Shown here in pieces: positions 1 to 45,644 of a stretch of 45,644 nt of DNA (within the stretch, counting starts at the first letter, position 1; every line of letters begins with the position of its first letter). This stretch comes from Rhodopila globiformis (GTDB lineage Bacteria > Pseudomonadota > Alphaproteobacteria > Acetobacterales > Acetobacteraceae): positions 1 to 45,644 of the forward strand of contig NZ_NHRY01000108.1 in the NCBI RefSeq assembly GCF_002937115.1, given 5' to 3'. The position numbers were made by a program, and so were the translations under genes. The notes under the pieces were generated by a model. It saw only the letters and a list, made by a program, of their open reading frames with translations. It did not search any database and was not told where the DNA came from.

Positions 1-7
1 CTGAACC

Positions 8-122
8 GGCCACTTTAGTGGCCAACTGAACCCGGGACCGCGTTAGCGGTCCCGCTTGCCGCTTTGAGCGGCTCACACTCAACGGGCCGCGTCAGCGACC
101 CGCCCGGCCGCTTTGAGCGGCC
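8..122. repeat. Array of five consecutive GC-rich stem-loops
   Basis: Five self-complementary units follow one another: 8-23 (7-bp stem), 34-53 (8-bp stem, loop GTTA), 58-72 (6-bp stem, loop TTG), 83-102 (8-bp stem with one mismatch, loop GTCA) and 106-122 (7-bp stem, loop TTG). Stem sequences differ while the loop-proximal bases recur (GCT-TTG-AGC or CGC-GTYA-GCG), so the shape is kept more than the sequence. A sixth, terminator-like hairpin follows at 135-153. I know no named family for this array. It lies downstream of the M23 gene, so it could be a 3' UTR or the edge of a mobile or repeat element cut by the window border. Confidence 0.75.
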
Positions 123-134
123 AACACCATAAAG

Positions 135-153
135 CCCCCGGCTCTGCCGGGGG
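135..153 (-). terminator. Terminator-like hairpin downstream of the M23 gene
   Basis: An 8-bp perfect stem (CCCCCGGC / GCCGGGGG) encloses a 3-nt loop. Read on the minus strand it is followed by CTTTA, a short T-rich tail. This fits a factor-independent terminator for the minus-strand genes ending at 305, although it lies about 150 bases past the stop and the T tract is short. Confidence 0.55.
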
Positions 154-210
154 ATATTTACTCGTTTCAGAGATCTGTGCATCCCGTAGGCCTGCGCCGG
201 CCATGACGAT
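154..210 (-). repeat. Degenerate copy of a dispersed repeat (minus orientation)
   Basis: Read on the minus strand this stretch begins ATCGTCATGGCCGG and runs on through ATGCACA, then TGAAACGAGT. The same order of blocks occurs at about 45523-45580 on the plus strand (ATCGTCATGGCCGG, ATGCACA, GGAAACGAGT). Aligned by eye the two are clearly homologous over about 55 bases. The rest of the gene-free stretch up to 304 shows nothing else I can name. Confidence 0.7.
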
Positions 211-304
211 GATGGCACCCCGTCCCAATTGACCTGCGGTCTGCTGTAGCTGACGCCCTGGCTGAATGGGGATTCTGATGGGTTTCCGTTGTTGCCAGGG
301 CGTC

Positions 305-892
305 TTACGGTTGCCGTTCGGAGACGACACGAGCCGGACGGGGCCGTTCTTCCGACCGTAAGGCCTGATGAACGCTGCACGGACCGATATGGAGATATGG
401 CATCGGATCAACCGGCCGTCCGCCCATAATCATTCCAAAGTATAAATGAGGACCGTACGTCAGACCGCTCCGGCCAACCCTTGCTATCCTTTCTCCTCCG
501 TAAACGAATCTGCGGCCCTCGGCGATCAACGGCGAGACGAGACCAAGGTGGCTGTACACGCCGATGAAGCCGTCATGCTGGATGAGAATTTCCAGGCCTC
601 CCACCCCATGCCGCTGGATCCGTATGATGGTGCCCGGGGCGACCGCCGTCACGGCCGCTCCCACCGGAGCCGGCAGATCAACGCCGTTGTGAAACGTCCC
701 GGCAAGCGGCTTGTTGGGCAGCGTGCGGGGACCGAACGGAGACGATACGCAGGCCGATGCGACCGGCAGAAGCATGGCGGTTTGCCCGAGCCCCCGTGGC
801 GCCGCCTGTGAATCGAGTGGCACCGAGGAAAGCCCCCAGGCCAACACTGGCAGAAGCGACTTCTGCAGCAGGAAGTGGCTGCGTCTTTTCAT
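305..892 (-). CDS. M23 (LytM-like) peptidase domain protein, possibly inactive
   Basis: A 195-residue protein with an N-terminal signal peptide (basic MKRR start, hydrophobic stretch to about residue 23, likely cut near SQA-A at 30/31) and one M23 domain (about 45-170). The M23 signatures H68-x3-D72 (in HNGVD) and the YSHL His at 115 are present. In the usual HxH motif the second His, which ligates zinc in LytM, is Tyr (H149-L-Y151). M23 domains lacking ligands can act as amidase activators, as in EnvC/NlpD, so a regulatory or structural cell-wall role is possible. The start at 892 is chosen because it gives the signal peptide; a 40-codon upstream extension is open but unlikely. It lies 133 bases after glnD on the same strand and may share its transcript. 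Confidence 0.8.
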   Translation of the reverse strand: MKRRSHFLLQKSLLPVLAWGLSSVPLDSQAAPRGLGQTAMLLPVASACVSSPFGPRTLPNKPLAGTFHNGVDLPAPVGAAVTAVAPGTIIRIQRHGVGGLEILIQHDGFIGVYSHLGLVSPLIAEGRRFVYGGERIARVGRSGLTYGPHLYFGMIMGGRPVDPMPYLHIGPCSVHQALRSEERPRPARVVSERQP

Positions 893-1025
893 GCAGCCAA
901 GGGTACTCGGTTGCTCAGGATAAGCAAGGAAGGCATATTGCTCTGATCCTTGCCTGATCGACTTCCTGCGTTCAGCCGTCCTCTGATGGCGGCCGCCGGC
1001 GAACGGCGACATCGGTCATCTTCGT

Positions 1026-3866
1026 CTATCCCGTGGCAGCCTTCCTCAGTGTGCGCACCGCGGGAAGGACGACGGGCGAGGCCGGATCCTCAGCACTGGC
1101 CAGTGCTTGCAGCAGAGCCTCCTTGATCTGACCGAGCTTGCGCTCGTTCTCGATCTTCAGCCCGAATATGTCCTTGACGTAGAAGACGTCCACGGCCCGC
1201 ACCCCATAGGTCGTGACATGCGCCGACGCAATCTGGAGTCCCTGTTCGCTGATTGCCGCGGTCACGTCGTGCAGCAACCCCGGGCGGTCGCGCCCATTCA
1301 CTTCCAGAACGGTATGGGTATTGGATGCGTGATTGTCGATCACGACCCGAGGCGGAACATGGATGGCCTGCATCCGCCGTCCCAGCAGTACCTTGGAGAC
1401 CCGCCCGATCTCCGTTGCCAGCTTCAAACGGCCTGACAAGGCTTGCTCGATCAGAACGGACAGTCGCGCCAGTCGATGCGGCGAGTCGAATGTGCCGCCG
1501 CTGGTGTCCTGAATCCAGAACGTATCCAGCGCCATGCCATTGTTCATGGTGTGAATGCGCGCATCGACAATGGATGCCCCGGCAACCGCAATCGCCCCGG
1601 AAATCTGGCTGAACAACCCGGCGTGGTCGGCACAATAGACCGTCACTTCGGTGACCGCTCGCGCCGGCAGCGGCTGGGTGTCGACGGTCAGCGGCGACTG
1701 GCGATGTTCCGAATCACGAATAAGCCGGGCATGGCGGGCATGGGTTTCCGGATCGAACGACAGCCAGTACCCCGCATAGCCGAGCGATGTGTAGCTTTCG
1801 ATCTCCTGATCCGTCCAGTCCGACAGCAAGGAGGCGACCGCCTGCTTGGCCCGTGCGACACGCACATCGCGCTCGGCCGTCGCCAGCCCGCCCGCCAGGA
1901 CTTCGGCAACACGCGAATACAGTTCGCGGAGCAGCGTGGCCTTCCAGCCGTTCCACACCTTGCTGGACACCGCGCGCATATCCGCAACGGTCAGGATCAG
2001 CAGCAGGCGCAGCCGTTCCGGAGACTGGATCGTATCGGCCAGGTCCAGGATCGTCTTCGGGTCGTCGATATCGCGCTTGAAGGCGGTCCCGCTCAGCAGC
2101 AGGTGATGGAGCACCAGCCACGAAACGGTTTCCGTCTCCTCATCCGTCAATCCCAGCGCCGGTCCGACCTCAAGCGCAACCTCCGCGCCGATCTCGGAGT
2201 GATCGCCGCCGCGCCCTTTGGCGATATCATGCAGCAGCATCGCCAGGTATAAAGCCCGGCGCGACTGAACATGGTCGATCAGCTCAGACGCAATGGGCGC
2301 GATCTCCGCCAGTTCGCCACGTTCAAGCTTGTTCAGGACGCGGACCGCCTCGATCGTATGCTCATCGACGGTAAATATATGGTAAGTGTCGAACTGCATT
2401 TGCCCGACGATGCGCGCCCAGTCCGGCAGGTACCGGCCGAAGAAGCCGGTCTCGTTCAGGATGCCCAGCCAGCGCGCGCCGTCGGGGTGCGGGCTGCCCG
2501 GCCGGTGCCGGTCGGGTTCCTTGCCACACAGCAAGTCCATGAAAATGGCAGCCGCTTTCGGATCGCCGCGCAGCGCGACGGCCCGGCGCTCGTTCTGGAT
2601 GAACGAGCGGATGGCGAGCGGATGAAGCTCCAGGCCCCGGTCGCGGGCAATCTGCAGGATCCGCAGCATCTGGATCGGTTCAGCATCGAAATCGCGGCCG
2701 CTGATCGGCAGCAGCTTGCCTTCCGCGAGCACGAACCCGGCCGAAAGCAGCGCGGCGTCGGTTTCCGCCTCGATTGCCGGAGGGCCAAGCGCGGAGCGCA
2801 GGATCGCCGGCTCTAGGATCCGGGTCAACCGCGCGATCTCGCGTGCCGTCAGGAAATAGTGGCGCATGAAGCGCTCGACGCCGTCCTGGCGGCCGTGCCG
2901 GGTGTAGCCCATGCGAGCGCCGATGACGGGCTGCAGATCGAAGGTCAGCCGTTCCTCCGCCCGGCCCGCCACGTAGTGCAGGTGGAACCGGACCGTCCAG
3001 AGGAATTCCCACGCCCGCCGGCCGTGACGCGCCTCCTGCTGCGTCAGGATGCCGCCCAGGTCGGCCAGTTCGCCCATGGTCTGGGTGTCGAACACATAGC
3101 GCGCGATCCAGTACAGCGTCTGAAGGTCACGCAGGCCGCCGCGGCCCTCCTTCACGTTCGGCTCGACCACGAACGGGCTGTCGCCGTAGCGCCGATGACG
3201 CACCGACCGCTCGGCCTGCTTGGCGGCGATGTACTCGGCGGCGCCCGCTTCCTTGCAGGCGGCGCGGAACCGGCGGTGGAAGTCGCCGAACAACACTTCG
3301 TTGCCCGCCAGGAACCTCGCATCGAGCAAAGCGGTGCGGATGGTCGTGTCCTTTGCGCCCTCGGTCAGGCAGTCGCTGATCGACCGGGTCGCATGACCGA
3401 CCTTCAGCCCAAGGTCCCAGAGGAAATACAGCATGTATTCGACGACACGCAGTGTCTCGGGCGTCGGGTCCTCGGCGGTCAGGAACAGCAGGTCGATGTC
3501 GCTGAACGGGGCCAGGACACCGCGTCCATAGCCACCGGTCGCCGCTATGCTGAGATTTTCGACCGGCTCCAGGTCCGAGTTCGTGGTGGTGTGCTCGAAC
3601 AGGGCGCCGATAACGCCGTCAACCAGCGCGGCAAGAAGTCGCGCGGCCTGCAGGCCGGTGATCTGCTCATGCTCGAAGGCGTGCTGGACGTAGGATTGGA
3701 TGCGTGCCAGATGCCGCCTGAAGGCGCCGACCGCGGCCTCGCGCGGCACGGGGCCGCCTTCGGCAAGGCCGGCAAGTGTATCCGACAAAAGCGTCGCCGC
3801 GGCTTCGGGGGCACGTGGCAGGGGGATCGGGGTTAACATTGCCTTGATCGTACTATGGTGGTCCAT
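1026..3866 (-). CDS. glnD: [Protein-PII] uridylyltransferase / uridylyl-removing enzyme GlnD
   Basis: Bifunctional nitrogen sensor that adds UMP to PII (GlnB/GlnK) when glutamine is low and removes it when glutamine is high. The domains run in the family order: nucleotidyltransferase with GGYGRG...FSDIDLLFL (about residue 112-130), the central GlnD helical region, an HD hydrolase domain with LLHDIAKG and a following DHSEIG (about 540), and two C-terminal ACT domains (about 740-815 and 850-930; ADHAGLFSQISG and RDRPGLLHDV). Length is about 946 residues, normal for the family. The ATG at 3866 overlaps the last codons of mutS, which suggests coupling. An in-frame TTG at 3884 and an ATG at 3839 are alternatives. 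The overlap makes expression together with mutS likely. Confidence 0.97.
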   Translation of the reverse strand: MDHHSTIKAMLTPIPLPRAPEAAATLLSDTLAGLAEGGPVPREAAVGAFRRHLARIQSYVQHAFEHEQITGLQAARLLAALVDGVIGALFEHTTTNSDLEPVENLSIAATGGYGRGVLAPFSDIDLLFLTAEDPTPETLRVVEYMLYFLWDLGLKVGHATRSISDCLTEGAKDTTIRTALLDARFLAGNEVLFGDFHRRFRAACKEAGAAEYIAAKQAERSVRHRRYGDSPFVVEPNVKEGRGGLRDLQTLYWIARYVFDTQTMGELADLGGILTQQEARHGRRAWEFLWTVRFHLHYVAGRAEERLTFDLQPVIGARMGYTRHGRQDGVERFMRHYFLTAREIARLTRILEPAILRSALGPPAIEAETDAALLSAGFVLAEGKLLPISGRDFDAEPIQMLRILQIARDRGLELHPLAIRSFIQNERRAVALRGDPKAAAIFMDLLCGKEPDRHRPGSPHPDGARWLGILNETGFFGRYLPDWARIVGQMQFDTYHIFTVDEHTIEAVRVLNKLERGELAEIAPIASELIDHVQSRRALYLAMLLHDIAKGRGGDHSEIGAEVALEVGPALGLTDEETETVSWLVLHHLLLSGTAFKRDIDDPKTILDLADTIQSPERLRLLLILTVADMRAVSSKVWNGWKATLLRELYSRVAEVLAGGLATAERDVRVARAKQAVASLLSDWTDQEIESYTSLGYAGYWLSFDPETHARHARLIRDSEHRQSPLTVDTQPLPARAVTEVTVYCADHAGLFSQISGAIAVAGASIVDARIHTMNNGMALDTFWIQDTSGGTFDSPHRLARLSVLIEQALSGRLKLATEIGRVSKVLLGRRMQAIHVPPRVVIDNHASNTHTVLEVNGRDRPGLLHDVTAAISEQGLQIASAHVTTYGVRAVDVFYVKDIFGLKIENERKLGQIKEALLQALASAEDPASPVVLPAVRTLRKAATG

Positions 3867-6495
3867 CGGCGCAAGCGGGGACAAGCGCTTTCAGCAGATA
3901 TATGGCTTCAAGAGCTTGTTTCGGCGTCATGGCGTCGGGATTAATCTCATCGAGGGCGTCCCGCAGCCGGGACAGCGCATCATTTTCAGAAGCCGTGTCG
4001 TCCGGCATCGTGGCCGCCGCAAACAACGGCAGACTGCGCAGGGACGTGGACGTGGCCAGCGGCCCGCTGCGTTTTTCCATCGCCGCCATCAGCGAAGCCG
4101 CCCGGCGGACCACCGGCGCCGGCACGCCGGCCAGTTCCGCGACATGGATGCCCCAGGACCGTCCGGCTGCCCCCTCGGCGACTTCATGCAGGAATACAAC
4201 GCTGCCCTTCCATTCCTTGACGCGCATCGTATGCGGCCTCAACCGTGGCAGGCGATCTGCCAGTTCCGCAAGTTCATGGAAATGTGTCGCGAAAATGGTG
4301 CGGCATCGTGTTGCGGAGTGCAACGCCTCCAGCACGGCCCAGGCTATGGCAAGCCCATCCAGAGTGGAAGTGCCACGGCCGATCTCATCGACCACCACCA
4401 GGGACTTCGGGCCGGCCTGGTGCAGGATGGCGGCGGTTTCCGTCATTTCCACCATGAAGGTCGAGCGCCCGCGCGCCAGGTCGTCGGCCGCGCCCACCCG
4501 GCTGAACAGGCGATCGACGATCCCCAGGATGGCCGCATCCGCCGGCAGCGGCAGTCCGGCCTGGGCGAGCACGACGAACAGCGCATTCTGCCGCAGGAAC
4601 GTCGATTTGCCAGCCATGTTCGGCCCGGTCAGCAGCATCACCCGCCGATCGGCTGACAGGTCGCAGTTGTTGGGCACGAAAGCGGCCTGACCGGACAGCG
4701 CGCTTTCCACCACCGGGTGGCGGCCGGCTTCGATATGAAAGTCCTCGGCATCGGTCAGCACCGGCCGCACCCACCTTCCACCCTCGGCGAGTCCGGCAGC
4801 GGACTGGATGACATCGAGGAATGCCAGCGCCTCGGCACAGACGGCGAGGCTGTCGGATTGGTCGACAATCTTCCGGACGAGGTGGTTGAACACCGTGCGT
4901 TCACGCGCGGCCGCCTGTTCCGCCGCCTCGCGGATACGCTGGTCCAGCTCGGACAACTGGGCTTCCGTGAAGCGGGCGCCGTTGGCCATGCCCTGGCGGA
5001 GGGTCAGGGCCGGAAAGGCCCGCAGCTTCTCGACCGCCACAGCCGGCGCTTCGATCACATAGCCAAGCTGGGCATGGTGCTTGATCTTCAGGCTGGCGAC
5101 GCCGTAGCGCTGCGCGTAGTCGAGCTGAAGCGTCGCGATGACCTGGCGGCTTTCGTCCCGCAGGGCGCGGTGCGCATCCAGTTCGCCGTCGAAACCGGAT
5201 CGGATGACGCCGCCATCCTCCAACCGGGCCGGGGCCGGATCGGCGAGCGCGGCCTCCAGCTCCTGCGCCAATGTCGTGTCATCCGGAATCTTCGACCGGA
5301 CGCCGGCAAGGGCCGAGGGCAGGGGAGGCTGCAGGATCCCGGCGACAGCAAAAGCCGCCTTCAAACCATCCCGTATCGCGCCGAGATCACGCGGGCTGCC
5401 GCGATTGAGCGACAGGCGGCCCAAAGCCCGGGCCATATCCGGCGTCCCCCGCAGGATGCCGCGCAGTTTCTTGGTGGCGTCCGGGTTGGCCAGGCACCAG
5501 CTCCAGCCATCCTGGCGGGCAATGATTGCCGCATGGTCGGTCAGCGGCGCCGACAGCCAACCCGACAGCAAGCGTGCTCCCGCAGCCGTCACAGTCCGCT
5601 GCACCGCGGACAGCAGCGTGTACTGCGTGCCGCCGTCCCGCGATCGATGGATCTCGAGGTTCCCCCGGGTCGCCGCATCCATCGACAGCACGCCGGCCTG
5701 GCCCTGGGGTTCCGGATGGCCAAGCCGAGGCAAGGCGCCCGACTGTGTGCTGCGGACATAATCAACCGCCATGGCCGCCGCGACGGCTTCTCCATCGGTG
5801 AATGTCCCGAAGGCATCGAGGCTGGCCGTGCCGAAAGCATCCGCCAGCCGCCGCCGCGCAATCAGCGGCGGCGAGGCAACCGGCTCGGGCGAGCGACGCG
5901 TGCTCCAGTCGCCCACTTCCACCGTCGGAGGCGCCAGGATCTCTGCCGGTTCAAGCCGACCGAGCAGGGCCTGCAAGTCCGTCGCGGGCAAGGAGGCGGT
6001 CTCGAACAGGCCGGTTGAGACATCAACCCAGGCCGCTCCCAGCAAATCCTTGTCCCAGGCGATGGCCATCAGCAGATTGGGGCGGCCAGCCTCCAGCAGC
6101 GTCTCTTCGGTGATCGTCCCCGGCGTGATCACCCGGATGACCTCCCGCCGGATCGGCTGCTTACCCGTCCGCGCCTTGGGGTCTTCCATCTGTTCGACGA
6201 TGGCAACCCGAAAGCCCCGGCGGATCAGGCGGGCGAGGTAGGATTCCGCGGCATGATACGGCACGCCGCACATCGGGATGGGGGTGCCGCCGTGCTCGCC
6301 GCGGTGGCTGAGTACGATGTCCAGCACTGACGCGGCGGCTTCCGCGTCGGCGAAGAACAACTCGTAGAAATCGCCCATGCGGAAGAACAGCAGGGCATCG
6401 GGATGCTTCTCCTTCGCTGCGAACCATTGCGCCATTGCCGGCGTCGCGCCGGCGGCTGACGGTGCCTTGGCGAGATCTGGAGGCGTCGTATCCAC
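3853..6495 (-). CDS. mutS: DNA mismatch repair ATPase MutS
   Basis: Recognises base mismatches and small loops and starts repair with MutL. At 880 residues it is full length. It shows the mismatch-contact motif GDFYELF (Phe43-Tyr44-Glu45), the core and clamp regions, Walker A GPNMAGKST (about 620) and the DEIGRGTS Walker B region (about 698), followed by the His switch region (ATHFHEL). The start is GTG at 6495, 7 bases after the mnmG stop. The 3' end overlaps glnD. A mnmG-mutS-glnD transcript is therefore likely. Confidence 0.98.
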   Translation of the reverse strand: MDTTPPDLAKAPSAAGATPAMAQWFAAKEKHPDALLFFRMGDFYELFFADAEAAASVLDIVLSHRGEHGGTPIPMCGVPYHAAESYLARLIRRGFRVAIVEQMEDPKARTGKQPIRREVIRVITPGTITEETLLEAGRPNLLMAIAWDKDLLGAAWVDVSTGLFETASLPATDLQALLGRLEPAEILAPPTVEVGDWSTRRSPEPVASPPLIARRRLADAFGTASLDAFGTFTDGEAVAAAMAVDYVRSTQSGALPRLGHPEPQGQAGVLSMDAATRGNLEIHRSRDGGTQYTLLSAVQRTVTAAGARLLSGWLSAPLTDHAAIIARQDGWSWCLANPDATKKLRGILRGTPDMARALGRLSLNRGSPRDLGAIRDGLKAAFAVAGILQPPLPSALAGVRSKIPDDTTLAQELEAALADPAPARLEDGGVIRSGFDGELDAHRALRDESRQVIATLQLDYAQRYGVASLKIKHHAQLGYVIEAPAVAVEKLRAFPALTLRQGMANGARFTEAQLSELDQRIREAAEQAAARERTVFNHLVRKIVDQSDSLAVCAEALAFLDVIQSAAGLAEGGRWVRPVLTDAEDFHIEAGRHPVVESALSGQAAFVPNNCDLSADRRVMLLTGPNMAGKSTFLRQNALFVVLAQAGLPLPADAAILGIVDRLFSRVGAADDLARGRSTFMVEMTETAAILHQAGPKSLVVVDEIGRGTSTLDGLAIAWAVLEALHSATRCRTIFATHFHELAELADRLPRLRPHTMRVKEWKGSVVFLHEVAEGAAGRSWGIHVAELAGVPAPVVRRAASLMAAMEKRSGPLATSTSLRSLPLFAAATMPDDTASENDALSRLRDALDEINPDAMTPKQALEAIYLLKALVPACADGPP

Positions 6496-6502
6496 AGCCC
6501 GG

Positions 6503-8380
6503 CTATGCCTCCGCGCCAGCAGGTTGCGACGCTTCGCGCTTGCGGATGAAAGCGGCGATCGATGCCAGGGCAGCCGGGGTCATGCCCTGGATGCGCGACG
6601 CCGCGCCGAGCGAATCCGGGCGGGCACGGTTCAGCTTTTCGCGGATCTCCGCCGACAGGCCGCCGATCTCTTCGAAGACGATATTCGTCAGTCCGACACC
6701 GTTCTCGCGTTGGCTGAGCCGGAACTCGGCCTGCTGTCGATGCAGGTAGCCGGCGTATCGCGCATCGATGCGCAACTGCTCCGCCGTCCGGTCCGGAAGC
6801 GCTTCGAGCCACGGGAATTCGGCGCACAGCAGCGGCCATGTGATGGCGTCGTTACCGGCCAGTTCCAGAACCGATCGCCAGCGACCGTCCGTGAAGGGCG
6901 GTATTCCCAGACGAACAGCGGCTGCGGCCGGAAGCCCTTCCTGTCGTGCGCGCTCCAGCGCCTGGTCCAGCGAGTGCTTGTGCTGGAGGAAGGCAGCGGT
7001 TCTTGGCTGGCCGACACAACCCCAGGCCATTCCCTTTTCGGTCAGTCGCAGATCGGCATTGTCGGCCCGCAAGCTCAGGCGGAACTCGGCGCGGGAGGTG
7101 AACATCCGATAGGGTTCGGTCACGCCCTGCGTCGTCAGGTCATCCACCATGACGCCGATGTAGGATTCCGTCCGATCAAGCCACACGGCGGCTTGATCGC
7201 CGCAAAGACGCGCCGCATTCAGCCCTGCCAGCAATCCTTGCGCCGCCGCTTCTTCGTAGCCTGTCGTGCCGTTGATCTGTCCGGCCAGGAACAACCCCGG
7301 CATGGCGCGCACTTCCAGGCCGCGTGTCAGTGCCCGTGGATCGACATAGTCGTACTCGACTGCGTAGCCGGGCCGGATCATGCGGGCATGTTCCAGTCCC
7401 GGGATTGTCGTCAGGATTGCCCGCTGCACGTCCTCGGGGAGGCTGGTGGATATGCCGTTCGGGTAGATGGTCGGGTCATCCAGGCCTTCCGGCTCCAGGA
7501 AGATATTATGCCGATCCTTGCCGGCGAACCGGACGATCTTGTCCTCGATCGACGGGCAGTAGCGTGGACCCCGGCCGGCAATCTGGCCCGAGTAAACAGC
7601 CGACTTATGTATATTTTCCCGTATGACCGCGTGCGTGGCTTCGGTTGTGCCGGTGATGCGGCATTCGATCTGCGGATTCGGCAAGTGCGCAGTCATGGTG
7701 CTGAACGGCTGCGGCTGGTCGTCTCCCGGGTCCGCCCGCAACCCTTCCCAATCGATGGTGCGGCGATCCAGGCGCGGCGGAGTTCCGGTCTTCAGGCGGC
7801 CAACGGGGAGCCCAAGCCGCAGCAGGGTCCGCGCCAGGCCAATGGAGGGCGCCTCGCCGATGCGGCCGGCTTCGGTGCGATGATCGCCGATATGGATGAT
7901 CCCGCGCAGGAACGTCCCGGCCGTCAGCACGGCGGCGCCACAGCCGATGCGGCTGCCGTCGGCGCAGATCACGGCGGCGACCCGGCCGTTCCGATCCGCC
8001 TCAAGATCCTCGACGCTCGCGGCACGCAGCGCGAGGCCGGGCGTGTCCTCCAGCAACGCCCGCATGGCGCGCCGATACAGCCCGCGATCCGCCTGTGCGC
8101 GGGGGCCGCGGACGGCTGGGCCCTTGCTTCGATTGAGCAACTTGAAATGGATGCCGGCAGCGTCCGCGGCGCGGCCCATCAGGCCGTCCAGAGCGTCGAT
8201 CTCGCGAACCAGGTGCCCTTTGCCAATGCCGCCGATGGACGGATTGCAGGACATTTCCCCTATCGTATGCAACGAATGGGTCAGCAGCAGGGTACGGGCG
8301 CCTGCCCGGGCGGCCGCGGCCGCGGCTTCGCATCCGGCGTGGCCGCCGCCGACAACGATGACATCGAAGCGATCACTCAT
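6503..8380 (-). CDS. mnmG: tRNA uridine-5-carboxymethylaminomethyl(34) synthesis enzyme MnmG
   Basis: FAD-dependent partner of MnmE that modifies the wobble uridine of several tRNAs. The 625-residue length is typical. The N-terminal FAD-binding motif [10 protein letters not shown] (residues 11-20), the conserved [15 protein letters not shown] region and the C-terminal helical tRNA/MnmE-binding region are all present. In many alphaproteobacteria mnmG is followed by rsmG, parA and parB. Here it is followed 7 bases later by mutS, and parAB lie 13 kb away. It is divergent from maeB with about 130 bases between them, which must hold both promoters; I see no clear operator there. Confidence 0.98.
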
Positions 8381-8511
8381 CCGCCGCTTTCTGCCATAGA
8401 ATTCGGCGTCCAGCCATGCTTGAACGCGACACGCTTTTCATCACAGGCGGTCACGCCCATGATGGCGGCACGGGTCCGGGCAGGACGCTGCGGAAGATTG
8501 GGGGTTACGCC

Positions 8512-10797
8512 ATGGCCGACGGGACGAGCGACACACGCACAGCGCGAATTTCCGTGGAGGAAGCGCTGGCCCTGCATGCCCATGGCCGGCCTGGAAAGCT
8601 GGAAACGCGCATCAGCAAGCCGCTGACCACCGCCCGGGACCTCTCGCTCGCCTATTCGCCCGGTGTGGCCGAGCCCTGCCTGCGCATCGCCAAGGACACC
8701 ACCCTCGCCTATGATTACACGACCAAGGGCAACATGGTCGCGGTGATTTCCAACGGCACCGCCGTGCTCGGCCTGGGCAACCTCGGGGCGCTGGCGTCCA
8801 AGCCGGTGATGGAGGGCAAGGTCGCCCTGTTCAAGCGTTTTGCGGATGTCGATGGTATCGATCTCGAAGTCGGGACCGAGGACGTCGATGAGTTCGTCAA
8901 CGCCGTCCGGTTCCTCGGGCCGGGCTTCGGCGGGATCAACCTGGAAGACATCAAGGCGCCGGAATGCTTCGTCATCGAGCAGCGCCTGCGCGAACTGATG
9001 GACATCCCGGTCTTCCACGACGACCAGCATGGCACGGCGATCGTCGCCGCGGCGGGCCTGATCAACGCCTGCCATCTCACCGGACGCTCCCTGCGCGAGA
9101 CCAGACTGGTGGTGAACGGAGCCGGGGCGGCCGCGATTGCCTGCGTCGAGTTATTGAAAGCCATGGGGATGCGGCCGGACAACGTGATCCTGTGCGACAC
9201 CAAGGGCGTCGTCTACCAGGGCCGCACGGAAGGCATGAACCAGTGGAAATCGGCCCATGCCGCGGCGACCAAAGCCCGTACGCTCAGCCAGGCCATGGAG
9301 GGAACCGACGTCTTCTTCGGTCTGTCGGTAAAGGGCGCCCTGACACGCGACATGGTCGCCTCGATGGCCAAGCGGCCGATCATCTTCGCGATGGCCAACC
9401 CTGATCCGGAAATCACGCCGGAGGAAGCGCGGTCGATCAGCCCACAGGCGATCATCGCCACCGGACGCAGCGACTATCCCAACCAGGTCAACAACGTTCT
9501 GGGATTTCCCTATATCTTCCGCGGCGCGCTGGATGTCCGCGCCACGACGATCAACGACGCCATGAAGATCGCGGCGGCCGAGGCGCTGGCGCAACTGGCG
9601 CGCGAGGACGTGCCGGATGAAGTGCACAGCGCGTCGGCCGGGCGCCGCCTGACCTTCGGGCCGGAATACATCATTCCGAACGCCTTCGACCCGCGCCTGA
9701 TCGCGCGCGTGCCGCCCGCCGTCGCCAAGGCCGCGATGGACTCCGGCGTGGCGCGCCACCCGCTCGAGGATCTGCGCCGCTATTCCCGCAGCCTGTCCGG
9801 GCGGCTTGATCCGACGGCCGACGCCCTGGATGCCACGATGGAGATGCTGCGGGAGCATCCGCGGCGGGTCGTGTTCGCCGAGGGCGAGGAAGAAAAGATC
9901 GTTCGCGCCGCCATCGCCTTCCGCTCCGCCGGTTATGGCCAACCCGTGCTGATCGGGCGCGAGGATCGGGTCAAGCGGACCATGGCCGGCCTGGGCCTTG
10001 GTGAGATCCAGGGCATCGAGATCCACAACGCCCGCCTGTCGGACAGAAACAGCAAGTATGTCGAGTTCCTTTACGCGCGCTTGCAGCGGCATGGCTACCT
10101 GCAACGCGATATCCAACGCCTGGTGAACCAGGACCGGAATGTCTTCGCCGCCTGCATGGTGGCGACGGGCGATGCCGATGCCATGGTGACCGGCCTGACC
10201 CGGTCTGCCTCGGTTTGCCTGAGCGATATCCAACAGGTGATCGGCCCGGCCAAGGGGAGCATTCCGTTCGGCCTGACGCTGCTGGTCGGGATGCGCGGCA
10301 AAACCATCTTCCTGGCGGACTCACTCGTCAATTTCCGCCCCGACGCAACCCAGGTGGCGGATATAGCCATCGGCGCGGCGGCGGCGGCAAGGCATCTGGG
10401 CCACGAGCCGCGCGTCGCCCTTCTGTCCCATTCCACCTTCGGCGATCCGGCGCCCGAGCGTGCCCAGCCAATGCGCGATGCCGTGGCGATCCTGGATCAG
10501 CGCAACGTGGATTTTGAATACGATGGAGAAATGAGCCCGGATGTGGCCCTGGAGCCGTCCATCCGCGCGCTATACCCATTCTGTCGCCTGACCGGCGATG
10601 CGAATGTCCTGATCGTCCCGGGGCTGCACTCGGCCCACATCACGGCGCGCCTGGCCCATCACCTTGGCGGCGGGACCACGATCGGTCCGTTGTTGATCGG
10701 GATGGAAAAACCGGTGCAGATCGTCGCGATGGATGCGTCGTCGAGCCAGATCGTCGATCTGGCCTGCCTTGCTGCCTATCAGGCGGTCCGCCGATAG
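8512..10797 (+). CDS. maeB: NADP-dependent malic enzyme with C-terminal phosphotransacetylase-like domain (MaeB type)
   Basis: Converts malate to pyruvate and CO2 with NADP. The 761-residue protein has the malic enzyme domain (about 15-420), including [11 protein letters not shown], the metal-binding [10 protein letters not shown] region and the NAD-binding [12 protein letters not shown]. It is fused to a phosphotransacetylase-like domain (about 440-755) that is regulatory, not catalytic, in characterised MaeB enzymes. The start ATG at 8512 (MADGTSD) fits homologues; the frame is open 32 codons further upstream without family resemblance. It is a single-gene unit, convergent with the bactofilin gene. 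Confidence 0.96.
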
Positions 10798-10822
10798 GCA
10801 GCAGGTCCTGTCAGAGAGTCAG

Positions 10823-10849
10823 CCGAATCGGTTCAGGCCACCGGTTCGG
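10823..10849. terminator. Hairpin between maeB and the bactofilin gene
   Basis: A 10-bp imperfect stem (CCGAATCGGT / ACCGGTTCGG, one G-T pair) with a 7-nt loop straddles the end of the bactofilin coding sequence in the gap between the convergent genes. There is no T tract, so it may only be a weak bidirectional transcript end. Confidence 0.3.
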
Positions 10850-11519
10850 CGTTCTGGCGGGGCAGCGGGATGTCGGACGGAGGCTGGTCGGTGATCATTT
10901 CGATCCGGCCAGTGATCTGCCCACCGTCCTCGACCTGCAGGCGGCGGCAGCGGGCAGTTCCCATAACCCGGCCGCTGGCGCGCAGGACAAGACTGCCGCG
11001 TACGGTCAGGGTTCCGTCCATGGTGCCGGCAATCTCGGCATCCTCGACCTCGACCTCGCCCTTGAACATGCCGCCGGGAGCAATCGCCAGTTCGGTGGCA
11101 TGGATCATCGTCGCTTCGACCGTGCCCTCGACGACAAGGCGTTCGGCATCCTGGACGACGCCCTGCACGCTGATGCCGCGACCGACAACCAACGTCCGGC
11201 GCTCCGCCGGATCACGCGCGGCGGGACGACTGACGGTCAGGCCGGTTCTTGCGGACGTCGCCGGTGCGATGGGATTGGTCCCAGACGGAGAAAAGGGCGG
11301 GCGTGACATGATATGCGCATCCTTGGCCGGAGCGGGACGGAAAGGCGGGACACCGAGACCGGCGTCTGAAGGCGGTTGGGCAACGTCTGATAAGGCGGAG
11401 CGAAAATCCGGGTCTGCATCGGCCGCCTCGGGTTGATCCATCGGCGATGCTGTTCCTGCGGGCTGGGCCACGCCTGACGTTGCCGGAAGTGGTTCGTCCG
11501 GTTTGCGACGTTTAAACAA
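10833..11519 (-). CDS. Bactofilin family cytoskeletal protein
   Basis: Bactofilins form non-polar beta-helical filaments without nucleotide and help localise cell-wall or envelope proteins. This 228-residue protein has a basic start (MFKRRKP), a long proline-rich disordered N-terminal region (about 1-105) and the DUF583 beta-helix (about 108-215), with regular short hydrophobic repeats such as LVVEGTV, AEIAGTMDG and LVLRASG. The disordered N-terminus is longer than in many bactofilins. It is monocistronic and divergent from nothing; the next gene upstream is also minus, 90 bases away. Confidence 0.93.
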   Translation of the reverse strand: MFKRRKPDEPLPATSGVAQPAGTASPMDQPEAADADPDFRSALSDVAQPPSDAGLGVPPFRPAPAKDAHIMSRPPFSPSGTNPIAPATSARTGLTVSRPAARDPAERRTLVVGRGISVQGVVQDAERLVVEGTVEATMIHATELAIAPGGMFKGEVEVEDAEIAGTMDGTLTVRGSLVLRASGRVMGTARCRRLQVEDGGQITGRIEMITDQPPSDIPLPRQNAEPVA

Positions 11520-11610
11520 AGTACTCTACCTGATTACAAGAGAAGCCTCCGCCTAGCATGGAGCGCCCCTTGCGAACAACATTCCCGTGCAATCGGTTGC
11601 TGTCACCCGC

Positions 11611-12333
11611 TTATGGGCGCATCCGGGAAGGCGCCTGTCGCGGCTGATCCACGGCTGACAGCGCGATATCAAGCACGTGGACCATCGCCGCCGTGCCGAT
11701 AACCGGGATCAGCAGGTTGATCAGTGGCACATAGGCCGCCGCGGCCAGGATCGCGCCGTTCACCAGGACGACTCCGCGCTGGGACTGGTACAGCGACTCG
11801 GCGGCTGCGCGAGGCATGCGTCGCATTGCGACCGCAACGAACAGGCCGCGCCCGACGGCGTATGCCGCGATCACCCATCCCAGGAAAAGGCCGATGCCGG
11901 GCACCAGGATCGCCAACAGCAGCGCGATGGCATTCAATGCCAGCACCCTGCCGGCAACCGCCACGCCGTCCCATGTCTGCGCGATGATCGACGCGCCCTG
12001 GGGCGGCGGCAGCCACGGATAGAAGCGATGCTCGACGGCCAGCGCGATGCGGTCGAAGTACAAGGTGCCAATCGCCGTGGCGACCGGCAGAAACAGGAAG
12101 ATCGCCAGCAGCAACGCCCCGACCGCGCCGAAAATGTCGGCGGCCCATTCCCACAGGCCATGGAGATGCAGCAGCCAGTGCACGATCCCGACGGCCGCGG
12201 CATAGATCGCAGCGAAGCTGGCGGCGGACCAGGCGACGCTGCGCACCGCAACGCCGACGAACACCGGGTCATCAAGCTGGCCGAAGGCGCGGGCGATCGG
12301 CAGGAACAGCGGCGACATCTGGGGTGACGACAT
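11611..12333 (-). CDS. EI24/CysZ-like multi-pass membrane protein
   Basis: A 240-residue hydrophobic protein with about four to five membrane segments (for example 38-60, 75-102, 145-175 and 205-230). The pattern, with the PLINLLIPVIGTAAMVHV end, fits the EI24 domain family, which includes the sulfate permease CysZ. The substrate cannot be read from the sequence, and there are no cysteine-biosynthesis neighbours. The start at 12333 is preceded by GAGG at a suitable distance, so I prefer it to the open frame that extends upstream. It is divergent from the gamma-glutamyltransferase gene with about 140 bases between. Confidence 0.8.
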   Translation of the reverse strand: MSSPQMSPLFLPIARAFGQLDDPVFVGVAVRSVAWSAASFAAIYAAAVGIVHWLLHLHGLWEWAADIFGAVGALLLAIFLFLPVATAIGTLYFDRIALAVEHRFYPWLPPPQGASIIAQTWDGVAVAGRVLALNAIALLLAILVPGIGLFLGWVIAAYAVGRGLFVAVAMRRMPRAAAESLYQSQRGVVLVNGAILAAAAYVPLINLLIPVIGTAAMVHVLDIALSAVDQPRQAPSRMRP

Positions 12334-12474
12334 GGCTATGGACCTCGGGCCCGCAGGAACGCGGCACGTGAGAGAGATACGATACGGCGCTCGGGAACGC
12401 CGGGCACTTTCCCTCCAGATACCATCACCTACAGTGCATGTGCACGTCCTTGCAGACTTGTGGGAGGAAGATGG

Positions 12475-14049
12475 ATGGCCTACGTCCCGTCGCCGCATGT
12501 TACCCAGAACTGGATCCTGTCAAAGCCGTCGGCACGGGGGCGGCGAGGCATCGTCGTGTCGCAGGTCCGCAATGCGGCCGAGGCGGGCATCGCGATCCTG
12601 GATGCCGGCGGGAATGCGGTGGACGCGGCGGTGGCAACCGCTCTGGCGCTTGCGGCGGTTGAGCCGTGGAACTCCGGACTCGGCGGTATCGGCTTTGCCC
12701 TGGTGCATCGCGCCGGGCAGCCGAGGGCGGACGTCGTCGATTTCGGACCTGTGGCACCGCGTGCGCTGAACCCGTCGGCGTTCAAGCTGACCGGCCGCAT
12801 GAAGCAGGATCTGTTCGCCTGGCCCGAGGTGGTGGGCGACACCAACATCCATGGTCCGCTGTCGTTCGCGATCCCGTCCGCCGCCGCCGGATATGCGCAT
12901 ATGCATGCGGCCTGGGGAAGGCTGCCACTGCCTGACGTCATGGCCCCGGCCATCGCACTGGCAAAAAGAGGGCTGCCGCAGGACTGGTACACGACGCTGA
13001 AGGTGGCGGCCTCCGCGTCGGTCCTGCGCCGCTATCCGGAAAGCGCGCGGATCTATCTGCCGGACGGCCTGCCGCCGATCGCGCCCTATCAGGGCAAGCC
13101 AGGGTTCTTTCCGCTCGGTGGGCTCGCCGCGACGCTGGAGCAGCTCGGCAGGGCCGGACTGCGCGACTTTTATGACGGCGAGATCGCGCAGGCCATCGTT
13201 GCGGATGTCGATGAAATGGGCGGCGTGCTGGCGGCCGACGACCTGCGATCCTGTCAGGCACGGGTCCAGCCGGCGACGGAGTTTCCCTGGCGCGGGCATA
13301 CGCTGCAGTTGGCCGGGGGCCTGACCGCCGCTCCGACCATGGTCCGGGTGCTTGAGCAAATGACGCCGGCCAGGCCAGGGTCCGGACCGGACGCCGGCTG
13401 GTACCTCGCTCTGTCGCGCGCCATGAAGACGGCTTACGCGGAACGGCTGGCCGGACTGGGCGATGCGGATCCACAGGCGGCCGAGACCTGCACCACCCAC
13501 CTGACGGTCTGCGACCAGGATGGGACCATGGTCGCCATGACGACGACCTTGCTGTCGTCTATGGGAAGTCGCGTGGTCCTGCCGCGATCGGGCATTCTGA
13601 TGAACAACGGCGTCATGTGGTTCGACCCACGTCCGAACCAGCCGAATTCCATCGGTGGCGGCAAGCGGCCCCTGACCAACATGTCGCCAATCATCCTGCG
13701 CACCGGTGACCGGCCCTGGTTCGCCGCCGGAGCCTCGGGCGGACGCCGCATCCTGGCGGCTGTTACCCAGTTGCTGGCGTTTGTCACGGATTTCGGCATG
13801 AGCCTGGAAGAGGCCGCGCATCATCGCCGGATCGATGTTTCCGATCCGGATCATGTCTCGGCTGATCAGCGTCTGCCGCGGGAGATCATCGATGCGCTGG
13901 CGTCGGATGGCCGGACCGAGGTGGTCGAGCATGCCGTGATGCCGATCAACTTCGCCTGCCCCAATGCCATTGCCTCGCAACAGGACGGTTTTCGTGTCGG
14001 AATAAGTGATGTTGCGTCACCCTGGTCGGCCGCTTTGTCGCAAACGTAA
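12475..14049 (+). CDS. Gamma-glutamyltransferase family protein
   Basis: N-terminal nucleophile hydrolase related to gamma-glutamyltranspeptidase, which transfers or hydrolyses gamma-glutamyl groups (glutathione or related amides). It is 524 residues long. The expected self-cleavage site lies before Thr340 in TTHLTVCDQDG, and the small-subunit motif GGGKRPLTNMSP is present. The N-terminal region shows GGNAVDAAVATALALAAVEPWNSGLGG in family form. No signal peptide is visible, so it is probably cytoplasmic, unlike classical periplasmic Ggt. The start ATG at 12475 has GGAGGA six bases upstream; GTG at 12460 is an alternative. The exact substrate is unknown. Confidence 0.9.
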   Translation: MAYVPSPHVTQNWILSKPSARGRRGIVVSQVRNAAEAGIAILDAGGNAVDAAVATALALAAVEPWNSGLGGIGFALVHRAGQPRADVVDFGPVAPRALNPSAFKLTGRMKQDLFAWPEVVGDTNIHGPLSFAIPSAAAGYAHMHAAWGRLPLPDVMAPAIALAKRGLPQDWYTTLKVAASASVLRRYPESARIYLPDGLPPIAPYQGKPGFFPLGGLAATLEQLGRAGLRDFYDGEIAQAIVADVDEMGGVLAADDLRSCQARVQPATEFPWRGHTLQLAGGLTAAPTMVRVLEQMTPARPGSGPDAGWYLALSRAMKTAYAERLAGLGDADPQAAETCTTHLTVCDQDGTMVAMTTTLLSSMGSRVVLPRSGILMNNGVMWFDPRPNQPNSIGGGKRPLTNMSPIILRTGDRPWFAAGASGGRRILAAVTQLLAFVTDFGMSLEEAAHHRRIDVSDPDHVSADQRLPREIIDALASDGRTEVVEHAVMPINFACPNAIASQQDGFRVGISDVASPWSAALSQT

Positions 14050-14142
14050 CAGAGTGTTGCGATTCCGGATTTCTTGAGCTGCGATAACAAAAATCCTTCA
14101 CATGCTCGTGTGTTTGCGATGAAATACACGAAATCGTGAGGA

Positions 14143-16314
14143 ATGATCGGCATGCGTGCAGCGATCGGGTTCTGTCTTTCCCTCGGCCTGGCCGTTTGGG
14201 CGCCTGTTGTCCTCGCCTCGCCGATTGAGCGTGGCGGACCGCTGCTGCCGGTGACGCCCAGGCCGATCGTCGCCGAAGACCAATGGAATGCGCTGGTTCT
14301 GAAGGCGCTGGCAGGCGACGCGAAAGCAGCCACGACCGTTGGCCGGGCCTACGCCCGGGGATCCGACCCCGACCGTGATGTGCCGGAGGCCATGCGCTGG
14401 TTCAGTCGCGGCGTCGCACTCGGGGCCAATGAGGCGCGGCGGGAACTGGGACTTTTGCTCCTGAGAGGCGATGGAACGCCAAGGGACCCGGAGCATGCGG
14501 CATCGCTGTTGCGCCAGGCGGCGGATGCCGGCGACGCCGAGGCACAGGCGGCGCTTGGGGTCATGTACGCCAATGGGGAGGGGGTTCCGCAGGACTGGCC
14601 TCTTGCGATCGATTGGTCGCGCAAGGCCGCGGCGCAGGATAATCCTTGGGCGGAAGCCAATCTGGGTCTGTATCTGCAGACGGGGCGGGCTGGGCCGCCT
14701 GATCTGGCTCAGGCGGCAGCCTGGTACCGGCGGGCCGCCAACCAGGGTTTCGCCCTGGCGGAGGCCAGGTTGGGCCTGCTGTATGAGGATGGAACCGGTG
14801 TCCGGCGGAATCCAGCACAGGCCTTCTCGCTGTATCTGAGCGGCGCCTTGAAGAATAATCCGATATCGGAACGTCTTCTCGCGCTTGCCTTTCGCGATGG
14901 TATCGGGGTGCCGGCCAATCAGTCCGAAGCCATTGCGTGGCTCAAACGCTCGGCTGAGCTTGGCGATGCCGAGTCGATCTATCTGCTCGCGGAGATCTAC
15001 GAGCAAGGCAGCGGGGTCGTTCAGGACAAGCAAGCGGCGTGGCGCTATCTGCTGGATGCGGCGGAGCGAAGGCATACCCTGGCTGCGGCACGGGTCGGCC
15101 TCGCCTATGCGACCGGGACGCTTGGTCCGGGAGCCGATCACGACGCCGCCGTGCACTGGCTCAACCGGGCCGTCGATCAGGCAACCAACGAGCTTGCCTC
15201 CGAGTCGGAGGAAGCGGGGAGTTATCGATCACACCAGTTGGCCCTGGCACGGTATCGTCTTGGCGTGCTTCTGCTGGCCGGTGACGGCGCGAGCCGGGAT
15301 GTCCCCCGTGCCGTCGAACTGTTTCAGTATGCGTCCGATCATGACTGTGCTCTGGCCACCAATCAACTCGGCCAGATGTATCGGACGGGTATCGGTGTCG
15401 CGCGCGACGAGGCGAAGGCTGTGAGCCTCTTCCAGGCGGCTGCGAACGCAGGAAGCGGCGCCGCCGCGTTCAATCTCGCCGAAGCCTATGCCGTCGGCGA
15501 GGCCCGTCCCCGGTCAACCGCCATGGCTCTGCAATGGTACCGCCGATCGGCTGCGCTTGGCTACACCGACGCCTGGTTTGCGCTCGGGCGGGCGTACGAA
15601 GAGGCGATCGCGGTTGCGCAGGACGATAACGAAGCACTGACCTGGTATCAGCTTGCCGGCAACAACGGCTCTGTCGCGGCGCAGCTTCGGTTGGGCGACG
15701 TTGCGCGGCTGGGGGAACTTGGTCAGCCGCGCAACGATGGCGTCGCCTTGCGGTGGTACCGCATGGCCGCAGGCCGGGGAAACGCCGTTGCCGAGGAAAG
15801 GATCGGCGATCTGTACTGGAACGGGTCATCGGCGACAGCAAGAGACAGTACCGAAGCTGTGCGTCATTACATGATCGCTGCGAAGCGAGGGGTCGCCTCG
15901 GCACAGCGCAAGGTCGCGCTTGCCTATGCGAATGCTGACGGTGTGGCGGCCGACGATGCGAAAATGCTGTTCTGGGCTCGCCAGGCGGCGGAGAAGGGCG
16001 ACGGCGAAGCCGCGGCTTTGCTGGGTTACGCGATTATGATCGGCGTTGATGGATCGTATGATTATGTCGAAGCGGCCACCTGGCTGACCCTGGCTGTCGA
16101 TAGCGCCCATAACGGCCCCTGGCGCGATCGTGCTGTGGAGATTTCCCGCACCGTCCAGGGCGAACTCACGCCGGCCGAACGTGCGGCCTATAATGCCCGC
16201 CTGGCGCACCGGCGGACGTTGCTGGTGGGCGGGCAACGGGCGGATTTCGCCGACGGCAGTGGGAGAGAACCATCGGACAAGCATTTCACCGAGCCTGACA
16301 GCGCCTTGAATTAG
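14143..16314 (+). CDS. Secreted Sel1-repeat (TPR-like) protein
   Basis: A 723-residue protein with a signal peptide (MRAAIGFCLSLGLAVWAP..., probable cut after VLAS) and about sixteen Sel1-like helical repeats spanning nearly the whole chain (about 50-690). Each has the A-xx-LG-xx-Y-xx-G-xGV-x-D-xx-A-xx-W-xx-AA frame, such as AQAALGVMYANGEGV. Sel1 repeats mediate protein-protein contacts, often in envelope stress, exopolysaccharide or host-interaction systems; the partner cannot be told here. The start could be ATG 14143 or ATG 14152. It is a single gene between the gamma-glutamyltransferase and acyl-CoA dehydrogenase genes. Confidence 0.9.
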   Translation: MIGMRAAIGFCLSLGLAVWAPVVLASPIERGGPLLPVTPRPIVAEDQWNALVLKALAGDAKAATTVGRAYARGSDPDRDVPEAMRWFSRGVALGANEARRELGLLLLRGDGTPRDPEHAASLLRQAADAGDAEAQAALGVMYANGEGVPQDWPLAIDWSRKAAAQDNPWAEANLGLYLQTGRAGPPDLAQAAAWYRRAANQGFALAEARLGLLYEDGTGVRRNPAQAFSLYLSGALKNNPISERLLALAFRDGIGVPANQSEAIAWLKRSAELGDAESIYLLAEIYEQGSGVVQDKQAAWRYLLDAAERRHTLAAARVGLAYATGTLGPGADHDAAVHWLNRAVDQATNELASESEEAGSYRSHQLALARYRLGVLLLAGDGASRDVPRAVELFQYASDHDCALATNQLGQMYRTGIGVARDEAKAVSLFQAAANAGSGAAAFNLAEAYAVGEARPRSTAMALQWYRRSAALGYTDAWFALGRAYEEAIAVAQDDNEALTWYQLAGNNGSVAAQLRLGDVARLGELGQPRNDGVALRWYRMAAGRGNAVAEERIGDLYWNGSSATARDSTEAVRHYMIAAKRGVASAQRKVALAYANADGVAADDAKMLFWARQAAEKGDGEAAALLGYAIMIGVDGSYDYVEAATWLTLAVDSAHNGPWRDRAVEISRTVQGELTPAERAAYNARLAHRRTLLVGGQRADFADGSGREPSDKHFTEPDSALN

Positions 16315-16424
16315 CCGTTCAGACGCGATGCGAGTTTACATTATGTTCTCGTTGGGGATTTCACCGGACCCGCTGTTCGGGCTAAGCTGTCGGGCTGATA
16401 TTGCAGCTCGGAAAGGTTCCGGTG

Positions 16425-17591
16425 ATGGATTTCTCATTGACCGACGCGCAACAGCAGATTCGTGACGAAGTCCTGCGTCTGTGCAGCCAATTCGATGATG
16501 CCTACTGGCTGGAACGCGACCGGACGGCGACATTTCCAGATGCGTTTTTCAACGCCATGGCTACAGGGGGCTGGCTGGGCATAGCCATGCCGGAAGCCTA
16601 TGGCGGCTCGGGCCTGGGCGTGACGGAAGCTGCCATCATGGCCCAGGCCGTTGCCGAGTCAGGCGCTGCCATGAGCGGCGCCAGCGCCATTCACATCAAC
16701 ATTTTCGGGCTGAACCCCGTCGTCGTCCTTGGCACCGAAGAGCAGAAGGCGCGGATGCTGCCGCCGCTGATCGCCGGCCAGGACAAGTCCTGCTTCGGCG
16801 TGACCGAGCCCAACGCAGGCCTCAACACCACCGAGATCAGCACCCGCGCCGACCTGCACGGCGATCACTATCGGATCAACGGAACCAAGATCTGGACCTC
16901 GACCGCGCAGGTGGCGAACAAGATCCTGCTGCTGGCGCGCACCACCCCGCTGGACAAGGTCAAGCGCAAGACCCAGGGCATGACGCTGTTCTACACCGAC
17001 CTCGACAAGACGCACGCCGAGGTGCGCCTGATCCACAAGATGGGCCGCCATGCCGTCGATTCGAACATGGTCTTCTTCGAGGACATGCAGGTCCCGATTG
17101 AAGACCGCATCGGGGAGGAAGGCGAGGGATTTCGCGCCCTGCTACACGGATTGAACCCGGAACGCGTGCTGCTCGCCGCCGAAGCCGTCGGCATCGGCCG
17201 CGCCGCCCTGGCGCGCGCATCCCGCTACGCTCGCGAGCGTATCGTCTTCGGCCGCCCCATCGGCCAGAACCAGGGAATCCAGCACCCGCTGGCGAAGAAC
17301 TGGGCCGAACTGGAGGCGGCCAACCTGATCACGTTCAAGGCTGCCTGGCTGTACGACAACGGCCGGGAATGCGGCGCCGAAGCCAATGCCGCGAAGTACC
17401 TGGCGGCCGAGGCCGGCTATCGTGCCGCCGAACAGGCGGTGATGACCCACGGCGGCATGGGATATGCCCAGGAGTACCATGTGGAACGCCTGTTCCGCGA
17501 AAGCATGCTGCCGCGAATCGCACCCGTCAGCCGCGAACTCGTCCTGAGCTATCTGGCCGAGCGGGTCCTGGACCTGCCGAAATCCTATTAA
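16425..17591 (+). CDS. Acyl-CoA dehydrogenase family protein
   Basis: FAD-dependent alpha,beta-desaturation of an acyl-CoA, passing electrons to ETF. It is 388 residues long with the standard N-helical, beta (CFGVTEPNAGLNTT) and C-helical domains. The MCAD-type catalytic Glu in the IYEGT motif is not present (the aligned stretch reads RIAPVS). A Glu in LNPERV (about residue 243) aligns with the base used by isovaleryl-CoA and long-chain enzymes, so the latter type of active site is inferred. The start ATG 16425 has GGAAAGG upstream. Its stop codon shares bases with the stop of the convergent sirtuin gene (17588-17591). The substrate is unknown. Confidence 0.93.
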   Translation: MDFSLTDAQQQIRDEVLRLCSQFDDAYWLERDRTATFPDAFFNAMATGGWLGIAMPEAYGGSGLGVTEAAIMAQAVAESGAAMSGASAIHINIFGLNPVVVLGTEEQKARMLPPLIAGQDKSCFGVTEPNAGLNTTEISTRADLHGDHYRINGTKIWTSTAQVANKILLLARTTPLDKVKRKTQGMTLFYTDLDKTHAEVRLIHKMGRHAVDSNMVFFEDMQVPIEDRIGEEGEGFRALLHGLNPERVLLAAEAVGIGRAALARASRYARERIVFGRPIGQNQGIQHPLAKNWAELEAANLITFKAAWLYDNGRECGAEANAAKYLAAEAGYRAAEQAVMTHGGMGYAQEYHVERLFRESMLPRIAPVSRELVLSYLAERVLDLPKSY

Positions 17592-18334
17592 TCGACGTCA
17601 ACCGCCGCCCCGAGCGTGTCGCCGATTGGCCGACGCATGATCAGGTCGGCGATGTCGTCGAGGCCGGTCTCCTGCAAATTCAGAATGACCAGCGTGGCAC
17701 CGTTTCGCTTGGCCAGTGCAGGGAAACCGGCGGCGGGATAGACGACCAGGGATGATCCGATCGCAATGAACAGGTCGGCCAGCAGCGTTTCCCGCTCGGC
17801 CCGTCGCATCTCGTCCAGCGGCATCGACTGTCCGAACGAGATCGTCGCGGTCTTCACCCATCCGCCGCAGGCGCAGTGCGGCACGATCCGATCCTGTTCG
17901 AAATCGACGCGCAAAGCCTCGATCTCGTAACGGGCGCCACAGTCCAGGCAGTGCGCGTAGGTCGTGTTGCCATGCAGCTCGATCACCTTGTCGTCCGGAA
18001 TCCCGGAGTCCTGGTGCAGGCCATCGATGTTCTGGGTGATGACCGTGGAAGCCTTGCCCTGGCGGATCAGCTCGGCCACCGCGCGGTGGCCGCGGTTGGG
18101 CGTTGCCTCGCGCAGGATCGGCTCCATCGCGAAGCGACGGCGCCAGGTTTCGCGCCTGGCCTCGTCCGAACGCAGGAAGTCGGAAAAGTCGATTGGTACC
18201 TGCTTGGTCCACAGGCCGCCCGGGCTGCGGAAATCCGGGATTCCCGACTCCGTGCTGATGCCGGCTCCGGTGAAAAGGGCGATCCGGTTCGCCGTATCGA
18301 TCAGGTATCTCAGTTCCTCCAGGGGGCGGTCCAT
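17588..18334 (-). CDS. cobB: SIR2-family NAD-dependent protein deacylase
   Basis: Removes acyl groups from lysine using NAD. The 248-residue protein shows [17 protein letters not shown] (21-37), TQNIDGLH (100-107), the catalytic His121 in LHGN, and a zinc site of C129-x2-C132 and C154-x-C156. The shortened second Cys pair (CAC) is unusual beside the common CxxC. The start ATG 18334 has GAGG six bases upstream; ATG 18340 is close to it. Its stop overlaps the acyl-CoA dehydrogenase stop in convergent orientation. Acyl-CoA enzymes are common sirtuin targets, but any link here is only suggestive. Confidence 0.93.
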
Positions 18335-18350
18335 CGGCATCCTCGCTGCG

Positions 18351-18515
18351 TCAGAATGGCTCCGGGTCATGGCCGGCATGGAAACGAATGGGTGGTCTGG
18401 CGTCCGGGTCGGTGGTCACATCGATCAACATGGGCTGACCAGACGAAAAAGCAGCATCCAGCACCGCTTCGGCATCCTCGCCGCGTTCGATACGCAAGCC
18501 TTCCGCTCCGCAGGC
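18351..18515 (-). pseudogene. 3' remnant of a thiamine-diphosphate-dependent enzyme (acetolactate synthase-like)
   Basis: About 55 codons ending in a stop at 18351 read [18 protein letters not shown] followed by [17 protein letters not shown], which matches the extreme C-terminus of the TPP-enzyme family (acetolactate synthase, oxalyl-CoA decarboxylase and relatives). Nothing upstream in any minus frame gives the rest of a roughly 550-residue enzyme, and an unrelated plus-strand gene begins at 18692. This looks like the stub left by a deletion. It ends just upstream of the sirtuin start. Confidence 0.75.
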
Positions 18516-18691
18516 CGGGGAAGGGCGCATGATCCACGGCGGTGAAACCAACGGCGCCGGCTGTCATCGAAATCTCCCATCCCCAATCGTTATCGCCTGA
18601 TTCGGGCTTCGGCCAGTCCGCCTCGGCGGGGTCGGCTTGAAACAGCAGGGGAAACCGATAGCCTGTCGGACATGGGAGCGGAGCAGACGGC

Positions 18692-20023
18692 ATGAGCGGG
18701 AAGCAACAATTGCGGCTGGGCGCTTTCATGCGGCCAGTCAGCATCCACACCGCCTGGTGGCGCTATCCCGGCGCTTGGCCGGATGCCAACTTCAACTTCC
18801 GCCACATCGCGCGGCTGGCGCAGACGCTGGAGCGCGGCAAGTTCGACGCCTTCTTCATGGCCGATCATTTGGCCGTGCTGAACATGCCGATGAACGCGCT
18901 GAAACGCAGTGCAACCACCACGTCCTTCGATCCGCTGACGCTGCTGCCGGCGCTGGCGGTGGTGACCGAGCGGCTCGGCCTGATCGCCACCGCCTCCACC
19001 ACCTTCGATGAGCCCTATCACGTCGCCCGCAGGTTCGCCTCGCTCGATCACATCAGCAACGGGCGTGCCGGTTGGAACCTGGTGACCACCTCCAATCCCG
19101 ATGCCGCCCGGAATTTTGGCCTGGAGGAGCATGTCGAACACGCGGCCCGCTATGCCAAGGCGCGCGAGTTCTATGACGTGGTGACCGGCCTCTGGGACAG
19201 CTGGGCCGACGATGCCTTCATTCGCGACGTCGAGAACGGGGTTTACTTCGACCCCGAGCGGATGCACGTGCTCAATCACAAAGGCCCGCATTTCTCCGTC
19301 CGCGGCCCGCTGAATGTCGCCCGGCCCGTCCAGGGTTGGCCTGTCATCGTCCAGGCCGGCGCGTCAGAAGCCGGCCGGCAAATTGCGGCCGAAACCGCCG
19401 AAATGGTTTTCGCCGCCGGCGGGCCGATTGCGGAGGCGAGACGTTTCTATGCCGATGTCAAAGGCCGCGCCGCCGCGCTCGGACGCAATCCGGATCACCT
19501 GAAAATATTGCCCGGCGCGCTGGTCGTCGTTGCCGGCACCGTCGCCGAGGCGCGGCGGAAACGCGATCTGCTGGACAGCCTCGTCCATCCCGACAGTGGC
19601 ATTGCGTCACTCTCCATCGCCTTGGGCTGCGACGCCTCGGCCTTCGACCTGGACGGACCGTTGCCCGACATCCCGGAAACCAACCAGAGCAAGAGCGGCC
19701 GGCAGCGGGTGATCGACCGCGCGCGGCGGGAAAACCTGACGGTACGCCAGCTCGCCCAGATCGCGGGCGGCTATGGCGGCCTGTCCTTTACCGGGACGCC
19801 TCAGACGATTGCCGACGAAATGGAGGAATGGCTGCTCACCGGCGCCTGCGACGGCTTCAACGTGATGTTCCCTTACGTCCCGGGCGGCCTGGACGACTTC
19901 GTCGACATGGTCGTCCCCGAGCTGCAGCGCCGCGGCCTGTTCCGCACTGAGTACGAGGGGCGGACGCTGCGGGAGAACCTCGGATTGCCAAGACCCGCCA
20001 ACCGGTTCTTTCCTGACCGCTGA
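18692..20023 (+). CDS. NtaA/SnaA/DszA-type LLM-class flavin-dependent monooxygenase
   Basis: A 443-residue class C flavin monooxygenase of the bacterial-luciferase fold that uses FMNH2 from a separate reductase. Family features include RYPGAWPDANFNFRH near the N-terminus, FFMADHLAVL, DHISNGRAGWNLVTTSNPDAARNFG, and WPVIVQAGASEAGRQIAAETAEMVF. Relatives oxidise nitrilotriacetate, EDTA, pristinamycin precursors or sulfones, so the substrate cannot be named. It is followed 81 bases later by a CaiB-type CoA-transferase on the same strand. No flavin reductase gene lies next to it. It belongs to the NtaA branch and shows no features of the F420-using branch seen at 41975. Confidence 0.92.
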   Translation: MSGKQQLRLGAFMRPVSIHTAWWRYPGAWPDANFNFRHIARLAQTLERGKFDAFFMADHLAVLNMPMNALKRSATTTSFDPLTLLPALAVVTERLGLIATASTTFDEPYHVARRFASLDHISNGRAGWNLVTTSNPDAARNFGLEEHVEHAARYAKAREFYDVVTGLWDSWADDAFIRDVENGVYFDPERMHVLNHKGPHFSVRGPLNVARPVQGWPVIVQAGASEAGRQIAAETAEMVFAAGGPIAEARRFYADVKGRAAALGRNPDHLKILPGALVVVAGTVAEARRKRDLLDSLVHPDSGIASLSIALGCDASAFDLDGPLPDIPETNQSKSGRQRVIDRARRENLTVRQLAQIAGGYGGLSFTGTPQTIADEMEEWLLTGACDGFNVMFPYVPGGLDDFVDMVVPELQRRGLFRTEYEGRTLRENLGLPRPANRFFPDR

Positions 20024-20104
20024 AGGCCAGGACGCGGAGGCAAATGACATGACTCATCCGTCACATACGGGCGGACCGGATACACATCGGCAGGTGTCTG
20101 CCTG

Positions 20105-21316
20105 ATGGCTGCCACGCCGCTTGCCGGTCTGCGTGTCCTGGAATTCAGCCACACGGTCATGGGACCGACGGCCGGCTTGATCCTCGCCGAACTCGGCGCC
20201 GACGTGATCAAGGTGGAACCGGCGCCGAGGGGCGACCATACCCGCGGCCTGGGCGGCTTCGCAGCGGGCTTCTTCGCCGCGTTCAGCCGCGACAAGCGCA
20301 GCCTGGCGGTGGACCTGAAGAAACCGGAAGGGCAGGCGGTTATCCACCGGCTGGTGCCAGGGGCGGATGTGGTGCTGGAGAACTACGGCCCGGGCACCAT
20401 GGAGCGCCTCGGTTGCGGCTACGAGCAACTGGCGCCGCTCAATCCACGGCTGGTCTACCTGGCGTTGAAAGGCTATCTCGCCGGCCCCTATGAATACCGG
20501 CCAGCTTTGGACGAGGTGGTCCAGTTCCAGACCGGCCTCGCCTACATGACCGGTCCCCCGGGTCAGCCGCTGCGCGCCGGCGCCTCGGTCATCGACATCC
20601 TGGGCGCGATCTTCGGCGTCGTTGCCGTCCAGGCCGCCTTGCGGGAGCGGGAGCAGACGGGCAAAGGCCAGCGTGTCGGCAGTGCCCTGTTCGAGAGCGC
20701 GGCCTTCCTCATGAGCACGCACATGGCCGGCATGGCGGCTACCGGCCTCGAGGCGCGGCCAATGCCGGCGCGTCGCGGTGCCTGGGCGATCTACGAGGTG
20801 TTCAGGACCGCGGACAACGGGCAGTTGTTCATCGGCGTCACCTCCGACCAGCAATGGGCCCGATTCGTCGAGGTGTTCTCACTCCAGGAACTGGGCTCGG
20901 ACCCGCGCCTGGCAACCAACCTGATGCGCCTGCAGGAACGTGCCTGGCTGATCCCGGCGCTGCAGGACGTCCTGGGCAGGTTATCCCAGAAGGATATCGA
21001 GGCAAGCTGCGAGCGGGCGAACGTATCCTGGGCCAGGGTCGGACAACCGGGCGACCTGTTCACCGATCCGCATCTGCTCGCAACCGGCGGGTTGCTGGAC
21101 GTCTTCATTTCCCGGACCGGCGGCACCGACGGCAGGAAAGTTGGCCTGCCGGCGCTGCCGATCGAGTTCGGGCCGAATCGCGACCGGCCGGGGATCAGCC
21201 GGCAGGCCCCTCGCCTCGGCGAGCATTCGCGCGATGTTCTGGCGGAAGCGGGATTTTCAGCTGATGAGATGGCCGGCCTCCTACGGAGCGGCGTGGTGGT
21301 GGACGGCTCGGCATAA
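20105..21316 (+). CDS. CaiB/BaiF family CoA-transferase (class III)
   Basis: Moves CoA between acyl-CoA and a free acid through a covalent aspartyl intermediate. It is 403 residues long. It has the family opening LAGLRVLEFSHTVMGPTAG, the ADVIKVEP strand, KRSLAVDLKKPEG, and the likely nucleophile Asp in PALDEVVQ (about residue 139), followed by TGLAYMTGPPG. It lies downstream of the NtaA-type monooxygenase and upstream of parA, and is not obviously co-transcribed with parA (83 bases apart). The substrate is unknown. Confidence 0.93.
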   Translation: MAATPLAGLRVLEFSHTVMGPTAGLILAELGADVIKVEPAPRGDHTRGLGGFAAGFFAAFSRDKRSLAVDLKKPEGQAVIHRLVPGADVVLENYGPGTMERLGCGYEQLAPLNPRLVYLALKGYLAGPYEYRPALDEVVQFQTGLAYMTGPPGQPLRAGASVIDILGAIFGVVAVQAALREREQTGKGQRVGSALFESAAFLMSTHMAGMAATGLEARPMPARRGAWAIYEVFRTADNGQLFIGVTSDQQWARFVEVFSLQELGSDPRLATNLMRLQERAWLIPALQDVLGRLSQKDIEASCERANVSWARVGQPGDLFTDPHLLATGGLLDVFISRTGGTDGRKVGLPALPIEFGPNRDRPGISRQAPRLGEHSRDVLAEAGFSADEMAGLLRSGVVVDGSA

Positions 21317-21399
21317 GGGTCGGTTTCTCCGCCGAACGTCCCGTTCCGTATCTCGGAAAAAGTCGCTATGACAGGCTTCTGCGACGCCGCGCACCCGCG

Positions 21400-22239
21400 G
21401 TGTCCCCGAATCTGATCCTGGGGGCCATTATCACAACACCACTCATTCTGGCCGTGGCGAACCAAAAAGGAGGCGTCGGCAAGACCACGACGGCCGTGAA
21501 CCTGGCCGCCGCGCTTGCCATCGCCGGCCTGCCCGTGTTGCTGATCGATATGGATCCGCAGGGGAATGCCTCGACCGGCCTCGGCGTCAGCCGCTCCGAC
21601 CGGTCTGGCGGGACCTACATGCTTCTGATGGATGGCGAGTCCGACAGCCAGGCGATTCGATCGACCTCGGTGCCCAACCTCTCGCTGATTACGTCCGACA
21701 TGGATCTGGCAGGCGCCGAGGTCGAGCTCGTGACCATGCAGCGCCGCGAGTTCCGGCTGAAGAACGCCTTGGCCAGCCAGGCGGCATTCCAGGCTTATCG
21801 GGTGATCGTGCTGGACTGCCCGCCCGGCCTGGGGCTGCTGACGTTGAATGCCCTCGTCGCCGCCACCGGCGTCATCGTGCCGCTGCAATGCGAGTTCTTT
21901 GCTCTGGAAGGCATCAGCAGCCTGATGCACACGATCGAAGCGGTGCGCCGCCGTTTCAACGCCCGCCTGCGCCTGTCCGGCATTCTTCTGACCATGTCGG
22001 ATCGCCGCAACAGCCTGTCCGGACTGGTCGAGCAGGACGCGCGGAACCACTTCGGCGACTGGGTGTTCGACGTCGTCATCCCTCGCAACATCCGCGTCTC
22101 CGAGGCGCCGAGTCATGGATTGCCGGTCATCGTCTATGACCCGAAGTCGCAAGGCGCGATGGCCTATAACGCTTTGGCAGAAGAAGTCGTGAAGAAAGAG
22201 AAAATCCTGATACCGCAGCAGGTCAGTGCCCATGAGTAA
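21400..22239 (+). CDS. parA: Chromosome-partitioning ATPase ParA (Soj)
   Basis: Walker-type ATPase that moves ParB-parS complexes over the nucleoid. The 279-residue protein has the deviant Walker A KGGVGKTT (23-30), LLIDMDPQGNASTGLG and DCPPGLGLLTLNA. The whole sequence follows the chromosomal alphaproteobacterial type (VPLQCEFFALEG, PRNIRVSEAPSHG). The start is probably the GTG at 21400. It ends inside the parB start. The usual upstream neighbour rsmG is missing; a CoA-transferase is there instead. Confidence 0.97.
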   Translation: MSPNLILGAIITTPLILAVANQKGGVGKTTTAVNLAAALAIAGLPVLLIDMDPQGNASTGLGVSRSDRSGGTYMLLMDGESDSQAIRSTSVPNLSLITSDMDLAGAEVELVTMQRREFRLKNALASQAAFQAYRVIVLDCPPGLGLLTLNALVAATGVIVPLQCEFFALEGISSLMHTIEAVRRRFNARLRLSGILLTMSDRRNSLSGLVEQDARNHFGDWVFDVVIPRNIRVSEAPSHGLPVIVYDPKSQGAMAYNALAEEVVKKEKILIPQQVSAHE

Positions 22240-23131
22240 CAAGAAGGCGCCGCCGAGGCTTGGACGCGGACTGGCCGCGCTGCTCGGCGATTCCCCGTTG
22301 CAGCCAAACGTGGAAACGGGCCTGGCGGTCAAGCCGATACCGATGGATCAGATCGACGCGAACCCGTTCCAGCCACGCATGGACTTCGATCCGACCGAAC
22401 TTGAGAACCTGGCACAGTCGATCCGGGTTCAGGGCGTGCTGCAGCCAATCCTCGTCCGGGCCCACCCGACCGAGGAGGACCGTTACCAGATCATTGCCGG
22501 CGAACGCCGGTTCCGCGCCACCATGCAGGCCGGTCTGGCGGAAATCCCGGCCATCCTGCGGGAGATGGACGACAGCGACGCGGCCGTGGTGGCGCTGGTC
22601 GAAAACCTGCAACGGCAGGACCTGAACGCCCTTGAAGAGGCCGAGGGCTACCAGCGGCTGATTGATGATTTCGGACTGACTCACGAAGCGCTCGGCTATG
22701 CGGTCAGCAAATCCCGAAGCCATGTCGGCAACACGATTCGCCTGCTGCGCCTGCCGGATAACATCAAGCGGGAGGTGCGGTCAGGCGTTCTGTCCTCGGG
22801 CCACGCCAGGGCCCTGATCAATGCGCCCAACCCGGAGGCTCTGGCCGAACAGGTCGCGAAGCGCAACCTGTCGGTTCGCCAGACCGAGGTCCTGGTCGCC
22901 AAGGCGGTCGCCGCCCGCGGCGCGCCGCGCCAGCCGAAGGCGGACCGCGTTGACGTGGCCGATATGGAGCGCCGGGTGAGCGAACAAATCGGCTGCCGGG
23001 TCAGCATCACCGCCAACCGCAAGGGCAGCGGCGAGATCAGCATCCGGTTCAGCGATCTATATCAGCTTGAGGATCTGATCGCCCGCCTGACCGGCGAGCA
23101 GGCGAAAGTCGAGCTTCCAGCCGAGAGCTAA
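22232..23131 (+). CDS. parB: Chromosome-partitioning protein ParB (Spo0J), CTPase/DNA-binding clamp
   Basis: Binds parS, loads as a CTP-dependent sliding clamp and recruits ParA. The 299-residue protein has the N-terminal ParA-interacting basic segment (RLGRGLAALLG, 9-19), the CTP-binding domain with GERRFRA (90-96), ENLQRQDLNALEEAEGYQRL, a helix-turn-helix (about 138-165, VSKSRSHVGNTIRLLRLP) and a C-terminal dimer domain. The ATG at 22232 overlaps the last bases of parA (ATGAGTAA), indicating coupled translation. I found no canonical parS palindrome in the window. Confidence 0.97.
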   Translation: MSNKKAPPRLGRGLAALLGDSPLQPNVETGLAVKPIPMDQIDANPFQPRMDFDPTELENLAQSIRVQGVLQPILVRAHPTEEDRYQIIAGERRFRATMQAGLAEIPAILREMDDSDAAVVALVENLQRQDLNALEEAEGYQRLIDDFGLTHEALGYAVSKSRSHVGNTIRLLRLPDNIKREVRSGVLSSGHARALINAPNPEALAEQVAKRNLSVRQTEVLVAKAVAARGAPRQPKADRVDVADMERRVSEQIGCRVSITANRKGSGEISIRFSDLYQLEDLIARLTGEQAKVELPAES

Positions 23132-23133
23132 CC

Positions 23134-23469
23134 CTACATCAGCTTGCCCTGCAGGAAACCCAGCGCCGGCAACGGACGCCAGGCGCGCGGCAGGTCGGTT
23201 CGTCGGATCGGCCTGACGGTATAGGACGGGGTCGGCTGCCGTGAGCTTGTCAGGAAGCTTGCATAGGCCTTGACCTGCTGTTCACGCCAGGCCTGGTCAG
23301 CGAGCGCTGCCAGCCGGCTGGAGAATACCTCCGCGACCCGGGAGGTTCGGCCAATTGACGCGACGACCGCCCAGAGCGTGTCGTCGCGATAACTGCTGAG
23401 GCTGACGGGTTCCACCATGACCTGAAGGCTGGCTTCCTCCGTCCGGGAAGGCAAGAGTCTTTCATCCAA
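23134..23469 (-). CDS. Hypothetical protein, 111 residues
   Basis: I do not recognise this protein. The frame ends 2 bases past the parB stop in convergent orientation and is largely helical in composition (VAEVFSSRLAALADQAWREQQ), with a basic, proline-rich tail (RRTDLPRAWRPLPALG). No signal peptide or membrane segment is visible. The longest reading uses a TTG start at 23469; an ATG at 23418 would give 94 residues. No gene is evident on the other strand here, which supports coding, but the evidence is thin. About 130 gene-free bases follow up to the next gene. Confidence 0.45.
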   Translation of the reverse strand: MDERLLPSRTEEASLQVMVEPVSLSSYRDDTLWAVVASIGRTSRVAEVFSSRLAALADQAWREQQVKAYASFLTSSRQPTPSYTVRPIRRTDLPRAWRPLPALGFLQGKLM

Positions 23470-23602
23470 AAGTCAGGCAGGATTCAGGGCACGTGACCAG
23501 AAAGCGTGCCTGGTCCCGTTCCTGATATACCCCACCACCGCTCTCGACGCGCAGGCCGGTGCCGGCTTAGCCTCGTCCCGAATAACCGAGGAAGCGGAAC
23601 CA

Positions 23603-24823
23603 ATGAGCGGAGAAAACTGCCTGGCTGGGCTCAGGATTCTGGATTTGTCCCAGTTTGAGGCTGGGCCATCCTGTACCGAAGCACTGGCCTGGATGGGCGC
23701 CGACGTCGTGAAGATCGAGAACCCGAAGGTCGGCGACCCGGGCCGGACGGCCGGCCGCACGGATGCGAACGATGCGCTCTATTTCCTGCAGTACAACGCC
23801 AATAAGCGGTCCCTGGCGGTGAACCTCAAGAATCCTCGGGGGCTCGAGCTGGTGAAGGCGCTTGCCGCCACCGCGGACGTGATGATCGAGAATTTCGCCC
23901 CGGGCGCGATTGAACGGCTCGGCCTGGGCTACGAGGTGATCCGGGCGATCAATCCGGCCATCATCTACTGCCAGGTGAAGGGGTTCGGCGCCGGCAGCCC
24001 GTACGAGAACAACCTGGCATTCGACATGATTGCCCAGGCCTGCGGCGGCCTCATGTCCATCACCGGCGAGGAAGACGGACCGCCCTGCAAGCCCGGCGCA
24101 ACCATCGGCGACACCGGCACCGGGATGCTGATGGCGATCTCCATCCTGGGCGCCTATGTCCGCCGCCTGCGCACCGGCCAGGGCGAGCATCTTCAGGTGG
24201 CGATGCAGGACGCCATCCTGCACTACATCCGTAACGCATTCGCCTACATGGACCGCACGGACGGCAAGGCGGCGCCACGTGCCGGTTCAAGAACCGTCGG
24301 TGGCGGCAACCCGCCCATCGGGGTGTATCCGTGCAAGGGCGGCGGACCCAATGACTACGTCTATATCTACACCAGCGCCGCCAATCCCGAGCACTGGAAC
24401 AGGTTGCTGAAGGTCATGGGGCGCGAGGACCTGATCGACGATCCGCGCTATGCGACCCCGGTTGCCCGCACCGAGCATCGGGCCGAGGTTGACCGGATCG
24501 TTTCCGAGTGGACCATCCGGCATGACAAGCACACGGCGATGCACCTCGTTGGCAGCGCCACGATTCCGGCCGGCGCGGTGCTGGACACGCGGGAGATCGC
24601 CGAGGATCCGACATTCCGGCAGCGCGGCATCCGCCAGACCATGAAACATCCTGCGGTCGGCGATTACGTCATGAGCGGATGGCCGGTTCGCTTCAGTGGG
24701 CAAGCCCCCGCGATCACCGCAGCCCCGCTGCTGGGCGAGCACGGCGAACAGGTGCTGTCGGAATGGCTGAGTTACGATGCAGCCAGAATTTCCGAACTGA
24801 AAGGCAACGGAGTTGTCGGCTGA
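23603..24823 (+). CDS. CaiB/BaiF family CoA-transferase (second copy)
   Basis: A 406-residue class III CoA-transferase, distinct from the one at 20105. It shows LAGLRILDLSQFEAGPSC, GADVVKIENP, KRSLAVNLKNPRG and the likely catalytic Asp in NLAFDMIAQACGGLMSITG. It is preceded by GAGGAAG eight bases before the ATG. Its TGA overlaps the ATG of the enoyl-CoA hydratase by one base (TGATG), so the two are almost certainly an operon that activates an acid as a CoA ester and then hydrates or isomerises it. The substrate is not identifiable from sequence. Confidence 0.94.
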   Translation: MSGENCLAGLRILDLSQFEAGPSCTEALAWMGADVVKIENPKVGDPGRTAGRTDANDALYFLQYNANKRSLAVNLKNPRGLELVKALAATADVMIENFAPGAIERLGLGYEVIRAINPAIIYCQVKGFGAGSPYENNLAFDMIAQACGGLMSITGEEDGPPCKPGATIGDTGTGMLMAISILGAYVRRLRTGQGEHLQVAMQDAILHYIRNAFAYMDRTDGKAAPRAGSRTVGGGNPPIGVYPCKGGGPNDYVYIYTSAANPEHWNRLLKVMGREDLIDDPRYATPVARTEHRAEVDRIVSEWTIRHDKHTAMHLVGSATIPAGAVLDTREIAEDPTFRQRGIRQTMKHPAVGDYVMSGWPVRFSGQAPAITAAPLLGEHGEQVLSEWLSYDAARISELKGNGVVG

Positions 24824-25599
24824 TGGCGCACCACTATTGCACCGTCCAGGATGAAGGCCGCCTCCGGATCGTCACGCTCAATCGTCCGGAGGTCCTCAAC
24901 GCGCTTCATGCCGACGCCAATGACGAACTGGCGGCGGTATGGGACGAATTCGCCGCCCGCGATGACCTGTGGGTCGGCATCGTCACCGGGGCCGGGGACA
25001 GGGCATTCTCCGCTGGCAACGACCTGAAGGTCCAGGCCAGCGGCAAGCGGCGGCCGAACGGGCCGTGCGGCTTCGCCGGCCTCTGCAGCCGCTTCGATCT
25101 CACCAAGCCGCTGATTGCCGCGGTGAACGGCGTGGCCATGGGCGGCGGCTTCGAAACGGCGCTTGCCTGCGACATCATCATCGCGGCCGAGAATGCCGTC
25201 TTCGCCCTGCCGGAGCCTCGCGTCGGCCTGATGGCCGGGGGCGGTGGTGTGCACCGGTTGCCGCGGTCCATCCCGATCAAGAAGGCGATGGGCATGATCC
25301 TGACTGGCCGCCGGGTTCCGGCGCGTGAAGGATTCGAACTGGGCTTCGTCACCGAGGTGGTACCTGAGGGGCAGGCTTTGGAAGCGGCAAGGCGCTGGGC
25401 GGCCATGATCCTGGAATGCTCACCCAAGGCGGTGCGCGCATCCAAGCAGGCATCCTGTCTCGGGCTGGATGAACCGACCCTCGAACAGGCGATGCGGACG
25501 GTCTATCCGGCGCAGAAAGAGAACCTCGAAAGCCAGGATTATATTGAGGGACCGAAGGCCTTCGCTGAAAAACGGAAACCAAACTGGCAGAACCGCTGA
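24823..25599 (+). CDS. Enoyl-CoA hydratase/isomerase (crotonase family)
   Basis: A 258-residue crotonase-fold enzyme. The oxyanion-hole segments AFSAGNDLK (61-69) and GVAMGGGFE (103-111) are visible. Both Glu residues used by crotonase, Glu111 and Glu131 (in LPEPRVGLMAGGGG), are kept, so true hydratase activity on a 2-enoyl-CoA is plausible. Translation is coupled to the upstream CoA-transferase. The tail (GPKAFAEKRKPNWQNR) is typical of the family. Confidence 0.93.
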   Translation: MAHHYCTVQDEGRLRIVTLNRPEVLNALHADANDELAAVWDEFAARDDLWVGIVTGAGDRAFSAGNDLKVQASGKRRPNGPCGFAGLCSRFDLTKPLIAAVNGVAMGGGFETALACDIIIAAENAVFALPEPRVGLMAGGGGVHRLPRSIPIKKAMGMILTGRRVPAREGFELGFVTEVVPEGQALEAARRWAAMILECSPKAVRASKQASCLGLDEPTLEQAMRTVYPAQKENLESQDYIEGPKAFAEKRKPNWQNR

Positions 25600-25640
25600 T
25601 ACCGGCCGTGTGCGGTTTGACTATTGGATGTCGGCGCCCC

Positions 25641-25792
25641 GGTGTGATGGTCCGGCTTGTCCGCATAGGCGCTGATTGAGTCGGGGGGGCGGCTAAGCTC
25701 GTTGCCCCTCCGTCATGGCCGGGCTTGTCCCGGCCATCCACCCCCCACCGTCGCAGCGCGGATGGCCGGGACACGCCCGGCCATGACGGAGG
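25641..25792. repeat. Dispersed repeat with a 32-bp inverted repeat
   Basis: This occupies most of the gene-free stretch 25600-25919. A block at 25641-25680 (CCGGCTTGTCCGCATAGGCG and flanks) matches 45459-45495. An inverted repeat follows: left arm 25707-25738, right arm 25761-25792, 32 bases each with one mismatch, around a 22-base loop. The arms are themselves palindromic around CCGGGCTTGTCCCGG. The type resembles the intergenic 'tcatggccggg' palindromes abundant in many alphaproteobacterial genomes. It separates the plus-strand hydratase from the minus-strand efflux pump, so it could also end both transcripts. The rest, 25793-25919, shows nothing I can name. Confidence 0.85.
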
Positions 25793-25919
25793 AGTAATGG
25801 CCGCCGTTATGTCAGCGCCTGTGCGGCTTGGATAGCCCGGACCAGTCATATTGTTATTTTATAGAAACAATAGCCTTCGCCGATTGGCTTTGCGTCCATC
25901 TCCGCCAGCCCGCCGCCGT

Positions 25920-28900
25920 TCAGGCGTGACCGCCCGAACGGCGGAACTGCTGCTTGACCTTCTCCCGCGTGGTCTGGAACACGACGTACAGCATCGGGAT
26001 CAGGAACACGCCGATCGAGCTTGCCACGATCATGCCTGCGAACACAGCGGTGCCGACGGCCCGGCGGCTCAGCATCGCGGCGCCATGCGCCCACACCAGC
26101 GGGATAAGCCCGAAGATGAACGCAATCGAGGTCATCAGCACGGCTCGGATCCTCATCCGGGCGCCCAGCGCGGCCGCGTAACGGATCGGCAGGCCGGCCT
26201 CCCGCTGCTCCTTGGCGAACTCCACGATCAGGATGCCGTTCTTGGCCGCCAGCGCGATCAGCACGACCATGCCGATCTGGGCATACAGATCCAGCGGCAG
26301 GCCGGAAACCTTGAGTCCGATAAAAGCGCCCAGAACGCCGACCGTCACCGAAAGCAGCACTGGGATCGGGATCATCCAGCTCTCGTACAGCGCCACCAGG
26401 AACAGGTAGGCGAACAGCACCGCCAGGGCGAGGATGTACGCGGTTTGCCCGGACGCTTCCCGTTCCTGATAGGCAGTGCCCGTCCATTCATAGGAATAGC
26501 CCGGTGGCAAGGTCGTGCGCGAAAGCTGGTCCATGGCCTTCAGCGCCTCGCCGGACGAAACCCCCGGCCTCGGCGTGCCGTTGATCGTTACGCTGCGGTA
26601 GTTGTTGTAGCGGCTGATGACCTGTGGGCCGAGCTGGATACGGACATTGGTGATCGCCCGCAGCGGCACCATCTCGCCCCGGTTGTTGCGAACGTAGATC
26701 TTATAGATCGCCGCCGGATCGCTGCGATCGAGCGCATTGCCCTGGATGTTCACCTGCCAGGTGCGGCCAAACAGGTTGAAGTCATTGACATAGTAGCCGC
26801 CCAGCGTCGTCTGCAAGGCATTGAAGACATTGGCAATCGACAGCCCCAGCGCCTGAGCCTTCTCACGATCGATGTCGAGCCAGATCGACGGGTTCGATGC
26901 GGTAAACGTCGAGAAGACGCGCGTCAGCCGCGGGTCCTGGTTTGCCGCCGCGACCATGCCCTGCATGACGCTCGCCATATCCTCCGGCGGGCGGCCTTCC
27001 AGGTTCTCCAGCTGGTATTCAAAGCCGCCACTGGTGGACAGGCCAATGATCGGCGGCAGGTTGAACGGGAAGACGACGGCTGAACGGATTTGCTGGGCCG
27101 CGCCGAAAATATGGCCCAGCACGGCACGGACGCCATCCGCCGGACCCTCGCGCTGGTCGAATGGCTTGAGACGCGTGACGATGAACGCCGCGTTCGGCTC
27201 GTTGCCGCCGTCGAGCAGGGAGAATCCGACAATGGACAGGACGGCCTCAACCTGCGGCATGGGGCGTATCAGGTTCTCGACCTGCTGGACGACTGCGCGT
27301 GTTCGTTCGACCGATGCGCCATCGGGAAGCTGAACCAGGGTGAACACGGCGCCCTGATCCTCCTCCGGCAGGAAGCCTGTTGGCGTGGTCCTTCCCAGCA
27401 GCATGATCCCGATGCCTGCGCCGGCAATGGCCACAACGGACAGCAGCGCAATGCGCAAAAGCCGATTGACGGCCGCGGAATATCCATCGCGGACCTTGTC
27501 GATACCGAACAGCATCCATCCGATGACACCACGCGGCCGGCGGGTGTGGCGCAGGAACAGGGCGCACAGGGCCGGTGACAAGGTCAACGCAATGATCGCG
27601 GATATCAGCATCGAGACACTGATGGTCACCGCGAACTGCCGGAACAGCGTTCCTGACAGACCCGGAATGAACGCTACCGGGACAAACACCGACAACAGCA
27701 CCAATGAGATCGCGATAACCGGCGCGGTGATCTGCGCCATCGCCTTTTTCGTCGCTTCGGCGGCAGACAACTCCGGTTCTTCCGCCATTACCCGTTCGAC
27801 GTTCTCGACCACCACGATGGCATCGTCCACGACGATGCCGATCCCAAGCACCATCGCGAGCAGGGAGATGGTATTGGCCGAGAATCCAAACGCCAGCAGG
27901 AACGCGAACGTGCCGATCAGACTGACCGGGATGGCCACCATCGGAATGATGGTCGCGCGGAAACTGCCGAGGAAGACAAAGACCACCGCGACGACGAGGA
28001 GGAAGGCAATCCCGATGGTCTTCTCGACCTCGCTGATGGTATCGGCGACGAATGAACTGCTGTCGTAGAAGACACGCGCCTTGATGCTGGGGGGAAACCG
28101 CGTCGAAAGCTCGTTCAGGGCAGCAGTGACCCGGGCCGACGTCGCGACCGCGTTTGCCCCGGGCGCCAGGTACAGACCAATCGAAACCGCCGGATTGCCG
28201 TTCAAACGGCTCATGGTATCGGAGTTGGCCGCGCCAAGTTCGACGCGCGCCACATCGCGGATGTGCAGCACGGATCCGTCGGGGTTCGCGCGGATGACGA
28301 TGTCGCCGAACTGCGCGGGCGTCACCAGGCGGCCCTGGGTCTGGAGGTTGAGCTGGAACTGCGTGGCGTTACTGGTTGGCCTTGCGCCGACACGACCGAC
28401 GGCCGCCTGAACGTTCTGCGACTGGATAACGGCAATGATGTCCGCCGGTGACAGGTTCAGCTCCACCAGCCGGTCCATATCGAACCAGATCCGCATCGAG
28501 TAATCGAGCCGGCCGAACAGGGTGCTGTCGCCGACACCTGGCACGCGCGCCAGCCGGTCGAGCACATTGATCGTCACATAGTTGCTGATGAACAGCGGAT
28601 CCTGCTTGCCGCCCTCGCTGTAGAATTGCAGGAATTCCAGGATTGCGGCCGAGCGCTTGCGCACCGTCAGGCCGTATCGCTGAACCTCCTGCGGCAGGCG
28701 GGCGAGGGCCTGCTGGACGCGGTTGTTGACGTTGACCGTGTCGATGTCCGGATTGGTGCCCAACTCGAAGCTGACGGTCAGCGTATAGCTGCCGTCGTTG
28801 CCGCTGTTGGACTTCATGTAGATCATCTTGTCCACGCCGACGACCGCAGCTTCCAGAGGCTGGGCAACGGTCTGTTCCACCACGGCCGCGGACGCGCCCT

Positions 28901-29051
28901 GGAACGTCGTGGACACGGTGACCTGAGGCGGAACGATATCCGGGAACTGCGAAACCGGGATGCGCATCAGCGCCAGGGCGCCCGCCAGCGTCAACAGAAT
29001 GGCGATGACAATCGCGAGCCGCGGGCGATCAACGAAGACTCCGGAAATCAT
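25920..29051 (-). CDS. RND multidrug efflux pump, inner-membrane transporter (HAE1/AcrB family)
   Basis: Proton-driven export of hydrophobic compounds across the envelope as a trimer. The 1043-residue protein has the AcrB layout: a first membrane helix followed by a large periplasmic loop (about 30-335), six helices, a second loop (about 560-865) and six helices. The proton-relay Asp pair in [15 protein letters not shown] (about 404-405) and the Lys of [12 protein letters not shown] are present. The ATG lies 1 base after the adaptor stop, so the two form an operon. No outer-membrane TolC-type channel gene follows, so the pump must use one encoded elsewhere. The substrate range cannot be told. 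Confidence 0.97.
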
Positions 29052-29052
29052 G

Positions 29053-30234
29053 CTACGACCTGCCCGCGTGCGGCGGCGGCGTGGCGGGACCCGGATTGAC
29101 CGCGATGCCAGGTCGGACCCGCTGGATGCCCTCGGTGACGACCATTTCGCCCTCCTTCAGGCCTCCGGCGACCACGGCGATCGTTGGCGTGGACTGTCCC
29201 AGTTGGATCCGGCGCTGCTCGACTTTCTTGTCCGGGCCGACGACATAGACGTAGTCGCCCTGCTGGTCCGACAACACGGCCTTGCGCGGTATGCCAAGCG
29301 CCATCACCGGCTCGATGCCCTCGACCAGAACGTTGACGAAGGCGCCGTCCACCAGTGTCCGCTCCACCGGTTGGCCTTCCGTGGCCGGTATTCGCACGGG
29401 GTTCGGAATCCGTGCCCGCAACATGATCGTGTCGGTGGTTGCCGAAACGGTTGGTTCGACATAATCGATCTTGCCGTCCCGGTCGTACATCGTCCCATCC
29501 GGGAGCCGCAGCTTGACGACGACCGCGTTCATTCCACCCTTGTCGGCGTATCGCTTCTCGAGTTCGGCCTGGGCGCGGGACGCCACCGGAAACAGGACAT
29601 ACATCGGGTCCTGGCTGACGATAGTGGCAAGCGGGCCGGAACTCGGCGAAACAACGTTGCCGACGGTGATACTGGTGCGGCTGATCTTCCCGGAAATCGG
29701 CGCGCGGATCTCGGTGTAGTCCAGGTTGATCTGCGCCTGGCGCAACTGCGCCTGCGCCGACATGACCTGCGCCGCCTGGGAGCGCTGGTTGGCAATCGCA
29801 TCGTCGACGTTGGAGCGCTGGCCGGCCGGGGTATTGAGCAGCGACTGGGCCCGCGCGAGCTGGATATTCGCATTGGCCAGGCGTGCACTGGCATCCGCGA
29901 CCGCGGCTTCCTGTTGCTGCACCGACGCCTCGAATGGGGCGCGCTCCAGGCGATACAGCAGGTCGCCTTGCTTGACCTCCGACCCCTCCGTGAACAGGCG
30001 CTGGTCGAGGAAGGCGGTGACCCGTGCCGTCAGCACGACGCGATCGACCGACTGGATGCGGCCCACGAACTCCGACGTTTCGGTGATCGCCGTCTGGGCG
30101 GCCCGCTCGACACCGACGGATGGCGGACCACCCGGCATTTGTGCCTGTCCCACGGCCGGCGGGAGCAACAGGGCGGCGAGCACGGCGACGAGCGCACACG
30201 GTAGGCGAGGTAGGTGCATCAAGCGGGATTCCAT
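29053..30234 (-). CDS. RND efflux periplasmic adaptor subunit (membrane fusion protein)
   Basis: Links the inner-membrane pump to the outer-membrane channel. The 393-residue protein begins with a signal sequence ([20 protein letters not shown]...GQAQ). I see no clear lipobox Cys. It then has lipoyl/barrel-sandwich halves ([20 protein letters not shown] and [12 protein letters not shown]), a coiled-coil hairpin (about 100-165, [19 protein letters not shown]), a beta-barrel and a membrane-proximal domain. The start at 30234 is chosen for the signal peptide; the open frame runs 70 codons further upstream without support. It is first gene of the efflux operon; no regulator gene adjoins it. Confidence 0.95.
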
Positions 30235-30447
30235 GTCAGGCGCCCGTTGTGGCGCATGCATAAAAGTGGGGTAATGCTTTCCTATGGCAATAGGACAGCG
30301 TGTCCGAGATGCCGCAAGGTTCGGCGGCGGACGCCGCAAGGACCGCCGTGCGCAAACCGCCGGGCCGCAGGCCGATGCGACGGCGGGTAGCCCGGCGTTC
30401 CCGCGCGGCCATGACAGCAAGCCGCCGCGTTGCCTGCAAATCATCGG

Positions 30448-31398
30448 TCAGGCGGCCATCGCGTCGCGCACTTCCTCCTCGATCGCATCCAGCAACCGGG
30501 ACACGAAGTGCCGCGGCACGTTCCTGGTGATGAAGGCGATCCGGGTCGTCTCGTCCGCGCTCGGCCAGCGGTGCAGGAAGTCGGGCGGGCTGACGACGTG
30601 GCGGACGCCATGGATGACGGCTGGTTGTCCAGGCATCTCCTGAATGGCAACGAGGCCTTTCAGGCGCAACAGACGCGGCCCGCAATGCTCGGCGATCGCC
30701 TGCAACAGCAGGGTCAACGCAAGCGCGGGCAGCGGTTTATCCCGGGTAATGGTAAACGTCTCGATCTGGCCGTGGCTCCGCCGCCGCTCGGTGGCCATCA
30801 GGCGCCGGGACAAGGCCTGCGGCGAGGAACTGCCGAAGAAAATCGAGGGATCGGCCTCTGTCGTCCGTCTCCGCGGCGCGGCTGGATTCAGGTCATCCAG
30901 CATCTGCAGCAGCCGATCGGCCGGTTCGGCAAGGTCCGTCTTGCTGATCAGCAGCACGTCGGCCAGGGCAACCTGGTTCCGGGCTTCGGCGTGCTGCGCC
31001 AGGGCCAGATCGCCATGTACTGTATCGACCAACGTCACGACAGCCGGAATTTGGTGCGTGGCGAGGACATCGCGGTCGGTCATCATGACCTGCAGCATGG
31101 GGGACGGATCCGCCAGGCCCGACGTCTCGACGATCACCCGGTCGTAGGTATCCCGGCGATCGAACAGCGCCATCAATGTCCGTGCCAGGTCTGTCTGTAC
31201 CGTGCAGCAAAGGCATCCTGTGCTCAGCGTCAGCACCGAGTCGTTACTGTTAGCGATCAGATCATGGTCCAGCCCGATCTCGCCGAACTCGTTCACGACA
31301 ACGGCGGTGCGCGCATAAACCGGGTCCCGAAGCACGCGGCTGATCAGGGTCGTCTTGCCGCTTCCCAGGAAGCCGGTAACGACCGAAACCGGTATCAA
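30448..31398 (-). CDS. CobW/COG0523-type G3E GTPase (metal chaperone family)
   Basis: A 316-residue P-loop GTPase with Walker A GFLGSGKTT (9-17), the metal-binding motif CLCC (62-65, CxCC), ETSGLADP, and a SKTDLAEP specificity motif. The C-terminal CobW domain ends with an amphipathic helix. Relatives insert or deliver zinc, cobalt or iron; there is no His-rich tract to point to one metal. The TTG start overlaps the dehydrogenase stop (TTGA), implying coupled translation as last gene of the ABC-importer operon. A role in loading metal into a partner enzyme of this operon is inference. Confidence 0.92.
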   Translation of the reverse strand: MIPVSVVTGFLGSGKTTLISRVLRDPVYARTAVVVNEFGEIGLDHDLIANSNDSVLTLSTGCLCCTVQTDLARTLMALFDRRDTYDRVIVETSGLADPSPMLQVMMTDRDVLATHQIPAVVTLVDTVHGDLALAQHAEARNQVALADVLLISKTDLAEPADRLLQMLDDLNPAAPRRRTTEADPSIFFGSSSPQALSRRLMATERRRSHGQIETFTITRDKPLPALALTLLLQAIAEHCGPRLLRLKGLVAIQEMPGQPAVIHGVRHVVSPPDFLHRWPSADETTRIAFITRNVPRHFVSRLLDAIEEEVRDAMAA

Positions 31399-32501
31399 GT
31401 GTTCGGCACCGCCGCTGCGGGCGGGCTCAACCCGAGCGACCGGGCGGTGTCGCAGATCGCGGCCCAGGTCTCCGCCTGAAGCGGAATGCCGTTTCGCAGC
31501 CTTTCCTGGCGTTTGCGGATTTCCGGCTCGCCAGGGATCAGTACCTCAACCCCGGATTCCGCGGGGCGGGACGCTTTGACATAGCGGGCATAGTCGTGCA
31601 CCGCGTCGGAAAACCTTGCGGTGCCGAAGCTGCCGGGAGACAGGTATATCGACAGCATGCCATTGGCGATCCGCCCGCGCTTGCCGCCGGGGATCGGCCC
31701 GGACGTGCCGCCGCCGGTCAGGCAGCCGGCCAGCAGTTCACACATGAAGGCGAGACCCGATCCCTTGTGCTCCCCGAAGGTGCGCAACGCACCCTCGCCG
31801 TTCGCGGAGTCCCGGACGCGGGTGCCGTCGATCGGCCCGTACAGCGTCCTTGGATCGGACGACAGCTTGCCCGAAGGCTCAATCAGCGCGCCAGGCGGAA
31901 CCGGTTTCCCGCCGTTCGACGCCACCAGGACTTTCCCCTCCGCCACCAGCGACGTCGCGAAATCCAAGATGATCGGTCCCTTGTCGGTCGGCACGCCAAT
32001 GCAGATGGGATTGGTGGAAAACCGGCGGTCGACGCCGCCGAAAGGCGCCACCAGTTCGCCGGCCTGCACATTCACGAAATGAATGGAAATCAGTCCGGCT
32101 GCCGCTGCCCGCTCGGCCCAGTCGCCGATGCGTCCCACGTGGCCGGCGTTTCGCAGGCCGATCGCCGCCATGCCGGCCTGCTGCGCCTTCGCGATGCCGA
32201 CGTCCACGGCGAGCGGGCCTATCGTCTGGCCGAAGCCGTAATTGCCGTCCAAGGTCGCCTGCGTTGCCGTCTCGTGCACGACCGTCAGCGTCTGGCCGGC
32301 GCGCACCTTCCCTTCCTGCAGCCAGAGGATATAGCGCGGCGTGCGGATGACGCCGTGGCTATCGTGGCCGGTCAGATTGGCGGACAGCAGATAATGGGCA
32401 ATCTGCTCAGCCTCCGGTCGGTCGCAGCCGGCAGCGGCGAAGATATCGGCCGTGAAGCTGCGCAAGGTTTCAACCGGGATCGTCGTTGTCTCGTAAGCCA
32501 T
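31395..32501 (-). CDS. Ldh family (malate/L-lactate/ureidoglycolate-type) NAD(P)-dependent dehydrogenase
   Basis: A 368-residue member of the Ldh_2/MDH-II family, which oxidises or reduces 2-hydroxy/2-oxo acids and is unrelated to classical Rossmann malate dehydrogenase. It shows the conserved GHDSHG (45-50), GHVGRIGDWAERAA and PFGGVDRRFSTNPICIGVPT. Relatives act on malate, lactate, ureidoglycolate, sulfolactate or 2,3-diketogulonate. It starts 25 bases after the ATPase gene of the importer, so its substrate may derive from the imported solute. Confidence 0.92.
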   Translation of the reverse strand: MAYETTTIPVETLRSFTADIFAAAGCDRPEAEQIAHYLLSANLTGHDSHGVIRTPRYILWLQEGKVRAGQTLTVVHETATQATLDGNYGFGQTIGPLAVDVGIAKAQQAGMAAIGLRNAGHVGRIGDWAERAAAAGLISIHFVNVQAGELVAPFGGVDRRFSTNPICIGVPTDKGPIILDFATSLVAEGKVLVASNGGKPVPPGALIEPSGKLSSDPRTLYGPIDGTRVRDSANGEGALRTFGEHKGSGLAFMCELLAGCLTGGGTSGPIPGGKRGRIANGMLSIYLSPGSFGTARFSDAVHDYARYVKASRPAESGVEVLIPGEPEIRKRQERLRNGIPLQAETWAAICDTARSLGLSPPAAAVPNT

Positions 32502-32526
32502 ACTTCGACTGTCGTCTTCCCTCTGA

Positions 32527-33630
32527 TCAGACCACCTGGCCGGTTTCCGGATGCATCAGATGCATCTGGTTGAGATCAGCCGTCAGCGGCAGCATTTCAT
32601 TCGGTTCGGCATGAGTCGCCGGATCCACCCGGGCACAGACGGGAACGCCATCGACGAAGAAGTGAACCATCGTCTCCATGCCCATCGGCTCCACGACGTC
32701 GACCGGCAGATCGACCCGGGTCCAGCCGGGCTTGCCCTGCTCGTGGTATTCGAACAGATGCTCGGGCCGAAGTCCGAGGATCATGCTCTTATCCTTGTAT
32801 TTGGCGTAGCGATCCGCCCTGGCAGGCGGGACAGGCAGCACGATCGAGTCCGTCACCTTGACCGCAAGGTTGCCGTTCGCGGCGTCCTGGACCCGGCAGG
32901 GCAGGAAGTTCATCGCCGGCGATCCGATGAACCCGGCGACGAAGCGGGTAGCGGGATGATGATAAAGTTCCTGCGGTGTCCCGACCTGCTCGATATGACC
33001 GCCGTTCATGACGACGACCCGATCGGCGAGGGTCATGGCCTCGATCTGATCATGCGTGACGTAGATCGTCGTGGTGCGAACGGTCTGGTGCACCTTCTTG
33101 ATCTCGGTCCGCATCTGGACGCGCAGCTTGGCATCCAGATTCGACAGTGGTTCGTCGAACAGGAACACCTTCGGGTTGCGCACGATCGCCCGGCCCATGG
33201 CGACGCGCTGGCGCTGACCGCCCGACAGCGCACGCGGCTTGCGCTCCAGCAATGGCACAAGATCGAGAATACGCGCGGCTTCATCCACACGCCGCTTGAT
33301 TTCGTCCCTGGGGAATTTCCGCAGCTTCAGGCCGAACGCCATGTTGTCGAACACGCTCATGTGCGGGTACAGGGCGTAATTCTGGAACACCATGGCAATG
33401 TCGCGATCCCGCGGCGGCACGTCGTTCACCACGTCGCCGGCAATCCAGATCTCGCCGGAGGTGATCTCTTCCAGGCCCGCGATCATGCGCAACGTCGTCG
33501 ACTTGCCGCAGCCGGATGGGCCGACCAGGACGACGAATTCATGATCGGCGATGTCCAGGTCGATGCCTTTTACCGCTTGCACACCGCCATCGTATTCCTT
33601 GATGACCTTGCGGCAGGACACTTCAGCCAT
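32527..33630 (-). CDS. ABC importer ATP-binding protein (UgpC/MalK type)
   Basis: A 367-residue ATPase of the carbohydrate-uptake family. Motifs in order are Walker [10 protein letters not shown] (about 37-45), the Q-loop in [12 protein letters not shown], the signature LSGGQRQR, Walker B VFLFDEP and the His switch VTHDQ. They are followed by a C-terminal MalK-type regulatory (TOBE) domain of about 130 residues. The start ATG 33630 matches the family N-terminus ([15 protein letters not shown]). It lies downstream of the two permease genes on the same strand. Confidence 0.96.
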
Positions 33631-33698
33631 GCTTGCTCCGTTTCCTTCGATGGGATCCATGGCCAGGCGGACCCGGCCATGGATCCTTCTGTTGGTTT

Positions 33699-34598
33699 CT
33701 AGCCCTTGGTCGCACCGGCGGTGAGGCCGGCGACGTAGTAATCCATCAGGAAGGCATAGATCAGGATGGGCGGCAATGAAGCCAGCAGGCAGGCCGCCAT
33801 GATCTTGCCCCACTGGAAGACGTCACCGCGAATCAGATCGGAAATGATACCGACCGTCAGCACCATCTGGTTCGAGGTGTAGAGATAGGCCAGCGGATAC
33901 AGGAACTGGCCCCAGGCTACGGTGAATGCGAAGATCGTTGCGGCGATGATGCCAGGCATTGCCACCGGGATGAAGATCTTCCACAGGATCTGCAGATATC
34001 CCGCGCCGTCGATCAGAGCGGCTTCATCCAGCTCCTTGGGGATGGAACTGAAGTAGCCGATCATGATCCAGGTACAGAACGGCACCGCCAGGGTGGGATA
34101 CAGCAGCACCAGGCACCAGAAATTGTTGATCAGGCCGAGCCACCCGACGATCTGGAACAGCGGAATGAACAGCAGCGACGAAGGAACCAGGTAGGTCAGG
34201 AAAACCCCAGTCGACAGCGTCTGGCTGCCCCAGAACCCCATCCGCGACAGGCTGAACGCCGCCAGCACGGAGATGACCATCGACACCGCCACCGTCAGCA
34301 CCGTGACGATGATGGAGTTCAGGTAGTACCGCTGGAAATTCGGGTATGTGATCAGGTACCAGAAATTCGCCAGTGTCGGATGGTGAACGATCCAGGGGCT
34401 TCCCGTCTGCGCCGAGATCTCCGCCGACGACTTCAGGCTGGTCATCAGCGTGTAGAATGGCGGGATCAGGAACATGATGACGAACACGCCCAGCGCGATG
34501 TAGCTGCCCCAGAGCGCCCACATCCGGCTGCGGTGCAGGCTGTGCTTGTGGGCGGTGGTGGGGGCGCGGCGGCCAGCGGTTGCAACGGACGTGCTCAT
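33699..34598 (-). CDS. ABC importer permease, MalG/CUT1 type
   Basis: A 299-residue inner-membrane permease with six predicted helices and the cytoplasmic EAA loop ([20 protein letters not shown]), which docks on the ATPase. The end ([15 protein letters not shown]) is typical of the carbohydrate CUT1 family. It overlaps the upstream permease by 4 bases (ATGA). Confidence 0.95.
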
Positions 34599-35557
34599 GC
34601 CGCGATCTCCTTGGTCCGCTGGGTGACGCCGCGCAGAACAAAGAATGCCGCGAAGGCCAGGATCGGGAACATGAACAGACTGTCGGCGGCGCCCAGCGGG
34701 ATGTCGCCGGACTGGATGCCGACCTGGAACGCATAGGTCGCAAAGACGTGGGTCATGTCCTGCGGCCCGCCGGCGGTCAGGATGCGCACGATGTCGAAGT
34801 CGGCGAAGGTCACGATCAGGCTGAACAGCACCGTGATCGCGATGATGTTGCGCATCATCGGCAGGGTCACGAAGAACAGCTTCTGCACGGCGTTGGCGCC
34901 GTCGATGGCTGCCGCCTCATACAGCTGGTCCGGCACCGACTTCAGGGCGGCCAGGTACATGATCATGAAGAACGGCGTGCCGTACCAGACATTGACCGTG
35001 ATCGTGCAGAATCGGGCAATCCAGCCGACGCCGAGCCACGGCACACTGGCGATCCCGAACCGGTTCAGCACCCAGTTGAACGCCGAGTAGGAGGGGTCGA
35101 ACATCCACCACCAGGTCAGGGTGGACAGAGCCAGCGGTATCACCCAGGGCACCAGCAGCAGCCCGCGCCAGATGCGCTGGTTCTTGCCCGGGATGTTGTG
35201 CATCAGGTGCGCCAGGATGAAGCCGATGATGGCCTTCAACACCACGGAGGTGATGGCGAACAGGCAACTCTGGAAGATGACGAGCTGGAAGGTGTGGCGC
35301 CTGAGCAGGAACGCGAAATTGCCCAGGCCGACGAACGTGGTCATCTTCTTGTTCAGCATGCTGAGGTAGATGGCGTAGATCGCCGGATAGACCACGAACG
35401 TCGCGATCAGCAGGATCAACGGCAGACACAGCAGGAATGCGATGGTGGATCGCCGTTGGGCAAACCGCCGCATGCTGCCTCGTTGGACGCCGGTCCTTCC
35501 AGCTGTCATCACCCCTATGGGGATGCTCGTGCCGCTTGCCATTCTTGTGCCTCCCAA
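34595..35557 (-). CDS. ABC importer permease, MalF/CUT1 type
   Basis: Partner permease, up to 320 residues, with six helices and the EAA loop EAAAIDGANAVQKLFFVTLP (about 215-235). Several Met codons near the start (35557, 35542, 35473) leave the N-terminus uncertain; the first membrane helix begins at about residue 40 of the longest form. It sits 51 bases after the binding-protein gene. Confidence 0.94.
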   Translation of the reverse strand: MGGTRMASGTSIPIGVMTAGRTGVQRGSMRRFAQRRSTIAFLLCLPLILLIATFVVYPAIYAIYLSMLNKKMTTFVGLGNFAFLLRRHTFQLVIFQSCLFAITSVVLKAIIGFILAHLMHNIPGKNQRIWRGLLLVPWVIPLALSTLTWWWMFDPSYSAFNWVLNRFGIASVPWLGVGWIARFCTITVNVWYGTPFFMIMYLAALKSVPDQLYEAAAIDGANAVQKLFFVTLPMMRNIIAITVLFSLIVTFADFDIVRILTAGGPQDMTHVFATYAFQVGIQSGDIPLGAADSLFMFPILAFAAFFVLRGVTQRTKEIAA

Positions 35558-35608
35558 ACCCCACTTTGTCCGACCGGGCCGGTTGCCGCCGGCCTGGCCT
35601 GTCTCAGG

Positions 35609-36970
35609 TCAGCGGGTAAAGCCTTCCAGTTCATCAGATGCCCAGCTGATGACCTGGTCGACTGACTGACCGCTCTTCAGCTTCGCCAGCATCGTCGGCA
35701 TGGTGCCGCGATTGTAGATCTGCACGGCGATATCCGACGGTGCCGGCATTCCCGCGATATGTGCGGTCGCCTTGTGGACCGGCCGGATCGGGTAGTTATA
35801 GACCGTGCCTTTCGGTGGCTCGACCTCCTGCCAGACCTTGAAATTGAGCATCGAGTTGAACGGCGGTACATCATAGCCGAACACGGCGGTGCAGCGCTGC
35901 TCGACCGGTTCGCGTTGCAGCAGATACGTGATCAACTCCTTGGCGGCGGTCTTGTTCCTGCTGAAGGACCACACGCCCCAGAAGAATGGAAGATAGGGGA
36001 CGAAGCGGCCATCCGGACCGGACGGCGCTGAGAACGTCCAGCAATCGGCCGCAACCTTCGGCGCGTCGCGCTTGGCCACCGCCCAGGCCGACGGCGGATT
36101 CCAGATCAGGGCGCTCTTGCCGGCGATCAGGGCGCGGTTGTTGGAGGCGTCGTCATAGCTGACGGCGTCGTCCGGCAGGACCTTCACGAACGTCTGCCCG
36201 AATTCCAGGACAGCCCGCACCTTGTCCGACTTGACGGTAATGTTACCGTCCTTGTCCACCAGCTCGGCGCCAAAAGCCCGGAACAGGGCGCCGGCGGTAT
36301 CGACGGAATCGCTGGTCTGGCCGAGACCGATGGCGAACGGCATTCCGGCCTTCGCGCAGGCGTCGGCCGCCTTGTAATGGGCGTCCCAGGTCCAGCCATC
36401 CGACTCGCGCGTATGCACCTCCCTGGCCGGATACATGGCGACCACATCGAGGCCCGCTTTTTCCTTCAGCACGCTGATGCGGCCGCACGGGCCTTTATAC
36501 TGCGTGCCGGAACTCGTCGGCACCGCCAGCCAGTTGCCTTTCACCTTGGCGAGGTATTCGCAGACCTGGTTCACCGGGCCATACTTCCCGGTCAGGTGCT
36601 TCATCACGTCGTCCATCGGTTCCAGCGTGTCGGCGTTGTTCAACACCTCCCATGTCGGGAACGCCTGGATGTCGTGACCTGTTTTCGCCTGGTGCTCGGC
36701 GGCGATCGTCAGGACGTTCTTTTGCCCGACCGAGGTGATGAAGTCGGTCTGCACCTCGACCTGGGTCTTGGCGGCCCAGTCAGCGATCTGTTTCTTCATG
36801 ACCGCGTTGCCGGACGGCACCCAATGATCCCAGAAAGCGACCGAAAGCTTGCCCGCCGCCCGGCCGGAGCGGATATGAACCAGAGGCAGTGCTGCGGACG
36901 CGGCTGCCAGCTTGAGCATGCTTCGGCGGGTTGCCTTACCCATGGTTCCGGTCCTGGTCGTCTCAGGCAT
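35609..36970 (-). CDS. ABC importer extracellular solute-binding protein (family 1)
   Basis: A 453-residue periplasmic binding protein. It starts with a twin-arginine-like leader (TRRSMLKLAAASAALPLV, Arg15-Arg16), so export through Tat in folded form is likely. Mature features are KLSVAFWDHWVPSGN, FPTWEVLNNADTLEPMDD, GKSALIWNPPSAWAVAKRD and PFFWGVWSFSRNKTAAKELITYLL, all typical of family 1 carbohydrate-type binding proteins. The start ATG 36970 has AAGGA about 10 bases upstream. The ligand is unknown. A decayed second copy of its N-terminal part lies about 430 bases upstream at 37398-37628. Confidence 0.94.
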   Translation of the reverse strand: MPETTRTGTMGKATRRSMLKLAAASAALPLVHIRSGRAAGKLSVAFWDHWVPSGNAVMKKQIADWAAKTQVEVQTDFITSVGQKNVLTIAAEHQAKTGHDIQAFPTWEVLNNADTLEPMDDVMKHLTGKYGPVNQVCEYLAKVKGNWLAVPTSSGTQYKGPCGRISVLKEKAGLDVVAMYPAREVHTRESDGWTWDAHYKAADACAKAGMPFAIGLGQTSDSVDTAGALFRAFGAELVDKDGNITVKSDKVRAVLEFGQTFVKVLPDDAVSYDDASNNRALIAGKSALIWNPPSAWAVAKRDAPKVAADCWTFSAPSGPDGRFVPYLPFFWGVWSFSRNKTAAKELITYLLQREPVEQRCTAVFGYDVPPFNSMLNFKVWQEVEPPKGTVYNYPIRPVHKATAHIAGMPAPSDIAVQIYNRGTMPTMLAKLKSGQSVDQVISWASDELEGFTR

Positions 36971-37191
36971 GGTCACGTGACGTCCTTCCTGGATACTCGT
37001 TGGTCTTGGCGGGCTTGTCGGAGGGCGTGAGCCGCGCCGCGCGAACAGCCATTGGTCGCGCGTGCTCAGCAGCCTCTCTCGCTGTGGCCGGCTGGCGTGG
37101 GGCAATCCTAAACCGGTGCGTCAACGCACCCATGAACACATCTCCCTGACTGCGGCCTGTTGTCCGGCCGCGTCACTATTATTGTCTGCCC

Positions 37192-37220
37192 TGTTGACCG
37201 GATCGTACGTCCTGTCAACA
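37192..37220. promoter_or_regulatory. Operator-like inverted repeat upstream of the ABC-importer operon
   Basis: TGTTGAC (37192-37198) and GTCAACA (37214-37220) form a perfect 7-bp dyad around a 15-base centre, with a further GGA/TCC pair inside (37200-37202 and 37210-37212). The 29-bp size suits a dimeric regulator. It lies in the 427-base gene-free stretch 36971-37397, about 220 bases upstream of the binding-protein start. I see nothing else definite in that stretch. No regulator gene is adjacent. Confidence 0.4.
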
Positions 37221-37397
37221 TGCCGGAGCGCCCGGTACGCCCTCGGAACCAGTGTGCTCACGCTATCCTTTACCGGATCGTCAGGCAACGTCACGCCGGG
37301 ATCTGACTGATTTTTCAGATAGCGCGGCCCGCCCTGATGCCGATCGCTACAGCAGACCGCAGGTGGGTTGGGACGCTTAGGCCCCCTGTCCTCATCG

Positions 37398-37628
37398 TCA
37401 TGGCCGCATCGTCCGGGCATTCTCTGCGCCGACGGAGGTGATGAAGGTAGCCCGGGCCAAATGCGCGGGGCCGCACCCACCGCATTGCCTCTTCATAATT
37501 CTGTTACCATCTGCGACCGAATAATCCCAGAAGCCGACGGAGGCCTGACAGGTTGCCCGGCCGGTTCGGATGAGTACAAGTAGCGACCCTGCCGGAGCCT
37601 TCAGCACAGGGCAACGAGATGGCGAGGC
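37398..37628 (-). pseudogene. Decayed second copy of the solute-binding protein N-terminus
   Basis: A minus-strand frame reads LIRTGRATCQASVGFWDYSV, then ADGNRIMKRQ and, after a diverged stretch, FITSVGAEN. It lines up with the intact protein (HIRSGRAAGKLSVAFWDHWV, PSGNAVMKKQ, FITSVGQKN) at matching spacing, including traces of the leader (VLKAPAG). The frame then hits a stop at 37398, and scraps resembling the next part (AAMTMRTG) appear in another frame. This is a truncated, frameshifted paralogue covering about 70 codons. It begins where the small membrane protein gene (37637) ends. Confidence 0.75.
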
Positions 37629-37636
37629 AGAGACCC

Positions 37637-37816
37637 CTACAGCGTGTAATAGAGAATGAAGCCAAGAACCGACACAAAATAAACACCAACAATGATGAAC
37701 TGCAACATTGGGGTGCGCCGCCAGATCAGGCGTGCCACCAGGAATCCGGCCATCGTGGCACCGGTCAGCAAACTGGCCGCCTGCATGGCGTTGTTTGTCA
37801 CCGGGTCGGTCAGCAT
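37637..37816 (-). CDS. Small two-helix membrane protein, 59 residues
   Basis: A 59-residue protein with two predicted membrane helices (about 12-29 and 39-57: ASLLTGATMAGFLVARLIW and MLQFIIVGVYFVSVLGFI) joined by a short basic loop (RR). The ATG at 37816 is 10 bases after the DUF35 stop, same strand, so it is likely the last gene of a thiolase-DUF35 operon. The function is unknown, and I do not recognise the family. Confidence 0.65.
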   Translation of the reverse strand: MLTDPVTNNAMQAASLLTGATMAGFLVARLIWRRTPMLQFIIVGVYFVSVLGFILYYTL

Positions 37817-37826
37817 GGCCTCGCAC

Positions 37827-38348
37827 TCACTCCTGCGGATAGCGCCATGGCCTGGTCGGCTGCAAGGCCGCGCCATCGATTGTCCACTGGGGCAACGATA
37901 GCGCATCGGCGACGTCGCTGAAAACCATGCGCACCCGTGTGCCGATGCCGATCTGGCGAACCAGGTCCGGCGGTGCCAGGGCGCCGTCCGGCGTTGTCAG
38001 GTTGCCGACGACCCGCAGGGCTTCGGTTTCCGACGGCTGCCCCTTCTGGGTATCGAGATCGACCAGCAGGACCATATACGGCGTATGGGCCTTGAACGCC
38101 GGCTGGATCGCGTGATGCACTTCCACATACGAATGGACTTCGCCACGGCCCTCCACTGGAGTCCAGGTGGCCCTCGGGCTGGCGCACCAGGGGCAGCCGG
38201 TTGTGGGCGGATACCGCAGCAGGCCGCAATCGTCGCATTTCTGCAGCTGAAAATCGTGCCGCGCGCAGTGGGCGAAATAGGCCAGGTTTTCCTGATCCAG
38301 TTCATCGATGGACAGCGGCATGCCGAGATAGTTTGCCTGGATTGACAC
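37827..38348 (-). CDS. DUF35 / Zn-ribbon and OB-fold acyl-CoA-associated protein
   Basis: A 173-residue protein with a rubredoxin-like zinc ribbon (Cys38, Cys41, Cys52, Cys55 in CDDC and CPWC) followed by an OB-fold (about 63-165, RGEVHSYVEVHHA ... GTRVRMVFSDV). In archaeal HMG-CoA synthesis and in steroid side-chain degradation DUF35 proteins bind thiolase or aldolase partners and hold or channel CoA. Here it starts 13 bases after the thiolase-like gene, so a thiolase-DUF35 complex is the natural reading. Confidence 0.92.
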   Translation of the reverse strand: MSIQANYLGMPLSIDELDQENLAYFAHCARHDFQLQKCDDCGLLRYPPTTGCPWCASPRATWTPVEGRGEVHSYVEVHHAIQPAFKAHTPYMVLLVDLDTQKGQPSETEALRVVGNLTTPDGALAPPDLVRQIGIGTRVRMVFSDVADALSLPQWTIDGAALQPTRPWRYPQE

Positions 38349-38361
38349 GAGTCTTCCTCCC

Positions 38362-39618
38362 TCAGCCGCGCCGCATCACCATCGCGGATGTCGTCATCGG
38401 ATTTGCCCAGCCCAGGTTGGCCGTGACCTCGATGGCCCTGACCTGCCGGCAACCGCCCTCGCGATAGTCATAGGTATGTTGCCGCTTGCCGTCCGGGCCG
38501 ATCGGGCAGGAATCGTCGGCGGCGTGCCGCAACTGGCGCACGTTCTCGATCACCATGTTCATGCCGTGGGTGTAGCCTTCGCACAGATGTCCGCCGGAGG
38601 TGTTGTTCGGCCGCCGCCCGCCCAGCCGGGTGATGCCCGAGGAGACATACTCGCCGCCTTCACCCTTCTTGCAGAACCCGTAGTCCTCCAGTTGCAGCAT
38701 GGAGGTGAAGGTGAATGCGTCATAGGCGCCGGTGGCGTCGATGTCCTCCGGCCCGACGCCGGCGTTCGGCCACAGGATGTCCTTGGCATAATAGGCACCG
38801 ACACGCTCGATTGGCCCGGTCTGATAATGCATGTCCATCCGCGGCTTGCTGCACCGGCCGACGATCCCACGGATCAGCGCTGGCGTATGCCGCATGTCCC
38901 TGGCGCGATCGGCACGCGTCACGATGATCGCCGTGGCGTTGTCCGTTTCGACGCAGCAATCCAGCAGGTGCAGCGGCTTGCAGATGATCCGGCTGCTCAG
39001 CACGTCATCAACGGTGTATCGTTTCTTGTAGTATGCCTTTGGATTGTTGGAGGCGTGCTCGGAATGCACCACCTTCACCATGGCGACCTGTTCCGGCCTG
39101 GTGCCATGTTGATACATGTACCGCATGAAGGTCGGACTGAACATCTGCCCGGCGCTTTGCCAGCCATAGGCGCGGCTGTGCAGCATGTCGCCGCCAATCG
39201 GCGCCGCCGACCGCGCGCCGGTTCCGCCGATGCGCACCTGCGAGAATCCGTTCATAGCGCGGAATATCGCCACGCACGTGCACAGCCCGGCTTCCATCAC
39301 GCCGATGGCAATGCCGATCAGCGCCTCGGTCGATGATCCGCCGCCGATACAATCCATGTAGAAGTCCAGCCTCGCGCCGATGTCGCCGGCCATGAAGGGC
39401 GCCGGCGTGCTGTCGTTGTTGGAATAGGACAGCATCCCGTCGATGTCGGACGTCCTGATCCCGGCATCGGCCGCCGCGTTGCGCAGGGCCCAGGTTCCCA
39501 GGGCCCGTGTCGTCATATTGGAGCCGCGCATGTAGGTCGTCTCGCCAACTCCGACGATCGCATACTTGTCGCGCAGATATTTCGGCGTGCTGACATCAGT
39601 ATCTGTCGGCAGCGGCAT
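38362..39618 (-). CDS. Thiolase-like (SCP2-thiolase type) protein without the usual nucleophilic Cys
   Basis: A 418-residue thiolase-fold protein of the non-classical SCP2 type (KYAIVGVGETTYMRGS start, AAADAGIRTSDIDGM). Where true thiolases read NNNCATGST the sequence is YMDCIGGGSSTEA. The Cys stands one position off in my eye alignment, so Cys nucleophilic catalysis is doubtful. A His remains in GGHLCEGYTHGMNMVIENVR. Such proteins occur paired with DUF35, as here, in CoA-ester retro-aldol or condensation complexes. The substrate is unknown. It is first gene of a three-gene minus-strand operon. Confidence 0.9.
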   Translation of the reverse strand: MPLPTDTDVSTPKYLRDKYAIVGVGETTYMRGSNMTTRALGTWALRNAAADAGIRTSDIDGMLSYSNNDSTPAPFMAGDIGARLDFYMDCIGGGSSTEALIGIAIGVMEAGLCTCVAIFRAMNGFSQVRIGGTGARSAAPIGGDMLHSRAYGWQSAGQMFSPTFMRYMYQHGTRPEQVAMVKVVHSEHASNNPKAYYKKRYTVDDVLSSRIICKPLHLLDCCVETDNATAIIVTRADRARDMRHTPALIRGIVGRCSKPRMDMHYQTGPIERVGAYYAKDILWPNAGVGPEDIDATGAYDAFTFTSMLQLEDYGFCKKGEGGEYVSSGITRLGGRRPNNTSGGHLCEGYTHGMNMVIENVRQLRHAADDSCPIGPDGKRQHTYDYREGGCRQVRAIEVTANLGWANPMTTSAMVMRRG

Positions 39619-39649
39619 GCTGCGTCCTCCCCTCTGGCCCTGTGATCAG

Positions 39650-39661
39650 ATTTTGCAAAAT
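39650..39661. promoter_or_regulatory. Perfect AT palindrome upstream of the thiolase operon
   Basis: ATTTTGCAAAAT is a perfect 12-bp palindrome in a GC-rich setting, flanked by TCAG on one side and CTGA on the other with a one-base offset. It lies 32-43 bases before the thiolase start, where an operator would sit. No regulator gene is adjacent. Confidence 0.35.
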
Positions 39662-39736
39662 GCTGACCCCGGACAGGGGGAACGTCAATCCTGGCGGCTG
39701 TCGTTGCGTGGCCCGCCAGCCGAGCGGAGGCGCCGC

Positions 39737-39943
39737 TCAGGCTGCCAGATGGGCTGCCTCCTGCGCGACGTGCGACAGGCTGACCACCGAACCGATCAGC
39801 ACCACGTTCGGTCCGGCAAGCCGGCTGGCGTCCAGCAGATCCGGCAATTCCGCCAGTGTGCCATGAACGTGCGCCTCGTTCAGCCGCAAGGCGTTTTCCA
39901 CCGCGACAGCCGGCGTCGATGGCGGCAGGCCCGCCCCGAGAGT
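39737..39943 (-). pseudogene. cobA: 3' stub of cobA/SUMT (uroporphyrinogen-III C-methyltransferase)
   Basis: About 68 codons ending in TGA at 39737 read GAGLPPSTPAVAVENALRLN, then HVHGTLAELPDLL and GPNVVLIGSVVSL. This is the C-terminal end of the SAM-dependent methyltransferase that makes precorrin-2 for siroheme. The other roughly 190 residues are absent; upstream lies unrelated, relatively AT-rich sequence (39944-40108) and then nasS. Siroheme is the cofactor of assimilatory nitrite reductase and cobA is often part of nas operons, so this is best read as the far end of a deleted nitrate-assimilation operon. Confidence 0.8.
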
Positions 39944-40108
39944 TTTCAACGGCTCTACACGGGGTTCAGCAAGAGCCGTGCCAAGGCAGTTTGATAGAGT
40001 GCGAAACTTTGAGTTATTCTTGGATCGCCGCTGATCATAATGCTGGCAATAATCGCCTGTATTAGGGCCATATGACCGTATATTAGGCCCTTCTGATCCT
40101 CGTTGCAT

Positions 40109-41191
40109 TCAGCGCAGCTTGGGGGCGAATGCTTCATCATTAGGCATCGGCAGCATGGCGGAACCTTCCAATGACGGCAGACCTGCCGCCGGATAAAGAC
40201 CTTCCGCCTGCACGGCCGACGTCAACAGGTCAGGCCGGTAAACCTGCGCCGCCACCGCCGCCATATCGATCCTTTCATCCAGCCATCCCCATCGGCGCAT
40301 CTGTCCGAGAAACCAGAGAGCATGCGTACGCGCCGGAAACCACGCATCCCGCGTATGGAAACGGATACGTTCCTGCCCTTCGCCACCCGGCAAGGCCGCG
40401 CGGCTGGCCTCCTCCGGCAAGTTCAATCTCTTGGGGTCGGCCAGCAACGCTGCAATCCGTGCCGCCTCCTCAGATCGGTCGCACCGGACTTGCGCTTGCA
40501 GCACGGCCCGCAGCAGACGATGCGTCAACTCCGGATTGGCCTCGGACCAGGCTCCGGAGAAGCACAGGCATTTCTCTGGATGGAACGGCCAGATCACCGA
40601 CGTCCCGACCAGGATCTGCCCGGCGTTCTCCCGCTCCGCCACGTCGCCCCAGGGCGCGCCGGCACAGAAGCCTGAAATCGTGCCGGCAGCCAGAGCTGCG
40701 ACGACCTCTTCCGGTGGAATGACGACCGTTTCGATATCACGATCCGGATCGGCCCCGCCGGACGCCAGCCAGTAACGCAATAACAGGTTATGGGTGGAGA
40801 AGGCGTGCACAACCGCGAAACGTGGCCTGGTCTGCTGCGCCTGCAGCCATTCCAGCAGCCTGATGCCGGGTGGAGACCTATCTGCCTTCAGGCTGTTCGC
40901 GGCAGCATGGTTGCCAACGATCGCGTTGCCGCCCTGGCTGAGCGACATCGGCACGACCAGACGGGTCCTGGGGCCACGCAATCCGGCGCAGGCCGCCAGG
41001 GCCAGTGGCGGCAGCATCACGGCCGCGTCCAGGATGTTGTATGCCAGCTTGTCGGCGATGTTCGACCAGGACGGCTCGATGTGGATCTCGACATCGATGC
41101 CCTGTTGCGCGAACAGCCCGTCGGCCTCGGCAAGAATCAACGGCGCGCTGTCCACCAGCCGTAACAGCCCGACAAGGATCGGCTTGCTCAT
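40109..41191 (-). CDS. nasS: Nitrate-sensing NasS-like protein (NrtA/CmpA family)
   Basis: A 360-residue protein of the nitrate/bicarbonate-binding NrtA family without an export signal (starts MSKPILVGLLRLVDSAPLIL), which marks the cytoplasmic NasS branch. In characterised systems NasS binds nitrate or nitrite and releases the antiterminator NasT. Family segments include DGLFAQQGIDVEIHIEPSW and WGDVAEREN. Its ATG overlaps the nasT TGA (ATGA). The frame is intact, but its partner NasT is frameshifted and no nitrate transporter or reductase remains in the window, so it may be on its way to decay. Confidence 0.9.
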   Translation of the reverse strand: MSKPILVGLLRLVDSAPLILAEADGLFAQQGIDVEIHIEPSWSNIADKLAYNILDAAVMLPPLALAACAGLRGPRTRLVVPMSLSQGGNAIVGNHAAANSLKADRSPPGIRLLEWLQAQQTRPRFAVVHAFSTHNLLLRYWLASGGADPDRDIETVVIPPEEVVAALAAGTISGFCAGAPWGDVAERENAGQILVGTSVIWPFHPEKCLCFSGAWSEANPELTHRLLRAVLQAQVRCDRSEEAARIAALLADPKRLNLPEEASRAALPGGEGQERIRFHTRDAWFPARTHALWFLGQMRRWGWLDERIDMAAVAAQVYRPDLLTSAVQAEGLYPAAGLPSLEGSAMLPMPNDEAFAPKLR

Positions 41192-41761
41192 CGCGCGCTC
41201 CCTTTCCCGGCATCGACCAGGTCCTGTGCCACGTCCGCAATGCGGCGCGCGCTGCTCATGGCGTGCCTGCGCAGCCATCGGTAGGCCGCCGGTTCGCTGT
41301 ACCGGCGCTGCGTCATGAGTATCGCTTTTGCCCGATCAATCACTGTCCGGTCCCGCAGGCGTGCTTCCGCCTGCCTCAACTCGTCCTGTGCCTGCTGGAG
41401 CCGCCGGAACAGCCCCACGGCGGGGCGCAGGATGGGCTTGATATCCGGTGGCAATGCCGACGGCGTTGTAGGAAGCGACCCTGGCGTTGATGGCCTCCTC
41501 CATGAAGGTCGGATCGTCCTCATCGACGAACAGGACCACCGGCCGGGCGCTCGGGGCCGTCACCTGGCGGATCCCATCCAGCGCATCGCGGTCCGGGCGC
41601 GCCATGTCGACCAGGACGACATCGGGTGCCAGCGCCGCGAGCGCTTCGGCCAGCGGATCGCCAGGCATCAGCCGGACGACGCTCAGTCCCTCGTCGGCAA
41701 CCAGCACATGGGCGACGGCGCCGGCTCGTTCGGCATTGTCATCGGTCAGGAGCACTTTCAC
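41188..41761 (-). pseudogene. nasT: nasT, ANTAR-domain nitrate antiterminator, frameshifted
   Basis: The 5' frame (41761 downwards) encodes a NasT-type receiver domain (MKVLLTDDNAERAG, VVLVDMARPDRDAL with Asp52 in the phospho-acceptor place) to about NARVASYNAVGI. The coding then continues in another frame from about PPDIKPILRPAVGLF through a coiled coil and an ANTAR RNA-binding domain (LRDRTVIDRAKAILMTQRRY, then AYRWLRRHAM and RRIADVAQDLV), ending at 41188. A single-base indel around 41450-41465 separates the halves. ANTAR proteins of this type bind paired hexaloop hairpins in nas leader RNAs. It is either a true mutation or a sequencing error; the neighbouring cobA stub favours decay. Confidence 0.85.
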
Positions 41762-41974
41762 GCGTGTTCATCTCGAATGCGCATGGAGGCAGGAGAGGCA
41801 AAGCCCGTGCCGCACCGGGATCATCGGAACGCCGTTGTGAGGCAGCAAACCGGCACATTGACCGCTTAAACTTGTGGCAGCCGATGCGCACATGGCTTGC
41901 ACATCGCCTGTTCTACGGATTGCCGCGCCTCAGGCTCGGCGGTAGCGTTGCGGCCAACAGAAGGAAGCAGATCC

Positions 41975-42982
41975 ATGACCCTGAAACTCGGCTACAAGGC
42001 CTCGGCGGAGCAGTTCGCGCCGCGTAAGCTGCTGGATTTTTCCGTGGCGGCGGAGCAGGCGGGGTTCGATTCCGTGTTCGTCAGCGATCACTTCCAGCCC
42101 TGGCGCCACACCGACGGGCACGCGCCATCCGCCCTCGCCTGGCTGGGCGCCCTGGGAGCCAGCACGCAGCGCATCGTCATGGGCACCAGCGTCCTGACGC
42201 CGACGTTCCGCTATCATCCGTCCATCGTGGCACAGGTTTTCGGCACGCTCGGCTCGCTGTTTCCGGGACGCGTCATCCTGGGCGTCGGCACGGGCGAGGG
42301 GCTGAACGAAGTCCCCGCCACGGGCATGGTGTGGCCGGAGACGAAGGAGCGATTCGCCCGCCTGCGGGAGGCAGTCAGCCTGATCCGCAAGCTGTGGTCG
42401 GAGGACGAACTGACCTTCCCGGGCGAGTACTACAAGACCCAGAACGCCACCGTGTACGACAAGCCCGGCGCCTACCTGCCGATCTACGTCGCCGGCGCGG
42501 GGCCGCAGGTCGCGAAATACGCCGGGCGGATGGCCGATGGTTTCATCTGCACCAGCGGCAAGAAATGGGACCTCTACACCGAGACCCTGCTGCCGAACGT
42601 GGCCGAGGGCCTGTCCCTGTCCGCGAAGCCGAAGCCGGACTTCGACCGGATGATTGAAATGAAGGTGTCCTTCGACCCTGACAAGCGGCGCGCCATGGAG
42701 GACACCAAAATCTGGGCCGCCCTGGCGCTGACGCCGGAGGAGAAGGTAACCGTGCACAATCCCAAGGAGATGGAGCGCCTCGCCGACGCCCTGCCCGTCG
42801 AACGTGCCGCCAGCCGCTGGATTGTCTCATCCGACCCGGACGAGCATATCGAGAAGATCAAGCCGTACATCGATATGGGCTTCCGTCATCTGGTGTTTCA
42901 TGCGCCCGGCGACGACCAGGCCCGGTTCATCAAACTGTACGGGGACCTGGTGCTGCCGAAGCTGCGCGCCCGCTTCGGGTGA
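41975..42982 (+). CDS. fgd: F420-dependent glucose-6-phosphate dehydrogenase (FGD family)
   Basis: A 335-residue LLM-fold, F420-reducing enzyme. It is strikingly similar by eye to mycobacterial Fgd1: [14 protein letters not shown] at the start, [26 protein letters not shown] and ADALP. Residues known from the Fgd1 structure have clear counterparts: Asp38, His39, Trp43 and Glu108 at the active site, and the phosphate-binding set Thr193, Lys196, Lys257 and Arg281. It is therefore expected to oxidise glucose 6-phosphate to the lactone and form F420H2, probably in the cytoplasm. The start ATG 41975 has AGGAAG upstream. It is first in an operon with cofE, cofD and cofC (1-base gap to cofE). The 213-base gap before it is divergent from nasT. 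Confidence 0.95.
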
Positions 42983-42983
42983 C

Positions 42984-43745
42984 ATGACCTCCCGGCTGGA
43001 ACTGTTCGCGCTCCCCGGCCTGCCGATGGTGCAGGCCGGGGATGATTTGTCAGCCTTGATCCTGGGCGGCCTGGATCGTGCCGGGCAGGTGCTGCGCGAC
43101 CGCGACGTCGTGGTGATCGCGCAGAAGATCGTCTCCAAGGCGGAGGGCCGCACGGTCGACCTGGCGGATGTCGTGCCCTCGGCCAAGGCCGTCAGGCTGG
43201 CGGACGAGGTCGGCAAGGATCCGCGGATCGTCGAGGTGGTGCTGTCGGAGTCGGTCAAGGTCGTGCGCAGCCGGCCGAACCTGATGATCATGCAGCACCG
43301 CCTCGGCTTCGTGATGGCGAACGCCGGCATCGACCAGTCAAACGTCGCGGAAGCCGATGGGCACCAGCGCGTGCTGCTGTTGCCGCGCGATCCCGACGGC
43401 TCCGCCGCGGCGATCCGCGCCCGGCTGGCGCGCCATGCGGATGTCGGCGTGGTGATCAGCGACAGTTTCGGCCGTCCCTGGCGGCGCGGCACCGCCGGGG
43501 TCGCCATCGGTGCGGCCGGCATCCCGTCGCTGATCGACCTGCGCGGGCAGCCCGACCTGTTCGGCCGCACGCTGGAGGTCAGCATCATCGGCTTCGCGGA
43601 CGAGATTGCCGCCGCCGCGTCGTTGTTGCAGGGTCAGGCCGCGGAAGCGCAACCCGTCGTCATCGTTCGGGGCTTGACGTGGCAGGCCCCGAGTGTGCCG
43701 GTGGCGGATGTCGTCCGTCCGCCTGAGGAGGATCTTTTCCAGTGA
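42984..43745 (+). CDS. cofE: Coenzyme F420-0:L-glutamate ligase CofE
   Basis: Adds gamma-linked glutamate residues to F420-0 using GTP. The 253-residue protein is the single-domain CofE form, without the nitroreductase-like C-terminal domain of actinobacterial FbiB. Signatures are VVIAQKIVSKAEGR, VVISDSFGRPWRRGTAGVAIG (the conserved metal/GTP site) and a LFGRTLEV segment. It starts one base after fgd and ends overlapping the cofD start (GTGA). How long a glutamate tail it makes cannot be read from sequence. Confidence 0.95.
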   Translation: MTSRLELFALPGLPMVQAGDDLSALILGGLDRAGQVLRDRDVVVIAQKIVSKAEGRTVDLADVVPSAKAVRLADEVGKDPRIVEVVLSESVKVVRSRPNLMIMQHRLGFVMANAGIDQSNVAEADGHQRVLLLPRDPDGSAAAIRARLARHADVGVVISDSFGRPWRRGTAGVAIGAAGIPSLIDLRGQPDLFGRTLEVSIIGFADEIAAAASLLQGQAAEAQPVVIVRGLTWQAPSVPVADVVRPPEEDLFQ

Positions 43746-44710
43746 TCATCGCTTTGTCCGGCGGGGTAGGGGGCGCCAAGCTCGCCCTTGGCCTGTCGCG
43801 CATCATGCCCCCGGAGAACCTGCTGGTTGTCGTCAACACCGGCGACGATTTCGAGCATCTGGGGCTGTCGATTTCCCCCGATATCGACACGGTCACCTAT
43901 ACCCTGGCCGGGCTGGCGAACCGGGAACTCGGCTGGGGACGCCACGACGAGACCTGGTCGTTCATGGCGACGTTGGAAGCGCTGGGCGGCGAGACCTGGT
44001 TTCGCCTGGGCGACCACGACGTCGCCCTGCATGTCGAGCGCACCCGGCGACTGAAGGCTGGGGAAAGCCTGTCCGCCGTCACGGCCGATTTCTGCCGGCG
44101 GCTGGGAGTTGGGCCGCTTGTGCTGCCGATGACGGACGATCCGGTGCGCACCCGGCTGCTGACGGAACACGGCTGGCTGGATTTCCAGGAGTACTTTGTC
44201 CATCGGCGGTGCGAGCCGGTGGTCAGCGAATTGCAGTTCCAGGGCGCCGGCGCCGCCCGGCCGCACCCGGATTTCATTGCCGCCCTGGCGGATGAGGCGC
44301 TGGAAGCGGTGGTGATCTGCCCCTCCAACCCGTTCATCAGCGTCGAGCCGATCCTGGCGATACCGGGGGTGCGGGAGGCGATGATGGCGTGCAAGGCGCC
44401 GATCATCGCGGTGTCGCCGATCATCGCCGGCCGGGCGGTGAAGGGGCCGACGGCCAAGATGATGACCGAACTGGGCCTGGACCCGTCGGCCGGCACCGTT
44501 GCCCACCGCTACGCCGAACTGCTGGACGGCTATGTCATCGACCATGCCGACATGTCGGAGGTCGTCTCGATCGATGCCCGCGTGACCCTGGCCCAGACGC
44601 TGATGACGACGATCGAGGACCGGGAAGCGCTGGCCCGGATCGTGGTCGAGGCAGCGGCCACGCTGCGGCGGCGGGAATTGCGCGGCCTGCGGCATCGCGG
44701 CCAGCGATGA
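43742..44710 (+). CDS. cofD: F420-0 synthase: 2-phospho-L-lactate (or analogue) transferase CofD
   Basis: Transfers the phospho-acid moiety from its GDP-activated form to the deazaflavin FO. The 322-residue protein has the N-terminal GGVGGAKLALGL (7-18), NTGDDFEHLGLSISPDIDTV, and CPSNPFISVEPILAIPG. The start is GTG 43742, overlapping the cofE stop. Whether the acid is 2-phospholactate, phosphoenolpyruvate or 3-phosphoglycerate (as shown for some proteobacteria) depends mainly on CofC and cannot be decided by eye. It ends 10 bases before the cofC ATG, with a short duplication between. Confidence 0.96.
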   Translation: MIIALSGGVGGAKLALGLSRIMPPENLLVVVNTGDDFEHLGLSISPDIDTVTYTLAGLANRELGWGRHDETWSFMATLEALGGETWFRLGDHDVALHVERTRRLKAGESLSAVTADFCRRLGVGPLVLPMTDDPVRTRLLTEHGWLDFQEYFVHRRCEPVVSELQFQGAGAARPHPDFIAALADEALEAVVICPSNPFISVEPILAIPGVREAMMACKAPIIAVSPIIAGRAVKGPTAKMMTELGLDPSAGTVAHRYAELLDGYVIDHADMSEVVSIDARVTLAQTLMTTIEDREALARIVVEAAATLRRRELRGLRHRGQR

Positions 44711-44730
44711 TCGACGACCGATGATCGACG
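44705..44730 (+). repeat. 14-bp tandem duplication at the cofD-cofC junction
   Basis: CGATGATCGACGAC is followed directly by CGATGATCGACGTC (13 of 14 bases alike). The first copy holds an ATG at 44707 that overlaps the cofD TGA; the second holds the cofC ATG at 44721. The first ATG opens a five-codon reading frame (MIDDR) whose TGA overlaps the cofC ATG. Confidence 0.85.
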
Positions 44731-45368
44731 TCTGGGCGGCCGTTCCAGTCAAGGCCTTCACCGGGGCCAAGTCGCGCACCTCGTCGGTGCTGACGCCGGA
44801 GCAACGCGAAATCCTGGCCGCGGCGATGCTGGAGGACGTGCTGGCGGCGCTGGCCGGATCGACCCTGCTGGCCGGCATTCTCGTCAACACGGTCGATCCT
44901 GTGGCCGCGAACCTCGCCGTCCGGTATGGCGCGCGCGTGGTGACCGAGGGCGCTCTGGACGGCCATACCGGGGCGGTGAACGGCATGGCGCGTGTATTGG
45001 CAGCGGAGGGGAAGGGCGCGCTGCTGACCGTGCCGGGGGACATTCCGCGGGTGACCTCGGCGGAGATCGACGCGGTCGTTGCGTCGTGCCTGTCGGCGCC
45101 ATCCTTCACCATCGTGCCGGCGCACGATGAGCTGGGATCGAACGCCGTGCTCTGTGCGCCGCCGTTCTCCGTACCGCTGCGGTTCGGCGACGACAGCTAT
45201 TTCCCGCACCTGATGGCCGCGCGCGCGAAGGGGATCGAGCCGACAATCGTCAGGCTGCCGGGGATCGGACTGGATATCGACCACCCGGTGGACCTGCGGG
45301 CCTTCGTTGCGGGTCGGCCGAGGATGCCGACGCGGACGCTGGCGCTGCTGGAGCGGTTCGGATTTTGA
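44721..45368 (+). CDS. cofC: Guanylyltransferase CofC for the F420 phospho-acid moiety
   Basis: Activates 2-phospholactate, phosphoenolpyruvate or 3-phosphoglycerate with GTP for CofD. The 215-residue nucleotidyltransferase fold shows AVPVKAFTGAKSR at the start (phosphate-binding loop with Lys), LLTVPGDIPRVTSAEID (the metal-binding Asp) and GIGLDIDHPVDLRAF. It is last gene of the F420 operon. The genes for FO synthase (cofG/cofH or fbiC) are not in the window. Confidence 0.95.
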   Translation: MIDVWAAVPVKAFTGAKSRTSSVLTPEQREILAAAMLEDVLAALAGSTLLAGILVNTVDPVAANLAVRYGARVVTEGALDGHTGAVNGMARVLAAEGKGALLTVPGDIPRVTSAEIDAVVASCLSAPSFTIVPAHDELGSNAVLCAPPFSVPLRFGDDSYFPHLMAARAKGIEPTIVRLPGIGLDIDHPVDLRAFVAGRPRMPTRTLALLERFGF

Positions 45369-45458
45369 TACCGACCGATATCGAGAGCGGCTGTTTCTGA
45401 GTCATCCTGGTCGGCGCAGACCGCAGGGGCGTCAAAACAGGGCCGCCTGTTGCTTCCG

Positions 45459-45644
45459 CGTCATGGCCCGGTGTGTCCGCATAGGCGCTAACATAGGGGA
45501 GCAGGGCGTGGTCGTCGCCCTATCGTCATGGCCGGGCGTGTCCCTACGCAATGCACACATCCTGGAAACGAGTCGGAAATGACCGTAAAATCAAGTGCTT
45601 GCCTGGGCGCCAAGAGCGTTCCCCCATCGTCATGGCCCGGCTTG
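45459..45644 (+). repeat. Dispersed repeat units at the window end
   Basis: Three related units fill most of the gene-free end (45369-45644). The block at 45459-45495 (TCATGGCCCGG, TGTCCGCATAGGCGCTAA) matches 25641-25680. A second unit at about 45523-45580 (ATCGTCATGGCCGGGCGTGT...GGAAACGAGT) matches the minus strand of 154-210. A third starts at about 45625 (CCATCGTCATGGCCCGGCTTG) and is cut by the window edge. The repeats follow the cofC stop by about 90 bases. No gene or terminator is evident in 45369-45458. Confidence 0.8.

Follow-up and report, generated by a model that had tools for sequence, protein, structure and literature searches.

Does the contig end that carries four apparent coenzyme F420 genes in Rhodopila globiformis belong to a working F420 system, and from which acid would the linker of the cofactor be built? 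The window, that is, the whole 45,644-nucleotide stretch of DNA analysed here, is contig C108 (NZ_NHRY01000108.1) of a 278-contig, 7,248,147-base genome. A first-pass annotation made from the sequence had described four tightly linked plus-strand genes at 41975-45368 in an alphaproteobacterial chromosome. Both statements held. The spacing is 1 base between fgd and cofE, an overlap of 4 bases between cofE and cofD, and 10 bases between cofD and cofC, and the PufM encoded in this genome shows no difference from the R. globiformis protein. This PufM, encoded on contig C156, matches 7xxf_M with identity over all 326 residues of the alignment; according to the passages of PMC9640540 on the structure, 7XXF is the LH1-RC of Rhodopila globiformis strain DSM 161, which is therefore the probable source strain. 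The features of the locus are as follows.

41959..41974, plus strand: putative ribosome-binding stretch directly upstream of fgd, spotted by eye
41975..42982, plus strand: fgd (TIGR03554, 470.9 bits against a cut-off of 420); nearest solved relatives 5lxe and 3b4y; pocket residues kept
42984..43745, plus strand: cofE, F420-0:L-glutamate ligase, 253 aa, stand-alone (TIGR01916, 268.7 bits against a cut-off of 180.65); relatives 2phn/7uld
43742..44710, plus strand: cofD, 2-phospho-L-lactate / phosphoenolpyruvate transferase, 322 aa (TIGR01819, 293.5 bits against a cut-off of 257.45)
44721..45368, plus strand: cofC, guanylyltransferase for the three-carbon acid linker, 215 aa (TIGR03552, 121.7 bits against a cut-off of 105)

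All four proteins scored above the curated NCBIfam equivalog cut-offs with concordant Pfam assignments, bearing out the identities first given to them. For two genes, an inner ATG was chosen over the start in the open reading frame list (41975 over TTG 41897 for fgd, and 42984 over GTG 42804 for cofE), while cofD starts with a GTG lying inside its 4-base overlap with the cofE stop. The contig ends 276 bases past cofC. Against solved structures, CofD scored 197.5 bits with the CofD 3c3d and 170 bits with the FbiA 6uvx. Pfam assigned CofE to F420_ligase only, with no fused FbiB-type reductase domain.

We then asked how widely this arrangement is kept. At least 524 CofD relatives were confirmed in named genomes, and the best 80 were retained, a set biased to close relatives. 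With Fgd required to exceed 60% identity and the fgd-cofE gap to be below 300 bases, the order fgd-cofE-cofD-cofC on one strand was found at 59 of these best 80 loci, so the cluster is not a product of chance. The remaining loci comprised 7 with all four genes otherwise arranged, 13 with a partial set, and 1 with CofD alone, many of them cut by contig ends. FbiC, the FO synthase, lay near the locus in 39 of the same 80 (27 convergent downstream, 11 codirectional, and 1 other). Pairwise FastTree patristic distances between genes correlated with r of 0.68-0.92 (62 sets, four genes) and 0.73-0.93 (33 sets, five genes), and the observed value exceeded all 999 label permutations in each of the 16 comparisons. 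This correlation supports joint inheritance of the genes but says nothing about their origin, and shared species history alone could yield the same.

The distribution of the genes was also examined in 59 genomes, consisting of 33 from the genus (our own and 32 others), 2 others from the family, and 24 others from the class. Within the genus, CofH and CofC each scored above their cut-offs in 31 of 33 genomes and Fgd in 28; the genomes missing a gene have labelled completeness values of 64 to 86%, except for one (G025) that is 99% complete and has no CofH above the cut-off. One of the two other family genomes has CofH, CofC, and Fgd above the cut-offs, and the 24 other class genomes yielded CofH in 3, CofC in 3, and Fgd in 1. 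The first-pass annotation had the cluster acquired as a unit. The unity is supported by co-occurrence, by the trees, and by gene order, and the presence of the genes in 28 to 31 of the 33 genus genomes makes the cluster look inherited in this strain. A search for Fgd homologues gave 7997 matches among 8000 scored candidates, and the best 120 of these, at 77-92% identity, contained no outgroup for a transfer test. For its group, the cluster is ordinary.

Fgd offers the most direct indication of how the cofactor would be reduced. Passages of PMC5352752 and PMC3859598 on M. tuberculosis Fgd1 list His40, Ser73, Val74, and Glu109 as F420 contacts, Lys232 as a citrate contact, and Lys198, Lys259, and Arg283 as the phosphate pocket. 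In the alignment, every one of these residues is present in the window Fgd, including K196, K257, and R281. We compared this protein with those of 67 of the best 80 of at least 524 loci, leaving out 11 without an Fgd match and two (L138 and L144) below 85% of the length; the listed contacts were invariant in 68/68 proteins, and Trp44 was likewise invariant. The gene identities and the predicted reduction of F420 with glucose 6-phosphate, which the earlier reading had proposed, are thus well supported at the level of sequence by scores above the cut-off and conserved contact residues.

The same reading had placed the FO synthase outside the window, and the genome check set beforehand located it there, as a fused CofGH (FbiC) on contig C274. 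This protein scored 1139.3 bits against the NF006687 cut-off of 1018, also exceeded the TIGR03550 and TIGR03551 cut-offs, and carries two CxxxCxxC motifs, bringing to five the proteins with an established family identity. Its gene lies roughly 40 kb from one end of its contig and 18 kb from the other and so does not adjoin the operon. Directly divergent from fbiC are two F420-type luciferase-like (LLM) genes, one above the TIGR03559 cut-off and the other above that of TIGR03619. A genome-wide search for F420H2-dependent reductases, as had been suggested, further returned one F420H2_quin_red-type protein (PF04075) on contig C271, above the TIGR00026 cut-off; PF04075 was found in 0 of 14 control genomes. 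The luciferase-like family PF00296 had 61 matches in the genome, Fgd included and some being pieces of one gene, and was present in 10 of the 14 control genomes, so its number alone is no proof of F420 use. Seven matches to PF01243 were also detected. The candidate users of F420H2 are therefore the one deazaflavin-dependent reductase and some of the 61 PF00296 matches. Fno (TIGR01915), tried as a second F420 reducer, gave no match at E <= 0.001 in the R. globiformis genome and exceeded its cut-off in 1 of the 59 genomes.

Taken together, these genes very probably form an F420 pathway in R. globiformis, in which FbiC, encoded elsewhere, would make FO. CofC would use GTP to activate a three-carbon phospho-acid, either phosphoenolpyruvate (PEP) or 2-phospho-L-lactate and not 3-phosphoglycerate (3-PG). 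CofD would move the activated acid onto FO, and CofE would attach the glutamates. Fgd would then reduce F420 with glucose 6-phosphate, and the resulting F420H2 would serve deazaflavin-dependent and luciferase-like oxidoreductases whose genes lie outside the operon. We infer F420 production itself, the linker acid, and the F420H2 users from the gene content; our literature search retrieved no paper naming both Rhodopila and F420 and no chemical evidence of F420 in the species.

The choice of linker acid was addressed through CofC. By sequence, its nearest solved relative is 7p97, a 3-phosphoglycerate guanylyltransferase, which hinted at the 3PG-F420 route. This candidate route was ruled out by the residue at the diagnostic position (Mrhiz S162), which is Gly156 in the window CofC. 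Across the window protein and those of 71 of the best 80 of at least 524 loci (six without a match and L096, L116, and L117, which were too short, being left out), this position was Gly in 72/72, and the Ser/Thr signature of the 3PG-F420 route was absent from all of them. In the same 72 proteins, the equivalents of FbiD Lys17, Asp116, Ser166, Asp188, and Asp190, given as metal- or substrate-binding in the passages of PMC8764529 from which the PEP-contact and diagnostic positions were also taken, were invariant, and that of FbiD Thr148 was Asn throughout. At the PEP-contact position (Leu92 of FbiD, Met91 of the 3-PG enzyme), the window CofC has His82, and the 72 proteins have His in 65, Leu in 4, Gln in 2, and Tyr in 1, a placement made by sequence alignment across a gapped loop and less secure than the other CofC positions.

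To our knowledge, bacteria have no known source of 2-phospho-L-lactate. PEP as the linker source requires a dehydro-F420 reductase, as stated in the parts of PMC8498797 and PMC6450877 dealing with the pathway. The corresponding family, TIGR03553, exceeded its cut-off in 0 of the 59 genomes, our own included, while 35 of the 59 have CofH above the cut-off. None of the 14 control genomes passed either, and the search, run with no stand-alone FbiE for positive control, may have overlooked a divergent enzyme. The top match in the R. globiformis genome, at 57 bits, was considered as an FbiE candidate and proved to be BluB (259.2 bits against the BluB cut-off of 150); a genome without CofH above the cut-off (G043) reached a comparable 57.5 bits. 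Eight matches to the nitroreductase family PF00881 were found in the genome. Besides BluB, one is a malonic semialdehyde reductase above its cut-off, and six belong to no family above a cut-off. Two of these six are similar to NAD(P)H nitroreductase, scoring 182.7 and 149.7 bits where the cut-off is 183, and one is similar to the oxygen-insensitive NADPH nitroreductase, with 119.5 bits where the cut-off is 223. Among the seven PF00881 proteins other than BluB, none was an FbiE above the cut-off, the best TIGR03553 score being 38.5 bits. We also examined the neighbours of the best 80 of at least 524 CofD relatives, using a codon-position filter against shadow ORFs. Nine families recurred in at least five of the 80 loci. 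The most frequent two, present at 38 and 18 loci, looked luciferase-like by eye, and no nitroreductase was spotted by eye in the sequence starts of the nine.

Given no recognised dehydro-F420 reductase and no 3-PG signature, the linker options are PEP with an unrecognised reductase, 2-phospho-L-lactate, or an unreduced cofactor. We consider it close to an even chance that the Rhodopila lineage and related Alphaproteobacteria use an F420 linker route not previously described in bacteria. Its marks would be a CofC that carries the histidine typical of the lineage in its pocket and lacks the 3-PG signature, and a genome in which no dehydro-F420 reductase is recognised; it would involve an as yet unrecognised reductase, a source of 2-phospho-L-lactate within bacteria, or an unreduced cofactor. 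Somewhat short of an even chance, in our estimate, is that ordinary F420 is made from PEP by a reductase that escapes the actinobacterial model, for example, a leftover nitroreductase-family protein. The six PF00881 proteins without a family offer candidates for this role, but the TIGR03553 scores of the genome (BluB first, 38.5 bits next) do not rise above that of G043, which has no CofH above the cut-off, and the recurrent neighbour families of the best 80 of at least 524 loci showed no such gene by eye.

We regard as unlikely that PEP is incorporated and never reduced, so that dehydro-F420, or a cofactor with another linker, would be used directly by Fgd and the downstream users. The lack of any FbiE/FbiB reductase domain above the cut-off in the 59 genomes, the lack of the 3-PG residue in 72/72 CofC proteins (best-80-derived loci and the window), and the histidine that 65 of these carry at the position taken from PMC8764529 all point this way. 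Against it, that source, in its sections on CofC assays, reports that the Paracoccus and Oligotropha enzymes show their best turnover with 2-phospho-L-lactate and less with PEP, in assays that cannot tell the two apart in vivo; passages of the review PMC8498797 speak of F420 in both organisms and mention no dehydro form in them, and the leftover nitroreductase-family proteins could perform the reduction. According to PMC8764529, the outcome also depends on which CofD is used. We judge it highly improbable that the four genes belong to paralogous families with another function or are a decayed relic. The detection of F420 in traces only in two other Alphaproteobacteria, as described in part of PMC8498797, would fit such a reading, but the equivalog scores and invariant contact residues exclude chance and paralogy, and the genes are kept in most genomes of the genus.

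The locus departs from the textbook in two respects: no Fno was found in the genome, and neither a dehydro-F420 reductase above the cut-off (0 of the 59 genomes) nor a 3-PG signature in CofC (0 of 72 proteins) was detected. The F420 system is near-complete, Fgd being its one detected reducer of a known kind, and its host is very probably a cultured, acid-loving, type-strain purple phototroph. Because this phototroph is cultured and has 61 luciferase-like matches, alphaproteobacterial F420 physiology becomes testable. The locus also narrows the gap in explaining how the F420 linker is completed in bacteria that have neither a recognised FbiB/FbiE reductase nor the 3-PG signature. New here are the organism, the failure to detect Fno, and a linker gap that extends across a genus.

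The primary survey of the subject is reportedly that of Ney et al. 2017. The operon type itself is already known, since the available sections of a 2021 review (PMC8498797) cover alphaproteobacterial F420 and predict Fgd in its producers, and the CofC proteins of Paracoccus and Oligotropha have been assayed (PMC8764529, in part). Compared with the Paracoccus, Oligotropha, and predicted producers treated in those sections of PMC8498797, R. globiformis differs in that no Fno was found. From the 3PG-F420 pathway of Mycetohabitans, as described in passages of PMC8764529, comes the enzyme solved as 7p97, and a CofE homologue is common to both pathways according to part of PMC8498797, whereas CofC of the R. 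globiformis type has Gly in place of Ser/Thr at S162 in 72/72 proteins (best-80-derived loci and the window). In comparison with the mycobacterial pathway (FbiA-D and Fgd1), as far as passages of PMC6450877 and PMC7253369 describe it, the R. globiformis CofE is a stand-alone protein lacking the reductase domain of FbiB, and no separate reductase exceeded its cut-off; the two systems are nevertheless alike in their fused FbiC, their CofC/FbiD and CofD/FbiA homologues, and Fgd as the reducer.

Two genes on the reverse strand are the neighbours of fgd and diverge from it. Their products, which may at a guess be a nitrate-sensing pair, are listed below with the other annotated genes.

18692-20020, NtaA/DmoA-family FMN-dependent monooxygenase (TIGR03860, 579.5 bits; cut-off 279.7)
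40112-41278, reverse strand, SsuA-like substrate-binding protein (below its family cut-off)
41339-41761, reverse strand, receiver-domain-like protein (no family above cut-off)
763-1884 of L154 (a stretch of contig C277, same genome), forward strand, second Fgd-like protein

The product of 18692-20020 is a further luciferase-like protein within the window. By eye, a short stretch like cgtcatggcccgg recurs in near-copies close to the contig end, at 45300-45644; these are perhaps a dispersed repeat at which the assembly broke.

The four-gene operon is kept on contig C99 (L062) of G025, a genome of the same genus labelled 99% complete and 7% contaminated, and a profile search of that genome returned no CofH match at E <= 0.001. 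In L131, a record titled Planctomycetota, Fgd and CofD show 71% and 60% identity to the window proteins, and FbiC lies on the same strand as their genes. The presence of these genes under this title may reflect transfer or a mislabelled bin.

The genome, very probably that of R. globiformis, carries two separate pufL/pufM-type pairs, on contigs C156 and C226 (four PF00124 matches); the C156 PufM, the one compared of the two, is identical to the solved R. globiformis protein.

The second Fgd-like protein passed TIGR03557 (250.7 bits vs a cut-off of 210.4), and its top solved relative is 9fp4. Its N-terminus contains a twin-arginine-like stretch. With 333.4 bits against TIGR04465, short of the cut-off of 470, it comes nearest to F420-dependent hydroxymycolic acid dehydrogenase, and its sequence suggests that a Gram-negative bacterium exports an F420 enzyme.
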